Assembly (NCBI GenBank): GCA_024679565.1
Contig: JAIBDD010000001.1
Coordinates: 62,001-126,000 of the forward strand
Direction: 5' to 3'
Origin: Bacteroidota bacterium
Lineage (GTDB): Bacteria; Bacteroidota; Bacteroidia; NS11-12g; UBA9320
Length of the DNA: 64,000 nucleotides
Shown: in pieces, positions 1-64,000 of the stretch
Numbering within the stretch: the stretch's first letter is position 1
Layout of the letters: each line of letters starts with the position of its first letter
The notes under the pieces: generated by a model
The model's database searches: none
The model's input: the letters and a program-made list of their open reading frames with translations, nothing else
What the model was told of the DNA's origin: nothing
Translations under genes and position numbers: made by a program

Positions 1-1
1 T

Positions 2-661
2 ACCAGAAAGATAAGCCCTCATCTCGCCCTAAAAGTCAACGGTTATTACAAGTTATTCGAAAACATAATCGAATACAAAAACGGCGTTGCAGACTTTATT
101 GCAGAATGGGATCAAGCACTATTGGCAGGTAAAGGGCGTTCGAAAGGCATAGAAACGATGTTAAAAAAGGAGAAGGGAAAACTTAATGGTTGGCTTGCCT
201 ATACACTTTCTAAGAGTGAAAGATCAATCCAAAGCATCGACAATGGTGCCTGGTTTCCTTTCCAGTTTGATCGAACACACGATATGAAAGCCGTATTGCA
301 CTATCAAGCAAATGCCAATTTGTCTTTTGGTGGAACCTGGTCGTATGCCTCAGGAAACTACCTTACTGCACCAGAGGTGCATTATTTGGTAACCGTCGAA
401 AACCAACAATACTTAATTGAGCAGTATGGCGGAAAGAACAACCTTAAATTGCCTGCGTACCATCGGTTGGATATTGGGATTCATCACAAAAAGGACATAG
501 GGGATGCCCGCCAAACATGGAGTTTTACGATTTACAATGTGTACAACAGACAAAACGTTTTCTATGTCAATTCTAGCTTAAACGCTTCTGGAGGGTTGAG
601 TTTTCAACCCGTATCAATTTTGCCTGTTCTTCCTTCAGTAAACTATGCGATTGAATTTTAG
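2..661 (+). CDS. TonB-dependent receptor, C-terminal part (5' end outside window)
   Basis: The reading frame is open from the left edge, so this is the last 219 residues of a larger protein. The visible part alternates short beta strands, carries an FDRTHD motif common in the barrel of Bacteroidota TonB receptors, and ends in a phenylalanine, as outer-membrane barrels do. Such proteins import siderophores, vitamins or oligomers across the outer membrane using TonB energy. The next gene, a DUF4249 lipoprotein, overlaps its end by 17 bp, a pairing often seen with one class of TonB receptors. The substrate cannot be told. A TTG at 122 is internal and is not the start. Confidence 0.85.
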   Translation, partial: TRKISPHLALKVNGYYKLFENIIEYKNGVADFIAEWDQALLAGKGRSKGIETMLKKEKGKLNGWLAYTLSKSERSIQSIDNGAWFPFQFDRTHDMKAVLHYQANANLSFGGTWSYASGNYLTAPEVHYLVTVENQQYLIEQYGGKNNLKLPAYHRLDIGIHHKKDIGDARQTWSFTIYNVYNRQNVFYVNSSLNASGGLSFQPVSILPVLPSVNYAIEF

Positions 662-1556
662 TCATATCCGGTATATAGCGATTGCGTTGACAATGATCAG
701 CTGCAACGACGACTTGACGTTTAATCAAACGGACAAAGACAATCAGATTGTTGTGCATGCTATGGCAGAGGTAGGTAAAAACCTCCGTGTTAATTTCAAA
801 CAAAGCGAACGCATCACAGAAGATACCTTAAACAACCCAATTGGTGGCGTAGCTGTTGAGTTGTACGTGAATGAGGCGCCAACCGAGTCGACTTATTCCG
901 ACGGATTGGGGAATGCCATTTTTAATTATAATGTACAATCAGGAGATTCGTTGAGATTGAAAATGAACAAACCTTCATTTAGTCCTGTGACAACACAAAC
1001 CATTGTACCTAATTCGATTGGAATATTGCAGTTTGATACCACCAACAAGCGTGCATCAGTGCAGGGTTTACGCGTTTCTTTTTACGACCAACCTCAAGAA
1101 GAAAATTATTACCAAATCAGCCTAAAGGGGGCACGGTGGTACTATCAGCTAGATCCTAATACAGGCTTGCGAACAGATAGCATCCTAAGTTTTGAAGATA
1201 TACAGATGACGAGTGTTAATCGCTTGTTTTTTTCAGACAATAACATTGTTAACAATCGACAGAACTTTGAGTTGCTTAACGACATGATATTTAATGGAAA
1301 AAACTTTGTGTTAGACATCGACGTGAGCAGGTTTCAGTTGGCGGAACAGTACGATCGGAGTGCGGTGAAAAGCCTACATATGGAACTTAAGAATATAGGG
1401 CAAGACTATTATAATTTCCTGGCAACGTTAAGCTTGAATCGTCCTGTATACGGAGGCCCATTTAGCATTTCCTCGCAGGTACCAACCAATATATCGGGTG
1501 GATATGGCATATTTGCAGCATATAGCACTGACGTAGCAACGATAACGATTGAATAA
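645..1556 (+). CDS. DUF4249-type lipoprotein
   Basis: A 303-residue protein with a hydrophobic N-terminus ending in the lipobox-like TMISC, so it is probably lipid-anchored in the periplasm or outer membrane. The length, the early beta-rich carrier-like region (a GVAVELYVNE segment) and its place right after a TonB receptor match the DUF4249 family. The family's function is not known; an accessory role to the receptor is inferred from gene order. The start overlaps the receptor stop by 17 bp, suggesting translational coupling. The cdd start codon follows its stop directly. Confidence 0.8.
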   Translation: MRLNFSHIRYIAIALTMISCNDDLTFNQTDKDNQIVVHAMAEVGKNLRVNFKQSERITEDTLNNPIGGVAVELYVNEAPTESTYSDGLGNAIFNYNVQSGDSLRLKMNKPSFSPVTTQTIVPNSIGILQFDTTNKRASVQGLRVSFYDQPQEENYYQISLKGARWYYQLDPNTGLRTDSILSFEDIQMTSVNRLFFSDNNIVNNRQNFELLNDMIFNGKNFVLDIDVSRFQLAEQYDRSAVKSLHMELKNIGQDYYNFLATLSLNRPVYGGPFSISSQVPTNISGGYGIFAAYSTDVATITIE

Positions 1557-2024
1557 ATGGAGATAAGGAGAGAGAGCCTGGTTCGTGTAACCAGCGAAGC
1601 AGATTTGACTGAAAGGGAATCAAACTTGATTGAGCAAGCTAGAATCGCGGCTGACAATGCTTACGCCCCATATTCAGAATTTCACGTAGGCACTGCGCTT
1701 AAATTGTCAGATGGCGAAATAGTATTGGGAAACAACCAAGAAAATGCCGCATATCCGAGCGGGCTGTGTGCTGAACGCGTTGCGATTTTTGCGGCTAAAG
1801 CCAATCACCCCAATAAAAGTATCGACGAGGTAATGATTGTGGTCAAAACAGATAAAGCGCTCAAGCAGGGTTTCACACCTCCTTGCGGCTCATGTTTACA
1901 AGTATTGTGGGATGTGCAAAACAGACAGAATTCTCCAATTAAAATACATGTTCAGTCGCCAGACAAGACGCTGTATTCGGTAGATAATGTTAATCAGTTT
2001 TTGCCTTTCGGGTTCGAACTGTAA
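1557..2024 (+). CDS. cdd: Cytidine deaminase
   Basis: Deaminates cytidine and deoxycytidine to uridine and deoxyuridine in pyrimidine salvage. The zinc-site signature is complete: C71-A-E73 (E73 is the proton shuttle) and PC110-GSC113, with the substrate-binding AYAPYSEFHVGTA segment at residues 36-48. The 155-residue length fits the homotetrameric bacterial class. The ATG follows the TAA of the DUF4249 gene without a spacer, so it is probably co-transcribed with the receptor genes, although the functions look unrelated. It converges with argS, with only 4 bp between the stops. Confidence 0.96.
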   Translation: MEIRRESLVRVTSEADLTERESNLIEQARIAADNAYAPYSEFHVGTALKLSDGEIVLGNNQENAAYPSGLCAERVAIFAAKANHPNKSIDEVMIVVKTDKALKQGFTPPCGSCLQVLWDVQNRQNSPIKIHVQSPDKTLYSVDNVNQFLPFGFEL

Positions 2025-2028
2025 TACC

Positions 2029-3807
2029 TTACATTTTATCAGGCATTGCCATTCCTAGCAGGTTACCACAGGTTTGCAACATGGTAACGGTTACTTGGGT
2101 CAGTGCTAATCTAAGACCAATAATATCTTCGTTTTCTGCTTTCAGTATAGGACATTGATTGTAAAAACTATTGTAGTTTTTAGCCGTATCGTACAGGTGT
2201 TGTGCAATTAACGCCGGACTCATCTGTTGAGCTGCCTCTTTAAGTACATCGTCAAACTGGAAGAAATGCGCAATAAGGTTTTGCTCATACCCATTGAGTT
2301 CAACATGTTCTGCTACCGAAGGGGTTATTGCCGAAGACCTTAAAATAGATTGACCACGGGCGTGCGTGTATTGTATAAACGTCCCGGTATTTCCCTGAAA
2401 ATCAATTGAATCTGCGGGGTTGAACAATATTCTTTTGGTTGGATCCACCTTGAGTAAGAAGTATTTCAATGCACCTAAACCTAGCGTTTCGAAAAGTTCT
2501 TGCATGGATTCTTTGGCTAAACCATCCGTTTTACCTTGCTCTTCGGTTCTTTCTTTGGCTGTAGCATGCATTTCGTCCATCAAATCGTCAGCATCAACTA
2601 CTTTGCCTTCTCGGGTTTTAAGTTTTCCCGATGGTAACTCAACCATGCCATAACTCATATGTTGGACACCTTCAGCGTAAGGCTGTCCTAATTTTTTCAA
2701 GATCAGTTTTAATACCTTAAAGTGATACTCTTGCTCGTTGCCAACCACGTATATCGAGCGATCCATGGCATAGTCCTTATACTTTAAATCAGCGGTACCT
2801 ATGTCTTGGGTCATGTATACACTTGTTCCATCTGCTCTTAGTAGTAGTTTTTGATCGAGACCATAATCCGTCAAATCGACCCAAATACTACCATCTTCCT
2901 TCTTAAAGAAGATACCTTTTTCAAGCCCATCCTGTACCATTTTTTTACCAAGCAGGTAGGTGTTAGATTCTTTGTAATACGTATCAAAGTCTACACCCAT
3001 TCTGGTGTAAGAGGTTTCGAATCCCTCATACACCCAACCGTTTAATTTATTCCATAAAGCTAATGTTTCGTCATCGCCTTGTTCCCATTTGGTGAGCATG
3101 TCTCTTGCGTCAGCCATGAGTTTAGATTGCAGTTTTGCTTCTTCTTCGGTTTTGCCAGAGTCTATTAAATCTGACTGTTCTTGACGATACGCTTTATCAA
3201 ACTCAACATAGTACTTCCCAACTAGATGGTCTCCCTTTGTGCCATTCGTTTCTGGCGTTTCTTCGTTGGCAAACAAGTTGTAAGCCAGCATACTCTTGCA
3301 TATGTGAATGCCTCTGTCATTAATTAGGTTGGCTTTGATAACGTCATGGCCGTAGTAACTAAGGATTTGACTTATTGAGAATCCAAGTAAATTGTTTCTT
3401 ACATGACCTAGGTGTAATGGTTTGTTTGTATTGGGTGAAGAGTATTCAACCATAATTTTCTCAGGCGTAGCGGTTGGTTTCCCTAAACGTTCAGATCTCA
3501 ACAAACCTGACATATAAGCTATCCAATACTGGTCTGTGATTTCAAAATTTAGAAAACCTTTAACCACATTCGTTGCTTTAACCTCATCCATCGACGACAA
3601 TACATGCTCGCCAATAGCTTCAGCCGTTGCTTCAGGTTTTGATTTCGTTACACGCAAATATGGGAATACAACAAACGTAAAACTACCTTCAAAGGAAGGG
3701 TTAGTTTTCTCTATTTTAACAGACTCAAAAGGGAGTTCATGATCATATAGTTCGGCAAAAGCTTTACTAATGGCATGTTTGAACGATAATATTAAATCCT
3801 TACTCAT
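2029..3807 (-). CDS. argS: Arginyl-tRNA synthetase
   Basis: Charges tRNA-Arg with arginine. At 592 residues it has the usual ArgRS layout: an N-terminal Add1 domain (about 1-110), a class I catalytic core with the HIGH-type motif HLGH at 132-135 preceded by SSPNTNKP, and a helical anticodon-binding (DALR) domain at the C-terminus. The KMSKS loop is the relaxed form typical of ArgRS (KTREGKVV). A consensus -7 box lies about 55 bp upstream (3869-3862), implying its own transcript. Confidence 0.97.
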   Translation of the reverse strand: MSKDLILSFKHAISKAFAELYDHELPFESVKIEKTNPSFEGSFTFVVFPYLRVTKSKPEATAEAIGEHVLSSMDEVKATNVVKGFLNFEITDQYWIAYMSGLLRSERLGKPTATPEKIMVEYSSPNTNKPLHLGHVRNNLLGFSISQILSYYGHDVIKANLINDRGIHICKSMLAYNLFANEETPETNGTKGDHLVGKYYVEFDKAYRQEQSDLIDSGKTEEEAKLQSKLMADARDMLTKWEQGDDETLALWNKLNGWVYEGFETSYTRMGVDFDTYYKESNTYLLGKKMVQDGLEKGIFFKKEDGSIWVDLTDYGLDQKLLLRADGTSVYMTQDIGTADLKYKDYAMDRSIYVVGNEQEYHFKVLKLILKKLGQPYAEGVQHMSYGMVELPSGKLKTREGKVVDADDLMDEMHATAKERTEEQGKTDGLAKESMQELFETLGLGALKYFLLKVDPTKRILFNPADSIDFQGNTGTFIQYTHARGQSILRSSAITPSVAEHVELNGYEQNLIAHFFQFDDVLKEAAQQMSPALIAQHLYDTAKNYNSFYNQCPILKAENEDIIGLRLALTQVTVTMLQTCGNLLGMAMPDKM

Positions 3808-3861
3808 TTGTGTGACCGCTTTTAACGGGCTATCAGTTTAATTTTTGATATACAACTGGTG

Positions 3862-3869
3862 CAAATTTA
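3862..3869 (-). promoter_or_regulatory. Promoter -7 box for argS
   Basis: On the minus strand the sequence reads TAAATTTG, an exact match to the Bacteroidota -7 consensus TAnnTTTG, 54 bp before the argS ATG. No clear -33 TTG was found at the usual distance. Confidence 0.5.
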
Positions 3870-3965
3870 TCGAACCATAAGATAAACAAGCCCACTTTTC
3901 TCAACAGAACCAATTCTTTGTTTGGTTACAACTATATAGTTTGCTTAATTGAACGATATCAGGCA

Positions 3966-4508
3966 CTATGATGGTTCGTTGCCAGGAAGCCACTTAATAG
4001 AGCATCCTACAGGTTGAATCTCTGGGAAATCGACTTCCAAACCATCAAGAGACATCTCTATGGCATCCTCTAAGTATACACGTGTAACGGCTTTCGCGTT
4101 TTCCCACGAATCGTCTATGGCTCCGCGATATACCAATTCGCGTTTCGAATTAAATAAAAATGCTTCAGGTGTTCTGGTCGCTTTAAGCTTCTTTGCAATT
4201 ACTTGAGACTCGTCACGCAGGTAAACAAATTCGTACTTGGATGATTTCATAAACTTTCTCATGTTGTCGAAAGAATCATCAGGATAGCGATTGGAGTCGT
4301 TAGGATTAATACATACGACAGCCAAATTATCTTCTTCGTAGCGCGTCGATAATTTATTGATACGACTCCAGTAAGCATTGGCGTAAGGGCAATGATTGCA
4401 CGTTATGATGATCAATAGCGCCGACCGGTCAGCAAAATCAAAGTTGTTGTACACCTCACCATTGGTTCCTGGAAGTTCAAATTTGAATAGTTTTTTACCT
4501 ATTTGCAT
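3966..4508 (-). CDS. Thioredoxin-fold redoxin with CxxC (AhpC/TSA-like)
   Basis: A 180-residue thioredoxin-fold protein with the active-site-like C37-N-H-C40 after a buried beta strand (LLIIIT), followed by a YANAYW helix and a cis-proline region (TRTPEAFLF). It resembles the cytosolic thioredoxin-family redoxins that are widespread in Bacteroidota and cyanobacteria. No signal peptide is visible. The physiological partner is unknown. A near-consensus -7 box (TAAATTCG, 4520-4513) sits four bases before the ATG, an arrangement shared with the lysE-like gene. Confidence 0.8.
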   Translation of the reverse strand: MQIGKKLFKFELPGTNGEVYNNFDFADRSALLIIITCNHCPYANAYWSRINKLSTRYEEDNLAVVCINPNDSNRYPDDSFDNMRKFMKSSKYEFVYLRDESQVIAKKLKATRTPEAFLFNSKRELVYRGAIDDSWENAKAVTRVYLEDAIEMSLDGLEVDFPEIQPVGCSIKWLPGNEPS

Positions 4509-4668
4509 GGTGCGAATTTATTACGCAAATGGCGTATCACCGAATAAAATATGAATGGATAACAAGATGCTGTTTCAATGCTTTTAACCCAAATCTATGT
4601 AAGCTTATCGGCTATACATAAATATCAAAGTAACTTTTGTCTAATTTTCGCGTTCTACACCTGAATAA

Positions 4669-7191
4669 ATGTCTATGAGATCCATTTTTGCCACCTTTTT
4701 TCTTGCTTTTATTGCATTGTCAAGTAGTGGGTATCAAGTTACAGGTAAAGTAACATTTAGCGGAGAACCACTTGGGCACGCAAGCATCAGGGTGTCTGGC
4801 TCTACGTATGGTGTGATTTCTAATGGCAAAGGCGATTATTACATGGAGTTGGGTTCAGGAACCTATGTTTTAATATGCGAGTTCGTTGGCATGAAGGCCA
4901 TGAAAAAGGAGATTGTGGTCAAACGAAATTTGACCGTTGATTTTGAATTATCCGAAAACGAGGAGATTCTAAATACTTTGGTCATTAAGTCTGGCGATGA
5001 AGACCCAGCATATCCGATCATTCGAAAAGCCATAAAGCGAAAAAAAACACTGAATCAGAATTTGGAGTCGTATAGGTGCAATGTTTATATAAAGGCATCC
5101 ATTGAGAAAGAAAATCTTAAAAAACCCGATACGGTTAACTCCAAAATAGTGACCAAAAAGAGAGTAAACTTTATAGAGTCGTATTCGGATGTATACTATA
5201 AAAATGGACGTTTTAAAGAGGTTAAAAAAGCGTACAAAGACTTATCGGAGAAACAAAACTCGGGCTCTACAGTGTCAGTAAGTTTTAACGAATCTGACCC
5301 AACTCAACTAGGGACAGTGATTACACCTGAATTATTTTTTACGAAAATTACGGATGGCAATTTTGACTTCTTGAAAAATAGGTTGGACCTTTCTACGCTT
5401 GGCGAAATGCCCTATACATCACCTATTAGCAATGCCGCTTTGTTGTCTTACACTTACAAACTCGAAGAAAGTTTTTATGAGGGAGATGAATACATTGCCA
5501 AAATTAAAGTGACCCCTAAATATAGCCTTAGTGCACTGTTCTCGGGGGTTATTTATATCTCTAAAAAAACGTATACCATAAAATCGGTCAACCTAGACAT
5601 CAATTCAGCTTCTTTGTCGTTTTTCGATCGTTTTACGGTGATACAAGACTACGATCTAGTTGGCGATACCACATTAGTGCCGATAAGACAAGAGTTCTAT
5701 TATGGAACTAAGAACGGGAAGCATAAGAATACGTATGGTCATACACTGGCCAATTATGAAAATTATGTAACAAACCCAACCATTAGTAATCGATTTATGA
5801 ATAGGGGGCAAGTTGTTTATGAAGACAGTAGTTATGATGCCTCGTTAGACTTTTGGAGCTCAATTCGACCGACCGGGTTGAAAAAAATTGAGCAAGATTT
5901 TATCAAAACTCAAGACAGTATTGTAGCCCACCATAAAAGTGATGCTTATTTAGACGTACAAGACAGTATGTACAATACGCTTACCATCTCCGACTTTTTA
6001 TTAAACGGCATTGTTCATAGAAACCGAGAAAAAGGAACTAGATGGTTTCTCTTGCCATTAATTGCACAGGTACAAATTAACAATATTGATGGGTATAGAC
6101 ACACCATAGGTGGCGCTTACACAAAGGTTTGGACAAAAGAAAAAGACATTCGTATAAATGGGGGAGTAGATTACGGTGTAACCAATAAAAATGTACGTGG
6201 CCATATTCAAGCAAGGTTTTTGTACGATCCTAAAAAGTTTAGTCGTGTGCGGGTGAAGTATACCAATAGGTACACCATGTTGAACACCCGTGCAAATATC
6301 TCAAGCACATTAAGCCCCTCTAATTTCGTTGAAAATATTGGATATGGTATCGGGCATGAACAAGAATGGTGGAATGGTTTTTTCTTAACGACATATCTAG
6401 ATTACAACAAATACGCGCCTTTTAATGGTAAGAAACTAGACGAACTCTGGGATTTATTTCCAGACTTTAGTGAACCACAAGATTTCCCCCCTTTCGAAGA
6501 ACTTGTATTAACCATGCGGGCTCGCTTTACCTTTAAGCAACAATATGAGATTCGTCCGTACAAAAAGGTAATAACAGGCTCCAAATATCCAGTGCTCGAT
6601 TTGACGTATACCAAAGGAATTAAACCATTCCTGAAGAGTGATGTCAATTTTGACTATCTACAGTTAGGAACCAAGTATGTGTTCAAACTATTTAAGTTGG
6701 GTACTACGCGAATGGAGGCTCAAGCCGGTCGATTTGTCAATAGCAGGGAGGTGCGTTTGTCTGGATTGAAATATATCCGTGGTTCGGACAAATACTATTT
6801 TTCGAACCCATTGCAAACGGGTCAAGTGCTCGATGCGCGCGGGTATCAAACGGCTAAAGGGTATTTTCAGGCAGGACTGATGCACCATTTCAATGGCCAA
6901 TTATTGCGCAAAGTACCTGTAATAAAAAACACTGGATTGCAGCTAGCAACAGGTGGATATTTGTTAGGCTTAGAAGGTGGGTATTTAACACTTGGGAACG
7001 AAGAGTCAAGAGGTAGTGTGGGGCATGCAGAATTACTAGTTGGTCTAGAACGCCCAGTCAGGATGTTTAAGCAAATGTTTCGATTTGGCGTATACTATGC
7101 AGCTGGACAGAACTCTAACACTGGCTTTAGTCAAGGTGTAAAGTTTGGTATTGACTTTTACAACACGGTTTCGAAGCTGTGGCAGTATTAG
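4669..7191 (+). CDS. DUF5686 outer-membrane protein with carboxypeptidase-like regulatory domain
   Basis: An 840-residue protein with a signal peptide (about 1-21), then a carboxypeptidase-regulatory-like beta sandwich (about 22-105, with the GKGDYYMEL pattern), then a long DUF5686 region rich in alternating aromatic strands that looks like an outer-membrane beta barrel. DUF5686 proteins are common in Bacteroidota and of unknown function; surface location is inferred. An ATG two codons downstream (4675) is an equally good start. It lies alone between a divergent redoxin gene and the ABC exporter. Confidence 0.82.
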   Translation: MSMRSIFATFFLAFIALSSSGYQVTGKVTFSGEPLGHASIRVSGSTYGVISNGKGDYYMELGSGTYVLICEFVGMKAMKKEIVVKRNLTVDFELSENEEILNTLVIKSGDEDPAYPIIRKAIKRKKTLNQNLESYRCNVYIKASIEKENLKKPDTVNSKIVTKKRVNFIESYSDVYYKNGRFKEVKKAYKDLSEKQNSGSTVSVSFNESDPTQLGTVITPELFFTKITDGNFDFLKNRLDLSTLGEMPYTSPISNAALLSYTYKLEESFYEGDEYIAKIKVTPKYSLSALFSGVIYISKKTYTIKSVNLDINSASLSFFDRFTVIQDYDLVGDTTLVPIRQEFYYGTKNGKHKNTYGHTLANYENYVTNPTISNRFMNRGQVVYEDSSYDASLDFWSSIRPTGLKKIEQDFIKTQDSIVAHHKSDAYLDVQDSMYNTLTISDFLLNGIVHRNREKGTRWFLLPLIAQVQINNIDGYRHTIGGAYTKVWTKEKDIRINGGVDYGVTNKNVRGHIQARFLYDPKKFSRVRVKYTNRYTMLNTRANISSTLSPSNFVENIGYGIGHEQEWWNGFFLTTYLDYNKYAPFNGKKLDELWDLFPDFSEPQDFPPFEELVLTMRARFTFKQQYEIRPYKKVITGSKYPVLDLTYTKGIKPFLKSDVNFDYLQLGTKYVFKLFKLGTTRMEAQAGRFVNSREVRLSGLKYIRGSDKYYFSNPLQTGQVLDARGYQTAKGYFQAGLMHHFNGQLLRKVPVIKNTGLQLATGGYLLGLEGGYLTLGNEESRGSVGHAELLVGLERPVRMFKQMFRFGVYYAAGQNSNTGFSQGVKFGIDFYNTVSKLWQY

Positions 7192-7194
7192 GTG

Positions 7195-7236
7195 AGGGTT
7201 GAAGGATTGAATGTCAGAAGGATTGAAGGGTTGAAG
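7195..7236. repeat. Short interleaved direct repeats
   Basis: AGGGTTGAAG occurs at 7195-7204 and 7227-7236, and GAAGGATTGAA at 7201-7211 and 7217-7227, in a symmetrical order around a TGTCA core. The rest of this 154-bp gap holds only the promoter-like box for the next gene. Confidence 0.6.
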
Positions 7237-7329
7237 ATTTAGGTTGTTTTGGCTTTCTGTATTTTAATATCTAAGCTACACCGTGTGAATACTACAAATC
7301 TTATTTCACCATTCTCAATCCATAAACCT

Positions 7330-7337
7330 TAATTTTG
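7330..7337 (+). promoter_or_regulatory. Promoter -7 box for ABC exporter operon
   Basis: TAATTTTG matches TAnnTTTG exactly and ends eight bases before the TTG start of the ABC exporter. It supports that start and predicts a very short or absent leader. Confidence 0.5.
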
Positions 7338-7345
7338 CCCACGAT

Positions 7346-9169
7346 TTGAAACAGCTCAAAAGTATTTTAGCAATTGTTCGTGGATATCGTTCACGCCAAT
7401 GGAGTTATGTAATATTTAACGCTTTAGCGTCCATATTCTCATTATTTTCGATTGCTGCAATTGTTCCATTTTTAGCCGTCGTTTTTGATCCTGCTACAGC
7501 CGATGCTATTCAGCCCGCAGGCTTTGCTTGGGAACCAGAGCAACTCAAGTCTTTTATCGACTACAAACTCAAGTTATTCATTCAAGAAAAGGGGAGTCAG
7601 CAAAGCTTGTATTATTTCAGTTTTGCGATAATCATCTTATTTCTACTGAAAAACGTTTTCAACTATTTGTCTTTTTACACGATTGCGTACACACGCAGTG
7701 GTGTTGTTAGAGATTTGCGAAAAAGAGTGTATCGTAAGCTTGTTGATTTACCCGTTTCATTTTATTCCAATGAGCGAAAAGGAGACATCATAAGTAGACT
7801 GACCAATGACGTAAAAGAGGTAGAGTGGGGGGTAGTCGGGGCTATCGAGATGCTTTTTAAGCATCCATTTTACATATTAATTTACCTAAGTAGTTTGGTG
7901 GTTATTAGCTGGCGGTTGACGCTTTTTTCAGTATTAATCTTGCCAGTCAGTGGGTATATCATTAGTCGTATTGCCAAACGATTAAAGAGTACAGCTCAAA
8001 AAGGACAAAAGAAATTAGGAGAGGTTATAAACGTTATTGAAGAGACTCTAGGTGGGTTAAAAGTGATAAAAGGATTTAACGCCGAACATCAGATTAAGGG
8101 ATTCTTTGATAACAAAAATGAGCAACACTTTAAGTTGATGTTGAAGTTGCACAGAAAAGAGTTAGCAGCATCACCGGTGAGTGAGTTTTTAGGCTCAGTG
8201 GTGATATCAGCCATATTGATGTTTGGTGGAGCAATGGTGTTGAATCAAACGGATGCCATTGATGGTAAGTTCTTTATCCTGTATATAGTTGCTTTCTCAC
8301 AACTCATAACACCTTCAAAGTCTTTAACCGAATCATATTTTAGGGTGCAAAAAGCTTCAGCAAGTTTTGAGCGCTTAACCGAAATACTTGATTCGGAGAA
8401 CAAGATTGTTGATAGAGAGGATGCAAAGACAGTACCCCATTTTGAAGACCGAGTTAGTTATAAAGATATTCACTTTAGTTATGGCGACAATGAAGTTATA
8501 TCAGGCATAAACTTTGACATGAAGAAGGGGCAAACCGTAGCACTAGTCGGTGCTAGTGGGGGCGGGAAATCCACATTGGCCGATTTGTTACCAAGGTTTT
8601 ATGACGTGTCAAAAGGAGAAATTCTGGTTGATGGCCACGATGTTAAGTCCTTGAAGATTAGAAATTTAAGAGGTTTAATGGGTATTGTTACTCAAGAGCC
8701 CATATTGTTTAATGATTCTGTTCTCGAGAATATTCGGTTGGGTAATCAAGAGGCAAGTCTAGAATCTGTTCAACATGCTGCCGAAATAGCCAATGCACAT
8801 ACGTTCATTGAACAATTGGAAGACGGGTATAACACAAATATTGGAGACAGGGGGAGCAAGCTAAGTGGTGGTCAAAGACAAAGACTAGCTATAGCAAGAG
8901 CAGTGTTAAAAAACCCAGACATTTTAATTCTTGACGAAGCAACTTCTGCCTTAGATACTGAATCAGAAAAACTGGTTCAGGAAGCTATTGAAAACCTAAT
9001 GAAAGGCAGAACGTCATTGGTAATTGCGCATCGATTATCTACCATAAAACACGCTGATCAAATCTTAGTCATTGAAAAAGGAAAAGTAATTGAAAAAGGT
9101 ACGCATCAGTCTCTGATAAGCAACAATGGACAGTATAAGAAATTGGTAGACCTTCAAGGATTCGCGTAA
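7346..9169 (+). CDS. ABC exporter, fused membrane and ATPase domains (MsbA-like)
   Basis: A 607-residue half-transporter that should act as a homodimer in the inner membrane. Residues 1-330 hold about six membrane helices of the type I exporter fold. The ATPase follows: Walker A GASGGGKST near 402, signature LSGGQ near 506, Walker B ILILDEA near 527, and the switch histidine in IAHRLST. Lipid A export (MsbA) is the best guess but drug or lipid export is equally possible. The start is TTG, chosen because the -7 box lies just before it. It heads a tight run of genes to 12430. Confidence 0.9.
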   Translation: MKQLKSILAIVRGYRSRQWSYVIFNALASIFSLFSIAAIVPFLAVVFDPATADAIQPAGFAWEPEQLKSFIDYKLKLFIQEKGSQQSLYYFSFAIIILFLLKNVFNYLSFYTIAYTRSGVVRDLRKRVYRKLVDLPVSFYSNERKGDIISRLTNDVKEVEWGVVGAIEMLFKHPFYILIYLSSLVVISWRLTLFSVLILPVSGYIISRIAKRLKSTAQKGQKKLGEVINVIEETLGGLKVIKGFNAEHQIKGFFDNKNEQHFKLMLKLHRKELAASPVSEFLGSVVISAILMFGGAMVLNQTDAIDGKFFILYIVAFSQLITPSKSLTESYFRVQKASASFERLTEILDSENKIVDREDAKTVPHFEDRVSYKDIHFSYGDNEVISGINFDMKKGQTVALVGASGGGKSTLADLLPRFYDVSKGEILVDGHDVKSLKIRNLRGLMGIVTQEPILFNDSVLENIRLGNQEASLESVQHAAEIANAHTFIEQLEDGYNTNIGDRGSKLSGGQRQRLAIARAVLKNPDILILDEATSALDTESEKLVQEAIENLMKGRTSLVIAHRLSTIKHADQILVIEKGKVIEKGTHQSLISNNGQYKKLVDLQGFA

Positions 9170-9170
9170 G

Positions 9171-9632
9171 ATGCTGTTTAAACGATTAACACAAGAAGAA
9201 CTTGATGCCTTGGAAACAGAATTTGTAGATTTTCTGGTTTTAAACGGCATTGTAGCCGATGATTGGGAGAAGCTTAAGAAAGAAAATCCACAAGCAGCAT
9301 CGGCAATGATTGACAGCTTTAGCGATGTTATTTACGCCAGTACTATGCGCAAAGTCAAATACCTAGAGCGCATCACAAAAAATGAAATTATGTGTTTTTA
9401 TTGCCAGCCAGAACAGATTGTATTGGTAGGAATAGATGCGCAGGGTGCGGAGGTAGATTTTACTGCGATGAAGGAGGTATCCGAAATTGCCAAATTCAGT
9501 CAGGATGTTCAGATATATACAACTACCAAGTCATACGCTAAGGCAAGAGAACAAGAAATTTTTGATTTAATACAAAATGGAGCATCTATAAGTGACAATG
9601 CTTTATTCAATGCACTTTGTTTAGGTTTATAA
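9171..9632 (+). CDS. DUF6495-type conserved protein
   Basis: A 153-residue soluble protein beginning with a helical LTQEELDALETEFVDFL segment and containing WEKLKKENP, a pattern I associate with the Bacteroidota family DUF6495. No catalytic motif, signal peptide or membrane segment is visible. It starts one base after the ABC exporter stop, so the two are almost certainly co-transcribed. Function unknown. Confidence 0.75.
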   Translation: MLFKRLTQEELDALETEFVDFLVLNGIVADDWEKLKKENPQAASAMIDSFSDVIYASTMRKVKYLERITKNEIMCFYCQPEQIVLVGIDAQGAEVDFTAMKEVSEIAKFSQDVQIYTTTKSYAKAREQEIFDLIQNGASISDNALFNALCLGL

Positions 9633-9684
9633 CATATATAAAGGGCAATTGAAACATTCGAACTTTTCTGGTGTTACAAAAGGA

Positions 9685-10179
9685 ATGAAATATTACTTCC
9701 TCATAATCATAGGCCTGTTGTTGCTAGGAAGTTCATGTTCAAACGTAGGCGATACAGCCCCATCTTTCAAATTAAAGACAGCCGATGGGTATCTGCTTAA
9801 CTCCAATAATCTCAAGGATAAAATAGTAGTAGTAAATGTATGGGCAACATGGTGCCCAACCTGTATTCAAGAAATCCCTGCGTTAAATAGGTTACAAGCT
9901 AAATACGCCGAAGACACATCAATTGTATTTATAGGATTTTGCGAGGAAGGAGCAAATGATATGAACCAGGTCTTAAAACGTTTTCCGTTTAATTATCATC
10001 AAGTGGCTAATGCTGGCAAGTACAGTGATCAACTGCAAACCAGAGTGGTGAAAACATTTCCTCAAAATTTGATAATAAATAACAAATTTGAAATTGTTTT
10101 TGAGGTCTCTGATGGGTCGTTTAATATCTTTCGATCTTTGGATGAAAAAATTACCGAATTGATTAATAATAGAGAATAG
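9685..10179 (+). CDS. TlpA/ResA-like thioredoxin lipoprotein
   Basis: A periplasmic thiol-disulfide oxidoreductase: the thioredoxin motif WATWC57PTC60 follows the strand KIVVVNV, and a cis-proline region (FPQNLII) is present. The N-terminus (MKYYFLIIIGLLLLGSSC) is a lipoprotein signal, so I place the start at this ATG and not at the in-frame TTG at 9649, which would put a polar extension before the signal. Such proteins reduce disulfides in cytochrome c maturation or other envelope proteins; the partner here is unknown. Confidence 0.88.
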   Translation: MKYYFLIIIGLLLLGSSCSNVGDTAPSFKLKTADGYLLNSNNLKDKIVVVNVWATWCPTCIQEIPALNRLQAKYAEDTSIVFIGFCEEGANDMNQVLKRFPFNYHQVANAGKYSDQLQTRVVKTFPQNLIINNKFEIVFEVSDGSFNIFRSLDEKITELINNRE

Positions 10180-10190
10180 AATATTTCCTC

Positions 10191-11390
10191 ATGACGTGTC
10201 ACGAAGAATCTTATAATCAAGCTGAACTGAAGCTTAGTATTTTTGACTCAGTGAATTTGTTGAACCAAGAACATTGGAATGCGATTGTGCCACCCAATGA
10301 GGTTTATTTGACGCTTCCATATTTAAAGGCACTTGAATCGACACTAGCCGACCGTATTGACTTTAGGTATATATTATTCTACAGTGAAACGTTTCAGCCT
10401 TTAGGGGTGGCTATAGTTCAGCTACTTCGTTTTACAAATGATGACTTGAATACCGATGATCTTCATGATCGATTTGGTCATTACGTTTCAGAAAAATTCA
10501 TTCATAATCTAGATGCTCGCGTATTGCTCTGTGGCAATGCATTTTCGACGGGTGAAAATGGCTTTATATTTTGCGATACTGTATCAAACGATATGGCCAA
10601 GCGTAATTTAAGCCGAGCCTTAAACCGAATCAAACGCGACGAGAAAAAAGCCAATAATGGCGTTTCTATTATCCTATTGAAGGATTTCTGGCCAAAGAGC
10701 TTTAATGGGATGGAAGTGTTAGAGCATGATGGCTTCAGTCATTTTGAGATTGATGTAAACATGGTGGTTAAAATGAAACCCAATTGGCAATCGTTCGATG
10801 ACTATTTGTGTGACTTGGTAACGAAGTTTCGAACCAAGGTGAAAGGCATCTATAAAAAGTCTAGTGCTTTGAGAATGAAACCCTTAACGCCAGAAGAAAT
10901 TGCCCAATACCAAGATAGAATAGACCAGTTGTACGGTGATGTATTAGAGCGTGCTGACTACCGGTTTGGCAATTTGAAAGCAGACACTTTCCGAATGTTT
11001 GCCGAGTCTATGCCAAAAGACTTTCGTTTGGCAGGCTACTTCCTCCAAGACGAATTGGTAGGATTTAGTACCTGTTTTAAAGGAAATGAAGTGGTTGATG
11101 CCAATTTTGTTGGGATTGATTACAGATACAACCACGAATACGCCATCTACCAAAGAATGTTATGCGACTTCATTCAATACACGATTGACTGTGGGTTGCA
11201 AGAGTTAAGACTTGGAAGAACTGCAGAGGAGATCAAAAGTACACTTGGCGCAGAGCCTATACATATGAAGCTGTACGTAAAGCATAAAAACCATATTACC
11301 AACAAGTTGGTAAAGCCTATTGTAGGATTGATAAAGCCAAGTAAATTCGGAACTCGAAAACCGTTTAAAGCGGTTTTATATCAACAGTAA
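10191..11390 (+). CDS. GNAT-fold acyltransferase-like protein
   Basis: A 399-residue cytosolic protein whose C-terminal half (about 200-360) resembles a GNAT N-acyltransferase domain of the BioF2/FemAB-like type, with the segments LAGYFLQDELVGFSTCF and LRLGRTAEEIKSTLG. The N-terminal half is less clear. Substrate unknown; amino-acyl transfer to a cell-envelope or lipid acceptor is possible. The stop and the next start share bases (TAATG), so translation is probably coupled to the DUF457 gene. Confidence 0.65.
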   Translation: MTCHEESYNQAELKLSIFDSVNLLNQEHWNAIVPPNEVYLTLPYLKALESTLADRIDFRYILFYSETFQPLGVAIVQLLRFTNDDLNTDDLHDRFGHYVSEKFIHNLDARVLLCGNAFSTGENGFIFCDTVSNDMAKRNLSRALNRIKRDEKKANNGVSIILLKDFWPKSFNGMEVLEHDGFSHFEIDVNMVVKMKPNWQSFDDYLCDLVTKFRTKVKGIYKKSSALRMKPLTPEEIAQYQDRIDQLYGDVLERADYRFGNLKADTFRMFAESMPKDFRLAGYFLQDELVGFSTCFKGNEVVDANFVGIDYRYNHEYAIYQRMLCDFIQYTIDCGLQELRLGRTAEEIKSTLGAEPIHMKLYVKHKNHITNKLVKPIVGLIKPSKFGTRKPFKAVLYQQ

Positions 11391-12430
11391 TGGATTCATT
11401 AACGCAAATCGTACTCGGTGCCGCAGTTGGAGAGGCTACACTGGGCAAGAAAGTTGGGAACAAAGCAATGCTTTGGGGCGCCATTGCGGGCACAATCCCT
11501 GATTTAGATGTGATTGGGCGATCGTTTTTAGATGATATCACAGCACTTGAGTGGCATAGAGGGATCTCGCATAGTCTGTTCTTTAGCATTGTGGCTTCTA
11601 TAGCTTTAGGATGGCTGTTACATCGGTTTCATAGATCTAGAAAAAATGAAGCCACGGCAAAACAATGGACTTGGATGTTTTTTATGGCGCTGGTCACGCA
11701 TCCATTGCTTGATTGCCATACCACATGGGGCACCCAATTCTTTTGGCCATTAGACTTAAGAATTGCATACAATAACATTAATGTGGTGGACCCGATTTAC
11801 ACTATCCCATTTTTAGTTTTGGTTATTGCGGCGTTGGTAACACGTCGAGGGACAAAAAGGCGGGCAAAGCTGAACAACTTAGGCATTATTTTGAGTAGTG
11901 CGTATATGCTTCTAACGATTGGGCTGAAAGGGTTGACGTTTCATACGTTTAAGAATAGTTTGACGGACCAAAACATTGACTATACATCCATATCAAATCG
12001 GCCTACGATGTTTAACAGTATGCTGTGGACAGCCAATGTCGAAACGAAAGATTCTTTCTTGATTGGATACTATTCATTCTTTGATAAGGATAAACATATC
12101 TCTTTTATAGGTCATCAGAAAGATCAGTATAAAATCGACTCTATTCGGGACGAACCCCAAATTAAACGTTTACTTAAAATAACGAAGGGGTGGTACGTTA
12201 TACGAGAAAAGGAAGATACGTTGATGTTGTGTGATCTTCGATTTGGCGAATTTGAAGAAGGTAGCGATGAGTTTGTATTTACACACAAGCTGGTACATAG
12301 GAGCGGGGAGTGGATTGTTGAGCAGGTAGATCCTAAATTTTCCTTTGCTGATATACCTGAATTTATGGCGGTACTATCTGAACGAATCAGGGGAGATAAA
12401 GAGGCATTAAAAAAGCCCCTCATAGAATGA
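11390..12430 (+). CDS. Membrane-bound metal-dependent hydrolase, DUF457/YdjM-like
   Basis: A 346-residue protein starting MDSLTQIVLGAAVGE, the typical opening of the DUF457 family. Conserved putative metal ligands are visible: D38 and D40 in PDLD, H56 in WHRGISH (with H61), and the THPLLDCHTTWG segment. Several membrane helices lie in the first 190 residues; the last 150 form a soluble tail. The family is called hydrolase by analogy; no substrate is established. Its last codons contain the terminator of the convergent DUF1761 gene. Confidence 0.85.
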   Translation: MDSLTQIVLGAAVGEATLGKKVGNKAMLWGAIAGTIPDLDVIGRSFLDDITALEWHRGISHSLFFSIVASIALGWLLHRFHRSRKNEATAKQWTWMFFMALVTHPLLDCHTTWGTQFFWPLDLRIAYNNINVVDPIYTIPFLVLVIAALVTRRGTKRRAKLNNLGIILSSAYMLLTIGLKGLTFHTFKNSLTDQNIDYTSISNRPTMFNSMLWTANVETKDSFLIGYYSFFDKDKHISFIGHQKDQYKIDSIRDEPQIKRLLKITKGWYVIREKEDTLMLCDLRFGEFEEGSDEFVFTHKLVHRSGEWIVEQVDPKFSFADIPEFMAVLSERIRGDKEALKKPLIE

Positions 12431-12436
12431 GAGGCT
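12409..12436 (-). terminator. Rho-independent terminator of the DUF1761 gene
   Basis: Arms 12414-12423 (AGCCCCTCAT) and 12427-12436 (ATGAGAGGCT) pair at nine of ten positions around a 3-nt loop. On the minus strand the stem runs into a T-tract (12414-12409). The hairpin lies inside the last codons and stop of the plus-strand hydrolase gene. Confidence 0.75.
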
Positions 12437-12460
12437 ATTGGTAAATTTGAGTTAATCGAT

Positions 12461-12573
12461 TTACGAAAACTGACAAATAACGCCACCCATTAGGGTAAGC
12501 GTTACTATCCAATATCCACCGTTAACTAAAGCATATTTAAGCCCTTTTCTTTCAAATAGAGCATTTGTTATAA
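12461..12573 (-). pseudogene. Out-of-frame C-terminal part of the DUF1761 gene
   Basis: Read in the next frame from about 12575 down to a TAA at 12463-12461, the minus strand encodes TNALFERKGLKYALVNGGYW and then a final hydrophobic helix, exactly what a DUF1761 protein needs after FFAMPV. One missing base near 12574 would account for the break. It is therefore the displaced C-terminus of the gene at 12568-12951, caused by mutation or a sequence error. Confidence 0.75.
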
Positions 12574-12951
12574 TACCGGCATAGCAAAGAAAAGTCCGCC
12601 GAAAAATCCATGTATGGAGCCATGTCTAAAATCTCTCCAGTTTCTCATCCAACCTTCATGATTTGCATTGAGATACTCAATCGTTTGGTTATAGGATTCT
12701 TCTTGTCCAAAGAAAAGAGAAAACAAATGATTTTGGTGAATCACCATACCGTTCACGGCATAGGAAAGCATAAATGCCAAGACAAAACCTAGCCCGAAAA
12801 TAACAACCATGTTTCCACCTTTTACTTTTTCGTCGGTCATTCCAGATGCCTCCATCCAAGCTTTGCCAAACACTTTTGGGTTATACCAAATAAACCCAAT
12901 AATCATTGGCACTAAAGCAGCTAACACCAGAATGGGGAAATTTAAAATCAT
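12568..12951 (-). CDS. DUF1761 membrane protein, truncated by frameshift
   Basis: The open frame gives 127 residues with an opening membrane helix (LVLAALVPMIIGFIWYNP), a second helix (VVIFGLGFVLAFML) and the HGFFGGLFFAMPV segment, all typical of the small DUF1761 membrane family. Family members continue for about 35 more residues with a last helix. That part is present downstream in another frame, so the open frame ends early at an out-of-phase TAA. Function unknown. A consensus -7 box (12981-12974) lies 22 bp before the ATG. Confidence 0.8.
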   Translation of the reverse strand: MILNFPILVLAALVPMIIGFIWYNPKVFGKAWMEASGMTDEKVKGGNMVVIFGLGFVLAFMLSYAVNGMVIHQNHLFSLFFGQEESYNQTIEYLNANHEGWMRNWRDFRHGSIHGFFGGLFFAMPVL

Positions 12952-12973
12952 ACTATTACTCTTTTAATCAAGT

Positions 12974-12981
12974 CAAATATA
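12974..12981 (-). promoter_or_regulatory. Promoter -7 box for the DUF1761 gene
   Basis: The minus strand reads TATATTTG, an exact TAnnTTTG match, 22 bp upstream of the ATG at 12951. Confidence 0.5.
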
Positions 12982-13010
12982 GCGGATTTGACAAACTAAT
13001 AAATTCAATG

Positions 13011-13625
13011 CTACAGGTAATACGCGTGGTAAAAGAGTCTTAGACTGAATGCAATGAGCAAGATGCCAATACCCTTATACAGTTTAATTAAGAAGTGAGG
13101 TTCAATAACCCTACGCAAATATTTAGAACCAAAAACTTTCAGCGTGTCTGTAGTGATGATGCCCAATAGAGCAGCGCAAAGGAACATAACTACCTTATAT
13201 TCAGTGTCATAACTTAGTTTTGCTTTTCCAATCATGGCAATCCAAACCATAAAAACAAATGGGTTTACGAAATTGATTAGAAATGCTTTAGTGAAAAATG
13301 TCACATAATCTCTTTTCTTTTTTACCCTCACTGTTGTTCCTGGGAGTTTAGGTTTAAAAATGTACCCTAAACCAAATACCACCAAGATAGCGCCTCCAAC
13401 TACGGCTAACCAAAACTCGTTTTGCTTGGTGCCATTTTCAAATAGCTTAGAGGCCCAGAAGTAGCACAAAATGATCACTGCTGCGTCACTCATCACAATC
13501 CCAATGGCGGCAGATATGCCACTTCTGGTACCGTGTTCAAGACTAATTTGCAACAGGTAAAAAAATACAGGGCCGATGAAAAACATCATGGCTAAACCAA
13601 AAAGCAAACCTTGCACTACGGACAT
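13011..13625 (-). CDS. LysE-family translocator
   Basis: A 204-residue inner-membrane protein with about six hydrophobic helices and the family opening FGLAMMFFIGPVFFYLL, followed by a small-residue-rich GISAAIGIVMSDAAVI helix. LysE/RhtB proteins export amino acids; the substrate here is not predictable. A near-consensus -7 box (TATTTTCG, 13637-13630) ends four bases before the ATG, so the transcript may be leaderless. Confidence 0.9.
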   Translation of the reverse strand: MSVVQGLLFGLAMMFFIGPVFFYLLQISLEHGTRSGISAAIGIVMSDAAVIILCYFWASKLFENGTKQNEFWLAVVGGAILVVFGLGYIFKPKLPGTTVRVKKKRDYVTFFTKAFLINFVNPFVFMVWIAMIGKAKLSYDTEYKVVMFLCAALLGIITTDTLKVFGSKYLRRVIEPHFLIKLYKGIGILLIAFSLRLFYHAYYL

Positions 13626-13752
13626 GGTGCGAAAATATGTAAAGATACGGTGAAGCGCATGCGTCTAATCATAAGATTAATTAAGTGTTATTGCGCTGCC
13701 AATTGTGCGAAAATCTTACTCATTGTGAATAGGTTGTTATCATAGTTGATAA

Positions 13753-14154
13753 GACTCAGGTTATGCTGATGGAACAGTTACTGCAGCTCAGTTTATTCGG
13801 CCATATGATGTAGGTGTATATGATGCTGGGAATGTATATGTAGCAGATGATCACTCCAACAGAATCCGTAAAATCTCTTCATCTGGGGTAGTCTGGGGTA
13901 GTTACCAAACTTGCAGGTTGTGATTCGTTGGTTTCACCAAGTGGAAATTATACTTGGATAAGGTCAGGCACGTATATCGATACTATAACAAATGGCGGAG
14001 GCTGCGATAGCATTATCACTATCAACTTAACAATTAAAGCTACGCCAACACCATTGAAGGGCAAGCCTTACAACTTGATTTATCGAGTCAAACAATGGGA
14101 ATCTACTTTATCATAATCGATTCTGGTGAATCGTTTAAATTCATCAAAGAGTAG
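13753..14154 (+). pseudogene. Decayed T9SS-sorted NHL-repeat protein
   Basis: Three frames must be joined. From 13753 comes an NHL repeat (GYADGTVTAAQF, then GNVYVADDHSNRIRKISSSG). A 10-bp tandem duplication at 13883-13902 then breaks the frame; removing one copy restores the NHL ending SSGVVTKLAG. The second frame (13899-14050) has NYTWIRSGTYIDT and GCDSIITINLTI, a repeat common in T9SS cargo. The third frame (14062-14154) gives the end of a type A sorting domain (LDLSSQTMGIYFIII, ending FKFIKE and TAG). A stop lies just upstream and there is no start or signal peptide. This fills most of the 13626-14299 gap. Confidence 0.8.
13883..13902 (+). repeat. 10-bp tandem duplication (CTGGGGTAGT x2)
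   Basis: Two perfect, adjacent copies at 13883-13892 and 13893-13902. The length is not a multiple of three, so the duplication shifts the NHL-repeat frame into a stop at 13921. Confidence 0.9.
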
Positions 14155-14203
14155 TGAGAAAACGTTTAAATGCTTGAAAAGTAATTGCTTTCAGGTATAT
14201 ATT

Positions 14204-14238
14204 AAAAAGCGATCAGTCTACTGACTGGTGGCTTTTTT
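14204..14238 (+). terminator. Rho-independent terminator of the decayed T9SS gene
   Basis: AAAAAGC (14204-14210) and CAGTC pair with GACTG and GCTTTTT around a TACT loop, ending in a T-tract. It lies 50 bp after the TAG of the decayed gene, so the remnant kept its original 3' end. Confidence 0.8.
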
Positions 14239-14275
14239 GTAAGTAGAAACCACTTTACATATATGTTTAGAGTCT

Positions 14276-14283
14276 TATATTTG
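14276..14283 (+). promoter_or_regulatory. Promoter -7 box for TMTC-like gene
   Basis: TATATTTG is an exact TAnnTTTG match. Transcription would begin near 14290, downstream of the in-frame GTG at 14285, so the ATG at 14300 is the better start. Confidence 0.5.
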
Positions 14284-14299
14284 AGTGTTCAGTAATAGT

Positions 14300-16285
14300 A
14301 TGAGAGAAATCCTAAAGTCGTTAACCTCCGTTGATAAGAAAGGAATTGGAATCATTTGGTTATTAGCCGTGATAGTTTTTGGCAATGGTATTCAAGGGGA
14401 GTACTTAATGACATGGGATGATAATCAACAAATAGTTGAAAATGAAGATGTTAAGACCTTGACGTTTTCTTCAATTAAAAACTACTTCACAAAATACTAC
14501 GTTGGTTCGTACCAACCTTTAGCCTCTTTTTCGTTCGGTATTGAATATGCCATTTTCGGTAAAAACGCTAAAGTTCATCACGTTACAAATTTGATTCTAC
14601 ACCTATTAAATATTGTCTTGGTGTATTGCTTAGTGCTTGCATTATTTCAAGAAAAGTACATACCATTAATTGTGACGGCATTTTTTGCCATCAATCCCTT
14701 TCAGACTGAAGTTTTAGGGTGGATATCTACCAGGAGTACACTTCTTTACGCTTTTTTCATTTTGTGGGCATCAAACATTTTTGTTTTTCATATAAAGAAA
14801 GACGAAGGTAAAATAACAGCAGCTACATTGTTCAAAGTATTGTTCTTATACGTCCTTGCTACACTCACAAAATCCGCATCCATTGTTTTTCCATTCACAT
14901 TAATGCTGCTCTGCGTGTTCGTAGTTAGAAAATGGAATCGTAAACTGATACTTCAAATACTGCCCTTTTTTGGGGTATCAATTGCCGCTGGACTGATAAG
15001 TATATCTTCTCGTCAATCGGGTGGAGATACGTTTAGTAAGTTCTATTCCTTTTATTCAATTAAAGAGCATATAATCATACGGCTTAAGACCTTATATTTT
15101 TATTTGATTGAGCCATTTTATCAAACCAAGCTTCACATATATCGCGCCTTTATAACCAGTCCAGATCAAATAACAGGTGAGCTATTGCCAGACAGTTATG
15201 TATGGCAAGGATTAATCGCATTGGTCGTATTACTATTGTTGGTCGTTTTAGCCTTTCGATATCGTAGAAAGGATGTTGGGAGACTCTTAATTTTTAGCTT
15301 GGTTTGGTTTTTTGTAAATATTGGGCTGCACTTTAATTTTTTCGCAGTGAGCATCAATATGTTAGCAGAACGTTATATGTATTTGCCAATTATCGCACTT
15401 GCGCTTTTATTGGTTGCGTTGATAAAAATGATGGTGATTTCGTATCCCAACATAAAGGTAAAGACTGCATACATGTTGGTCTTTGTGCCGCTGTTTGTTT
15501 TTTATGGAATCACTTCTTATAAACAAGTTGGAACTTGGAAAAATGAAATGAGTTTGTATAAACACGATATCAAATACACTCAATATCATTATAGCTTTCT
15601 GCAATTAGGCCGGATGTATCACAAAAGAAAACATTTGCAAAAATCTTTGGAAACGTTCAATGCACATGTAAAAATGAATCCAAACGAAACTAAAATCTAT
15701 CTTTATCGTGCTTTATTGATTGCTGACATGGGAGATGTTGCCTACGCCGAAAAAGACCTGTACAGGATACTCGATTTAAGGAAAAAAACCTCAGGGGGCA
15801 CGGATAAAAAAAAATTATTTGGTCAAGCGTTTTATCACCTCGGATTGATCTGGCAAAAAAGCGACAAGGCCAAGTCATTGAATTATTTAGATAGTGCCAT
15901 TCAATATCAAAACGCTGATGCGGTTGTGCTCAAACAACAACTGAATCAGTTTAAAAGTAATGGGCTACCAACAACCTCTAAATCAGGATACGATTACAAA
16001 TCAAAGCTTTCAGAGAAAGACATGGACGAGGGGGGGAGTGTCTATGAAATTGTTCCAAAAGCAATTCAAGTAGGGGAATACGATAAAGCACTGTTTTATA
16101 TAGATATGATGCAATATGTCGCACCTGATTCAGTAATGACCTACATATACAAAGCAGTAGCATTAATTGGCGTTAAACAATACGCTGAAGCGCAAAGTGT
16201 TTTGGAAGATGCGATAGTTGGTAAAAACTTATCATCACCGCGTTTACAAGAATTGCTAAGTGTTGCTAAAAATGGAATCGAGTAA
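14300..16285 (+). CDS. GT-C glycosyltransferase-like membrane protein with TPR tail (TMTC-like)
   Basis: A 661-residue protein. The first 390 residues hold about ten membrane helices with an early acidic motif (TWDDNQQ, near 39-44) in the first large loop, as in GT-C enzymes that use lipid-linked sugars. The LINPFQTEVLGWIS-type segment (here AINPFQTEVLGW) and the C-terminal tetratricopeptide repeats (about 405-655) match the eukaryotic-like TMTC protein O-mannosyltransferase architecture seen in many bacteria. The acceptor is unknown; envelope or secreted proteins are plausible. ATG 14300 was chosen because the -7 box would place the transcript start after the upstream GTG. Confidence 0.78.
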   Translation: MREILKSLTSVDKKGIGIIWLLAVIVFGNGIQGEYLMTWDDNQQIVENEDVKTLTFSSIKNYFTKYYVGSYQPLASFSFGIEYAIFGKNAKVHHVTNLILHLLNIVLVYCLVLALFQEKYIPLIVTAFFAINPFQTEVLGWISTRSTLLYAFFILWASNIFVFHIKKDEGKITAATLFKVLFLYVLATLTKSASIVFPFTLMLLCVFVVRKWNRKLILQILPFFGVSIAAGLISISSRQSGGDTFSKFYSFYSIKEHIIIRLKTLYFYLIEPFYQTKLHIYRAFITSPDQITGELLPDSYVWQGLIALVVLLLLVVLAFRYRRKDVGRLLIFSLVWFFVNIGLHFNFFAVSINMLAERYMYLPIIALALLLVALIKMMVISYPNIKVKTAYMLVFVPLFVFYGITSYKQVGTWKNEMSLYKHDIKYTQYHYSFLQLGRMYHKRKHLQKSLETFNAHVKMNPNETKIYLYRALLIADMGDVAYAEKDLYRILDLRKKTSGGTDKKKLFGQAFYHLGLIWQKSDKAKSLNYLDSAIQYQNADAVVLKQQLNQFKSNGLPTTSKSGYDYKSKLSEKDMDEGGSVYEIVPKAIQVGEYDKALFYIDMMQYVAPDSVMTYIYKAVALIGVKQYAEAQSVLEDAIVGKNLSSPRLQELLSVAKNGIE

Positions 16286-16362
16286 GGTTATTAACGATTA
16301 AGTGGACAATTGTTCTTTATCAACAATCTAAAGGTTCAATTCATTAAACTGTTACGCAATCG

Positions 16363-16370
16363 TATTTTTG
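16363..16370 (+). promoter_or_regulatory. Promoter -7 box for DUF2130 gene
   Basis: TATTTTTG, an exact TAnnTTTG match, ends four bases before the ATG at 16375. With the usual spacing, transcription would begin at about the start codon. Confidence 0.55.
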
Positions 16371-16374
16371 TGTT

Positions 16375-17628
16375 ATGGATCAATCCACTCAAGTTGTCTG
16401 TCCGAAATGCGGTGAAAACATTGATGTTAACACCTTAGTTGCGCATCAAGTTGAAGAAAGTCTAAAATCCAAGTACGAAGCAGAAAAGAAGAGAAATCAA
16501 CAAGTCCTGCAAGAGCAACAAAAAGCACTTCAACTTAAAGAACAGGCGTTTGAAGAAACACGTCGTAAAGAAAATGAGTTGTTTCGTGAGCGCTTAGAGG
16601 CGAAACTTAAGGAAGAAGCCAAAAAGCAGGAAATAAAAATTCAGACCAAAATTGACGAAGAGCAGTCAGAACGTATTGCCTTGATTGAAAAAGAGCTTGC
16701 TCAAAAGTCAGAACAGATTAAGGAGCTCAATAGAACTAAAGCGGAAATCGAACAGCTTAAGAGAGAAAAAGCGGAAGTAAAAGACAAACTAGAGGTTGAG
16801 TTACAGCAAAAACTAAATGCGCAATTAGGAGAGGAGCGTATAAAAATTCAGAAACTAGAGCAGGAGAAAAACGAGTTAAAACTTCGAGAGTTAGCCAAGC
16901 AGTTAGAGGACCAAAAAAAGCTGACAGACGACATGAAGAGAAAGCAGGAGCAAGGGTCCATGCAACTTCAAGGAGAAATACAAGAGTTGGCTATTGAAGA
17001 GTGGTTAATGGCAGAATTCCCGCTAGACACGGTGGATGAGATTAAGAAAGGCGCAAGGGGTGGAGATTGCATGCAAATTGTAAATACACGGTTACGCCAG
17101 AATTGTGGTAAAATTTACTACGAAAGCAAGCGTACGAAAGACTTTCAAAACGCATGGATAGAGAAGTTTAAAGACGATATTAGAGACAGAAATGCCAATA
17201 TTGGCGTGTTGGTTACAGAGGTAATGCCTAGTGATATGGATCGTTTGGGCTTAAAAGATGGAATTTGGATCTGTAATTTTGAAGAATTTAAAGGATTGAG
17301 CAAGGTTCTTAGACAATCCATTGTGATGTTAGACCAAAGCGTCGAAACCCAGGCCAATAAAGGAGATAAAATGGGTATGTTGTACGATTTCTTGACAAGT
17401 AATGAATTTAAATTACAAATTGAAGGGATTGTAGATGGTTTTACAACAATGCAAACGGATTTAGATTCTGAAAGAAGATCGATGCAACGTATTTGGAAGT
17501 CACGCGAGAAGCAAATAGAGCGCGTGATTAACAATACGGTGGCCATGTATGGCTCTATTAAAGGCATAGCTGGCAATGCGATAGGTAATATTCAGGCTTT
17601 GGAATTAGGCCCAGCCGACGACGAGTAA
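16375..17628 (+). CDS. DUF2130 protein with zinc ribbon and coiled coil
   Basis: A 417-residue cytosolic protein. It opens with a CPKCG zinc-ribbon half-site (CxxC near 9-12), continues as a very charged Lys/Glu/Gln-rich coiled coil (about 30-205) and ends with the DUF2130 domain (about 205-400), which contains ARGGDCMQIV and GKIYYESKRTKDFQNAWI. The last motif resembles a restriction-like nuclease core (Y-E-S-K), so a DNA-related role is often suspected but not shown. It has its own promoter-like box and terminator, so it is a single-gene unit. Confidence 0.88.
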   Translation: MDQSTQVVCPKCGENIDVNTLVAHQVEESLKSKYEAEKKRNQQVLQEQQKALQLKEQAFEETRRKENELFRERLEAKLKEEAKKQEIKIQTKIDEEQSERIALIEKELAQKSEQIKELNRTKAEIEQLKREKAEVKDKLEVELQQKLNAQLGEERIKIQKLEQEKNELKLRELAKQLEDQKKLTDDMKRKQEQGSMQLQGEIQELAIEEWLMAEFPLDTVDEIKKGARGGDCMQIVNTRLRQNCGKIYYESKRTKDFQNAWIEKFKDDIRDRNANIGVLVTEVMPSDMDRLGLKDGIWICNFEEFKGLSKVLRQSIVMLDQSVETQANKGDKMGMLYDFLTSNEFKLQIEGIVDGFTTMQTDLDSERRSMQRIWKSREKQIERVINNTVAMYGSIKGIAGNAIGNIQALELGPADDE

Positions 17629-17644
17629 GGTCGGCGTTGTTTTA
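17614..17644 (+). terminator. Terminator overlapping the DUF2130 stop
   Basis: GCCGAC (17614-17619) pairs with GTCGGC (17630-17635), followed by GTTGTTTT. The TAA at 17626-17628 lies in the loop, so terminator and stop codon overlap. Confidence 0.65.
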
Positions 17645-17914
17645 CTTTAAATACTTCTTGTCAACGTAAAATGTTCCAAACGGAATTATCGACGCGATTA
17701 GCACGATAAAAGTCTTTTTGTTATCCCATTTTTGCTCAGCACGAATTACCATGGCCAGAATGATATAGGCAATAAATAATAATCCATGTGGCATGCCTAG
17801 CATTTTCACGTAGCTTGGGTCTTCTCCAAAGTATTTAATTGGAGTAGCGATAAACAAGAGTAATATGTAAGATACACCTTCCAGAAAGGCAATAACTCTA
17901 AAGCTTTTAATCAT
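17642..17914 (-). CDS. DUF3817 membrane protein
   Basis: A 90-residue protein with three hydrophobic helices and the family pattern RVIAFLEGVSYILLLFIATPIKY followed by GMPHGLLFIAYI. DUF3817 proteins are small integral membrane proteins of unknown function. It is on its own, convergent with DUF2130. Confidence 0.85.
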   Translation of the reverse strand: MIKSFRVIAFLEGVSYILLLFIATPIKYFGEDPSYVKMLGMPHGLLFIAYIILAMVIRAEQKWDNKKTFIVLIASIIPFGTFYVDKKYLK

Positions 17915-18007
17915 GTTGCAAGATTAATAGATTCGAAGTTAAATGCCTACTTTATTCTTTAATCCTATTTGCTCATAATATATATTATGTTAACTAGTGT
18001 AGCAATA

Positions 18008-18037
18008 AATAAAGCCATGATTTCACACGGCCTTATT
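18008..18037 (-). terminator. Terminator after the TPR gene
   Basis: On the minus strand AATAAGGCC pairs with GGCTTTATT over nine positions with one G-U pair and a 12-nt loop. It starts 4 bp after the stop of the TPR gene, and a short AT-rich stretch follows. Confidence 0.6.
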
Positions 18038-18040
18038 CTT

Positions 18041-19276
18041 CTATCCTTCTAAGGATTTAATTAATGACTTCATTTCGTCGTACAACGGAGCATATTTTCC
18101 AGTCTTATCGTTTTGCTTCAATCTGCCGTATAACTTCTTTAAATTTTTAGCAAGATCCAATTTCTGTGCGTTGTTGTGGTCAGCATTGTCCATAACAGAT
18201 TGGAATTGTCCGGCAGCCTTCGCGTACAATGAGTCAATTTGATTTTCGTACTTCAAACCTTCATCATAACTTACTTCGTCAATTTTATCTGCAATTGGCT
18301 TACATCTATCCAAGTATATCACACCTAAATTGTAATTGGCATCTGTATAATCAGGATCCAACTCAATAACCTTTAAATAACTGGCTTCTGCTTCTTTATC
18401 GTTACCAAGGTTATAAAAGTTTATTGCGCGAGCAAAATGTAGTACCGCGCTTTCTGGTTCAATTTCAATTGCTTTATCTAGTTTGTCAATCAACTCTTGT
18501 GATCTACCTAGCTTCATATACAATTGAAGCTCAATACGCATCAAATTCGCGTCGCTTTCAAACATCTCTCTACCTTGAGCCAGGTAATTTAATGCACCTG
18601 TGGTATCCTTTTCGTTTAACAAGATATTCGCCATTTCTGAATAAATACGAGGATCAGCATATGAATTGTCAATCAACTGTTGAATCAATTCTTTTGCTTT
18701 TGCATTATTTCCTGCCCCTGAAGCTGAATATGCTGAGTACAAAATGATTGTTTCTTTATTGATTTGAGCTTTTTTGGTCAAAAACTCTTCTTTGTCATGC
18801 GGATAAATACTTAAAACATGCTCATAACTAGTCAAAGCCTTATCATATTCTTTTGCATTAAAAGCAGACACTCCATTGTTGTAATGACCTACCGCACAAT
18901 TTACGAGCTGCTGCTTACTCAATTCAATCAGCTTACCTTTAACATCAACCTCCATGCTTTTAAAGAAACATTCTGTAGCGATGTCTAACGCATTAGGGTA
19001 TTTCGCTTTTTGAGCCTCGCTCCCGTCGTTATTCAATCTCAGGTAAGTATATCCTCGATAATACCACATCTTGTAGTGATTCGCTGTTTTTACATGTGCC
19101 TTCGCTTTCTCGATATCGATGATGTTTTCATCAATACGCTGATGCAAAGCCTCTACGGTTCTGTCTTCGTCAGGTGAAGCTATCCAGCTCATTTTTACTG
19201 ACTCAACGTTAGAAGGTTGTGCGCTTGCGATTACTGACGCAAGGGCAACTCCAATTAAGATCAAGTGTCGTTTCAT
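18041..19276 (-). CDS. Exported TPR protein
   Basis: A 411-residue protein with a signal peptide (MKRHLILIGVALASVIASAQ) and tetratricopeptide repeats, clearest in the second half, for example AINFYNLGNDKEAEASYLKVIELDPDY. TPR arrays bind proteins; the partner is unknown. The start at 19276 is chosen because it begins the signal peptide; an in-frame codon at 19306 would overlap gyrA and add a polar extension. It lies 19 bp after gyrA and probably shares its transcript. Confidence 0.85.
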   Translation of the reverse strand: MKRHLILIGVALASVIASAQPSNVESVKMSWIASPDEDRTVEALHQRIDENIIDIEKAKAHVKTANHYKMWYYRGYTYLRLNNDGSEAQKAKYPNALDIATECFFKSMEVDVKGKLIELSKQQLVNCAVGHYNNGVSAFNAKEYDKALTSYEHVLSIYPHDKEEFLTKKAQINKETIILYSAYSASGAGNNAKAKELIQQLIDNSYADPRIYSEMANILLNEKDTTGALNYLAQGREMFESDANLMRIELQLYMKLGRSQELIDKLDKAIEIEPESAVLHFARAINFYNLGNDKEAEASYLKVIELDPDYTDANYNLGVIYLDRCKPIADKIDEVSYDEGLKYENQIDSLYAKAAGQFQSVMDNADHNNAQKLDLAKNLKKLYGRLKQNDKTGKYAPLYDEMKSLIKSLEG

Positions 19277-19295
19277 TGTGTGTCGTATATTTGTT

Positions 19296-21842
19296 TTAGT
19301 TGTCATTAGTGTCTACATTATCAGACGATTCAGCACCATTTTCTTCTTCTGTAGTTCCTTCTACCCCTTCAATCTCCTCTCCTTCCTCCTCTTCATCATC
19401 CCGCTTCACTTTAGCAACAGATGCTATTTGATCGCTGTCTTTCATCTTGATCAAACGCACACCTTGCGTTGCTCTACCCATAACTCTTAGCTCGTCTAGT
19501 GGTAGTCTAATTGCAATCCCAGACTTATTGATAATCATTAACTCATCCTCGTCTGTAACTGCCTTTATCGTTACAAGGTTACCCGTTTTTTCAGTGATGT
19601 TCAAGGTTTTTACGCCTTTACCTCCCCTGCCAGTGATTCTATAATCTTGCACTGCAGTACGTTTTCCGTAACCTTTTTCTGATACTACCATTATGGTCTC
19701 GTCCTCTATATTACTGACACAAACCATGCCAACCACTTCGTCACTTTCATTTTCTAAACGAACTCCACGTACACCAGCAGCCGTTCTTCCCATTGGTCGA
19801 ACAAGGCTTTCATTGAAGCGAATAGCTTTCCCTGATTTCTTCGCCATTAAGATTTCATTGTTGCCATCTGTTAATTTAGCTTCTAGCAATTCGTCACCAT
19901 CTTTAATGGTAATGGCATTAATACCATTAGATCTAGGTCGTGAATAAGCGCGCAATGTTGTCTTTTTGATAATACCATTCTTGGTACACATAACGATGAA
20001 GTTGTTGTCTAGATACTCATCATCTTTCAACCCTTCTACCGATATAAACGCCTTGATTTGATCTTCTTTTGGCATGGCGATAAGGTTCTGTATAGGACGC
20101 CCTTTTGTTGCCTTGGCACCTTCAGGTATTTCATACACCTTCATCCAGAAACACCTTCCTTGCTCTGTGAAAAACAACATATAGTTATGCGTTTTTGCGG
20201 ACAATAGGTGCTCTACGAAGTCTTCATCACGGTGTCTCACCCCTCTGTTTCCAACGCCTCCTCTACCTTGTGTTCTATATTCAGACAGCAAAGTACGTTT
20301 GATGTACCCCATATGAGATATTGTAATCACAACATCATCATTTGGAATTAAATCTTCAATATTTAAGTCTCCGCTATCAAATTCTATGTTGGTACGTCTT
20401 TCGTCCCCATATTTATCACGTACCTCTATGAGTTCAGTTTTGATAATATCAAATCTCAATTCTTCATTACCCAAAATTTCTTCTAATCGAGCAATCGTCG
20501 CCATGATTTGTGCATGCTCTGCTCTAATCTTGTCTCTCTCCAGACCCGTAAGCTTCTGCAGTCTCATGTCCAAAATTGCACGAGCTTGAATCTCGGTTAA
20601 CTTAAATTTATCAATCAAGCCGTTACGGGCTTCCTCTGGGCTTGCAGACGCCCGGATTAAAGCGATAACATCATCAAGATTATCCAGTGCAATAAGCAAT
20701 CCTTCTAAGATGTGCGCCTTTTTACGTGCTTCTTCTAAATCATATTCTGTACGACGTACAACCACCTCATGACGGTGCTCAACGTAATACTCAATCATTT
20801 GCTTCAGGTTCAACATTTCTGGCCGGCCTTTAACCAACGCAATGTTGTTTACTGAAAATGAGGTTTGTAGCGGAGTAAATTTGAATAGCTGATTTAAAAC
20901 GATGTTTGGAATTGAATCACGCTTTAAGTCGAATACAATACGTAATCCGTTTCTATCAGATTCATCTCTAATTTCAGCTATACCGTCTATTATTTTCTCA
21001 TTTACTAAATCTACAGCCTTAACAATTATTTGAGACGGACTTACTTGATACGGTACTTCATTAATAATGATTTGCTCACGCCCAGTTTTTGTTACAGCAA
21101 CTTCGGCCTTTCCACGCATCACAATTCGACCGCGGCCCGTTTCGAAAGCATTACGCACACCTTCGTAACCGTAAATGGTCCCACCCGTCGGAAAATCAGG
21201 AGCTTTTACATGCTCCATTAATTCTGAAATGGTAATGTCTCTATTGTCAATGTAAGCGACCGTGCCATTTATAACCTCCGTCAAGTTGTGCGGAGCCATG
21301 TTGGTAGCCATACCCACTGCAATACCTGCAGCACCGTTAACCAAAAGACAAGGAATCTTTGAAGGCAGCACTGTCGGCTCTTTTAACGAATCATCAAAGT
21401 TTGTTTGGAAATCAACCGTATTCTTATCAATATCGGTCATCATTTCTTCGGCTATTTTTCTCATTCTAGCCTCTGTGTAACGCATAGCTGCTGGAGGATC
21501 TCCATCAATTGAGCCAAAGTTACCCTGACCATCAACCATCGGATAACGAAGACTCCAATTTTGGGCCATTCTAACCATTGTGTCGTATACAGAAGAATCA
21601 CCATGTGGGTGATACTTACCTAAAACTTCTCCTACAATCCTAGCTGATTTTTTATGTGAACGATTGCTCGCAAGACCCAATTCGGTCATGCCATATAGCA
21701 CCCTTCTGTGTACCGGTTTTAAGCCATCTCTAACATCGGGAAGTGCTCTGGAAACAATTACAGACATCGAATAATCGATGTACGCCGTCTTCATTTCGTC
21801 CTCAATGTTGATTGGTATAATCTTTTCGTTTGGATAATCCAT
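19296..21842 (-). CDS. gyrA: DNA gyrase subunit A
   Basis: Catalytic DNA-breaking subunit of gyrase. At 848 residues it has the winged-helix/tower core with active tyrosine Y122 (MRYTEAR) and the quinolone-region residues S83 and D87 in HGDSSVYD, numbered as in E. coli. The C-terminal six-bladed beta-pinwheel contains a GyrA-box-like GRGGKG, and an acidic tail of about 45 residues ends the protein. The second topoisomerase A subunit (60092-62788) lacks the gyrase features, supporting this assignment. gyrB is not in the window. Confidence 0.97.
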
Positions 21843-21993
21843 TACGTAAATAATTTTGTTAAGATGGTAAAACTAAGCTTAAGTGTTGCCAATGCTGACG
21901 TTTAGATGGCTAAGATACCAACATTTTACCTACAAATTGTGGGTATTTTACAGTTGCTTATTTGTATTTGAGTAGCGGTAATAAATCGAACAG

Positions 21994-23376
21994 CTATAAC
22001 GAATAACTTTCGTTTACGTATGGTATTTCAATCTCTTGAAAATCAGGCTGTAAAGAAGCTTTTAGTGCTTCCAATCCTTCAACTTCTCCGTGTGATAAAA
22101 ATACACGTTGTAAATTACTATTGTTTTGTACTTGTTTAAAGTATTGAGTTAAGCCCTTTTGATCGGGGTGCGCCGAGAAAACATCAGTCCTACTAATTCT
22201 AGCGTAAACGGTTCTTTCATGTTTGTTTACTCTGATTTCTTTCTGGCCTTCTAGAAGTTTAGCACCTAGTGTGCCTGGGGTGCAATATCCGGCAATAAGA
22301 ATGTTGCATTGGGGGTTCTGGATGTTGTTGGCTATATGGCGCTGAATTCGACCGCCTTCAAGCATGCCTGCCGAAGAAACTATAATGTTTGGCTCGTAAT
22401 ACCGTTGCATATCCTCCTCGTCTTCTTTGTCTTCGACAATATCCAAATGTGGGAACCTAAACAGATCACGATATTCTTGTACAAAATCTCGCGCTTCTTT
22501 GTTTAAATACCCAATGTATTTGTCGTGAATGTTGCCACTATTAATGCCCAAAGGGCTGTCTGTAAAAACTCTAATAGGTTTAATATCTCCCGACCTGAAC
22601 AAGTTGTTTATAGCAAACAAAATGGCTTGAGTTCGACCAACACTAAAAGCTGGGATAATTAATCGGCCTGGTTGATCGATACAGGTATCTTTTATGTAAG
22701 AAGCCAATGTTTCTTCTGCAGATCTCTCTTCTTTGTGCAGTCTGGCTCCGTAGGTAGCCTCCATTACTAAGTAATCCAGCCCAGTCATTGGTGTTGGGGC
22801 AACAACAACTTTGGCGTCTGACTTACCTAAATCTCCTGTAAATCCTAGTGTTTTGGTTTTTCCTTTTTCGGTTACCGAAATTTTTATACTAGCAGCGCCA
22901 AGGATATGGCCAGCAGGAATGAATTCCACCATAACGCCTTGACACAATTCAAATGGTTTTTCGAAATTGATGGTAACCACATTGTCTATCACATCCATAA
23001 CCTGTTTGTGACCAAATAGACGTCTAGTGGGTTGCTTTCTCTTGCGCTTTTTGTTGACACGCTTAGATTCTATATTGGCACTATCAGACAACAAAATGTC
23101 TATCAACGCAGATGTAGGCTCTGTACAAAATACACGGCCCTCAAATCCTTGACCAAATAAGGTAGGTAAATTACCAGAATGATCGATGTGTGCATGCGTT
23201 AATAAAACAGCGTCGATTGAGCTAGGATCAAATGGAAATTCAGCATTAGACTCCCGTGTAACATCCTTTTCGTAGTTCAATCCACAGTCGATAAGTATGC
23301 GGAACTTGCTCTGTGTTTCGAGCAAATACATACTACCTGTTACCTGTCTGGCTGCGCCTAAAAATGAGAGTTCCAT
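21994..23376 (-). CDS. Metallo-beta-lactamase RNase-like protein (beta-CASP)
   Basis: A 460-residue protein with the two-metal motif H61-A-H63-I-D65-H66, a beta-CASP domain in the middle and the C-terminal RNA-metabolising motif with FSAHPDQ and a late SHGE histidine. These match the bacterial CPSF73-like/YSH1-type family, which cleaves RNA. ATG 23376 is preferred over a TTG at 23403 because it gives the family start MELSFLGAARQVTGS and has TTCCTTTG, a near-consensus -7 box, nine bases before it. Confidence 0.88.
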   Translation of the reverse strand: MELSFLGAARQVTGSMYLLETQSKFRILIDCGLNYEKDVTRESNAEFPFDPSSIDAVLLTHAHIDHSGNLPTLFGQGFEGRVFCTEPTSALIDILLSDSANIESKRVNKKRKRKQPTRRLFGHKQVMDVIDNVVTINFEKPFELCQGVMVEFIPAGHILGAASIKISVTEKGKTKTLGFTGDLGKSDAKVVVAPTPMTGLDYLVMEATYGARLHKEERSAEETLASYIKDTCIDQPGRLIIPAFSVGRTQAILFAINNLFRSGDIKPIRVFTDSPLGINSGNIHDKYIGYLNKEARDFVQEYRDLFRFPHLDIVEDKEDEEDMQRYYEPNIIVSSAGMLEGGRIQRHIANNIQNPQCNILIAGYCTPGTLGAKLLEGQKEIRVNKHERTVYARISRTDVFSAHPDQKGLTQYFKQVQNNSNLQRVFLSHGEVEGLEALKASLQPDFQEIEIPYVNESYSL

Positions 23377-23468
23377 ATTCGGCTGCAAAGGAAGTCTTTT
23401 CAACGGATTTTAGAGATGGAAAATAACTTAAATTCAAGTCACATGTTTGACTCAAAAGAAGAATAGAA

Positions 23469-24617
23469 TCACTTAAGTATAACCAAGCGCTTTGTAGCCT
23501 CATATCCATTCTTAAATGATAAAGAAACGAGGTAATTTCCGGCACGAAATCCGTTAAGTGTTATGTCCATGTTATTCTCTAAAGGATGCTGTTGTAGAAG
23601 TATCCGACCAGTGATGTCACGTATAACGACACTTACGGCCACATCATGGCTTCGAATGTGTAAAGTGGAATGGGTAGGATTTGGGTACAAAGCGAAAACG
23701 TTTAGGTCTCCCCCTTCTACTGAGATAAATTTGTCGACTTGAGCAAAGTGTATGGTTGACGCCACTGTTAAGCGCACAGCTTGTTTAAAAGACACGGTAT
23801 CCATGTTTTCCAATGTGTCTGCTGCACTATGACCAAAAACGTCAGACGCGCTTTGGTAAAGCCCTGTTATGACGTATCCTTCTAGCTCAAAAGGTATATA
23901 ATCACTTAAAAAAGCTTTTTCAATTTCTGGCTTTAACGTCGTATATAGTTTTGATAAATTGGCTATAGTGTCTGTAATAAGCCAACTGGGTGCATTGTTT
24001 GAAGAGATGTTATTGTCTTCATCGCGTTCACAAGTTATTTGATCATTTCCAGGTTGTCCTTTGCTACCGCCTATTTGATCAATGTTTAGGACCAAATACA
24101 GATTAGAGTCGAATTGTTGGCCGATTACCTGCTTAACATGGTAGTCGCTACCAACAAAGCCATCTTCTTCCTTGTCAAAATGAATAAATTGAACTCCTCG
24201 AATTGTGTTAAGATCTTTAACTACACGGGCAGTTTCGATGATTGCAGCAACTCCAGAGCCATTGTCGCTTGCGCCAGGGCCGTTACGTGTGTCGTAGTGA
24301 CCACACACAACAATATAACTTGAGTCTAGACCTGTTTTAGTAACAACAATGTTTCGAACCATTGTGCCTGCATCAAGAAAAGAATCTAACCGAATAGAGT
24401 CGTAACCTAGCTGTTGGTATTGGTCGATTATCCATCTAGCCGTATGGAACTTCTCCGTACTTCCTGGGGATTTTGTTCCAAATGACTCAAACTGGCGAAC
24501 AAGTTGGACTGGGTCATTAATACCTGATAGTGCCTCATTTATATTTGGATTATATTTCTGTGCACGACCTTGTACCGCACACATAATGAAACAAAAGAAA
24601 ACAGCTAAGCGAGTCAC
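23469..24617 (-). CDS. M28 aminopeptidase with T9SS sorting domain
   Basis: A 382-residue secreted metallopeptidase. A signal peptide (about 1-19) precedes the M28 domain with zinc ligands and catalytic acids in CGH107YD109T, ASD118NGSG and E150-E151, plus LNIDQIG. From about residue 310 it has a type A T9SS sorting domain (FALYPNPTHSTLHI and a final KRLVILK), so it should be exported through the T9SS and attached to the surface or released. The start overlaps the tsaE stop by 4 bp, placing it in an operon with porX. Confidence 0.92.
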   Translation of the reverse strand: MTRLAVFFCFIMCAVQGRAQKYNPNINEALSGINDPVQLVRQFESFGTKSPGSTEKFHTARWIIDQYQQLGYDSIRLDSFLDAGTMVRNIVVTKTGLDSSYIVVCGHYDTRNGPGASDNGSGVAAIIETARVVKDLNTIRGVQFIHFDKEEDGFVGSDYHVKQVIGQQFDSNLYLVLNIDQIGGSKGQPGNDQITCERDEDNNISSNNAPSWLITDTIANLSKLYTTLKPEIEKAFLSDYIPFELEGYVITGLYQSASDVFGHSAADTLENMDTVSFKQAVRLTVASTIHFAQVDKFISVEGGDLNVFALYPNPTHSTLHIRSHDVAVSVVIRDITGRILLQQHPLENNMDITLNGFRAGNYLVSLSFKNGYEATKRLVILK

Positions 24618-25027
24618 TTAACAAAGATACGCCGAGCACCTGATTTTTTTGCTGTTATCGATATGTCTGAATAATCATAGTCTTGCCATATTTCCTCAGT
24701 CATTTCTGGCCATTCAATCATACATATAGCACCAGAATCCAAAATTTCAGGAAGACCAAATTCATATATTTCGTTCAGGTCTTTGATGCGGTATAAGTCG
24801 ACGTGATACATCAACGTGTTGTTGATTTGATATTCATTCACGATTCCAAAACTCGGGCTACTCATAGTATCTGTAATACCCAAGTGTTTGCCTAGTGCTT
24901 TGATCAGTGTGGTTTTTCCAGCACCTAAATCACCTCGAAAAAGAAGAATGTTGCGCGAAGACGCTTCTTGCCATAATTGTGGGACTATGGTTTGGAGCTC
25001 TTCTTCACTTTCAACCTCATAATGCAT
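24614..25027 (-). CDS. tsaE: tRNA t6A-synthesis ATPase TsaE
   Basis: The essential small ATPase of the TsaBDE complex that makes N6-threonylcarbamoyladenosine at position 37 of ANN-decoding tRNAs. At 137 residues it has the P-loop GDLGAGKTT at 32-40, then SPSFGIVNEY and the YHVDLYRI motif typical of TsaE. Its ATG shares a base with the porX stop (TAATG), and its stop overlaps the M28 peptidase start by 4 bp. Confidence 0.95.
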   Translation of the reverse strand: MHYEVESEEELQTIVPQLWQEASSRNILLFRGDLGAGKTTLIKALGKHLGITDTMSSPSFGIVNEYQINNTLMYHVDLYRIKDLNEIYEFGLPEILDSGAICMIEWPEMTEEIWQDYDYSDISITAKKSGARRIFVK

Positions 25028-26577
25028 TACTTGCTAGATAGTTTAATGAGTGGAATCATCATTTCCTCTATACTAATACCGCCATGCTGTATGGTGTTTC
25101 GGTAATATTTGGCATAATGATTCAAGTTATTTGGATAGACAAAAAAGTCAGCGTTTTTGCAAAAAATAAAATTAGAGCTAAGGTGTTGGACAGGCAATCC
25201 GGCTTTTTTCGGCTCATTAATGAGAAATACCTCTTTGGCTTTAAAATTCAGGTTTCGACCTGTTTTGTACCTCAAATTTGTTGTCGTTTTTCTATCGCCA
25301 ATAACCTTTACAGGGTCTGTAACCTTTACTGAACCATGATCTGTAGTTATAATCACTTTTGCTTTCTTTTCAGATATGCGTTTTAGGGCATCATACAAAG
25401 GACTGTGCTCAAACCAAGACAGCGTCAGCGAGCGATAAGCCGCCTCATTCTCCGCTAATTCTCGCATTACCTTGTTGTCGGTACGGGCATGCGACAAGGT
25501 GTCAACAAAGTTGTAGACCACAACATTTAAATCATTGTCAAATAGATTTGGAATATCATCTACCAAATCTTTTCCTTGATTTAGGTGTACAATTTTGGTG
25601 TAACTCGTTTTAGCATCAGTGCGTAAACGTTGCAGTAAATCTTTAAGAAAGTCCTCTTCGTGTAAATTTTTCCCACCTTCTTCCTCGTCATTACTCCATT
25701 TATTAGGGAATCGTTTTTCGATATCTGCTGGCAAGAGACCTGCAAAAATGCTATTTCTACAGTACTGAGTAGTTGTTGGGAGGATGCTTAAGTACATATC
25801 TTCATCTTCCACCCTGAATAATTCAGAGATCAGAGGTTGAATAAACTTCCACTGGTCAAACCTCAAGTTGTCAATAAGAAACAAGAAAACAGGCTCCTCT
25901 CCTACTTCAGGCACAATCGAACGATGCATTAATGTGTGAGACATGATGGGTGCATCAGCGTTGTCGTAGTCAAGAAATTTGATGTAATTCTTTTCAATAT
26001 ACTTCGCAAACTCTCTGTTGGTCTCACTTTTTTGTGTTTCCATCACCTCTTCCATCCCCGTCTCATTGCTCTTTTGAATCTCCAACTCGTAATACACCAT
26101 TTTTTTATAAATGGCTTTCCATTTGTCAAAATCCAAGTGATCCATCAAGGCCATCATGATGTTCCGGAACTCCTGCTGATATTTAGAGGTAACCTTCTCT
26201 GTTACCAAGCGTTTATTGTCTACTGTTTTTTTAATTGACAGTAAGATTTGCTTAGGATTCACAGGCTTAATCAGGTAATCCGCAATCTGAGACCCGATTG
26301 CGTCTTCCATAATGTGTTCTTCCTCACTTTTGGTAATCATTATTACCGGAAGATTTTCACGAAGTTCTTTAATCTGGTTTAAGGCTTCTAAACCTCCAAT
26401 GCCGGGCATGTTTTCATCAAGAAAAACGAGGTCGTAAGGTGACGCCTGAACATATTCTACAGCGTCTATCCCGTTGTTAACGGTAGTGACGTCGTAACCT
26501 TTGGATTCAAGAAAAAGTATATGTGGCTTAAGAAGTTCTATTTCATCGTCGGCCCAAAGTATTTGAATTTTTGACAT
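25027..26577 (-). CDS. porX: T9SS response regulator PorX (receiver plus PglZ domain)
   Basis: A 516-residue regulator. The receiver domain (1-125) has D10, D11 and phospho-acceptor D54 in VFLDENMPG, with the late KP of YLIKPVNP. After a helical linker comes an alkaline-phosphatase-like PglZ domain (about 200-516) with LIDNLRFDQW, TTTQYCRN and ITTDHGSV, which hold the expected metal ligands and nucleophile. In Porphyromonas and Flavobacterium PorX works with the sensor PorY and an ECF sigma factor to control T9SS genes. porY is not in this window. No exact -7 box precedes it. Confidence 0.95.
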   Translation of the reverse strand: MSKIQILWADDEIELLKPHILFLESKGYDVTTVNNGIDAVEYVQASPYDLVFLDENMPGIGGLEALNQIKELRENLPVIMITKSEEEHIMEDAIGSQIADYLIKPVNPKQILLSIKKTVDNKRLVTEKVTSKYQQEFRNIMMALMDHLDFDKWKAIYKKMVYYELEIQKSNETGMEEVMETQKSETNREFAKYIEKNYIKFLDYDNADAPIMSHTLMHRSIVPEVGEEPVFLFLIDNLRFDQWKFIQPLISELFRVEDEDMYLSILPTTTQYCRNSIFAGLLPADIEKRFPNKWSNDEEEGGKNLHEEDFLKDLLQRLRTDAKTSYTKIVHLNQGKDLVDDIPNLFDNDLNVVVYNFVDTLSHARTDNKVMRELAENEAAYRSLTLSWFEHSPLYDALKRISEKKAKVIITTDHGSVKVTDPVKVIGDRKTTTNLRYKTGRNLNFKAKEVFLINEPKKAGLPVQHLSSNFIFCKNADFFVYPNNLNHYAKYYRNTIQHGGISIEEMMIPLIKLSSK

Positions 26578-26604
26578 TAATTAGGATCAATTCAATTTAT
26601 AACT

Positions 26605-26619
26605 GCAAAGGTGCTTTGC
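26605..26619. promoter_or_regulatory. Perfect short dyad upstream of porX
   Basis: GCAAAG-GTG-CTTTGC is a perfect 6-bp inverted repeat 28 bp before the porX start, in the divergent gap shared with the HD gene. It could be an operator or RNA hairpin; nothing else identifies its function. Confidence 0.3.
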
Positions 26620-26705
26620 TTAGTACAACGTTACGCAACCTATGGACAAAAAGAGGGTATTTAAAGACAAAATTGTAGACATGGTTAGTATTTGTTAAAC
26701 AAGAT

Positions 26706-26713
26706 TAGCTTTG
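26706..26713 (+). promoter_or_regulatory. Promoter -7 box for HD hydrolase
   Basis: TAGCTTTG, an exact TAnnTTTG match, ends five bases before the GTG at 26719. It argues for that start over the upstream TTG at 26692, which would lie before the transcription start. Confidence 0.55.
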
Positions 26714-26718
26714 CAGCA

Positions 26719-27936
26719 GTGAACAAAAAGAAAATAATCAACGATCCAGTTTATGGTTTTATTTCCATCCATAGTGAGTTGGTTTTTGACCTGATTGAGC
26801 ATCCTTATTTTCAAAGACTCCGTCGCATAAAGCAACTTGGATTAACGAATTTAATTTACCCTGGAGCCAATCACACAAGGTTTCATCATGCCCTTGGCGC
26901 CATGCATTTAATGACCAAAGCCCTAGCGGTATTGCGATCGAAAGGTGTTGAGGTGTCAGAAGAGGAGCTTGAATCCGCACAAATTGCAATTTTGCTTCAC
27001 GATATTGGCCACGGTCCATTCAGTCACGTAATGGAGCATGCTTTTGTCCATAACATTTCTCACGAGGCTATCTCATTAGCGTTTATGGAACATCTGAATG
27101 ACGAGTTTGGTGGTCGCTTGTCGATGGCTATCGAAATTTTTAAAGACAGTTATAAGAAACGATTTCTGCACCAATTGGTTTCCAGTCAATTAGATGTAGA
27201 TCGCTTAGACTACCTTACACGAGACAGTTTTTATACAGGTGTTTCTGAAGGCATAGTTGGTTTAGAACGTATCATTGAAATGCTTAACGTCGAAAATGAC
27301 CAACTGGTTATTGACGAAAAAGGCATTTACTCGGTAGAGAAGTTTATTGTGGCTCGAAGATTAATGTACTGGCAAGTTTATCTGCATAAAACGGCTATTG
27401 CGGCTGACAGTGTTCTTTTAAGTGCTCTTAAACGTGCTAGAGATTTGACACTTGATGGGAAGTCAATTTTTAGCCTACCTAATGTTTCGTTTTTTATATC
27501 GAATTATATAGATGGCGAACAAGTTGTTTCTTCATCAGAAGTGCTGCATAAATTTAGTCAGTTAGATGACTTGGATATAATGGTTTGTTTAAAGAATTGG
27601 CAGCACGATTCGGATAAGGTGCTATCTTACCTATCGGCTAGTTTGATTAATCGCAAACTCCCTAAGGTGCGCATACTAGACGAACCTTTAGAAGAGTCCG
27701 TTTTAACCACTATGTATCATAAAGCAAGTGCCCAACTGTCTATATCTGATGAAGACGCGAAGTACCTGGTTACGAATGGTGAATTGTCGAATGCAGCGTA
27801 TCAGTCAAAAAACGAGAACATTATAATTCGCAGAAAATCTGGCCAGTTAATTGATTTGGCTACTGCCTCGGTGAATTACAATTTTGTAAGTGCCAATAGC
27901 ATTGCAACAAAGTATTACGTTTGTAGCCCGAAATAA
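26719..27936 (+). CDS. HD-domain phosphohydrolase (SAMHD1/YdhJ-like)
   Basis: A 405-residue cytosolic HD-superfamily protein with RIKQLGLTNLIYPGANHTRFHHALGA-type helices (conserved H in RFHHALG), the metal pair H94-D95 in LLHDIGHGPFSH, and a later SQLDVDRLDYLTRD. This pattern fits the family related to dGTP triphosphohydrolases and SAMHD1; substrate unknown. GTG was chosen as start because the protein then begins MNKKKIINDPVYGF, as relatives do, and because the -7 box lies just upstream. Confidence 0.9.
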   Translation: MNKKKIINDPVYGFISIHSELVFDLIEHPYFQRLRRIKQLGLTNLIYPGANHTRFHHALGAMHLMTKALAVLRSKGVEVSEEELESAQIAILLHDIGHGPFSHVMEHAFVHNISHEAISLAFMEHLNDEFGGRLSMAIEIFKDSYKKRFLHQLVSSQLDVDRLDYLTRDSFYTGVSEGIVGLERIIEMLNVENDQLVIDEKGIYSVEKFIVARRLMYWQVYLHKTAIAADSVLLSALKRARDLTLDGKSIFSLPNVSFFISNYIDGEQVVSSSEVLHKFSQLDDLDIMVCLKNWQHDSDKVLSYLSASLINRKLPKVRILDEPLEESVLTTMYHKASAQLSISDEDAKYLVTNGELSNAAYQSKNENIIIRRKSGQLIDLATASVNYNFVSANSIATKYYVCSPK

Positions 27937-27939
27937 TTT

Positions 27940-27947
27940 TAACTTTG
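27940..27947 (+). promoter_or_regulatory. Promoter -7 box for lpxD
   Basis: TAACTTTG, an exact TAnnTTTG match, 17 bases before the TTG start of lpxD and just after the HD gene stop. It suggests that the lipid A genes are separately transcribed. Confidence 0.5.
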
Positions 27948-27964
27948 CGCCAAATTAAGAGAAA

Positions 27965-29005
27965 TTGAGAGAACTTTTAGTTGCCGAACTGGCTGATTTT
28001 CTGGGTGGTACGATTGAAGGCCCTATGACCGAAACTGTTTTCGGAGTATCGAAAATCGACCAATCCATTCCGAACTCTCTTTCTTTTCTTGCCAACACAA
28101 AATACGAAGAGTTCATCTATACCACTTCCGCTTCCGCTATTCTGGTAAATACCAACTTTAAAGCGAAGGCGTCTTTGGATAAAACACTGATTGTTGTAGA
28201 CGACCCATATATGGCATTTTGCGCCGTATTAAATAGATACTTTAATCCGGGTGTTTCTAAATCAGGAATTGAGGCAGGAGCAATAGTGTCGAAATCTGCC
28301 AACGTGGATGACACATGCTACATTGGGGCAAATACCTATATAGGCGAACATGTAGTAATAGGCAAAAACGTTAAAATTTTCCCAAACTGCTTTATTGGTG
28401 ATGGTGTTACCATTGGCGACGACTGTTTAATCTATGCGAATGTGAGTGTTTACCACGAGTGCCGTATTGGGTCTTTCACCATAATTCATTCAGGCACTGT
28501 TATAGGAAGTGATGGGTTTGGACATGCTCCGCAAAAAGATGGCACATATGTGAAGATTCCTCAAATTGGTAATGTCGTTATTGGCGATAATGTGGAAATC
28601 GGCTCAAATTGTAGTATCGATAGAGCTACTATGGGCTCTACTACTATTGAAGATGGTGTAAGGTTAGACAACCTTATTCAAGTAGCCCACAATGTGGAGA
28701 TAGGCAAAAACACTGTTATAGCATCACAAACTGGAATTTCAGGAAGTACGACGTTAGGTCCAAATTGTATTGTTGGTGGCCAGGTTGGTTTTGCAGGACA
28801 TATAACCATAGCAAAAGGAACGCAAATTGGCGCACAGAGCGGATTAGTAAAATCTGTTTCTGAAGAAAATACCCGACTGTTTGGTACACCTGTGCAACCA
28901 CTAAAAGACGAGTTGAAAAGTCAAGTGGTGTTTAGAGATCTTCCAAGCTTAAAAGCGAAGGTGGATAATTTGGAGAAATTAATAATCAAAAACAAAGACA
29001 AGTAA
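27965..29005 (+). CDS. lpxD: UDP-3-O-acyl-glucosamine N-acyltransferase
   Basis: Third step of lipid A synthesis: transfers a hydroxyacyl chain from ACP to the 2-amino group of UDP-3-O-acyl-GlcN. At 346 residues it has the N-terminal uridine-binding domain (about 1-95), a left-handed beta helix of hexapeptide repeats (about 100-310) and the catalytic H242 in VAHNVEIG. The start is TTG; no ATG gives a full N-terminal domain. One base separates it from lpxC-fabZ. Confidence 0.95.
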   Translation: MRELLVAELADFLGGTIEGPMTETVFGVSKIDQSIPNSLSFLANTKYEEFIYTTSASAILVNTNFKAKASLDKTLIVVDDPYMAFCAVLNRYFNPGVSKSGIEAGAIVSKSANVDDTCYIGANTYIGEHVVIGKNVKIFPNCFIGDGVTIGDDCLIYANVSVYHECRIGSFTIIHSGTVIGSDGFGHAPQKDGTYVKIPQIGNVVIGDNVEIGSNCSIDRATMGSTTIEDGVRLDNLIQVAHNVEIGKNTVIASQTGISGSTTLGPNCIVGGQVGFAGHITIAKGTQIGAQSGLVKSVSEENTRLFGTPVQPLKDELKSQVVFRDLPSLKAKVDNLEKLIIKNKDK

Positions 29006-29006
29006 T

Positions 29007-30413
29007 ATGGAGAAGTTGCAAACGACTATTAAAGAGTCATTTACAGTTTCAGGAACTGGTTTACATACTGGTGGTTCTGTCAATATGACCTTCCTGCCTG
29101 CAGACGAAGATCATGGATACAAGTTCCAGAGAACTGATATGGAAGGACAACCTATTGTTGACGCTTTGGTTGATCATGTTGTTGATGTGTCAAGAGGAAC
29201 AACCTTAGAACAGAATGGTGCGCGCATTAATACTGTTGAGCATGTTTTGGCGGCATTAGCTGGTCTTGAAATTGACAATGTGCTTATTCAGTTAGACTCA
29301 CCTGAAACCCCTATTATGGATGGCAGCTCCGCTCCTTTTGTTGCCAAATTAAAGGAGATTGGAATTGTTGAGCAGAATAAAGTCAGAGAGTATTTCGAAG
29401 TTCCCTTTAATATATCGTATGAAGAGGAAGATAGAGGTGTAGAAATGGTGGCTATGCCATTAGACGATTACCGATTAACAGTGATGATAGATTACAATTC
29501 ACCGGTATTGGGCAGTCAGCATGCATCTATTACTAACCTGTCTGAATTTGACTCTGAAATATCTAGTTGTCGAACCTTTTGCTTCTTGCATGAATTAGAG
29601 ATGTTGGTAGACAACAATTTGATTAAAGGTGGTGACTTAAATAATGCGATTGTGATTGTAGATCGTGTAATTCAAGATGGTGAGTTAGAGCAGTTGGCTA
29701 AACTGTTTAACAAACCCAAAGTGGAAGTTAAAAAAGAAGGGATCTTAAACAATGTTGAGTTGCGTTTTCAAAACGAACCGGCAAGACATAAACTGTTAGA
29801 TATGATAGGTGATTTAGCGCTAATCGGAACCCCTTTAAAGGCTCAGATAATGGCTGCGAGGCCTGGACACGCTGCAAATGTTGAATTTGCAAAGAAGATC
29901 AAGAGCATTATAGAGAAAACAAAAAAAGAACGTGAACGTATGAAGAACGTCCCGCAGTATGACCCGAACGCTGAACCCATTTTTAATTATCAGCAGATTG
30001 AAAAAATATTACCACATACATTTCCTTTTTTGTTGGTAGATAAAGTGATTGAGATTACCGACACCTCAATTATGGGTGTAAAAAACATAACAGGTGATCA
30101 GTATTTCTTCCAAGGTCATTTCCCTGGTGAGCCATTGATGCCAGGTGTGTTGCAATTAGAGGCTATGGCACAAGCTGGTGGTGTTTTGGTGTTGCACGAT
30201 AAAGAAGATCCAGCAAAATGGAGTACATACTTTGTGAAGATTGAAAATGCCAAGTTCAAAGGCAAAGTAGTGCCTGGCGACGCATTGATTATTAAAATGG
30301 AATTACGTGCACCAATAAGACGTGGATTGTGCTTAATGCATGGTGAAGCTTTTGTTGGAAGTAAGTTGGTTTGTGAAGCCGACATGATGGCACAAATAGT
30401 AGAAAATAAATAA
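29007..30413 (+). CDS. lpxC-fabZ: Fused LpxC deacetylase / FabZ dehydratase
   Basis: A 468-residue fusion typical of Bacteroidota. The first 310 residues are LpxC, the zinc deacetylase that commits UDP-GlcNAc to lipid A, with H79 in VEHVLAALAG and the H/D ligands of ARHKLLDMIGD. Residues about 325-468 are FabZ, 3-hydroxyacyl-ACP dehydratase, with the hot-dog active site H371-FPGEPLMPG and LQLEAMAQ. The fusion couples fatty-acid elongation to lipid A synthesis. It lies between lpxD and lpxA. Confidence 0.97.
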   Translation: MEKLQTTIKESFTVSGTGLHTGGSVNMTFLPADEDHGYKFQRTDMEGQPIVDALVDHVVDVSRGTTLEQNGARINTVEHVLAALAGLEIDNVLIQLDSPETPIMDGSSAPFVAKLKEIGIVEQNKVREYFEVPFNISYEEEDRGVEMVAMPLDDYRLTVMIDYNSPVLGSQHASITNLSEFDSEISSCRTFCFLHELEMLVDNNLIKGGDLNNAIVIVDRVIQDGELEQLAKLFNKPKVEVKKEGILNNVELRFQNEPARHKLLDMIGDLALIGTPLKAQIMAARPGHAANVEFAKKIKSIIEKTKKERERMKNVPQYDPNAEPIFNYQQIEKILPHTFPFLLVDKVIEITDTSIMGVKNITGDQYFFQGHFPGEPLMPGVLQLEAMAQAGGVLVLHDKEDPAKWSTYFVKIENAKFKGKVVPGDALIIKMELRAPIRRGLCLMHGEAFVGSKLVCEADMMAQIVENK

Positions 30414-30415
30414 GT

Positions 30416-30423
30416 TACTTTTG
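30416..30423 (+). promoter_or_regulatory. Internal promoter -7 box for lpxA
   Basis: TACTTTTG, an exact TAnnTTTG match, lies in the 15-bp gap after lpxC-fabZ and ends five bases before the lpxA ATG. It could give a leaderless lpxA transcript inside the operon. Confidence 0.5.
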
Positions 30424-30428
30424 CCGAA

Positions 30429-31211
30429 ATGATACAACCATTAGCATACGTAAATCCTGAAGCAAAGATTGCAAACAACGTTGTTGTAGAGCCATTTGTA
30501 ACGATTCATAAAAACGTGGAAATTGGAGAAGGTTCTTGGATTGGATCTAATGTAACCATCATGGAAGGGGCCAAAATTGGCAAGAATTGCAGAATCTTTC
30601 CGGGTGCTGTAATCTCAGCAATTCCGCAAGATTTAAAATTTGATGGCGAGGAAACAACTGTCGAAATTGGCGACAATACCACAATTCGTGAATGTGTTAC
30701 TATAAACAGAGGAACGGCAGCTAAGGGCAAAACAGTAGTTGGAAGCAATTGCTTATTAATGGCCTATTCACATATTGCTCATGACTGCATACTTGGCGAC
30801 AATGTTATCATTGGAAATGCGTCACAAATTGCTGGAGAGGTGATCATATCAGACAATGCGATATTGAGTGGCTTAGTTGCGGTACATCAGTTTGCTAAAA
30901 TCGGCCCACACGTTATGATTAGTGGTGGTAGTTTGGTTAGAAAAGATGTGCCACCTTATACTAAAGCGGCTAGAGAACCATTATCATACGAAGGTGTAAA
31001 TTCAATAGGCTTAAGACGCCGAGGCTTTGCTCCCGAAAAAATTGCCGAAATACAAGAAATTTACCGAATGTTATACCTGCGTGGCTTAAACAATGCTAAA
31101 GCGTTGGCTAAAATCGAAGCAGAAATGCCTGCCACTAAAGAACGTGACGAAATTATCAGCTTTATAAAGAGCTCTGATCGTGGTATTATGAAGGGTTTCT
31201 TATCGCGCTAG
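30429..31211 (+). CDS. lpxA: UDP-GlcNAc 3-O-acyltransferase
   Basis: First step of lipid A synthesis. At 260 residues it has hexapeptide-repeat left-handed helix coils (about 1-185) and a helical C-terminal domain (GLRRRGFAPEKIAEIQEIYR). The catalytic histidine is H118 in HIAHD. The order lpxD, lpxC-fabZ, lpxA is the usual Bacteroidota cluster. One base separates its stop from the next gene. Confidence 0.97.
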   Translation: MIQPLAYVNPEAKIANNVVVEPFVTIHKNVEIGEGSWIGSNVTIMEGAKIGKNCRIFPGAVISAIPQDLKFDGEETTVEIGDNTTIRECVTINRGTAAKGKTVVGSNCLLMAYSHIAHDCILGDNVIIGNASQIAGEVIISDNAILSGLVAVHQFAKIGPHVMISGGSLVRKDVPPYTKAAREPLSYEGVNSIGLRRRGFAPEKIAEIQEIYRMLYLRGLNNAKALAKIEAEMPATKERDEIISFIKSSDRGIMKGFLSR

Positions 31212-31212
31212 T

Positions 31213-31839
31213 ATGCCGATTAAAATCATTATTGATAATGTCTCCAAACGCTTCAAGCGTGATTGGATAGTCAAGCAACTCAGTTTTACTGTCGCCCAAG
31301 GCGACAAAATTGCCATCTTAGGTAAAAATGGTAGCGGAAAATCGACCCTGTTAAAAATGATTTGCGGTTTTGTAAGTGAATCAGAAGGTAAGATTAACTG
31401 GGCACTAGAAGGAGATCAACTCGATTTAACAGAATGGCACCAGCATTATACCTTATCGGCGCCTTATCTTGAATTAATTGAAGAGTTTACATTACAAGAA
31501 AGCATTGACTTTCATTTTAGTTTAAAACCTAAACGTAGCGATGTTTCTATTGACGAGGCATTGACAGAATCAGGTCTCGCTCCTCACCTATCAAAGCTGA
31601 TATCCAATTTCTCAAGTGGGATGAAACAAAGACTAAAACTCATTTTGGCTTTGTGTTCAGAGGCATCTGTTTATTTACTTGACGAACCATGTTCGAATCT
31701 AGATGATCAAGGGATTGCATGGTATCAATCACTTATTGGGTTTTTACCGAAGGGTAAAACCGTTATAGTGGCGAGTAATAATAAAGATGAATATGCGTTT
31801 TGTGATCGACAAATATCTGTCGCCTCTGGAGTGATTTAG
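31213..31839 (+). CDS. ABC transporter ATP-binding protein
   Basis: A 208-residue stand-alone nucleotide-binding protein: Walker A GKNGSGKST, signature FSSGMKQRL (a variant of LSGGQ), Walker B VYLLDEP and a D-loop SNLDD. The signature-loop SGMKQR form is common in CcmA/NatA-like exporters. No permease is adjacent, so the transporter it powers is unknown. It starts one base after lpxA and is probably in the lipid A operon. Confidence 0.88.
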   Translation: MPIKIIIDNVSKRFKRDWIVKQLSFTVAQGDKIAILGKNGSGKSTLLKMICGFVSESEGKINWALEGDQLDLTEWHQHYTLSAPYLELIEEFTLQESIDFHFSLKPKRSDVSIDEALTESGLAPHLSKLISNFSSGMKQRLKLILALCSEASVYLLDEPCSNLDDQGIAWYQSLIGFLPKGKTVIVASNNKDEYAFCDRQISVASGVI

Positions 31840-31865
31840 CGTTTAATAGCGGGTTAGGTTGCTTG

Positions 31866-32588
31866 CTATTTCGACCACAAATTGTATTTCGCAATACACC
31901 AAAGGGCCCTAAATCCGTCCTTCCATCCTATCTTCTTCCCGTCTTCATAAGTTCGCCCATAATACGAAATACCTATCTCGTAAATTCTGATTTTAGGCAC
32001 ACGCGACATTTTAGCTGTCACCTCTGGTTCGAATCCGAATCGTTTCTCTTTCAACTCTAATGACTGGATAATTTCTCGACGGAACACTTTGTAACAAGTT
32101 TCCATGTCAGTCAAGTTTAGGTTGGTAAACATATTGCTAAGCAAGGTCAAGAACTTATTACCCAAGGTATGCCAGAAAAACAAAATTCTGTGGGGTTTAC
32201 CACCCATAAAGCGAGAACCGTACACAACGTCTGCTTCATTCTCCTCTAAGGGTCTTAAAAGGTCGTTATACTCAAACGGGTCATATTCCAAATCGGCATC
32301 TTGAATAAGGACATACTTGCCTGTTGCTCCTGCTATGCCCGTGTGCAATGCGGCTCCTTTGCCACTGTTGACGGTGTGCTCGAGTAATCGAATGTCAAGA
32401 CTCTTGTTTTTATCCTGATACGCTTTTACAGCTTCCGAGGTATTGTCAGAAGAACAATCATTAACGATGATGATTTCTTTTGACAGTTCATTCATGAGTT
32501 CGACATCGCGAACTTTGTCCAAAATCAAATGAATTGTATTACCCTCGTTATATGCTGGGATTACGATTGAAACAGCGTTATTTGTCAT
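31866..32588 (-). CDS. Family 2 glycosyltransferase (dolichyl-phosphate mannose synthase-like)
   Basis: A 240-residue soluble GT-A enzyme without membrane helices. It has [13 protein letters not shown] at the start, the NDCSSD nucleotide-binding segment, the QDADLEYDP motif with the metal-binding D-x-D-type acid cluster, and SRFMGG. It resembles DPM1-like transferases that move a sugar from a nucleotide sugar to a polyprenyl phosphate. Such a donor would suit the TMTC-like protein at 14.3 kb, but there is no linkage to show this. Confidence 0.9.
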
Positions 32589-32613
32589 AAATAATGCGGC
32601 AAATTAACATAAT

Positions 32614-33294
32614 ATGAACGACAATTTGGGTACGGGACATAAAGTATTAAAACGCGAAATTGTAGTAACAGCAGATGGTTCAACGTCGCTAAAAATACCT
32701 GAGCTAGACGAGATGTACCATAGTAAAAAAGGGGCTGTTCAAGAATCTCAGTTCGTATATATTGATCATGGTATGTCACTTACTAAAAAACCTAAGATTG
32801 ATATTTTAGAAATTGGTATGGGAACAGGACTCAATGTTGCCTTAACGATTAAACAAGCCTCTGCAAACAGCGTCTCGATCAACTACGACACGCTGGAACC
32901 TTACCCGCTGACAAAAGCAGAACAGCTGTCTTTAAATTACGAAGAGATACTAGGTCTTCCCGTAGGTATGATGAGCCAAATTCACAATTCGAACACAGAT
33001 AATCAAATAAACGCCGATTTCAATTTATCGGTTTATGTGCAAAAACTAGAAGATTGGGAAGCGAATCAGTTATATGACGTCATCTATTTTGACGCGTTTG
33101 CACCAAACAAACAAAAAGGACCTTGGGTCCTATCAAACCTAAAGAAATTATATGCCTGTTTAAAAGCAGGCGGTGTTTTGACCACCTATTGTGCACAAGG
33201 ACAATTTAAACGAGATTTAAAATCTATCGGATTCGAAGTGACAAATCCTCCGGGTCCAATGGGCAAGAGAGAGATTACCGTGGCGTATAAATAA
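32614..33294 (+). CDS. mnmD: tRNA (mnm5s2U34) methyltransferase MnmD-like
   Basis: A 226-residue stand-alone SAM methyltransferase of the DUF752/MnmD family, which in E. coli is the methyltransferase half of the fused MnmC. Visible features are the early DEMYHSKKGAVQES, the SAM motif LEIGMGTGLNV and the family motif YFDAFAPNKQKGPW. It should perform the last methylation of mnm5-uridine in wobble position 34. It is divergent from the GT2 gene, with 25 bp between starts. Confidence 0.9.
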   Translation: MNDNLGTGHKVLKREIVVTADGSTSLKIPELDEMYHSKKGAVQESQFVYIDHGMSLTKKPKIDILEIGMGTGLNVALTIKQASANSVSINYDTLEPYPLTKAEQLSLNYEEILGLPVGMMSQIHNSNTDNQINADFNLSVYVQKLEDWEANQLYDVIYFDAFAPNKQKGPWVLSNLKKLYACLKAGGVLTTYCAQGQFKRDLKSIGFEVTNPPGPMGKREITVAYK

Positions 33295-33296
33295 AA

Positions 33297-33324
33297 AAAT
33301 CCCGCTCTTTGCAGAACGGGATTT
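33297..33324. terminator. Bidirectional terminator between mnmD and T9SS gene
   Basis: AAATCCCG (33297-33304) pairs with CGGGATTT (33317-33324), with an inner TCT/AGA pairing. An A-tract on one side and a T-rich stretch on the other make it usable by both convergent genes. Confidence 0.75.
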
Positions 33325-33346
33325 CTATATATGATAAAGTATATTC

Positions 33347-34645
33347 TTATTTGATCGTAAACTTCTTAGAAGCTGTATAGTTACCTGCACTGATTGTGTA
33401 AAGGTAGATACCAGGCTTTAAGTTACCTGTGCTCATTGTTTCAACGTGCTCACCTGCAGTTAGCTTTGATGTAGCGCTAGAAATGCTCTTTCCAACTAGG
33501 TCAAACATTTCAATAGATACTGTACCCGCTTGACCTAAAGTAAATGGAATGTTTACTTCAGCGTTAGAAGATGCTGGGTTAGGGTATGCATTACCTAAAC
33601 CATATCCGCTTTTAGTTAAGTCGTCAACAGATACATTAGCTGAAGACATTTTGAATAAGCTATATACGTGTTGTCTTGCTAAGTTGTTTGGTGGGTTGTA
33701 CGGGAAATACCATTGTGCAGCTGGAGAGCTGTAACGTTGGTTAGTAAATGCAAATACACCGTGATTCATTGTTGTGTCGCTCAAGAAAGCTGGATTATTT
33801 ACAGTTCCTTGTCTTACGATTAGTGGCATAAAAGTATTCAACTTAGTATCACCAGTAACCAATGAGTCATTAATAAGCGTATCACCAAATTCGTAAGCCA
33901 TACCAGGTATAAACGAAATAGTGAATGCCGTTAAGCTAGATGCGCCAGTAGTTGGCAATCCAGTTGCAACTTCCATCGTACCAGAAAAAGAGGCTATGCT
34001 TGTGCTATAAAATCCATCAGTAGATTCAGAGATAGGTACTTTGATTTCCTTAGTTGCGTCTGAACTTCTGTTAATTGCTGGCGTATATGTTGGTGCAGCA
34101 GTTCTTGACTGGTCACTTTGCCATGTTAATCTTGCAACATCACTGTTGTTAAAAAACTGAATCAAAACCGTGTCTGTAACACCTGGGTTTTCGTTGCGGT
34201 ATTTGTAGAAAAACGCAATTGAGTCAACGGTGTATGCGTTGAATCTCGACAAAGGTGGAGTTTCAGGAATCAAGGCAAAGTGCTCACTTTGTGGATCAAA
34301 AACTTGACCTACACTAAATACGCCAACGTGATCAGCATAAGGAGCGTCGTTTTCGTCTCTAAAAATTTGAACGGCTAAAGAGTCAGGCATCATAGACGTA
34401 CCTGTGAAGTATGTATATGCTTCACCATTTTCGCCTAGAGCACCCATATAGCTGTACCACTCATCAACGGCTAACTTACCGTGTTTCTTAAGAGTTTCTT
34501 TGGTGAATTGCGTTAAATCATCAGCAACGAATTCTTTACCAAAAGGGTTTGCAGTGTTTCCTGCCTCACTAACTTGTCCAACGGCTACAACAGCAGAAGT
34601 AGCGATGAAACCCGTAGCAAATAATTTTGTAAATAAACTTTTCAT
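33347..34645 (-). CDS. T9SS type A sorting-domain protein, function unknown
   Basis: A 432-residue exported protein: signal peptide (about 1-23), a beta-rich middle of no recognised family, and a type A T9SS sorting domain from about 350 (AYPNPASSNAEVNIPF, GIYLYTISAGNYTASKKFTIK). It should pass through the Sec system and then the T9SS to the surface. A consensus -7 box lies about 28 bp before the ATG. I cannot assign a role to the middle region. Confidence 0.88.
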   Translation of the reverse strand: MKSLFTKLFATGFIATSAVVAVGQVSEAGNTANPFGKEFVADDLTQFTKETLKKHGKLAVDEWYSYMGALGENGEAYTYFTGTSMMPDSLAVQIFRDENDAPYADHVGVFSVGQVFDPQSEHFALIPETPPLSRFNAYTVDSIAFFYKYRNENPGVTDTVLIQFFNNSDVARLTWQSDQSRTAAPTYTPAINRSSDATKEIKVPISESTDGFYSTSIASFSGTMEVATGLPTTGASSLTAFTISFIPGMAYEFGDTLINDSLVTGDTKLNTFMPLIVRQGTVNNPAFLSDTTMNHGVFAFTNQRYSSPAAQWYFPYNPPNNLARQHVYSLFKMSSANVSVDDLTKSGYGLGNAYPNPASSNAEVNIPFTLGQAGTVSIEMFDLVGKSISSATSKLTAGEHVETMSTGNLKPGIYLYTISAGNYTASKKFTIK

Positions 34646-34673
34646 TAATTATCCTTTTTTATAATACTTTTTG

Positions 34674-34681
34674 CAAAAATA
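34674..34681 (-). promoter_or_regulatory. Promoter -7 box for the 33.3 kb T9SS gene
   Basis: The minus strand reads TATTTTTG, an exact TAnnTTTG match, 28 bp upstream of the ATG at 34645. Confidence 0.5.
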
Positions 34682-34746
34682 TGCTTTCACAACAAATGTA
34701 CATAACAAAATACGTGTACAGTGTCAGAATGTAGTAATCGTTGTAT

Positions 34747-35454
34747 TTAATCAATGTCACCTAACGCCGGCCTGATGAGTATTTCTTCCACTACTGCTTC
34801 GTTAGGTAATTGATAATTGTGCGCTATTAAATCAGCAATTGTTTCTGGTTTTAAAAATCTTGAGTCAGGCAAATCAGTGCCATCCCAAGAGTTTGTGCGT
34901 GTCGCTCCAGGTAATACGGCCGTAACACGAACACCTGTTTCTTTAAGCTCTTCTCTTAAAACTTTGGTTAATCCGTATTGTGCGTATTTCGATATGCAAT
35001 AACTTCCACCATTCTTATAAGGCGTTATGCTCGCAGTTGAGCAAATGTTAAACAAATGTCCTTTCGTAGACTTTTTTAGGTAAGGTACTGCGGCCTTAGA
35101 AAAATAATAGGTTGCATTCAAATTGGTTTCCATCATTATTTCAAAAAGGTCATCTTCCTCATCTGTTATTGCACCCGGATAAAAGACGCCAGCATTATTA
35201 ACCACAATGTCCACACCGTTAAATTTTGAGATTGCCTTTTCAAAAAATGATCGAATGGCACCTTTGTCTCTCAAATCACATGCTTGAACATAGCTTTGTA
35301 CTCCCAATTCAGATAATTCAGATTCAATATCAATGAGCAACTGTTTATCTCTGCCACAAGTAATGATATTATACCCTAAAGCGGCAAAACGCATAACAAT
35401 AGCCTTTCCAATACCTCGTGTTCCACCTGTGACTAAAACTGTCCTTTTGTCCAT
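34747..35454 (-). CDS. Short-chain dehydrogenase/reductase
   Basis: A 235-residue classical SDR with the NAD(P)-binding TGGTRGIG near the N-terminus, the NNAG motif, and the catalytic serine and YxxxK in CSTAS and YCISKYA. The arginine after the glycine motif suggests NADPH use. It resembles 3-ketoacyl-ACP and sepiapterin-type reductases; the substrate is not predictable. The ATG at 35454 is preferred over a GTG at 35475 because it gives the usual short lead before the first beta strand. Confidence 0.88.
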   Translation of the reverse strand: MDKRTVLVTGGTRGIGKAIVMRFAALGYNIITCGRDKQLLIDIESELSELGVQSYVQACDLRDKGAIRSFFEKAISKFNGVDIVVNNAGVFYPGAITDEEDDLFEIMMETNLNATYYFSKAAVPYLKKSTKGHLFNICSTASITPYKNGGSYCISKYAQYGLTKVLREELKETGVRVTAVLPGATRTNSWDGTDLPDSRFLKPETIADLIAHNYQLPNEAVVEEILIRPALGDID

Positions 35455-35483
35455 ATTTATCGAATTTATTTCCACAATTATGG

Positions 35484-35491
35484 CAAATCTA
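35484..35491 (-). promoter_or_regulatory. Promoter -7 box for the SDR gene
   Basis: The minus strand reads TAGATTTG, an exact TAnnTTTG match, 29 bp before the ATG at 35454. Confidence 0.5.
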
Positions 35492-35547
35492 GTTGATTAA
35501 ACAATTGCTAAAAGATATTACCAATATATTTACCGCAGTAAATAACT

Positions 35548-36285
35548 ATGCAGATTTTCAACCATTTCGGCACATACTTAATGTTTTTAAAGCGCATGAT
35601 TTCTCGACCAGAGAAACTTAGCGTTTATTGGGAACGTACAATGCTGGAAATGAAAAATATCGGAGTCGGATCGTTGGCTATTGTAGTCATTATTGCTATT
35701 TTTCAAGGTGCCGTAACTACCTTACAAATTGCGTATCAGTTGGTTAGCCCTTTAGTCGCTAACCCGGTAATTGGTTCTATTGTGAGTGATTCTTCAATGC
35801 TTGAACTTGCCCCTACTATTACGTGTTTGGTGTTGGCAGGCAAAGTAGGCTCTCACATTGCTTCTGAAATTGGAACCATGAAAGTAAGTGAGCAAATAGA
35901 TGCATTAGAAATTATGGGTATCAATTCGCGTGCATTTGTTGCTTCACCCAAAATTATTGCTGGTATCGTAATGTTTCCTTGCCTTATTATTATATCCATA
36001 TTTTTAAGTAATGTAGGTGGCATATTCGCCGGGTACGCTAGTGGTATTTTAACACCCGATGAATTTATCCAAGGTGCTCGAGAGAGTTTCCTTCCATTCA
36101 ATTTGGCATTCTCGTTGATTAAAGCATTCGTTTATGCGTTCATCATAACATCCGTTTCCTCTTATCATGGTTACAAAACGGAAGGTGGCGCATTGGAAGT
36201 TGGCAGTAGCAGCACAAAGGCCGTTGTATATAGTGCCGTACTCATATTATTCTCAGATTACCTCTTAACCCAGTTGTTACTATAG
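35548..36285 (+). CDS. MlaE-family ABC permease
   Basis: A 245-residue inner-membrane permease with about five helices and the MlaE/YrbE signature (IGTMKVSEQIDALEIMGI). In proteobacteria MlaE works with MlaF and an MCE-domain protein to move phospholipids between the membranes and keep outer-membrane asymmetry. Here the ATPase follows after one base, but no MCE protein gene is next to it. Confidence 0.93.
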   Translation: MQIFNHFGTYLMFLKRMISRPEKLSVYWERTMLEMKNIGVGSLAIVVIIAIFQGAVTTLQIAYQLVSPLVANPVIGSIVSDSSMLELAPTITCLVLAGKVGSHIASEIGTMKVSEQIDALEIMGINSRAFVASPKIIAGIVMFPCLIIISIFLSNVGGIFAGYASGILTPDEFIQGARESFLPFNLAFSLIKAFVYAFIITSVSSYHGYKTEGGALEVGSSSTKAVVYSAVLILFSDYLLTQLLL

Positions 36286-36286
36286 C

Positions 36287-37018
36287 ATGATCGAACTTTT
36301 AGATTTACATAAATCGTTTGACGATGTAGCCGTGTTAAAAGGCATAACTACCCAATTCAAACCTGGCCGAACCAACCTAATTATTGGTGCCAGTGGTGGT
36401 GGAAAAAGTGTATTAATGAAATGCATGGTTGGCTTGTTAACCCCAACACAAGGCCAGATAATCTATGATGGCAGAGACTTTCATAAACTTGGAAACAAGG
36501 AAACAAGGGATGTTCGGCGAGAGATTGGTATGCTGTTTCAAGGTAATGCTCTTTTTGACAGCTACACAGTAGAAGAAAACATTGAGTTCCCATTAAAAAT
36601 GTTCACCGACATGACTCCGGCCGAAAGACGTGATCGTGTCGATTTTTGTTTAGAACAAGTTCACCTTGAGGGGATTAATGCAAAATTTCCGGCGGAAATT
36701 AGCGGTGGAATGAAAAAAAGAGTCGGCATAGCAAGGGCCATTTCATTAGACATTAAATATTTGTTTTGTGACGAACCGAACTCAGGCCTTGATCCAGTGA
36801 CTTCTAGGGTGATTGACGAACTTCTGCAAGATATTACCGAAGAATTTCAAATGACAACTGTAATCAATACACATGATATGAAAACCGTATTCGATATTGG
36901 TGATCACATCATATTTATAAATAACGGCAACAAATGGTGGGAAGGTAAAAAAAGTGAAGTGAGAAATGCTGATAATCCAGAACTCAAGTCATTTATTAAT
37001 GCCTCTTACTTTGAATAA
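36287..37018 (+). CDS. MlaF-like ABC ATPase
   Basis: A 243-residue ATPase partner of the preceding permease: Walker A GASGGGKSV, signature ISGGMKKRV (the MlaF-type variant), Walker B YLFCDEP with NSGLDPVTS, and switch histidine NTHD. The threonine or serine usual at the end of the P-loop is a valine after GKS. It is followed after 7 bp by the DPP11-like gene, with which it may be co-transcribed. Confidence 0.93.
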   Translation: MIELLDLHKSFDDVAVLKGITTQFKPGRTNLIIGASGGGKSVLMKCMVGLLTPTQGQIIYDGRDFHKLGNKETRDVRREIGMLFQGNALFDSYTVEENIEFPLKMFTDMTPAERRDRVDFCLEQVHLEGINAKFPAEISGGMKKRVGIARAISLDIKYLFCDEPNSGLDPVTSRVIDELLQDITEEFQMTTVINTHDMKTVFDIGDHIIFINNGNKWWEGKKSEVRNADNPELKSFINASYFE

Positions 37019-37025
37019 AACTTTT

Positions 37026-39158
37026 ATGAAACTTAATATACGGAAGTTCAGCAAGATGGCTGCGATTATTTTTACCTTTAGCTTCTTAGCATTCACTCCT
37101 GCAAACCACGAAGAAGGGATGTATCCCCTTGCGCAATTGGGTAGTTTAGATTTAAAAAAGGCGGGCCTTGAGATGGCTCAGTCTGATATTTATCAACCAG
37201 GCAAAATTGGATTAACCAATGCGCTTGTAAGACTAGGTGGATGTACGGGATCTTTTATTTCTGATAAAGGATTAATTATTACCAACCACCATTGCGTTTT
37301 TGGAGCGGTTGCCTCAGCAAGTTCACCAGAACACAATTATTTGGAAAATGGTTTTTATGCAAAAGATGAAGCGGAAGAAATCAAAACATCATTGCCTTGT
37401 AAGATTACACTGTCTTTTGACGATGTAAGTGACCGCGTATTGAAAGATGTTGATCCAACATCAGCTCCGGAAGAACAACAACAGAAAATTGAAGACAATA
37501 TTAAAGCGATTACAGAAGCTGAAAAAGAATCTTATCCCGATCTAAAAATTGAAATATCGGAGATGTTCGTCGGTAAGTACTACACGCTGTTTCGTTACAA
37601 AATGTTAAACGACGTACGGTTGGTATACGTTCCGCCTAAAGCAGTAGGTAAGTTTGGTGGCGAAACAGACAATTGGATATGGCCTCGTCATAACGGTGAC
37701 TTTAGCGTTGTAAGAGCCTACGAAAACGGTAAGCCATACAAACCAGAAAGACATCTTAAGATTGATGTAAATGGAACGCAAGAGAATGATTTTGTGTTTG
37801 TTTTGGGCTACCCTGGCAGCACGTATCGACATTTCCCAGCGCAGTATTTGACCTATCAAAATGATCATTTACTTCCGCTTATATCTTCTTGGTTTGACGA
37901 GCGAATTGCGCTGCTCAAACAAGATGCTAAAGGCAATGTGGCTAAAGAGCTGCAGTACGCCAGTACGATTGCCTCTTTAAGTAATACCACGAAAAACTTT
38001 AAAGGCAAGATGCAAGGACTGAGAAGAACGTCTATCCTTAATAATAGATTTGAAGAGCAGAATAAACTACAGAAGTTTGCCATGGCCAATGGCGACCCAT
38101 CTGACGACGAGGTTATTCCACGTATTGCAGCGCTTTATAAGCGCAAAAATGCAATGGCAGACGACTACATTTTACTTAATCAGATGTATTCTGCTTCAGG
38201 CATGTATTACGCAGCCCACATGAGAAACTCGTTGAAAGCGGAATATGATGCCCTAGAAAAATCAGAAAGAAAAAGTTGGATACAGAACAGTGGCAAACTT
38301 ATGCAAAGAGTGAAATCAGGCTTCAGAGTAGTTTCGACAGAAATGGATTATACCTTATTTGGTTCCTTATTATACCGCATATTCAAATCTGGAGATGGAA
38401 GAGCTGATGTAGCTTTAGAATATCTAAATCTTAACAATCCGTCAAAAAAGGAAGTTATAGCAGCTATTGCCAAAATCTGGAATAACAGCAAATATGCCAA
38501 CAAAACGAAGACACTGGATTGGATAGAAAACAACCCCAAGAAATTCATAAAGGCAAAAGATAAAATACAAGATTTAGCAGCAATTTTTGGCCCACAGGTA
38601 ACAACAATGCGACGTGACTGGGTTGATATTAGTGCCGAACTAGATGCCTTAATGCCTAGGTTGGCAGATATTAAGCAGAACCATTATGGTGGAAACTTTA
38701 TTCCAGACGCGAATGCCACACTGCGGTTAACTTACGGCTACGTAAAAGGATATAGCCCAAGCGATGCGGTAAATAACGACCCATTCACAACGATAGATGG
38801 TATTTTGGAAAAAGCTCAGCCTTCTGGAGATTACTATATGCCAGAAAACATTTTGGAGAAATTTAAGACTGTAAATGCCAATGACAACTTAAAACACCCA
38901 ACCAAAGGTCAGGTAGTTGTTGGTATATTGTACAACCTCGATACAACTGGAGGAAACAGTGGTAGTCCTATATTGAACGCAAAAGGAGAATTGGTTGGAG
39001 TTAATTTTGATCGTGCTTTTTCAGCTACCATTAACGACTTCGAATGGAATGAATCTTACAGCAGGTCAATTGGCGTAGATATACGCTACGTGCTTTACGT
39101 AATGAAGTATGTTAGTGGCGCAGACGCTGTTTTAGAAGAACTAGATGTTGAGTTGTAA
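37026..39158 (+). CDS. dpp11: S46 dipeptidyl-peptidase, DPP11-like (Asp/Glu-specific)
   Basis: A 710-residue periplasmic serine peptidase that removes dipeptides from the N-terminus. The triad is visible: H88/H89 in TNHHC, D215 in GGETDNW and S645 in GGNSGSP. Residue 663, eighteen after the serine, is arginine (FDR). In Porphyromonas DPP11 the same offset (S655, R673) gives specificity for Asp/Glu at P1, so this is DPP11-like. The start at 37026 is chosen because it begins the signal sequence; an upstream in-frame codon would overlap mlaF. Confidence 0.93.
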   Translation: MKLNIRKFSKMAAIIFTFSFLAFTPANHEEGMYPLAQLGSLDLKKAGLEMAQSDIYQPGKIGLTNALVRLGGCTGSFISDKGLIITNHHCVFGAVASASSPEHNYLENGFYAKDEAEEIKTSLPCKITLSFDDVSDRVLKDVDPTSAPEEQQQKIEDNIKAITEAEKESYPDLKIEISEMFVGKYYTLFRYKMLNDVRLVYVPPKAVGKFGGETDNWIWPRHNGDFSVVRAYENGKPYKPERHLKIDVNGTQENDFVFVLGYPGSTYRHFPAQYLTYQNDHLLPLISSWFDERIALLKQDAKGNVAKELQYASTIASLSNTTKNFKGKMQGLRRTSILNNRFEEQNKLQKFAMANGDPSDDEVIPRIAALYKRKNAMADDYILLNQMYSASGMYYAAHMRNSLKAEYDALEKSERKSWIQNSGKLMQRVKSGFRVVSTEMDYTLFGSLLYRIFKSGDGRADVALEYLNLNNPSKKEVIAAIAKIWNNSKYANKTKTLDWIENNPKKFIKAKDKIQDLAAIFGPQVTTMRRDWVDISAELDALMPRLADIKQNHYGGNFIPDANATLRLTYGYVKGYSPSDAVNNDPFTTIDGILEKAQPSGDYYMPENILEKFKTVNANDNLKHPTKGQVVVGILYNLDTTGGNSGSPILNAKGELVGVNFDRAFSATINDFEWNESYSRSIGVDIRYVLYVMKYVSGADAVLEELDVEL

Positions 39159-39318
39159 TAGAGCGAATTAATTACCAATCAACTGTGTGATAGATGAGAG
39201 TCGCCGTAATTAATAATTATCGATTAAAAGTGTCTGTGTGTCTTATAGATTTCAATGAGACCGTTAATCCCTTATTTTCGTGCACTGTTTAAATAGTTGA
39301 AATAATATCAATAAAAAA

Positions 39319-41472
39319 ATGAAGAGAATTTACCTCGTACTGGCCTTATTAATTGTAGGGTTTGGTATTAAAGCTAAAGCGGATGAAGGAATGTGGTTGC
39401 CACATTTGATTCAAGGTCAAACGTATGACGAAATGGTTCGTTTGGGTGTAAAACTAACACCTGAGCAAATCTATGATGTAAACAATTCAAGTTTAAAAGA
39501 CGCTATTGTGCGCCTAGGACGTGGATTTTGTACCGGTGAAGTGATATCTTCACAAGGGTTAATTTTAACCAATCACCACTGTGGGTTCAATGCAATTCAG
39601 AGTTTGAGTTCTGCAGGAGAAAAAAACTACCTAGAGCGTGGTTTCTGGGCTAAAGAAAAGAAAAATGAATTAGCCGCTGGCTTCTCTGTTTCATTCTTAC
39701 AACGTATTGAGGATGTTACTGAAGATATTACAGAGGGTTTGACAGACGACATGAGCTTAGCTGATCGATCAGCTAAAATTCAAAAAAGAATGTCTGCCAT
39801 TCAGGAAGAATATGCTGATGAAAAAGCACACATTAGTGCACAGGTGAAGGTGTTTTTCGAAGGAAACAATTACTATGTTTTCATTTACCAAACTTTTCCT
39901 GACGTAAGATTAGTAGGTACTCCACCTCAATCTCTTGGGAAATTTGGTGGTGAAACTGACAACTGGATGTGGCCAAGACATACGTGCGATTTCTCTATGT
40001 TTAGAGTGTACGCAAACGAAAACAATGAGCCGGCTGAATACAGTGAAGACAATGTACCTTATACACCTAAGCACCATTTACCAGTATCAACCAAAGGAGT
40101 AAAAGAAGGCGATTTCGCCATGATCTTTGGTTACCCAGGAAGCACTGATCGTTACTTAACATCTTATGGAATCAATTTCGCTACAGAAACGGAATTTCCT
40201 GCACGCGTTAAAGTACGTAGAGAAAAATTAGACATCTACGAAAAATACATGTCTATGAATGAATCAAACAAATTAAAGTATGCTTCTAAGTATGCTGGTG
40301 TAAGTAATTACTGGAAAAACTTCATGGGTCAAACTCGTGGTTTAAAAAGGTTGAAAATCGCTGATCGTAAGAAAGCTGAAGAAAAGGCTTTTAACACTTG
40401 GGCCAATGCAACACCAGAACGTAAAGCAAAATATGGTAACGTCATATCCCTTTACGAGCAAGGTTTTAACACCCTGCATCAAAACAAAATGTCACAAGTT
40501 TACATTGTTGAAGAAGCAATAATCGGAATAGAGTCTCTTTTATATGCGTATAGATTTAGTGCTTTGACCAATCCTAAATTGACGGATGAAAAAGTAAGTG
40601 CAATGGCTGAAGGACTAAAGGGGAAAGTGGATGGACATTACAAAGACTACATCAAGGAATTGGATCAAGAGGTATGTGCAGCGATGTTTATGCATTACAG
40701 CAATGACATTCCAAAAGACCAGCAACCAGCAGATTTCAAAAAAATGGTGTCTAAGTACAAAGGTGATTTTAATAAAATGGCAGCGTCTATTTTCAAAAAA
40801 TCCATGTTTGTTGACAAAGCAAAAACCAACGCATTCTTAAATAAAGTAAACGTAAAGAAGCTTAAAAAAGATCCAATGTACAAGATGATGGCCATGTTTA
40901 TCAACCACTATCGTTCTGTAGTAATTCCTTCAGTAATGGCTTCAAATGAATCTTTAGCTAAGGCAAAAAGATTATACGTCAAAGGCTTAAAGGAGATGAA
41001 TCCTACAAAAGCATATGCGTCAGATGCAAACAGCACTATGAGGCTAACTTATGGCTCTGTAAAGGATTATTACCCAGCTGACGCTGTACATTATGACTAC
41101 TTTACTACTATGGACGGTGTTTTAGAGAAATATGTTCCTGGTGATATTGAGTTTAACCTACCAGAAAAATTTGTAGACTTAGCAAAAAGTAGAACCTATG
41201 GTGATTATGCCGACAAAGACGGTGACTTGCATATTTGTTTCTTGTCTAACAATGACATTACTGGCGGAAACTCTGGTAGTCCGGTAATCAATGCTGATGG
41301 ACACCTAATCGGTACTGCATTTGACGGTAACTGGGAAGCGATGAGCGGAGATATAGCTTTTGAGCCAGAACTACAACGTACGATTTCTGTTGATATTCGT
41401 TACACGTTATGGGTGATTGACGTATTCTCAGGCGCAGGACATTTAGTTGAAGAAATGACCGTCGTTAAATAG
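39319..41472 (+). CDS. dpp7: S46 dipeptidyl-peptidase, DPP7-like
   Basis: A 717-residue paralogue of the preceding peptidase, with signal peptide (about 1-21), triad H86/H87 in TNHHC, D214 in GGETDNW and S652 in GGNSGSP. Eighteen residues after the serine is G670 (FDG), as in DPP7, which prefers hydrophobic P1 residues. With the preceding DPP11-like enzyme it covers acidic and hydrophobic dipeptides. A near-consensus -7 box (TATTTTCG, 39273-39280) and an A-rich run before the ATG suggest its own promoter. Confidence 0.94.
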   Translation: MKRIYLVLALLIVGFGIKAKADEGMWLPHLIQGQTYDEMVRLGVKLTPEQIYDVNNSSLKDAIVRLGRGFCTGEVISSQGLILTNHHCGFNAIQSLSSAGEKNYLERGFWAKEKKNELAAGFSVSFLQRIEDVTEDITEGLTDDMSLADRSAKIQKRMSAIQEEYADEKAHISAQVKVFFEGNNYYVFIYQTFPDVRLVGTPPQSLGKFGGETDNWMWPRHTCDFSMFRVYANENNEPAEYSEDNVPYTPKHHLPVSTKGVKEGDFAMIFGYPGSTDRYLTSYGINFATETEFPARVKVRREKLDIYEKYMSMNESNKLKYASKYAGVSNYWKNFMGQTRGLKRLKIADRKKAEEKAFNTWANATPERKAKYGNVISLYEQGFNTLHQNKMSQVYIVEEAIIGIESLLYAYRFSALTNPKLTDEKVSAMAEGLKGKVDGHYKDYIKELDQEVCAAMFMHYSNDIPKDQQPADFKKMVSKYKGDFNKMAASIFKKSMFVDKAKTNAFLNKVNVKKLKKDPMYKMMAMFINHYRSVVIPSVMASNESLAKAKRLYVKGLKEMNPTKAYASDANSTMRLTYGSVKDYYPADAVHYDYFTTMDGVLEKYVPGDIEFNLPEKFVDLAKSRTYGDYADKDGDLHICFLSNNDITGGNSGSPVINADGHLIGTAFDGNWEAMSGDIAFEPELQRTISVDIRYTLWVIDVFSGAGHLVEEMTVVK

Positions 41473-41489
41473 ACATATAAAGATTATGT

Positions 41490-41519
41490 AAAAAGCGCTC
41501 AGTAATGGGCGCTTTTTTT
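41490..41519. terminator. Bidirectional terminator between dpp7 and DUF255 gene
   Basis: AAAAAGCGC (41490-41498) pairs with GCGCTTTTT (41509-41517) around a 10-nt loop, with A- and T-tracts on either side. It overlaps the stop of the minus-strand DUF255 gene. Confidence 0.85.
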
Positions 41520-43560
41520 ATGCGAGTAAGTCTAGTGCTGCTTCTATAGATGCGACTGGTTCTAAACATGCATTGTCCTCACAAACATAAATAAGCGTTT
41601 TTCCTGCCTGCAATCTCCCCGCTACAATCGGAAGGTCTTCTCCCCCAACGCTTGCGACAACGGTCCAGTTTGGCTTTCGTTTTTGGTTTATGATTTTGGC
41701 AAACGCAAGTGCTTTCTCGCCAACAATTACAACTTCTTTATGCCCTCCAAAGGCGTCGAGCATGGCCAACATCCAATTGCTAAACCCAGAACCATATTGA
41801 GTTACCCTTGGAGCAATTAGGTCAATCATTTCTAACGCAATACTTCTGTATTTTACGTCAAGAAAAAGCTGACTTAGATGCAACAAGTTCCTAGTCATTA
41901 TGCTGTTTGATGATGGGATTACATTGTCAAAGTAATCCGTTTGTTTCGCAACTAAATCACTGGCTTGATGATCGGTAAACTGAAACATCATCGACCCGTC
42001 ATTATAGAAGTGGTTTAGCGTATAATCGGTTAGCTCTTTGGCTTTTTGGGCATAATCGGCGTCATAAGAAGCGGCGTACAAGTGCAACAACGCTTGGATA
42101 ACCGAGGCATAATCTTCCAAAAAACCGTTAATCGTTGATTTTCCATTTTTATAGCTATGAAATAAACTGCCATTTTCCTTTAGCTGATAATTCAATATCG
42201 ACGACATCGTATTCTCTGCCTGTTCTATATATTGTTGATTGCTGGTTGCCTGAAACGCTGCACATAACCCACTTACAGTTAAAGCATTCCAGTTCGTCAG
42301 ACATTTGTCGTCTAACCCAGGTTTTGTGCGATTGGTACGTGCTTCGTACAGTACCTTAATGGCTTTATTAACCTCACTTTCTAGTTCCGTTTCATTTATA
42401 TCAAATGCTTTTAGTATTTCGGCGTTCGCTGTTCTACATAAAATAAAATTGTCGGCTTCCCAATAGCCTCTTTCGTTTAACCCGAAGTATGATTTTATTA
42501 AATCAGATTTGTTTGGAAAAAGCATGTGAATCTCGTCAATCGTCCATACATAATATTTCCCTTCAACGCCTTCGCTATCAGCATCATATGCAGAATAAAA
42601 TAAATCATCAGGACCCAATAATTCAGCACTTAAAAAATCGCTCGTTTGTTTAATAACCTTGAGATATTCTTTATTATTGGAAACTTCATAAGCTTCTGAA
42701 TACAGTTCAAGTAACTGTGCGTTATCGTATAGCATTTTTTCGAAATGCGGGACTTTCCATTTGTTGTCTACAGAATACCTCGCAAAGCCACCTCCTATTT
42801 GATCATAAATGCCACCACGAGCCATTTTGGATAGCGTAAGGTCTACATAATTTTGTAGCGGTATGTTTTTTCTTGACGAGGCATAACGACTGAGAAATTG
42901 ATAATTATTAGGCAAAGGAAACTTGGGTGCTCTATTGCCCCCTCCTTCAACGTGGTCAAATGATTTAGCCCATATGCCGACGGATTCATCCACCAATTGC
43001 ATTACTGCATCTTTATTGCTGACGAAACCATTTACACGTTCTATGTTAGACGTAGATTTAATACCCTTCAGCAATTTGTCTGCATAATCCTTAAGCTTAT
43101 CTCGGTTTTCCTCCCATTCTCTTTTAATCGTTTCTAGCAATTGAAGCCATTTGTCTTTTTGATAATAAGTCCCTGCATAAAAGGGTTTCCCGTCCGGGAA
43201 GGCGAAACAATTCAATGGCCATCCCCCGCCACCAGTTATAAGTTGAGCAGCATTCATATAAAGTTGGTCAACATCAGGCCTTTCCTCCCTATCTACTTTG
43301 ACACATATAAAATGTGCATTCATTATGTCAGCCACCTCTTCGTCCTCAAAACTCTCATGCTCCATAACATGACACCAATGGCAAGCAGAGTAGCCAATGG
43401 ATACTAATATTGGCTTATTGGCTTTTTTGGCTAAGTCCAAGGTTTTTTCATTCCATGGTTTCCAGTGCACAGGATTATAGGCATGCTGAAGTAAATATGG
43501 ACTTGTCTCATGGATTAAGTCGTTGGCGTTTTCATTATCTGAGCGCAAATGATTCGTCAT
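41518..43560 (-). CDS. Thioredoxin-domain protein DUF255 (YyaL/SSP411-like)
   Basis: A 680-residue cytosolic protein. The N-terminal DUF255 thioredoxin-like domain (about 15-175) has the CHWC motif in [18 protein letters not shown]. The rest is an (alpha/alpha) barrel-like region (about 190-560) with [22 protein letters not shown] and [13 protein letters not shown], characteristic of YyaL and mammalian SPATA20. The reaction is not established; a redox or sugar-epimerase-like role has been suggested for the family. TATCCTTG lies six bases before the ATG as a weak -7 match. Confidence 0.93.
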
Positions 43561-43650
43561 AGATTCAAGGATACTTGTTTCTAGTGAGATACGTATAGTA
43601 AAAACATAATCATTATTTGCTGAGCAGTCATTTAGCGTTTAATTTTAGGT

Positions 43651-43658
43651 TATTTTTG
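43651..43658 (+). promoter_or_regulatory. Promoter -7 box for the large repeat protein
   Basis: TATTTTTG, an exact TAnnTTTG match, ends five bases before the ATG at 43664, predicting a leaderless or near-leaderless mRNA. Confidence 0.55.
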
Positions 43659-43663
43659 ATTTA

Positions 43664-46600
43664 ATGATCCTAATTACCCGTAGTATTTTTATCCTATCTA
43701 TACTCCTTTTGATGTGGCAAGACTCCACCGCTCAATACACGACCATAGGTCCAGTTACCTTTACAAGTAACACCTATGGCCCGATGGTTTGCAGAACGGA
43801 TAGTGCCAATGCGTTTAGCCGGCATGCATACATTTACCCTTCAGCTACATTAGGTGATTTGGCTCATGGAGATTCTATTCGAATGATAGAGTTCTTTAAA
43901 ACCAATGATTTTGTATATGCAGGTACGCCTAATTTCAAAATGTATGTTGGCATGTCTGACTCTGCTGATTTTGGTATTGGCAATATTCAAAGTTGGTCTA
44001 CAGAAACCAGTAGAAAGGGCGTTCAAAAGGTATTCGACGGATCTATACAGTCTATAGTTGACGCAACAGCGGGATACAAAGCGTTTGTTTTTGACACAAT
44101 GTTTGTTTTTGATACAACACAAGGAAGTCACCTAAAGATTTTAGTGGAGTTTTACCAAAATACCGCTCAGCCAGTTGGCCTTATCCCACTCTGGGCGTAT
44201 GAAAACAACTTCACTGTTACGGGATTCGTTTCAAATAATGAAACCAAATATATTTTTGGTGTCAATCAAGCACCTGATTCGACCATATTCACACAAGTAC
44301 GTAAACCCTCAATACGAATACATTTTCCAAGATACGACACCAATGCCGCAGTAAACAATGTGTACGCTTTAGGTGAGTTGGCGCTGTTAATGGCTCCTGT
44401 CGATACTATTAAATTCAATGTGCGCAACACAGGAAAGAAAGTGCTACACAACCACCCATTTGAAGTGGCGATATCTGGTGCGAATAGTTTCAGAGACACG
44501 GTGTATGTGGATACACTGCTTACCAACAGTGACAAAATGTTATTCTCACATACATACAAGCCTAAAAACAAAGGGGTTGACACGGTAACTGTCCGGAGTT
44601 TAGGAGACCCTTATAGCTTGGACGACACTACTGTATTTATGAGAAAAATCTCACACAACGTTTTAAGCCACAACAATCCATTTGTTACCAATGCAGCGTT
44701 TGGTATCGGGTTTAATGGTAGCTCAGGAGATTTTATTGCAAAGTACTATACCGATAGCAACTACATTAATCAAATAAAAATTGGTTTCTCATCTTCAGGC
44801 CTACCTTTTATGTTGGGTATATGGCAAGAAGATTCAAATGGTGGGCCTGGAAAGGAAATATACACGTCAGACACATTGTTGAGTAATGGAGGACAATACA
44901 TCCAACCCGTATTGCCTAAGGTGCAAGTCCGTGATGGGTATTTCGTAGGAATTCGTCAGCTAGGCACACAGAATATCGCATTTAATTACGAAGCGGAAAC
45001 ACCCGTAAGACCTGGTGTTTTTTATTTTGCTGCACCCGCCCGAGATACAAACTGGACCTCATTTTCACCCGGTTTTGACTTTAACTTTGATATTCAACCC
45101 AGAATCCAAATTTCCCACGACGTTGCGGTTATAGGTATAACTTATCCTGCTGATTTAGATACGTTTGAATTTAGTATCGGTGATAGCATCAAACCCAAAG
45201 CCATCGTGTACAATTACGGTGTGAAAGATCAAAACAACCCATTTGACGTTGTTTGCGAAATCCTCGACCAGTTCAATAATGTGGTATACAAAAGCATTAA
45301 GATCATTACCCTTGACGCTGAGGATAGTTTAGAAATTACGTTCGACAAACCATTTTCGTTAGGAAATTATGGTGATTTACGCATGCTGGTTTACACCAAA
45401 TTGTCAGGAGATTTGGCTATAGAAAATGACAGTTTGGCTATCGATTTTAGCATCTATGTAAACTACGATATTCAGGTGGAGAGTTTCTTTGAACCCATTG
45501 CTGGCGCACGTTATGAATTAAATAAAGACAAAGTAAGCCCTACCGTACGGATGGTCAATTTTGGCTCTAGAGATCAGTCTAACATACGCGTTACCTCTAG
45601 AATTCGCCAAGATACTAAAATCGCTAAGGAGCAAACTCAAACCATAAGCCTTGCTGGTGGAGGTAGTCAGATACTTGCGTTCGATTCTGTTACCATACCT
45701 TTTGCAGGTGACGTCATATTCGAAGTGTTCTGTTGGAATGCAATTGATAGTTTCCCAGTGAATGATACCGCTCGCGTCACGGTTGAAGTTGTTAGAAGCA
45801 ACGACTTAGGCATAGTTTCTGTCATCCGCCCGAGAGACAGTTCGGTTTACGAACGAAATCAAGTATTTAGGCCCTATCTAAATTACCGCAATTTTGGGTT
45901 AGGTGACCAAGACTCCACAGTTGTTACATGCGCCATAACTGATGAACCCGGGTCGGTGATTTATCGTGACACGGTGATTAGATCGCTCCCTAAATTCAGT
46001 ACAATTCAAGCACTGTTTAAAGATTTTAAAGCCCCAAACAAAGCGCAAACTTTAACATTTGATGCGAAGACTTGGATCGCAGGTGATCAAGACACGACAA
46101 ATGATCGGATTTCTACTCAGTTCTTTATTAAAACTAAAACAGACCTTGCATTAGTGGCAATAAAGGACCCTGTTAAGGATTCCTTGTACTTGCTGGGTGA
46201 CACGATTAGTCCTAAAGTTACTGTTGTAAATATTGGCAACACCATTGTTCCTGCCACTGCTCAATTGTTTTATCGCATAGTTAATTCTACAGGAGCTGAG
46301 GTGTACTTTGATTCAACTACTATAGGAAGCACTCTGGCCATAGATAACGGTACCGACGTGAACTTCCCTGATTTTGTATTCTTTAACATCAAAGATGCGT
46401 ATAACGCAGTGTGCTTTATTAAACTTCCAACAGACGGTGAGGCGGGCAATGATACATTGAGGACAAACTTTAATGCATCAGCGAAAAATTCAATTTCCTT
46501 GGGTGGTATTACGTTACCTACTCATAATCAAGTGTATCAACTCAATATAGACACAGTGTTTCCTTCATTTAGTATTGTTAACTCGGGATTAAATGATATT

Positions 46601-47425
46601 AGCAACCCTGTCTATTATACCGTAACATTTGACAATAATGGTTCAGAAGTGTATCGCGATTCTGACTCTATAACGGTCTTATTATCTGAAACTTCTATCG
46701 AGATTCAACCAATGCCTTTTGTGCCTTTGGTTACTGGTAAAATCAAGATGACGGTGACGATTCAGAACGTAGATGATGAAATTGTTTCAGACAATGAATT
46801 AGAGCGCGATTTCTTTGTTTCACTTCAAAACGATGTAGCGTCAATCGCCTTTGTGTATCCAGAAATAGATTCTCTGGTTTTTGCCAATAGAACTTACGCG
46901 CCAAAAGGCCAGTTCCGTAACTTGGGAGACAGTGCACAACGGAGTGAGTTTAGTGTCTCCTATATTATTTCGTTGAATGGTACACAACTATATAACTCCA
47001 ATAAAAACATCACGCTTGACTCTGGAAGTGCAATAACCGTTGGTTTTGACAGCACATTCACCCCCACAACACCAGGAACGTATGATATGTTTTTGATTAC
47101 TCGACTTGGTATAGATCAAGTGCTGACTAACGATACCTTGACAGGGTCGTTTGTTGTCGACTTTCATAGCTCAACGCCTATGATTCAATCCTATGGCATA
47201 AAACTCTATCCAAACCCTTCAAACAGCACCGTATTCATATCTTCCACAAACAGTACAATTAAGTCGGTCGAAGTATTTAGCGCAAATGGACGTATCATAG
47301 AAGTTCTAAAGATGAACCACAACAAATCAGTTGAAGTTGACGTCACTCATTTTGTACCTGGTTTTTATTGGTTCAGGATTGAAATAGGAGACAAATTTGT
47401 TTGGCAAAAAGTGATTACGAATTAG
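43664..47425 (+). CDS. Large T9SS-sorted protein with six CARDB-like repeats
   Basis: A 1253-residue exported protein. After the signal peptide (about 1-24) comes a beta-rich N-terminal region (to about 480). Six tandem repeats of about 114 residues follow, starting near 485, 600, 712, 826, 942 and 1056; each opens with a D-(I/L/V)-x-(I/V) strand and contains a (V/I)xNxG turn, as in CARDB/Ig-like adhesion modules. A type A T9SS sorting domain ends it (LYPNPSNSTVFIS, final FVWQKVITN). A surface adhesin or fibre role is inferred. Its stop overlaps that of the convergent subtilase gene. Confidence 0.85.
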   Translation: MILITRSIFILSILLLMWQDSTAQYTTIGPVTFTSNTYGPMVCRTDSANAFSRHAYIYPSATLGDLAHGDSIRMIEFFKTNDFVYAGTPNFKMYVGMSDSADFGIGNIQSWSTETSRKGVQKVFDGSIQSIVDATAGYKAFVFDTMFVFDTTQGSHLKILVEFYQNTAQPVGLIPLWAYENNFTVTGFVSNNETKYIFGVNQAPDSTIFTQVRKPSIRIHFPRYDTNAAVNNVYALGELALLMAPVDTIKFNVRNTGKKVLHNHPFEVAISGANSFRDTVYVDTLLTNSDKMLFSHTYKPKNKGVDTVTVRSLGDPYSLDDTTVFMRKISHNVLSHNNPFVTNAAFGIGFNGSSGDFIAKYYTDSNYINQIKIGFSSSGLPFMLGIWQEDSNGGPGKEIYTSDTLLSNGGQYIQPVLPKVQVRDGYFVGIRQLGTQNIAFNYEAETPVRPGVFYFAAPARDTNWTSFSPGFDFNFDIQPRIQISHDVAVIGITYPADLDTFEFSIGDSIKPKAIVYNYGVKDQNNPFDVVCEILDQFNNVVYKSIKIITLDAEDSLEITFDKPFSLGNYGDLRMLVYTKLSGDLAIENDSLAIDFSIYVNYDIQVESFFEPIAGARYELNKDKVSPTVRMVNFGSRDQSNIRVTSRIRQDTKIAKEQTQTISLAGGGSQILAFDSVTIPFAGDVIFEVFCWNAIDSFPVNDTARVTVEVVRSNDLGIVSVIRPRDSSVYERNQVFRPYLNYRNFGLGDQDSTVVTCAITDEPGSVIYRDTVIRSLPKFSTIQALFKDFKAPNKAQTLTFDAKTWIAGDQDTTNDRISTQFFIKTKTDLALVAIKDPVKDSLYLLGDTISPKVTVVNIGNTIVPATAQLFYRIVNSTGAEVYFDSTTIGSTLAIDNGTDVNFPDFVFFNIKDAYNAVCFIKLPTDGEAGNDTLRTNFNASAKNSISLGGITLPTHNQVYQLNIDTVFPSFSIVNSGLNDISNPVYYTVTFDNNGSEVYRDSDSITVLLSETSIEIQPMPFVPLVTGKIKMTVTIQNVDDEIVSDNELERDFFVSLQNDVASIAFVYPEIDSLVFANRTYAPKGQFRNLGDSAQRSEFSVSYIISLNGTQLYNSNKNITLDSGSAITVGFDSTFTPTTPGTYDMFLITRLGIDQVLTNDTLTGSFVVDFHSSTPMIQSYGIKLYPNPSNSTVFISSTNSTIKSVEVFSANGRIIEVLKMNHNKSVEVDVTHFVPGFYWFRIEIGDKFVWQKVITN

Positions 47426-49101
47426 TCATTCAATTCACCTTGTAACTCCTTTACTACCGTCTTTTCTCCAGCTTGATTTTCAGCGTAGAACGATAAGGTT
47501 ACCTTTTTGCCGTTTGGAATGTTGTAAAGCAGTACCTGCATCCGACCAAAACCAATGGGGTCTAACGTACACTCCGTTTTTGAACGTGTTTTAAAGTATT
47601 TGAAAAACAAGAATCGCTTTTGTTGCTTTACGGCACAAAACCCTTTCACATAATCAGGTGCGTAAATACTCACCGATTCTTCATGCTCATATTTTGTTTT
47701 GTTAAAGTTTATGACTTGCCGTTTTGTGTAATCGAATGATGGGTGCTTACCGGTCATTTTTAGGGCCAAATCAAAATCTGGAACGCCATACCCAATCACA
47801 TTGTCTGGATTGTAAAACAAATGCCCTGAGCGTTTTATAATTTGTTTGATTTCGAGTGGAGTAAGTGTTTTGTTAGCTTCCCACAAACAGGTAGCCAAGC
47901 CAGCAATTATTGGAGAGGAATAAGACGTCCCATACCCTGTACCAATACCATACGTGGTAGCTACATATGTTTGTTTGCCCAGTGCAGCCACATCCGGTTT
48001 AATCCGAAAATCTGAAGTTGGCCCTGGTGAGCTAAACGCCGGTGCTTCCAAATTATGGTCTACGGCTCCAACAACAAGTATGTCTTCTACATCGGCAGGA
48101 AAATCTAGTTTTCCCCAACTCTTATTTCCATCGTTCCCGGCAGAATTAACTACGAGCATTCCACGAGAAGCCGCAATAGCCGCACCACGGCTGATATAGG
48201 TCGTTTTACCATCTAAATCAGCATGAGAATGGTTTAAACGGGTTTCGTCGAAATGGTTATAACCCAATGAAGAGTTGATCACATCAACCCCCATAGAGTC
48301 AGCAATTTCAGCTGCGCGAACCCAATTCAATTCTTCCAACCATATTTCATACTTGTTGGACTCTGTCCTAATCAAAACATAATCTGCCGCTGGAGCTGCC
48401 CCAATCATGGTTGAAGATTTGTTGGCTGCAATGCAACCAAAAACATGCAATCCATGGTCGTCATCATCATAGACGTTTTTTTCCAAATCAACGACATCTT
48501 CTGTATATACAACTTGTTGATTATTAAATATTTGTGAGAATAAACTTAGTTTATTCACTTTGCGAAATCCCGCGTCAAACACGGCTATCATCATGTTGTC
48601 TCCAAGAAAACCAACTTTATGCAAATCGGTACCGTTTAGCATGTCTAACTGTCGAAAGCCGTCACCATATTGATGTTTAAACGAATCATCTGGCGCCAAT
48701 TCCTCCTGCCTTCCAGACCTATTTGTTTTTTCTATGCTTTTGCCCAAGTAGACTACATCATCCACGAAAAATTTAATTTTCAAACGCCAAGCGGTGTCCA
48801 TTGAGGCAGTTGAAATAACCGCTCCGTTAAGCCATTTAGAAACATACCTCACTTGAATTGAAGGCTTACGGATGTTGTTTATATAAGCCGCTGTGACGGG
48901 CAAGTCTAAAGAATCGATGGGTATATGAAGACGAGTTCTACGTTCTAATGCTCTATCAGACATAAAAAAGTCTGGCTTTGTGATATCAACGTAGTTTAGG
49001 CCTTTATCGTGAAACTGAACAAAGAAATGGTATGTCGTTTTAGAAGCTGCATAACTCATAGTCGACATAACAACCAAGAGCAATCCTGTATATTTTCTCA
49101 C
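47422..49101 (-). CDS. S8 subtilisin-family serine peptidase
   Basis: A 559-residue secreted subtilase: signal peptide (about 1-18), a propeptide-like part with the Bacteroidota pattern FMSDRALERRTR and DLPVTAAYI, then the S8 domain with catalytic Asp in AVFDAGF, His in DDDHGLHVFG and Ser in GTSYSSPIIAG, and the oxyanion Asn in NSAGNDG. A C-terminal beta domain of about 100 residues follows, without a recognisable T9SS sorting domain. It begins 4 bp after a lipoprotein gene and is the last gene of a four-gene operon. Confidence 0.92.
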   Translation of the reverse strand: MRKYTGLLLVVMSTMSYAASKTTYHFFVQFHDKGLNYVDITKPDFFMSDRALERRTRLHIPIDSLDLPVTAAYINNIRKPSIQVRYVSKWLNGAVISTASMDTAWRLKIKFFVDDVVYLGKSIEKTNRSGRQEELAPDDSFKHQYGDGFRQLDMLNGTDLHKVGFLGDNMMIAVFDAGFRKVNKLSLFSQIFNNQQVVYTEDVVDLEKNVYDDDDHGLHVFGCIAANKSSTMIGAAPAADYVLIRTESNKYEIWLEELNWVRAAEIADSMGVDVINSSLGYNHFDETRLNHSHADLDGKTTYISRGAAIAASRGMLVVNSAGNDGNKSWGKLDFPADVEDILVVGAVDHNLEAPAFSSPGPTSDFRIKPDVAALGKQTYVATTYGIGTGYGTSYSSPIIAGLATCLWEANKTLTPLEIKQIIKRSGHLFYNPDNVIGYGVPDFDLALKMTGKHPSFDYTKRQVINFNKTKYEHEESVSIYAPDYVKGFCAVKQQKRFLFFKYFKTRSKTECTLDPIGFGRMQVLLYNIPNGKKVTLSFYAENQAGEKTVVKELQGELND

Positions 49102-49105
49102 CTAA

Positions 49106-49756
49106 TTATTTTTTAGTAAATGAATTTAGTTTCCAGCGTAATTCATACCCTTTGCGCTTATTCTGTTGTTTTTCTAATGAAATGGTCTGCTTTTCGATCA
49201 GTCCAACATCCTCTGCAAAAAGTTCCCATCTTATATCTTCATCGATTATTGTAGTATCAAAGGCTTGTTGTACAAACACATTGTTTGAAAATGACTCGGC
49301 AAGAGTTGCTCTGCTTTTGTGGGTATTGATGTACCGAAATCGATCTTCTGATGCACTATTCAATTGATTGCCATCCCAAAACACTCTTGCTTTTACTGGA
49401 AATAAAAGGTGAACGATAGGCTTGTTATCAATAGACCTGACCGCACGAATATCATTCTTATACATCAGCATGGTCTTAAAGTATTGCCAATCTGTTGTAT
49501 CACTTCGAAACGAAACATCTGCATAATACCTATCTGTTTCGCTGGTAATGTCTGCTATTTCTACAATTACCTCTTTTCTCCAGTACGAATACGTGTCAGA
49601 CTGTTGTGTAAAGTCATCAAAGTGAATTGAATCAACGTTGTATATCCATTCATTTTCAAGTGCAAGTGGGAAATAATCAAAGCCAATACTTGTTGGTTCT
49701 TCAATTTCTCTACAACCTACAATACTGAGAATAATAATCAACGCGCTAATACGCAT
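49106..49756 (-). CDS. Lipoprotein of a three-copy paralogous set (third)
   Basis: A 216-residue lipoprotein (lipobox SIVGC, Cys15). I do not recognise the family. The mature part opens with FDYFPLALENEWIYNVDSI, matching the two proteins upstream (FGYGYFPLNIGNTWIYQVDS and FGDDYLKLQEGTTWIYVIDS); the shared core is a W-I-Y strand followed by V/I-DS and an acidic residue. A hydrophobic LLFPVKARVFWDGN also has a counterpart in the first copy. It overlaps the second lipoprotein gene by 11 bp and is 4 bp from the subtilase, so one transcript is likely. Confidence 0.85.
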   Translation of the reverse strand: MRISALIIILSIVGCREIEEPTSIGFDYFPLALENEWIYNVDSIHFDDFTQQSDTYSYWRKEVIVEIADITSETDRYYADVSFRSDTTDWQYFKTMLMYKNDIRAVRSIDNKPIVHLLFPVKARVFWDGNQLNSASEDRFRYINTHKSRATLAESFSNNVFVQQAFDTTIIDEDIRWELFAEDVGLIEKQTISLEKQQNKRKGYELRWKLNSFTKK

Positions 49757-50405
49757 AGTTTAGCAGAGATTTGGTTATTGTGGTTTTGGTGTTGCGTAAA
49801 CGATCATAACGTAACTCATAAATCAACCCTACTCCCTTGCCGTAATACGAACGATGCGATTGAGAGATATCATTGTGGTGATATTCGTAATGAACCACAT
49901 CCATAATATCATAATAGGTTTTGTCATTATGCGTGAATTGGTCTAATTGATCATCAATTATCGACTGCGCATTCAAACAAGTATTGTTTAAATTATACCA
50001 CTTGGCCCCGGCCTCAAGCGGATTGGTTAATGCAATAATGTTGTAATCACTACCCATATGCACTACCCGGTCGTTATACAGCTGTAAGGTGTATACATCA
50101 ACTTTCTTATAGTCAATTGTGGTGTCGGATGTGCGATAAACGTCTATCTTATATGTTGCGCTACGTTGCGTAATCTCAACATGGCTCACTACCTCCTTCT
50201 GAAAGTACATCTGATGCTGCATCGGGTCAATTAAATCCATCTGTACAGAATCTATTACATATATCCACGTGGTGCCTTCTTGTAACTTCAAATAGTCATC
50301 ACCAAAGCTTGAATACCTAGGAATAGCTACATCTTTTTCGCAAGACATAAAGGTAATGGTGACAACCAGTCCCAACAACACGCTTATGAATACTTTATTT
50401 TTCAA
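49746..50405 (-). CDS. Lipoprotein of a three-copy paralogous set (second)
   Basis: A 219-residue lipoprotein (lipobox FMSC, Cys22). Its N-terminal FGDDYLKLQEGTTWIY links it to its two neighbours, and it ends in a run of strands (YYGKGVGLIYELRYDR) where the others have a counterpart of the GLI(E/Y) type. Divergence outside these segments is large, so the duplication is old. It overlaps the genes on both sides by 11 bp, the mark of translational coupling. Function unknown. Confidence 0.83.
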   Translation of the reverse strand: MKNKVFISVLLGLVVTITFMSCEKDVAIPRYSSFGDDYLKLQEGTTWIYVIDSVQMDLIDPMQHQMYFQKEVVSHVEITQRSATYKIDVYRTSDTTIDYKKVDVYTLQLYNDRVVHMGSDYNIIALTNPLEAGAKWYNLNNTCLNAQSIIDDQLDQFTHNDKTYYDIMDVVHYEYHHNDISQSHRSYYGKGVGLIYELRYDRLRNTKTTITKSLLNYAY

Positions 50406-51096
50406 ATGATTTCAATGTATAGGTGTAATCATATCCCTCAGGAATTTCTGTGGTATCTCCTATGGCTTTTTTTGTCCAAAATATCTGTCTTGCATAAATC
50501 AACCCATTATCCTCGGCGTACTTTTCTATACCATAGTTACGCAGTGTTTTAAACGCTTCATCGCGTTGCACAACGTGCAATGTATTCACATACATCGTGG
50601 TATCAATTATTTCAGTCGACATTTCTTCTAAAATTTCATACTCCTCTTTGTTTTTCGTGTTGTAGGCATTGGCATCCCAATACTTATATAAACTCGGAGG
50701 GAATACCAAGTTGATAACACGGACATTAGAATCTAAAACCTCCGCTCTGAACGCTGTAATTCTTTTTACCATGTTTCTATCAAACACAAACGCACCATTT
50801 AAGGAATCTGTCCGAGACACCTCTACAATACTACTTCTCACCCCTTGATTATCTATGATTGTATCAACTATTTCCTGTTTTACCAAAAATCTAAAGGTAT
50901 CTATCGTTTTTGCAAACGCATCATAATCGATAGAATCCACTTGGTAAATCCATGTATTGCCAATATTCAAAGGGAAATATCCATACCCAAAATCATTTGG
51001 TCGGGGTTCAATAGCGTTCTTCCTGCAGCCCATTTCCACCATCAAAACAGTGATCATAGAAACCATGATAGATATGTATGCAATTCGTTTAATCAT
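50395..51096 (-). CDS. Lipoprotein of a three-copy paralogous set (first)
   Basis: A 233-residue lipoprotein (cysteine at 24, MVEMGC, a loose lipobox). The mature part opens FGYGYFPLNIGNTWIYQVDS and then follows the same order as the third copy: a VINLVFPPSLYKYWDAN segment and a C-terminal NGLIYARQI strand. It is the first gene of the minus-strand operon that ends in the subtilase. No function can be given from the sequence. Confidence 0.84.
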   Translation of the reverse strand: MIKRIAYISIMVSMITVLMVEMGCRKNAIEPRPNDFGYGYFPLNIGNTWIYQVDSIDYDAFAKTIDTFRFLVKQEIVDTIIDNQGVRSSIVEVSRTDSLNGAFVFDRNMVKRITAFRAEVLDSNVRVINLVFPPSLYKYWDANAYNTKNKEEYEILEEMSTEIIDTTMYVNTLHVVQRDEAFKTLRNYGIEKYAEDNGLIYARQIFWTKKAIGDTTEIPEGYDYTYTLKSFEK

Positions 51097-51180
51097 ATAT
51101 ACAACGCGATTGTAATTAGTGTACGTACAAAGTAGGTCAATAATTCGCTGTAATAGTAAACGTAGTTATTCCTATATGCC

Positions 51181-51188
51181 TACTTTTG
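51181..51188 (+). promoter_or_regulatory. Promoter -7 box for folD
   Basis: TACTTTTG, an exact TAnnTTTG match, ends 23 bases before the ATG at 51212. Transcription would start near 51195, so upstream in-frame codons are excluded. Confidence 0.5.
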
Positions 51189-51211
51189 CCGACAAAATTA
51201 GATTGACAACT

Positions 51212-52087
51212 ATGTTACTAAAAGGAAAAGAGGTCGCAGATCAGATAAAAATAGAGATAGCCGAAGAGGTTAAAACCATTGTAGATAAAGGTGTTAGGCC
51301 TCCTCATTTGGTTGCCATTTTGGTTGGCGAAGATGGTGCGAGTAAAACGTATGTCAAAAACAAAGAATTGGCTTGTGAAAAGGTTGGATTTAGTTCAACG
51401 CTCGTACGATTACCTGAGTCAACGTCTGAAGAGGAAGTACTTGCTAAAATCGAAGAGATTAACAATGACGATGGAATAGACGGACTGATTGTTCAACTAC
51501 CTTTACCCAAACATATTTCCGAACATAAAGTAACTCAAGCGATAGATCCAGCGAAAGACGTTGATGGTTTCCATGATGTAAGTGTAGGACGACTTACAAA
51601 AGGACAAGATACATTTATCAGCGCTACGCCTTATGGCATTATTCAATTATTGGAAAGATACAAAATTGAAACCAGCGGTAAACACTGCGTTGTTATTGGA
51701 AGAAGTAATATTGTTGGTCGCCCAATGAGTATCCTGATGTCTAGAAGTGGCAACCCTGGAAACTGCACAGTTACCTTATGTCACAGTAGAACGGTGGATT
51801 TAGAATCTTACACCAAATCTGCTGACATCTTGATTGTTGCTTTAGGAATTCCTGAGTTTGTTACTGGCGATATGGTTAAACCGGGAGCAACCGTGATTGA
51901 CGTTGGCATTACGCGCGTAGACGCCGACACACCAAGAGGTTATGTCTTAAAGGGAGATGTAGAGTTTGAATCTTCAGAAAAAGTTGCGGGATATATTACA
52001 CCTGTACCTGGAGGCGTTGGGCCAATGACCATTATTGGATTGATGCAAAACACGCTAAAGTCACACAACCTCAAATTTAGTAATTAA
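51212..52087 (+). CDS. folD: Bifunctional methylene-THF dehydrogenase/cyclohydrolase
   Basis: Interconverts methylene-, methenyl- and formyl-tetrahydrofolate for purine and formyl-Met synthesis. At 292 residues it is full length and has the catalytic Lys of TYVKNKE, the QLPLPKH motif, the Rossmann GRSNIVGRP and the C-terminal [10 protein letters not shown]. The start is set at the ATG after the -7 box; a longer frame beginning at 51119 would add residues foreign to FolD. One base separates it from queE. Confidence 0.97.
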
Positions 52088-52088
52088 C

Positions 52089-52685
52089 ATGAAGCTGCCT
52101 GTAATGGAGCGGTTCTACACCATTCAAGGTGAGGGCAAATACACCGGACATGCAGCGTATTTTATTCGTTTAGCAGGGTGTGATGTTGGATGTGTTTGGT
52201 GCGACGTAAAAGAGAGTTGGGATGCAGAGGGTTATCCACTTGCAACGCCAGAAGAATTGGCAGAAGAGGCGGCAAATTATCCTTGCAACATTGTCGTTAT
52301 CACAGGCGGAGAACCTGCGATGCATGACTTAACTGAATTGACATCAGCAATCCAAAAAACAGGAAAACGTGTCCATATCGAAACTTCAGGTGCTCACCCA
52401 CTTAAAGGTTCTTTTGATTGGGTAACTTTTAGTCCAAAAAAATTCAAAGCCCCTGTCGGGTCATATGCTAAAATATCAAACGAATTAAAAGTCGTGGTAT
52501 TCAATAAATCAGATTTTGAGTGGGCTAAATCATTTCAAAAAGAAGTTGGCAACGATTGTTTGTTATATCTACAACCCGAATGGAGTAAAAATGAACAAAT
52601 GCACCCGTTGATTGTAGATTTTATATTAGAAAACCCTGAATGGCAAGTTTGTCTTCAGACACATAAATATCTAGGCGTAGATTAA
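52089..52685 (+). CDS. queE: 7-carboxy-7-deazaguanine synthase
   Basis: A radical SAM enzyme in the synthesis of queuosine, converting 6-carboxytetrahydropterin to 7-carboxy-7-deazaguanine. At 198 residues it opens with the family signature FYTIQGEG and binds the 4Fe-4S cluster with C31-x3-C35-x2-C38; ITGGEPAMH is the SAM-binding GGEP motif. The other queuosine genes (queC, queD, queF) are not in the window. It shares a transcript with folD, which is one base upstream. Confidence 0.95.
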   Translation: MKLPVMERFYTIQGEGKYTGHAAYFIRLAGCDVGCVWCDVKESWDAEGYPLATPEELAEEAANYPCNIVVITGGEPAMHDLTELTSAIQKTGKRVHIETSGAHPLKGSFDWVTFSPKKFKAPVGSYAKISNELKVVVFNKSDFEWAKSFQKEVGNDCLLYLQPEWSKNEQMHPLIVDFILENPEWQVCLQTHKYLGVD

Positions 52686-52704
52686 TTAAAAACGTAAAAA
52701 ACCA

Positions 52705-52722
52705 ATCCACAATAAGGTGGAT
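52705..52722. other. Perfect 6-bp hairpin upstream of desaturase
   Basis: ATCCAC-AATAAG-GTGGAT lies 14 bp before the desaturase ATG and 20 bp after queE. There is no T-tract, so a simple terminator is unlikely. Confidence 0.3.
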
Positions 52723-52736
52723 ACAAAAGAGAATAA

Positions 52737-53492
52737 ATGACTGTAATAATATTCATGCTGATTTTATGGTATGGTGGATTGTTTTTTCAAACATTCTTTC
52801 TTCATAGATACGCAGCACATCAGATGTATACGATGTCTAAACCTGCCGAAAAAGTAGTGTTTGTTTTAACATGGATTTTTCAGGGAGCCAACTATTTAAG
52901 TGCTTATGGGTACGGCATAATGCACCGTATGCACCATGCCTATGCAGATACCGAAAAGGATCCACACTCTCCCAAATTCGACAAGTCTTTGTTTGCGATG
53001 ATGTGGCGAACAAAAAATAAATACCAAGAAATAAATCAGCAGTTGGTGCAAGTAGATGACAAGTTTACTAAAAACGTGCCTCAATGGCTGTGGTTCGACA
53101 AAATGGCAAGCTCTCGCATATCTAGGCTCCTTTGGGCAGCTGGATACATCACCTTTTTTGCATTCTTCGTTACGGCTTGGTGGCAATGGTTGTTTCTTCC
53201 TATAGCGTTTTTTATGGCACCCATACACGGGGTAATCATCAATTGGTATGGGCACATTTATGGTTATGTTAACTTCAAACTAAAAGACACGTCAAAAAAT
53301 CTTCTTCCGTTTGATTTTTTAATGATGGGCGAAGCATATCACAACAACCACCACAAGAATGGTTCAAACGCTAATTTTGGGGTAAGATGGTTCGAAATTG
53401 ACCCAACCTACCTCATTATGAAATTATTGCATGCCGTAGGGTTTATTAAATTGAAGAAGGCTTCAGCGAGTAGCAGTCCGGATGTGCGATAA
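52737..53492 (+). CDS. Acyl-CoA/acyl-lipid desaturase-like protein
   Basis: A 251-residue membrane-bound di-iron enzyme. The three histidine clusters are present: H23-RYAAH28, the HRMHH cluster after the second helix pair and the late HNNHH. The layout of four helices with these clusters is that of delta-9-type fatty acid desaturases, which place a double bond in membrane acyl chains; regiospecificity cannot be read. It directly abuts the convergent transglutaminase-like gene. Confidence 0.9.
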   Translation: MTVIIFMLILWYGGLFFQTFFLHRYAAHQMYTMSKPAEKVVFVLTWIFQGANYLSAYGYGIMHRMHHAYADTEKDPHSPKFDKSLFAMMWRTKNKYQEINQQLVQVDDKFTKNVPQWLWFDKMASSRISRLLWAAGYITFFAFFVTAWWQWLFLPIAFFMAPIHGVIINWYGHIYGYVNFKLKDTSKNLLPFDFLMMGEAYHNNHHKNGSNANFGVRWFEIDPTYLIMKLLHAVGFIKLKKASASSSPDVR

Positions 53493-54368
53493 TTAGTTCT
53501 CAAAGACCTTAATTGTGCCGTTCTCTGCGACTTCAAATGATTCGCAGTGACGATATGCAATAAAAAACCGAATACCATGATGGTGGCCGTAATAAGGTCC
53601 TCCAGGATGTTTGGCAAACCAATCCATATTTAACCAAACATTTTGTGTTTTCAAATCTCTTCTCAAATAAACAACGTCGCTAAATAATAACCCATAACGT
53701 TGCCTTATATAGTGCTTAATTGGTGTCAATGGTACTCTTCCTAAGTTGGCCTCTACAAAAGCGTGTCCAGCAGAATCGTTCCAAGCATAATTAAGTCTTA
53801 CTTCACCTCCTATCGACATAATCATGGACCCAATAAGTACAGCAAAATCATCACAGTCACCAGTATAGTTTTGCTCAATAGATTCAGACGCTTTGGCTAC
53901 GTAATTAAATTGAATAGGATCATTAATATACGTCCAGTTTTTTAGCGTATAGTCAAACAAATCGCACAACTGACCTATATTGTACTGTCCTGGATTATTA
54001 GCCGCAATTTGGATGGACGTATTTCTCACCAACGTAGATGTGTAGTCACATCCGTTTAATACTTTTTTGCGTTCTGGGGTGTCGTAACAAGGATCGGTTA
54101 TCGGGACGCCATCAACGATTGGATTTTCCCGTTCAAATGAATTTACTGGTATTTTGATCGGTTTAGGTAGCAAGTGCTTCATTTGAAGTAAATGCTTCAT
54201 AATCTCAGGATTGATAGGCTCTAACTGGGCATCTAAAAGCTGTTCTTTGAACGAAATACTATCAGACTTTGCGTCGCTCTCTTTTTGCTTTTCTTCTAAA
54301 AAACGACAAGAACAAATCGATACCACACAGGTAATCGAAATGATTGAATACAAAAAAAGTCTTGTCAT
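53493..54368 (-). CDS. Transglutaminase-like lipoprotein
   Basis: A 291-residue protein starting with a lipoprotein signal (MTRLFLYSIISITCVVSICSC). A transglutaminase/cysteine-protease core is visible: the nucleophile in GDCDDFAVLIGSMI, then the histidine in AGHAFVEANLG. Such lipoproteins act on envelope proteins as peptidases or cross-linkers; the role is unknown. The start is set at 54368, the beginning of the signal, with a consensus -7 box 24 bp upstream. A longer frame to 54452 would place 28 polar residues before the signal. Confidence 0.8.
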   Translation of the reverse strand: MTRLFLYSIISITCVVSICSCRFLEEKQKESDAKSDSISFKEQLLDAQLEPINPEIMKHLLQMKHLLPKPIKIPVNSFERENPIVDGVPITDPCYDTPERKKVLNGCDYTSTLVRNTSIQIAANNPGQYNIGQLCDLFDYTLKNWTYINDPIQFNYVAKASESIEQNYTGDCDDFAVLIGSMIMSIGGEVRLNYAWNDSAGHAFVEANLGRVPLTPIKHYIRQRYGLLFSDVVYLRRDLKTQNVWLNMDWFAKHPGGPYYGHHHGIRFFIAYRHCESFEVAENGTIKVFEN

Positions 54369-54392
54369 GTATTTTGGATATTTTGCTTTTGC

Positions 54393-54400
54393 CAAATCTA
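54393..54400 (-). promoter_or_regulatory. Promoter -7 box for the transglutaminase-like gene
   Basis: The minus strand reads TAGATTTG, an exact TAnnTTTG match, 24 bp before the ATG at 54368. Confidence 0.5.
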
Positions 54401-54452
54401 ATCCATTCAAGTAAATAATCTTGCCTACTTTCGCCATACAAACAAGTGACAA

Positions 54453-55022
54453 ATGAGTTTATTAGAAGAATTAAAATCAAGGAGTAACAATACCTGTGAA
54501 TTATGCGCTATAGAAGGCGAAATTTCATCTTTTTTAGTTACGCCAAAAACAGAAGGACTTCCTGAAAACTGTGTTGCTGTTTGTAGCAATTGCAAAACTC
54601 AACTCGAAGACGAAAACGCGGTAGATCCAAATCATTGGAGATGTTTAAACGATAGCATGTGGAGTGAAGTGACGGCTGTTAAAGTAGTCGCCTATAGAAT
54701 GTTAACCCAATTACGTAACGAAGGTTGGCCGGTAGATCTTATTGAAATGATGTACATGGAAGATGATGAATTGAACTGGGCCAAACGGGGAGTTTCGGAT
54801 GGTACTGAAGTTATTCATAGAGACAGCAATGGTACAGCACTAAAAAGTGGCGACAGTGTTACTTTAATAAAAAACTTAAATGTTAAGGGCGCGAATTTTA
54901 CTGCTAAACGTGGAACTGCGGTACGAAACATAAAACTGGTAGCAGACAACACCGACCATATAGAAGGCCGGGTGAATGACCAACAAATAGTTATTCTAAC
55001 AGAATACGTGAAGAAAAATTAG
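54453..55022 (+). CDS. PhnA-type zinc-ribbon protein (YjdM-like)
   Basis: A 189-residue protein with an N-terminal zinc ribbon (C15-ELC18 and C43-SNC46) and a C-terminal PhnA/YjdM beta domain (SDGTEVIHRDSNGTALKSGD, then VTLIKNLNVKG). Despite the name, YjdM proteins are not shown to act on phosphonates in general; role unknown. A near-consensus -7 box (TACTTTCG, 54426-54433) is 19 bp before the ATG, back-to-back with the promoter of the divergent gene. Confidence 0.88.
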   Translation: MSLLEELKSRSNNTCELCAIEGEISSFLVTPKTEGLPENCVAVCSNCKTQLEDENAVDPNHWRCLNDSMWSEVTAVKVVAYRMLTQLRNEGWPVDLIEMMYMEDDELNWAKRGVSDGTEVIHRDSNGTALKSGDSVTLIKNLNVKGANFTAKRGTAVRNIKLVADNTDHIEGRVNDQQIVILTEYVKKN

Positions 55023-55111
55023 GATAAACAACAGAGATGAATGCGATTAATTCATCTCATTTTTACTGAAAATAATCGCTAAACTTGCAGCCTTATTCTA
55101 AGTATTAATCC

Positions 55112-56203
55112 ATGGCATTACAAGCAGGTATCGTCGGACTACCAAACGTAGGTAAATCAACGCTTTTTAATTGTTTAAGTAACGCGCAAGCGCAAAGTGC
55201 AAACTTCCCGTTTTGCACCATAGAACCCAACGTTGGAACCATTACAGTTCCTGACGATAGGTTGTGGAAATTAGAATCCTTGGTAAATCCTGAACGTGTG
55301 ATGCCTACAACAATAGAAATTGTTGATATCGCTGGTCTTGTAAAAGGTGCTAGCAAAGGTGAAGGATTAGGAAACCAGTTTTTGGCCAATATTCGTAATA
55401 CGAACGCCATTATACACGTGGTGCGGTGTTTTGACGATCCCAACATAGTGCATGTTGATGGCAGCATTGACCCAGTGCGAGACAAGGAAATTATTGATAC
55501 AGAACTTCAGTTAAAGGACCTCGAAACACTTGAGACTAGGATGCAGAAGCTGCATAAAATCGCCAAGTCAGGCGACAAAGCAGCGGCCAAGCAGGTTGAA
55601 TTAATTGAAAAGGCAACAGCCCATTTAGAAAGTGGCAAATCCATCCGAAGTTTAGATATGGAATCGGATGAATTGGAGTTAATGGAGACTTTCCAATTAA
55701 TTACGTCTAAGCCCGTTATGTATGTGTGCAATGTAGACGAAGAGTCAGTGATATCAGGAAATGACTACACCAAACAACTGACGTCTTCCATTGATGAAAA
55801 CGCAGAAATTCTTTTTATAAGTGCGGCTATTGAAGCTGATATAGCAACTATGGAGCGCGACGATCAGATGATGTTTTTAGAGGAAATGGGCTTAGAAGTG
55901 AGTGGTGTTGGACGATTAATTAAATCGGCTTATCACCTTCTAAACTACTGCACCTATTTTACTGCGGGAGAAAAAGAAGTACGTGCATGGACTATCACAA
56001 AGGGAATGAAAGGACCACAAGCTGCGGGTGTAATCCACACAGATTTTGAGAAAGGTTTTATTCGTGCAGAAGTGATGGCTTATGACGACTTCGTTGAACA
56101 TGGTTCAGAAGCAGCCTGCCGTGAAGTTGGCAAACTACGTGTAGAAGGAAAAGAATATGTGGTTAAAGACGGAGATATCATGCATTTCCGTTTTAACGTT
56201 TAA
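55112..56203 (+). CDS. ychF: Ribosome-binding ATPase YchF/OLA1
   Basis: A 363-residue Obg-family P-loop protein with P-loop GLPNVGKST, switch DIAGLVKGASKGEG, and the specificity motif NVDE in place of NKxD, which shifts preference from GTP to ATP. A coiled-coil insertion (about 125-200) and a C-terminal TGS domain (about 280-363, with ARAWTI-like VRAWTITKG and ending RFNV) complete it. It binds ribosomes and is linked to stress control. It converges with the ferritin gene, with 5 bp between stops. Confidence 0.97.
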   Translation: MALQAGIVGLPNVGKSTLFNCLSNAQAQSANFPFCTIEPNVGTITVPDDRLWKLESLVNPERVMPTTIEIVDIAGLVKGASKGEGLGNQFLANIRNTNAIIHVVRCFDDPNIVHVDGSIDPVRDKEIIDTELQLKDLETLETRMQKLHKIAKSGDKAAAKQVELIEKATAHLESGKSIRSLDMESDELELMETFQLITSKPVMYVCNVDEESVISGNDYTKQLTSSIDENAEILFISAAIEADIATMERDDQMMFLEEMGLEVSGVGRLIKSAYHLLNYCTYFTAGEKEVRAWTITKGMKGPQAAGVIHTDFEKGFIRAEVMAYDDFVEHGSEAACREVGKLRVEGKEYVVKDGDIMHFRFNV

Positions 56204-56208
56204 TTGTG

Positions 56209-56715
56209 CTATTCGCCTCCAGTGGTACCAGCCATGGTCTCTAAATCTCGATCGAAAAGATAGAGTCCACCCTTATCTGTACCAATCATTTTCAGTTTAT
56301 CGTTAATTGTTCTGGCCAGGGCCTCTTCTTCAATTTGCTCAGAAACATACCACTGCATGAAGTTGTGTGTTGTATAGTCCTTTTCATTCAAGCACACATC
56401 CACCACATTATTGATGCTTTCAGTAACCATTACTTCGTGGTTAAGCAATTCTTCAAAAACATAGGTAATCGAATTGAACTCGACCGGTGGAGCATCAAGT
56501 GCTGGGATTATAGCAACTCCTCCCCTTTCATTGACAAATTTTACAAGCTTTAACATGTGCATACGTTCTTCATCGCTGTGCGTATATAAAAACGTGGCTA
56601 TCCCATTAAAACCTTGAGTTTCAGCCCATGAAGCCATGGCTAGGTAAAACTGTGAACTCGTTGCTTCCTTTTTAATTTGGTCGTTTAATGCGGTTTCTAC
56701 TTTTTTTGATATCAT
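56209..56715 (-). CDS. ftnA: Bacterial non-heme ferritin
   Basis: A 168-residue four-helix ferritin that stores iron as a 24-mer. Ferroxidase-centre residues are visible: E17-like in KKEATSSQFYLAMA, E50 and H53-like in DEERMHMLKLV, and E94 and Q127-like in the later helices (LNHEVMVTE and YVSEQIEEE). No signal peptide. It is a gene of its own, 75 bp after the Kelch gene. Confidence 0.93.
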   Translation of the reverse strand: MISKKVETALNDQIKKEATSSQFYLAMASWAETQGFNGIATFLYTHSDEERMHMLKLVKFVNERGGVAIIPALDAPPVEFNSITYVFEELLNHEVMVTESINNVVDVCLNEKDYTTHNFMQWYVSEQIEEEALARTINDKLKMIGTDKGGLYLFDRDLETMAGTTGGE

Positions 56716-56790
56716 TTCCGGTGTTCTTACTTCAAAAATAACACGTCAAACGTAATATGGTTGACGAAATGTTACAGTCTATAATCGGTC

Positions 56791-57984
56791 TTAATTAACA
56801 ACAAACTTCAACCAAGATTGAGCACCGCCAGCTTTTGCACGACAGACGTACATACCAGCACTGCCAACAACTCGTGACTTGTCAATAATTATTTCCTCCT
56901 GATGGTTCGTCGAATACACGTGTTCATATATTTTCACACCTGCCATGTTGTATATGCTTAAGACGATTTCAGTGTTTGTTTTTGATTCATTAACAATATG
57001 GATGTCAGTTTCAGAAATAGTTATAGTCGGCAGATTTGCATCTACCCTTTTTTGAGCAACCGAAACGTATTCATCTCCTCTACAAAAACGTAATACACTT
57101 ACCGCTGTGCTGTCGGCGTTACTGTTGTTGTTTCCTCCAATGCTATATAGGCAGTCTCCAACCCGAACCATATTATGATAAGATCTTGCCGAATTCAGGT
57201 ACGGACCCTGAGAATAAGCATCCTTTGCTATATCATAAATCCATGTGCCTGCGATATACCGGCCACTAGTATAACCTCCTGTTATATAAATAGAATCTCC
57301 AAGAACTTCGGCATCTGGAGCGTGTAGCGATTTGGGCAACGCAGCAAGACTCGACCATGCATCAGTACTGGGATTGTATACGTGTGTTGCTTCACTAGCA
57401 GAAATGCTTCCACCGCCACCAAAACGATAAATTTTGCCATTATATGTAGTCATGCCGCTATACCAAAAGTTGTTATCTGGCAAATCATTATACTGTGTCC
57501 AGGTGCTGGTAACGGCGTTGAACACATCAACACGTTTCTTGTCTGGTTGGCCACTTAATACGTAAATACTGTCGCCTAGAACAGCCGTTTTATGGATGAC
57601 TCTTTTAATAGGTACGTTGGGCAGTTTTGACCATGTATTTGTTTTAGGATCGTATGCATAATGATCATCAAGTCGAGTACCACTGTTAGGGTAGCCTCCA
57701 CCAAAATAATGTAGTTTACCGTTGACTACTCCCCCACCTGGTTGCTGCGCTAAATACGGAACAGGAGCTAAAGTGTCCCAACTATCAGTTGAAGGTGAAT
57801 ACCGAAGATGTAAGTCTGTTGCACCGTTAACACCTCCCCCACCAACAACGTGTATTTTTCCGTCGATAACGTCAACTACCGGAAATGTTAATCGAGTAGG
57901 TAACGAATTTAGTTTTGTCCAAGACTGAGCAAATGTAGCTATCGAAAAACAGAGGAATACTAGAGTTAAAAATATATACTTCAT
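56791..57984 (-). CDS. Kelch beta-propeller protein with T9SS sorting domain
   Basis: A 397-residue exported protein: signal peptide MKYIFLTLVFLCFSIATFAQ, then about six Kelch repeats (KIHVVGGGG, KLHYFGGGY, SIYVLSGQ, KIYRFGGGG, SIYITGGY and LYSIGGN), then a type A T9SS sorting domain ending SWLKFVVN. Kelch propellers bind proteins or sugars; a galactose-oxidase-type function is not supported by visible residues. The start is set at 57984 because the in-frame extension to 58059 precedes the signal. Confidence 0.87.
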   Translation of the reverse strand: MKYIFLTLVFLCFSIATFAQSWTKLNSLPTRLTFPVVDVIDGKIHVVGGGGVNGATDLHLRYSPSTDSWDTLAPVPYLAQQPGGGVVNGKLHYFGGGYPNSGTRLDDHYAYDPKTNTWSKLPNVPIKRVIHKTAVLGDSIYVLSGQPDKKRVDVFNAVTSTWTQYNDLPDNNFWYSGMTTYNGKIYRFGGGGSISASEATHVYNPSTDAWSSLAALPKSLHAPDAEVLGDSIYITGGYTSGRYIAGTWIYDIAKDAYSQGPYLNSARSYHNMVRVGDCLYSIGGNNNSNADSTAVSVLRFCRGDEYVSVAQKRVDANLPTITISETDIHIVNESKTNTEIVLSIYNMAGVKIYEHVYSTNHQEEIIIDKSRVVGSAGMYVCRAKAGGAQSWLKFVVN

Positions 57985-58100
57985 TATACTCAAAGATGTA
58001 ATAATATTATTGAATACGAATTCACGATAGCATTTAAGAATTGAGCGAAAGGCTTTCAATCTTTATGAATAATGCATCGAAACATCACAAACACCCCTTT

Positions 58101-58130
58101 TTATAAACCTGTTGAACAACTTGTTTATAA
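58101..58130. promoter_or_regulatory. 30-bp imperfect dyad upstream of parE
   Basis: TTATAAAC (58101-58108) and GTTTATAA (58123-58130) form perfect outer arms, and GTTG-AA-CAAC gives an inner palindrome; only the two-base steps between them and the centre break symmetry. It lies 70 bp before the parE start, in the divergent gap with the Kelch gene. It looks like an operator for a dimeric regulator; the regulator is unknown. Confidence 0.45.
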
Positions 58131-58200
58131 GTAAACCGCTATCCACACTACAATCAAAAGCCATATTTATATTTTCGGAAGTTCTATTAATCATAGCATT

Positions 58201-60060
58201 TTGGCGAAAGACATCATTTATAACGAAGACAGTATTAAGTCCCTTGATTGGCGCGAACATATACGGTTACGCCCAGGTATGTACATTGGCAAACTTGGCA
58301 ATGGGTCAGCTGCTGATGATGGGATATATGTTTTATTGAAAGAAATACTTGACAACTCGATTGACGAGTTTGTTATGGGTAATGGCAATAAAATCGAGAT
58401 TGACATAGATCAACGCGAAGTGCGCATTAGGGATTATGGTCGTGGCATTCCATTAGGTAAAGTAATCGACTGTGTTTCTAAAATCAATACCGGTGGTAAA
58501 TACGACTCAAAAGCATTTCAAAAGTCGGTTGGCTTAAATGGTGTTGGAACAAAAGCAGTAAATGCGTTATCGGAGAACTTTAGAGTTCAATCGTTCAGAG
58601 ACGGTATGTCAAAGCTTGTCGACTTCGAGCATGGGGTGCTTACAAATGAAGAAGACATTAAGACTGATGAACCTAACGGTACATTTACGTCGTTCACTGC
58701 GGATTCAGGAGTCTTCAAAAATTATAAATTCATTAGTGATTTTGTAGAAAATCAAATATGGAACTACGTTTATCTAAACGCTGGTCTTAGCATATGGTTT
58801 AATGGCAAAAGATACTTTTCGAAAAACGGTTTACTAGACCTGTTAACCAGAAAGTCTAATGAAGATCAATTAAGATATCCTATAGTTCATTTAAAAGGTG
58901 ACGATATTGAGCTGGCACTAACCCACGACAGTCATTATGGTGAAGACTACTACAGTTTTGTAAATGGTCAACACACCACGCAAGGTGGAACGCATTTAAA
59001 CGCGTATAAAGAGAGTCTCGTTAAAACATTGCGTGACTTTTATGGTAAGAATTTTGAGCCAAGCGATATTAGAGCTTCTATTGTGACAGCCATAAGCGTG
59101 CGTGTGCAAGAACCTGTTTTCGAGTCACAAACCAAAACAAAACTCGGGAGCACCGATGTAGGACCAGACGGGCCAAGTATAAAAGCATTTATAGGCGACT
59201 TTATTAAAACACGCCTTGATAATTACTTACACAAAAACCCGCAAGCTGCGGACGCCATCTTAAAGCGAATACAGCAATCTGAACGTGAACGGAAGGATAT
59301 GGCAGGTGTACGTAAGATCGCAAAAGAGCGTGCAAAAAAAGCCAACCTACACAACAAGAAACTGCGTGACTGTAAAGTACATTTAGGTGATTCTTCAAAA
59401 GAAAGTAGACTGGAGACCACCTTGTTTATTACGGAGGGAGATTCTGCCAGTGGGTCCATTACAAAAAGTAGAAAAGTAGAAACACAGGCCGTTTTTAGCC
59501 TTAGAGGGAAGCCATTAAACTGTTATGGTTTAAGCAAAAAAGTGGTGTACGAAAACGAGGAATTCAATCTATTGCAACATGCGTTGAACATAGAAGAAGG
59601 AATAGAAAACTTAAGGTACAACAACGTCGTAATCGCTACAGATGCCGACGTTGACGGTATGCATATACGTTTACTAATGCTAACATTCTTCCTGCAGTTT
59701 TTCCCAGACCTCGTTCGAGGCGGGCATGTATATATTTTAGATACACCTCTTTTTAGAGTGCGAAACAAAAAGGAAACAATCTATTGTTACAGTGAAGAAG
59801 AAAGAGTTGCCGCTATAAACAAACTGTCTAACCCAGAAATTACTCGATTTAAAGGTCTTGGGGAGATTTCACCAAATGAGTTTGGTAACTTTATTGGGGA
59901 AAATATCAGGTTGGAGCCCATCATATTAAATGAAGAAACCTCTATACCGAAACTGTTGGAATATTTTATGGGTAAAAACACACCAGAACGCCAAGAGTTT
60001 ATCATTGAAAACTTAAAAGTTGAACTTGACGCGCTTGAAGATGAGATGCAAGCCGCGTAA
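58201..60060 (+). CDS. parE: DNA topoisomerase IV subunit B
   Basis: A 619-residue type IIA topoisomerase ATPase subunit. Visible are the start motif [20 protein letters not shown]-binding [10 protein letters not shown] and [21 protein letters not shown], and the Toprim motif EGDSASGSI with the metal-binding [10 protein letters not shown]. The short SLDWREH form is typical of Bacteroidota ParE and separates it from GyrB. The start is TTG; no ATG lies near. A near-consensus -7 box (TATTTTCG) at 58170-58177 precedes it. Confidence 0.95.
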
Positions 60061-60091
60061 TTGATGTTAGATTGAATAGGAAAGTAAAGTA

Positions 60092-62788
60092 ATGTCAGAA
60101 GAAAATACAGTAGAAAACGAGGAGAACAACGTACCCGAGGGTGAGGAAGCTACTGAACGTGCCTTAAAAGGCATGTATAAAGATTGGTTTTTAGATTATG
60201 CTTCGTATGTAATTCTGGAACGGGCTGTACCAAATATTGAAGACGGCCTTAAACCAGTGCAACGTAGAATACTGCACAGCATGAAAGAAATGGATGATGG
60301 GCGCTACAACAAAGTGGCAAACATCATTGGTAATACGATGCAGTACCATCCACATGGGGATGCGTCAATAGGTGATGCTATAGTTAATCTTGGCCAAAAA
60401 GACCTGTTGATTGACACCCAAGGAAACTGGGGCGACATACGTACAGGCGACCGAGCTGCCGCACCTAGGTATATTGAAGCAAGGCTCACGAAGTTTGCCC
60501 TTGAGGTAGCATTTAACAAACAAACTACCGAATGGCAGAAGTCATACGATGGCCGTAAAAATGAGCCTATAACGCTTCCAATGAAATTCCCTCTTCTTCT
60601 TGCCCAAGGTGTAGAAGGTATTGCAGTTGGTTTGTCGACCAAAATAATGCCACACAATTTTGTGGAATTGATAAATGGAAGCATTGCTATTTTAAAGGGA
60701 AAGAATACGACTTTGGTTCCTGATTTCCCTACTGGTGGTATGGCCGACTTTTCCGACTATAATTCAGGGCGAAGAGGTGGGAAAATCAAGGTCCGAGCAC
60801 GCATAGAAGAGCAAGACAAAAAAACCATACTGATTCGAGAAATCCCTTATGGACAAACTACGACATCAGTAATAGATAGTATTATTAAAGCCAATGACAA
60901 AGGCAAGATCAAGATTAAAAAGGTTGTAGACAATACAGCAAAAGAACTTGAGATTGAAGTTCATTTAGCACCAGGCATTTCTGCCGACAAAACCATCGAT
61001 GCCCTATACGCTTTCACCAATTGCGAAGTATCTATTAGCCCGAATGCATGCGTAATTGTAGAAAACAAACCCCACTTTTTGTCTGTCGATGAGATTCTTA
61101 GAATCAATACAGAAAACACACGTGACTTACTTCGTCAAGAACTTGAGATTAAGAAAGGTGAATTAGAAGAGAAGTGGCACTTCAGCTCGCTTGAGAAAAT
61201 ATTTATTGAAGAGCGTATTTATCGAGACATTGAAGAGGAAACGACCTGGGAAGGTGTTTTGTCTGCCATTGATAAGGGTTTAGATCCGTTTAAAAAATTA
61301 TTAAGAAGAGAAGTAACACAAGAAGATATTGTTAGGCTAACGGAAATCAAAATAAAACGAATTAGTAAGTTTGATTCGTTTAAGGCAGATGAGTTACTAA
61401 AGGGTATTGAAGATGAATTAGCAAAAGTTAAGCATCATTTAGAAAACCTTACCGACTACGCCATAGCCTATTTTAAAAACCTGCTTAAGAAGTACGGAAA
61501 AGACAAAGAACGCAGAACGGAAGAACGTCAATTTGGCGACATTCAAGCCGCCACCGTTGCAGTTGCCAACGAAAAATTATACGCCAATATTGAAGAAGGA
61601 TTCGTTGGGACTAGTCTTAAAAAAGACACCTATATCAGCGATTGCTCTGATATCGACGATATTATAGTTTTTACTGCCGATGGAAATTATACGGTAAGTA
61701 AGGTTAGTGCGAAGGCATTCTTTGGTAAAAATATAATTCATGTATCTGTTTGGCGGAAAGGTGATGATAGAAAAGTATACAATTGTGTGTATACTGATGG
61801 CGTTTCTGGCAAAACATTTGCTAAACGATTTAATGTCAACTCTATAACGCGCGACAAACCATACAATGTGGGTAAAAACGACAAATCGAAAGTGCAGTAT
61901 TTCAGCGCAAATCCAAACGGAGAAGCGGAAATTATAACGATATACCTGCATGGACTCGCCAAAGCGAGAAAGAAAGTCTATGAGTTTGATTTTGCAGAAT
62001 TAGCCATAAAAGGTAGAGGCTCACAGGGTAATACGGTCAGCAAATACCGCTTACGCAAGGTGGAATTGAAACAAAAAGGTAAGTCAACAATAGGTGGAAG
62101 AGATATTTGGTACGAACCCGCTATTGGTCGGTTAAACGTTGATAGCCGAGGAGTCCTGCTTGGGAGTTTCCATACAGATGATTTAATTCTAGTTGTTTAT
62201 AGAAGCGGCGATTACCAACTTACCAGTCATGAGCTAACGAATCATTACAACCCGAAAGACGTTTTTCTAATTGAAAAATTCAATGCCAATAAAACGATAT
62301 CAGCCATTCATTACGATGCCAAACAAAAAACGCATTTTGTAAAACGGTTTAACATTGAGACGAGCACAGTTGGAAAGAAATTCTACTTCATCAATGAAGG
62401 GCGAAATTCCACTTTGACTTATGCGTCAACCAAACCAAATGCAACCATTTTACTTGCTACTAAAAACGACAAGAAGGAGAAAACGGAAGAAGAGATTGTA
62501 CTTAGGGATTTCATAGATATTAAGGGGTGGAAATCGACAGGAAATAAGTTGACTTACGACCATTTTGTTAAAATTAGCGATGTAGAGGTGCCAGAGGAAG
62601 TAGTTGAAGAACCTATTGAATCCATTCAACACGAACCCCTCCATTTGGATACCGCAGAGAAAGTTGCAGAAGAAGCACCAAAAGACGTTGTTAAAAACGA
62701 AACGTCTAAAGAGGAGAAACCAGAGCAAGATTCTACTGACGAAGACGATAAAAAATTCACGACTGGAGACCAAATAAACTTACTGTAA
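60092..62788 (+). CDS. parC: DNA topoisomerase IV subunit A
   Basis: An 898-residue DNA-cleaving partner of ParE with winged helix, active-site tyrosine in AAPRYIEARL, tower and coiled coil, and a degenerate C-terminal pinwheel that lacks a clear GyrA box. In the quinolone region it reads HPHGDASIGDA, with alanine where GyrA has S83. The last 90 residues are acidic and low-complexity. It follows parE after 31 bp, and the methyltransferase begins one base after its stop. Confidence 0.95.
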   Translation: MSEENTVENEENNVPEGEEATERALKGMYKDWFLDYASYVILERAVPNIEDGLKPVQRRILHSMKEMDDGRYNKVANIIGNTMQYHPHGDASIGDAIVNLGQKDLLIDTQGNWGDIRTGDRAAAPRYIEARLTKFALEVAFNKQTTEWQKSYDGRKNEPITLPMKFPLLLAQGVEGIAVGLSTKIMPHNFVELINGSIAILKGKNTTLVPDFPTGGMADFSDYNSGRRGGKIKVRARIEEQDKKTILIREIPYGQTTTSVIDSIIKANDKGKIKIKKVVDNTAKELEIEVHLAPGISADKTIDALYAFTNCEVSISPNACVIVENKPHFLSVDEILRINTENTRDLLRQELEIKKGELEEKWHFSSLEKIFIEERIYRDIEEETTWEGVLSAIDKGLDPFKKLLRREVTQEDIVRLTEIKIKRISKFDSFKADELLKGIEDELAKVKHHLENLTDYAIAYFKNLLKKYGKDKERRTEERQFGDIQAATVAVANEKLYANIEEGFVGTSLKKDTYISDCSDIDDIIVFTADGNYTVSKVSAKAFFGKNIIHVSVWRKGDDRKVYNCVYTDGVSGKTFAKRFNVNSITRDKPYNVGKNDKSKVQYFSANPNGEAEIITIYLHGLAKARKKVYEFDFAELAIKGRGSQGNTVSKYRLRKVELKQKGKSTIGGRDIWYEPAIGRLNVDSRGVLLGSFHTDDLILVVYRSGDYQLTSHELTNHYNPKDVFLIEKFNANKTISAIHYDAKQKTHFVKRFNIETSTVGKKFYFINEGRNSTLTYASTKPNATILLATKNDKKEKTEEEIVLRDFIDIKGWKSTGNKLTYDHFVKISDVEVPEEVVEEPIESIQHEPLHLDTAEKVAEEAPKDVVKNETSKEEKPEQDSTDEDDKKFTTGDQINLL

Positions 62789-62789
62789 T

Positions 62790-63500
62790 ATGTCTGATAA
62801 AAACATTGTCCCGATTTCAATACCGGGCATTCATCAAGCTTTTTGGCCATACTTTGTGGAGAACACAAAGGGTGAGAAAATAAAGGTCCTAGATTGTGGT
62901 GCAGGACATGGCGCTTTTACAAAGAAATTATTTGAAGCGGGTTACGACGTTAGTGCATGCGACTTGTTTCCAGAAATATTCTATTACGACAAAGTAGATT
63001 GTAAAAAAGCCAACGTCACAGAACACCTGCCTTTTGAAGACAAGAGTTTCGATGCCATTGTAGCCATGGAAATCATGGAACATATTCAAGACCATGAGGT
63101 ATTTTTTGAAGAATCGAATCGAATTCTTCAAAAAGGAGGGTCGGTGTATATCTCTACGCCTAATGTATTGAGTTTAAAATCACGGATTCGCTATCTGTTT
63201 ACTGGTTTCTTTTATAGTTTTAAACCTCTTGAGATAACTAATTATGATGGTTTGCAACATGTTGCGTCTTTAACGCTAGACCAATATGACTACCTCGCGG
63301 TTAAACGCGGATTTAAGCGTGCGACATACTCGTTTGACAAACGTCAAACCACTTCCCTTCTTCTGTTAATCTTATATCCAGTATTGTGGATAATGACCAA
63401 GATTAAAAAAACCGGAAGCTTCCACAATCAATTTGACTTGTTGACAGGAAGAATCATATTTATGAAATATGAAAAAATCAGTGAAATGACTCAGAAATAA
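62790..63500 (+). CDS. Class I SAM-dependent methyltransferase
   Basis: A 236-residue methyltransferase with motif I VLDCGAGHGAFTKKL, motif II acidic CDLFPE and IVAMEIMEHI, and the late STPNVLSLKSR segment that is seen in Ubiquinone/LPS-type small-molecule and sugar methyltransferases. A hydrophobic helix near 190-205 (LLLLILYPVLWIM) may tie it to the membrane. Its substrate is unknown. It starts one base after parC and likely shares its transcript. Confidence 0.85.
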   Translation: MSDKNIVPISIPGIHQAFWPYFVENTKGEKIKVLDCGAGHGAFTKKLFEAGYDVSACDLFPEIFYYDKVDCKKANVTEHLPFEDKSFDAIVAMEIMEHIQDHEVFFEESNRILQKGGSVYISTPNVLSLKSRIRYLFTGFFYSFKPLEITNYDGLQHVASLTLDQYDYLAVKRGFKRATYSFDKRQTTSLLLLILYPVLWIMTKIKKTGSFHNQFDLLTGRIIFMKYEKISEMTQK

Positions 63501-63761
63501 TGCATGATTAAGTCGCTTGCGACAGACCTACTCAATGTCTGATGTTTAGACTTAATGACGTAGAATGAATCCATATAAATCTTTTGTCAAATTTTACATT
63601 TTTTTTTTTGAAATAATTTTTGAGCGCTAAGGCACGCTGTGCCTCATTGCGACCATTTTTTACCCCCTATTTGTGTCATCGTACAATTAAATTTATGTCA
63701 TAGTAATGTTGACTTTACGTTAATTTAACGTTTAATTTACAGTAATTAAGTATAAAACAGT

Positions 63762-64000
63762 ATGAAATTAAAACTTTACAAGTATCTACTTACTGTTACT
63801 GCTGTGTGTTTGGCCCATTTTTCCTATGGACAAAGTCGGACCGTAACCGGAGCAGTTTCAACGTTGGATGGTAACATTCCTCTTGAAGGGGTAAGTGTCT
63901 TGGTTACAGGCACAGATGTTGCAACCGTAACCACCTCAGATGGTAAGTATTCTATCAATGTACCAACTGGGAAAAATGAACTTCAATTTCTTTTCGTAGG
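63762..64000 (+). CDS. SusC/RagA-type TonB receptor, N-terminal part (3' end outside window)
   Basis: The first 79 codons of an exported protein: signal peptide (MKLKLYKYLLTVTAVCLAHFS, cut after YGQ) and the start of a carboxypeptidase-regulatory-like domain (RTVTGAVSTLDGNIPLEGVS then TTSDGKYSINVP). This is the usual N-terminus of SusC-family TonB receptors, which import glycans or peptides with a SusD partner. The gap before it (63501-63761) holds an 11-T run and an AGGCAC-GCT-GTGCCT hairpin but no clear -7 box. The match rests on only 79 residues. Confidence 0.75.
   Translation, partial: MKLKLYKYLLTVTAVCLAHFSYGQSRTVTGAVSTLDGNIPLEGVSVLVTGTDVATVTTSDGKYSINVPTGKNELQFLFV

What the first reader, a model, noticed from the sequence alone, without database searches (positions are those of the whole stretch)
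13753..14154. T9SS/NHL-repeat gene broken by a 10-bp tandem duplication
Reading three frames recovers an NHL repeat, a T9SS-cargo repeat and a type A sorting-domain tail with its terminator. The break after the NHL repeat coincides with a perfect duplication of CTGGGGTAGT; deleting one copy restores the NHL motif exactly. The direct join from LAG to CDSLVSPS also hints at an internal deletion. This looks like a recent scar on an already shortened gene, or a phase-variable surface gene.
Basis: partly seen in the sequence, partly recalled or inferred. Interest (0 to 1): 0.58.

Follow-up and report, generated by a model that had tools for sequence, protein, structure and literature searches.

The report
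Remnant of a giant secreted surface-protein gene
A 400-base scrap is what is left of a very large gene for a secreted surface protein that related species still carry at the same place; the small duplication that breaks it is real but is only one of several injuries, so it is a dying gene and not an on-off switch.

Summary
CTGGGGTAGT is perfectly duplicated at 13883-13902, and three frames give an NHL blade, one "CDS...SPSG" repeat and a T9SS type A tail. It is a pseudogene fragment. There is no start, a stop lies just before the NHL blade, both domain joins look like deletion junctions, and the tail needs a further frame change, so the duplication alone does not explain the break and phase variation is not supported. 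Comparison of five genomes of the genus shows what it was. G003, and the 5' end in G002, have a giant secreted-protein gene divergent from the same LysE-family gene. G003 also has a tail of the same kind directly before the same DUF2130-like gene; its contigs break inside. G004 keeps only the terminator, and G001 lost the whole segment plus its neighbour. Most divergence from intact homologues is synonymous, so inactivation is probably recent. The closest intact homologues, seven giant genes in G004, are more interesting than the relict. Most are followed by a serine recombinase whose 3' end abuts tRNA genes, 99% identical in this genome and G004. Their NHL blades form six-bladed propellers with an almost invariant DNA framework and five hypervariable codons per blade.

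The parts
13753..13893 (+). one decayed NHL blade (DSGYADG...KISSSGVV)
   Evidence: 70% identical to NHL repeats of intact giant genes in G004; PF01436 E=0.011, below cut-off
13883..13902 (+). perfect tandem duplication of CTGGGGTAGT, shifts the frame by one base
13901..13918 (+). end of the NHL blade (VTKLAG) joined directly to the CDS repeat; inferred deletion junction
   Evidence: linker present in intact G004 genes
13919..14038 (+). one 'CDSxxSPSG...GCDSIITINLTIK' repeat (my descriptive name; no database family)
   Evidence: 0 families in Pfam and NCBIfam
14039..14056 (+). second inferred deletion junction with a frame change (ATPTP into TIEGQ)
14047..14154 (+). C-terminal half of a T9SS type A sorting domain and its stop
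   Evidence: 71% to seven G004 tails; 74% over 34 residues
14204..14239 (+). terminator of the lost gene; its counterpart remains as an orphan in G004
13011..13625 (-). LysE-family transporter gene, left synteny anchor
14300..16285 (+). membrane/TPR protein gene, right neighbour, shared with G004, absent from G001-G003
16375..17628 (+). conserved coiled-coil protein (DUF2130-like by my recall), right synteny anchor

Best explanation
The element is a unitary pseudogene: the last 400 bases of a giant T9SS-secreted surface-protein gene that once filled the space between the LysE-family gene and the DUF2130-like gene. Shown: the relict's anatomy, the frame breaks, the presence of a giant gene at this place in G002/G003, and its complete or near complete loss in G001/G004. 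Inferred: the intact protein was exported through the Sec and T9SS routes and anchored at the cell surface by its type A tail; deletions removed its N-terminus, the rest of its repeat arrays and the front of its tail; and the 10-bp tandem duplication (slippage) is one of the late scars. It now makes no product.
For: Three homologous pieces in the right order but in two frames, with no open frame longer than 74 codons through them. G002 and G003 have, divergent from the LysE gene, a secreted-protein gene with a signal-like N-terminus, 59% identical to each other; the G003 frame ends at the contig edge in ATINPDVCDSYTSPSGKTWT, the same repeat. On another G003 contig a T9SS tail (17 of 34 residues identical to the relict's) lies about 245 bases before the DUF2130-like gene, so both flanks of the locus hold ends of such a gene. 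G004 keeps LysE-TPR synteny with a terminator hairpin at the homologous spot but no gene before it (75% over 115 columns, E=1e-12). G001 lost window positions about 13730-16301. Relict versus intact G004 homologue: dN 0.13, dS 0.72 for 32 tail codons; dN 0.28, dS 1.31 for 44 NHL codons, so most of the divergence was under constraint.
Against: G002 and G003 are broken assemblies: no single contig shows LysE, giant gene and DUF2130 together, and in G002 the DUF2130-like gene lies elsewhere. The relict tail is closer to the element-borne G004 tails (74%) than to the G003 tail at the locus (50%), so a later insertion or gene conversion from that family is possible. The NHL part of the G003 gene has not been seen. 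The dN/dS counts are short and near saturation.
Confidence: 0.83

Rival explanations
1. The fragment is a debris piece of a mobile serine-recombinase element of the kind that carries giant T9SS genes in G004, inserted here and then deleted down to 400 bases.
For: Its NHL and tail pieces are closest to the seven element-borne genes of G004; the element is present in this very genome on contig C51.
Against: No tRNA gene in the window; neither the 325-aa ORF nor the recombinase is found near it (searches place them on C51 and C20 only); a giant gene sits at the same place in G002/G003, and the terminator is shared with G004's empty place.
Confidence: 0.13
2. A phase-variable surface gene that is switched by gain and loss of the 10-bp unit.
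For: The unit is perfect, out of frame and at a domain boundary.
Against: Only two copies; no frame exists to be switched on; upstream stop and a second downstream frame change; gene lost in relatives.
Confidence: 0.02
3. Assembly or sequencing error in an intact gene.
For: This genome is a fragmented draft (54 contigs), with long repeats missing at contig ends.
Against: The relict lies inside a 151-kb contig between unique genes, with both inferred deletions besides the duplication; one error cannot make all of them.
Confidence: 0.02

Closest known systems
T9SS type A sorting-domain cargo proteins (PF18962 / TIGR04183)
   Same: Tail pattern of the sorting domain's second half, followed by stop and terminator
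   Different: Only about 36 residues remain, below both curated cut-offs; no signal peptide and no protein
NHL-repeat beta-propellers
   Same: One blade with the GNVYVAD and IRKI core
   Different: A single blade cannot close a propeller; the intact homologues have arrays that are mostly of six
Giant element-borne T9SS genes of the congener G004 (its contigs match MAG AE_MB266, CALSTB01, by length and coordinates)
   Same: NHL, CDS and tail modules 64-74% identical
   Different: Those are 2,000-residue-class genes at other places, with linkers and about 800 residues between the last CDS repeat and the tail end
Contingency (phase-variable) loci
   Same: Tandem repeat that alters the frame
   Different: Two copies only and no gene left to switch

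Membership tests
T9SS type A cargo protein | C-terminal sorting domain above the curated score | tested here: not met
   PF18962 16.7 bits against 27; TIGR04183 14.6 against 23 for the relict; met by the intact G004 homologue (45.8 and 41.3 bits)
T9SS type A cargo protein | signal peptide at the N-terminus of the same open frame | tested here: not met
   no open frame through the pieces; a signal-like N-terminus is present in the G002/G003 gene at the locus (my reading)
NHL-repeat protein | several blades closing a propeller | tested here: not met
   one blade only; the G004 homologue has arrays mostly of six, modelled as a six-bladed propeller
Phase-variable gene | otherwise intact frame with a hypermutable repeat | tested here: not met
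Phase-variable gene | copy number differs between isolates | not testable with these tools
   one genome of this species was available; none of the 4 congeners showed the relict at this locus
Pseudogene at an orthologous place | relatives carry an intact homologue at the same place | tested here: inconclusive
   both ends of a homologous gene at the two flanks in G003 and the 5' end in G002, on contigs that break inside
Serine-recombinase element | recombinase gene, tRNA target and element ends next to the gene | tested here: not met
   no tRNA in the window and no recombinase or 325-aa ORF near the relict; element end motifs were not searched for in the window

The most novel reading that the evidence does not exclude
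The relict is a fossil of a surface-recognition repertoire: giant T9SS proteins made of six-bladed NHL propellers with an almost invariant DNA framework, each blade offering five hypervariable residues on one face (about 30 per propeller). Copies travel between species on serine-recombinase elements that insert at tRNA 3' ends, while resident chromosomal copies decay. It would be a bacterial, mobile counterpart of the hypervariable WD40 sensors of fungal incompatibility genes.
Probability: 0.3. Interest if true: 0.72.

Novelty: new member of a known kind. Interest (0 to 1): 0.36.

Why it matters
By itself the relict is an ordinary case of lineage-specific loss of a giant surface gene, seen at different stages in five congeners. 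It matters as a pointer: the same family, intact elsewhere, has near-identical repeats with hypervariable codons, sits on recombinase elements shared almost unchanged between species whose DNA at the LysE locus differs by about 30%, and appears to be missing from broken assemblies.

Tried and rejected
Phase variation: rejected, see above. Paralogues in the own genome: the DNA search found only the relict and two chance matches (E 0.43 and 0.80), but the giant genes next to contig ends C51 and C20 are not assembled, so absence there is weak evidence. Diversity-generating retroelement as the cause of the hypervariable codons: reverse transcriptase (PF00078) found in 0 of 5 congeneric genomes at E<=0.001, while 3 of 14 control genomes were positive; no separate template-like copy was recognised among the 47 pattern matches in G004, all of which lie within the known arrays. 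Frame breaks in three G004 copies (L040, L045, L046) as evidence for switching: not used, because the indels sit mostly in the hypervariable codons, as consensus errors in near-identical repeats would. Composition profile, the DNA-similarity collections, viral scans and Rfam were not used.

Papers. Searches: none of the listed titles or abstract starts described T9SS giant genes on serine-recombinase elements or NHL arrays with hypervariable codons; two searches returned no paper at all. This is a search of an open-licence library only. PMC12222747: abstract and impact statement read. PMC5704250: passages read. PMC1805685: listing only.

In one search, 13 tails were compared, but the script found a true tail for only 7 (relict, G004 element, G003 locus, L064 which is the same G003 sequence, L067, L073, L076); the other 6 rows (L065, L066, L069, L070, L072, L075) were wrong stretches and were ignored. 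Loci L138-L141 and L133-L137 were fetched but not analysed. A translation of L124 in the wrong frame was discarded.

Full report
What is there. The 10-base unit CTGGGGTAGT is perfectly doubled at 13883-13902 and occurs nowhere else in the window. It lies where an NHL blade (13753-13893, frame 1) continues into VTKLAG and a CDS-type repeat (13901-14038, frame 2). A T9SS type A tail follows back in frame 1 (about 14047-14151), with a stop at 14152-14154 and a terminator-like hairpin at 14212-14229. By chance about 0.15 perfect tandem duplications of period 10-15 are expected per 64 kb (60 Markov sequences), and one is seen, so the duplication is notable only because of where it lies.

Why it is not a gene. 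There is no start, a TGA stands in frame just before the NHL piece, the duplication shifts the frame by one, and the tail needs another frame change. In intact homologues the NHL array is followed by a linker before the next CDS repeat, and the last CDS repeat lies roughly 800 residues before the protein's end. The relict lacks both stretches, so both joins are best read as deletions (inference).

What it was. Five genomes of the genus were compared. (i) The window genome G000: LysE-family gene, relict, terminator, TPR gene, DUF2130-like gene. (ii) G001 (LysE protein 92% identical): alignment stops at 13729 and resumes at 16302, so relict and TPR gene are both absent. (iii) G004 (75%): LysE and TPR gene in synteny with only 122 bases between the aligned parts; a terminator hairpin stands at the homologous position with no gene before it. 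(iv) G003: divergent from LysE, a secreted protein of more than 500 residues that runs off the contig in the same CDS repeat; on another short contig, a T9SS tail about 245 bases before the DUF2130-like gene, with a terminator between. (v) G002: a homologue of the G003 N-terminus (157 of 266 aligned positions) at the same place, running off the contig; its DUF2130-like gene is elsewhere. The simplest account is an ancestral giant gene at this place, lost to different extents. Which losses are independent was not tested with a tree.

Age of the decay. Against the closest intact homologue, the tail piece has dN 0.13 and dS 0.72 (32 codons) and the NHL piece dN 0.28 and dS 1.31 (44 codons). The gene therefore seems to have been under constraint for most of its separate history and to have broken late. 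The counts are small.

The living relatives. The best matches to the relict are seven giant genes in G004 (7 tails), whose contigs match MAG AE_MB266, CALSTB01, in length and coordinates. Six of the seven tails are followed by a 325-residue ORF without a Pfam or NCBIfam family (it looks MerR-like to me, from recall), 204 bases after the stop in the six measured. Four have a full-length serine recombinase after it and one a truncated recombinase (PF00239 E=8.5e-26, PF07508 E=4e-6). Recombinase 3' ends abut tRNA-Met, tRNA-Leu and tRNA-Glu in 3 of 4 full-length G004 copies. The left ends of 6 copies share GGGGAATCAGA..GTTATCGAACTTTT, and in 4 of these 6 the flank ends in GTAG; all four right ends read TTTGGTA. 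I infer a 3-base core, GTA. The same 325-residue ORF and recombinase, 99.1% identical over 2,955 bases to G004, lie at a tRNA-Met in the window's own genome (contig C51), where the contig begins inside the element. The LysE region of the two genomes is only about 71% identical. This points to recent transfer. At the same tRNA-Met, G001 has a different recombinase (55%). Recombinases of the wider family also abut tRNA genes in G018 (tRNA-Glu) and G015 (tRNA-Ser), with other neighbours upstream.

Hypervariable blades. Across 53 NHL blades in five of the G004 genes, 127 of 132 framework nucleotides (codons 3-51 without five) are at least 95% the same and 41 of 44 third positions are invariant, whereas all 15 nucleotides of codons 14, 15, 17, 32 and 33 vary. 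Nine arrays were cut out with 8, 6, 6, 5, 6, 6, 6, 6 and 4 blades (the 5 is cut by the slice edge). A six-blade array is modelled as a propeller (mean pLDDT 83, pTM 0.89); the best solved matches include Teneurin-like protein, NHL domains and the designed Pizza6 propellers. By strand order, the variable residues lie in the turn before the first strand and in the turn between strands two and three, which are on the same face (inference). The pattern resembles fungal HET-D/E WD40 repeats, described as near-identical by concerted evolution with hypervariable sites under diversifying selection, and not recoverable from short-read assemblies (PMC12222747, abstract). No reverse transcriptase was found in the 5 genomes, which speaks against a diversity-generating retroelement.

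Relation to the finding. The relict itself is an ordinary decayed gene. The living family is the part worth following, and I have not shown that the relict's own ancestor had hypervariable propellers or was ever mobile.

Noticed in passing
G004 loci L040-L046, L120-L125; G000:C51:1-2955 (L112): Giant T9SS genes followed by a 325-aa ORF and a serine recombinase that abuts tRNA 3' ends; recombinase part 99% identical between two species.
   Followed up: partly
L041, L042, L045, L046, L040 (NHL arrays): NHL blades with an almost invariant DNA framework and five hypervariable codons per blade, in arrays mostly of six.
   Followed up: partly
L040, L045, L046: Single-base indels that break the frames of three G004 copies sit mostly in the hypervariable codons; either consensus errors or real.
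   Followed up: no
G000:C51:1 and G000:C20:33094: Both contigs end at the same 141 bases of the element, so copies of the giant gene in the window's genome are probably unassembled; the C20 copy of the 325-aa ORF is truncated after about 33 residues.
   Followed up: partly
G001:C57 (L114) and G000:C51 (L112): The same tRNA-Met site holds two different recombinases (55% identical) in two sister species.
   Followed up: no
window 13730-16301: G001 lacks this whole segment, relict plus TPR gene; the TPR gene is also absent from G002 and G003.
   Followed up: partly

Follow-up and report, generated by a model that had tools for sequence, protein, structure and literature searches.

A lipoprotein family linked to a subtilase subfamily across Bacteroidia and expanded to three tandem copies in one genus

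A gene for a lipoprotein of an unnamed family (hereafter LIP) lies directly upstream of the gene for one subfamily of S8 subtilases; this linkage is strongly supported across Bacteroidia and holds in varying gene contexts. The coupling is not obligatory, because 36 sampled genomes carry only the subtilase (many of them still with mnmA as a neighbor) and 11 carry only LIP. Since the lipoprotein-then-protease pair recurs across a large bacterial class, this envelope protein without a name probably works jointly with the protease. The window, i.e., the whole stretch of 64,000 nucleotides analyzed here (contig JAIBDD010000001.1 of a Bacteroidota bacterium), contains three LIP copies followed by one subtilase gene.

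Layout and divergence of the three lipoprotein genes

The four genes are all encoded on the minus strand. LIP copy A (50395..51096) encodes 233 aa from an ATG start, with Cys24 in the lipobox EMGC; the divergent paralogue copy B (49746..50405) encodes 219 aa from a TTG start, with the lipobox FMSC; and copy C (49106..49756), the paralogue adjoining the protease gene, encodes 216 aa from an ATG start, with the lipobox IVGC. Copies A and B overlap by 11 bp (TTGAAAAATAA, 50395..50405, minus strand), as do copies B and C (ATGCGTATTAG, 49746..49756, minus strand), and a gap of 4 bp separates copy C from the S8 subtilase gene (47422..49101, minus strand; 559 aa, GTG start). Overlaps of equal length at the LIP–LIP junctions, and the unusual TTG start of copy B, recur in two other species of the genus (G032 and G035). 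An earlier sequence-only reading had described these four ORFs, and its coordinates, order, lengths, overlaps and 4-bp gap were all confirmed. The shared opening signature that it reported is real, but its F-x-x-Y spacing was miscounted and is better written as [FI]-G-x-x-Y-[FL] ... W-I-Y-x-[VI]-D-S; among the lipoboxes, that of C is canonical and that of B acceptable, but that of A is atypical.

Homology among the three copies is far above chance, as the same reading had proposed: blastp gave E = 4e-24 for A and C (27% identity), 4e-12 for A and B (23% identity) and 2e-11 for B and C (28% identity), and none of 1000 shuffles matched any observed score. Judged by these comparisons, A, B and C are true but diverged paralogues, and their homology speaks against different folds for the three proteins, of which copy A was modeled. 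The first and the last copy form separate clades across the species of the genus, and largely likewise in the sister family. Within the genus, LIP duplication predates the divergence of the sampled species. Because the first, middle and last copies keep their own positions and sequences, roles are probably divided among them. Relative to the nearest species, dN/dS was 0.07 for A, 0.03 for B, 0.06 for C and 0.02 for the subtilase gene (with high dS), and all four genes are under purifying selection. The basic unit is therefore an ancient module of two genes, one LIP and the subtilase, rather than the three-gene layout; the triplet arose from it by expansion at genus level, giving tandem copies in the lineage of the window.

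Linkage of LIP and the subtilase across Bacteroidia

We collected 92 loci (not independent, many being from the order of the window) in which LIP lies directly upstream of this S8 subfamily on the same strand; the reverse order was never seen. The gap between the two genes had a median of -11 bp over these loci, as determined with a simple ORF caller, and was ≤120 bp in 89 of them. The gene upstream of the pair was folD (n = 42), mnmA (n = 19), lptG (n = 9) or another gene (n = 22). Among 392 sampled genomes from across the phylum, LIP was detected in 33 and the S8 subfamily (called at ≥500 bits) in 58. Both were present in 22 genomes, and they were adjacent in all 22. Culturable carriers include Segetibacter koreensis, Echinicola and Algoriphagus. 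Within the family to which the window belongs, one genus retains LIP without a linked S8 gene, and in a Flavobacteriaceae-like family the subtilase directly follows mnmA with no LIP between, LIP being undetected in the sampled members of that family. The sequence-only reading named genes separated in relatives as evidence against it, and this is partly the case, since some lineages hold one gene alone; wherever a genome of the phylum sample has both, they are neighbors.

A rather unlikely alternative is that the two are linked yet independent, i.e., envelope genes co-inherited in an old order with no common mechanism. The loss of either gene singly at the mnmA locus is consistent with this, as is a distance-correlation (mirror-tree) test, in which the LIP–S8 value of 0.40 ± 0.11 showed no significant excess over the 0.24–0.32 of the FolD/QueE housekeeping control. 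However, the pair keeps one order, often overlapping, while the flanking genes change, and no genome of the phylum sample has both genes apart. The joint function suggested earlier is partly supported: the linkage across Bacteroidia speaks strongly for it, lineages with a single gene speak against it, and the interaction itself is inferred.

Protein features and candidate functions

Pfam and NCBIfam scans of A, B, C and all 52 aligned relatives returned no credible family, and LIP is a family without a model in either database. AlphaFold2 predicted the mature form of copy A as a beta half-barrel (mean pLDDT 92), compact and with no disordered linker except at the N-terminus. The best fold match of this model was 3fzx (Z 14.4, rmsd 4.6, 174 of 210 residues aligned), followed by 4fvs (Z 13.1), and looser matches were obtained to LolA, LolB, RseB and MucB (Z ~6.6–8.3). 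PDB sequence searches with a single LIP copy and with the family profile found nothing relevant, and the LIP profile run against all PDB sequences recovered neither 3fzx nor 4fvs up to E 10. A single-protein search of the IMG/VR viral contigs with copy A found no encoded relative, and there is therefore no sign of phage origin.

The lipoboxes of all three copies were judged by eye, and the Cys of copy A and its surrounding residues are conserved in the genus. LIP would be lipid-modified and located at the outer membrane. In Capnocytophaga canimorsus, the surface lipoprotein export signal (LES) following the Cys has been defined as C-X-K-(D/E)2 (PMC5080379). By this definition a strict LES is absent from the window copies (CRKNA, CEKDV and CREIE); across the family, K occupies position +3 after the Cys in 83 of 136 proteins, and a strict LES occurs in seven. 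Surface exposure of LIP could still occur, because other species use other export signals.

The subtilase matches PF00082 with E 1.4e-38. Its triad (D176/H216/S393) is intact, with all three residues invariant in alignments A3, A5, A6 and A7, and the oxyanion residue N323 is invariant in A3. The structural model matches unautoprocessed pro-subtilisin E (3whi) over residues 22–448 (Z 39.8, rmsd 3.2, 344 aligned), indicating that the enzyme has its own N-terminal prodomain. This predicted prodomain spans residues ~22–123 (48733..49038, minus strand; pLDDT ~85–97 in most of the region), the catalytic domain, placed by Pfam and the model, spans residues 167–439 (47785..48603, minus strand), and a C-terminal beta region modeled with low confidence spans residues ~450–559 (47425..47754, minus strand), where no T9SS sorting domain was recognized. 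Por_Secre_tail was not detected in the window subtilase, in any of 19 from its family or in any of 24 from the sister family (E 0.01); the same subfamily carries it in 19 of 24 and 10 of 13 proteins from other lineages. A rough motif test placed a sorting domain in 31 of 86 LIP-linked subtilases versus 11 of 19 unlinked ones. LIP as a substitute anchor for a missing T9SS domain was rejected as a general rule on these counts; such complementarity could still hold within the order of the window.

Our favored reading, held tentatively, is that the LIP and subtilase genes make up a functional pair, a module of the Bacteroidia cell envelope in which LIP acts as a local accessory rather than a general inhibitor. 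LIP would be a lipid-anchored half-barrel of the outer membrane, made just ahead of the subtilase from one message, and it would dock the subtilase, or its ligand or substrate, at that membrane; alternatively, it may tune the maturation or activity of the enzyme. In this genus, specialized LIP copies would share out these roles. In this reading both a physical LIP–subtilase interaction and the direction of regulation are inferred. A bolder and unlikely version makes the LIPs an undescribed class of half-barrel lipoproteins at the outer membrane, each partnering a subtilase of its own and determining where that enzyme acts or on what; in the order of the window, loss of the T9SS signal would then have left the subtilase held at the outer membrane by duplicated, specialized LIP copies in a mixed complex.

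The earlier suggestion of protected substrates or inhibitors is weakened in its strict forms by two features of the subtilase, which carries a prodomain of its own and occurs without LIP. LIP could be an inhibitor specific to the subtilase, an immunity-like guard protecting the envelope from it. This would fit the position of the LIP gene, which is encoded ahead of the protease gene and overlaps or adjoins it, and a lipid anchor would put LIP where the enzyme emerges; given the prodomain, the many genomes with the subtilase alone and the others with LIP alone, we consider such a guard improbable. Still more doubtful is that LIPs are substrates shed or processed by the subtilase at the surface. 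Several LIP copies do sit beside one protease, and in most other lineages its sorting domain could bring it to surface lipoproteins, but the half-barrel modeled for A is compact past its N-terminus, LIP is conserved without the protease, and the protease in the window's order has no recognizable sorting domain. Very unlikely is a LolB-like or lipid-handling factor mainly for lipoprotein or lipid insertion, with the subtilase as quality control of the same cargo. The fold resemblance to LolA, LolB, RseB and MucB speaks for it, but Z-scores in that range may reflect a common arrangement only, and the fold is nearer to the functionally uncharacterized 3fzx and 4fvs. In F. johnsoniae, the LolB proteins described so far are encoded at other loci (PMC11885536), and the sampled Flavobacteriaceae-like family yielded no LIP.

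A family lacking a Pfam or NCBIfam model now has a predicted fold, a broad Bacteroidia range and a constant genetic partner, which yields a first testable hypothesis for LIP and for this subtilase subfamily, some members of which carry a T9SS sorting domain and others not. If the partnership is true, it would represent an undescribed mode of subtilase positioning or regulation at the Gram-negative outer membrane. In line with the earlier remark that no system of this layout was known, a full-text search of open-licence papers did not find the pair described; the search covered such papers only, so its absence from the literature is unproven.

Relation to known systems

The closest structural relatives, 3fzx (BF2203, Bacteroides fragilis) and 4fvs (BDI_3050, Parabacteroides distasonis), are assigned a 'YmcC-like fold' and are functionally uncharacterized. 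Like LIP, they are exported proteins or lipoproteins of Bacteroidota of similar length; unlike LIP, they are not reported next to a subtilase in any source that was found, and they share no significant sequence similarity with it. LolB is an outer-membrane lipoprotein, and the LolA/LolB/RseB/MucB group of the periplasm and outer membrane may share the overall half-barrel topology, but its fold match is weaker than that of 3fzx and is accompanied by no sequence match.

Membership in DUF3108_like (PF21347) was suspected from motifs, namely the opening Y-[FW]-P-x-x-x-G-x-x-[WL]-x-[YF] and, by eye in one member (L223), the late A-x-[DG]-V-G-[LI]-[IV]. It gained no support from hmmscan, in which none of the 52 LIP proteins matched the model at E 0.1. 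Profile–profile comparison aligned only 25–55 N-terminal residues, with a match probability of 14% when three LIP members were used and 88% with one member, signal peptide included.

The window subtilase belongs to the same subfamily as T9SS-exported S8 peptidases of other Bacteroidota lineages, which carry the sorting domain (the 19 of 24 and 10 of 13 above), but differs in that none was recognized in its order (0 of 43). It resembles pro-subtilisin E in combining a prodomain with a catalytic domain whose triad is intact, and differs from it in the extra C-terminal beta region and in representing a distinct, LIP-linked subfamily of Bacteroidia.

The lipoprotein-subtilase operon in the window

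Four ORFs on the minus strand encode the putative lipoproteins A (51096-50395; 233 aa), B (50405-49746; 219 aa, TTG start) and C (49756-49106; 216 aa) and the 559-aa subtilase S8 (49101-47422). The coordinates were checked and agreed with the sequence-only reading, as did the 11-bp overlaps of A/B and B/C and the 4-bp gap from C to the protease. The three lipoproteins are true paralogues, as had been proposed (blastp E = 4e-24, 4e-12 and 2e-11; 0 of 1000 shuffles at any observed score). Their shared opening signature was present, with its spacing previously miscounted (the right form is [FI]-G-x-x-Y-[FL]), and of the lipoboxes claimed for all three, that of copy A is atypical (EMGC), with its Cys kept across the genus. 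The overlap lengths, along with B's TTG start, are repeated in sister species, a pattern consistent with selection for translational coupling. A, B, C and 52 aligned relatives all lack a matching Pfam or NCBIfam model, so the family is named LIP here.

Distribution and gene order of the LIP-S8 pair

The layout of three lipoproteins is real in the window, but the recurring unit is the LIP-S8 pair, not the triplet. Of the 38 genomes in the window's family, 35 carry between one and four LIP genes, as a rule immediately upstream of S8; two copies are usual in the sister family, which belongs to the same order. Relatives outside the order include those in Segetibacter koreensis, Echinicola shivajiensis, Algoriphagus litoralis, Siphonobacter and Saprospiraceae MAGs; those in the Saprospirales isolate GYS_P2D and some Chitinophagaceae and Crocinitomicaceae MAGs lack an adjoining S8. 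All collected loci, some of them from close relatives or the same genome, yielded 92 adjacent pairs, in every one of which LIP came first on the same strand and none of which had S8 before LIP. The gap had a median of -11 bp (≤120 bp in 89 pairs), with ORF starts set mechanically and large overlaps partly artefacts of start choice. The upstream neighbour was folD in 42 loci, mnmA in 19, lptG in 9 and another gene in 22, so the pair persists while its neighbours change.

A tree built from 149 LIP proteins places the first copies from four species of the genus in one starred clade and their last copies in another; the middle copies make up a third clade, on long branches. Position also largely determines how first and second copies group in the sister family. 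A, B, C and S8 all show purifying selection when the two nearest species are compared (dN/dS 0.02-0.07, with dS both high and imprecise). By these sequence comparisons the copies are old and maintained rather than freshly redundant, which suggests divided roles among them.

Probable single losses of LIP or S8

Across the phylum, 392 evenly sampled genomes included 33 with LIP and 58 with an S8 scoring at least 500 bits against a profile of LIP-adjoining subtilases, a line drawn for convenience after the scores were seen and not a tested subfamily border. Separation of the genes in relatives had been named as evidence against the operon's joint function; LIP and S8 were adjacent in 22 of 22 genomes having both (counted by hand from coordinates); a further 11 had LIP but no S8 above this line, and 36 had such an S8 but no LIP. 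In one large family, most of the LIP-less genomes that were inspected have S8 directly after mnmA. Several genomes with LIP alone carry it after a gene the size of mnmA, and no S8 comes next. Neither gene is therefore strictly dependent on the other. These extant gene orders most likely descend from an old mnmA-LIP-S8 arrangement through separate losses. Such losses, and a co-variation test in which LIP and S8 did not clearly exceed a housekeeping control, sustain the main rival explanation, linkage without a common mechanism, which we consider rather unlikely.

In genus g3 of the window's family (L072-L075), LIP still adjoins folD, but the locus lacks the linked subtilase; different S8 genes with lower scores are found on separate contigs. 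Crocinitomicaceae-type loci (L140, L143, L145 and L149) share a conserved cluster of a glycosyltransferase, a HAD-type phosphatase, a MORN-repeat-like protein and LIP, and have no subtilase; LIP is followed by another gene pair and secDF in L145 and L149. The window's genome has two more S8 genes unlinked to LIP (G000:C50:5598-6971 and G000:C19:35475-36764; 489 and 411 bits against the profile of LIP-adjoining subtilases). More distant subtilases were seen at L194 and L193 (G291, G401) and in G464, G162 and G358, in tandem pairs in G291, G464, G162 and G358; at L193 and L194, the two loci read, they follow a methionyl-tRNA-synthetase-like gene and LIP is absent.

Location, possible role and structural comparison

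A T9SS sorting domain was detected on S8 in 19 of 24 proteins of a wide set (two from the window's family included), in 10 of 13 relatives without LIP, and in 0 of 19 from the window's family and 0 of 24 from the sister family. Given this absence, though the window's genome has an adjacent T9SS cargo, the window's S8 is probably not T9SS cargo itself; it would most naturally sit in the periplasm or outer membrane. That neighbour (43664-47425, plus strand), convergent with the subtilase, is a 1253-aa type A cargo with Por_Secre_tail and a weak CARDB-like match; of the 42 loci with a folD context, 17 have a homologue at this position, and in one genome without S8 a homologue still adjoins LIP. 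The strict lipoprotein export signal defined in C. canimorsus, C-X-K-(D/E)2 (PMC5080379), is absent from A, B and C in the window; K at +3 is common across the LIP family.

Our leading, still tentative, reading is that LIP is an outer-membrane accessory that would dock or tune the subtilase or deliver its target to it. S8 is a normal subtilase (PF00082, E 1.4e-38) with D176, H216, N323 and S393 invariant among linked relatives. Its model comprises a prodomain (residues 22-123), a catalytic domain and a C-terminal beta region of low confidence (about 450-559), and residues 22-448 align with unautoprocessed pro-subtilisin E (Z 39.8). This prodomain, and the existence of subtilases without LIP, weaken the idea that LIP is a strict inhibitor, which is unlikely; that LIP is instead a substrate is weakened by its occurrence without the protease and seems more doubtful still.

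The predicted structure of mature copy A was nearly all-beta (mean pLDDT 92; 52-row alignment); B and C would share the fold by homology. Among solved structures the two closest, both from Bacteroidota and uncharacterised, were 3fzx (Z 14.4, rmsd 4.6, 174 residues aligned) and 4fvs (Z 13.1). LolA, LolB, RseB and MucB ranked after these (Z about 6.6-8.3), a weak fold match that may reflect only a common arrangement; the Lol-like role that it suggests is very improbable. Among open-licence full texts we found no paper on the LIP-S8 pair; the lipoprotein family is unnamed, and both LIP and S8 are within known fold classes.
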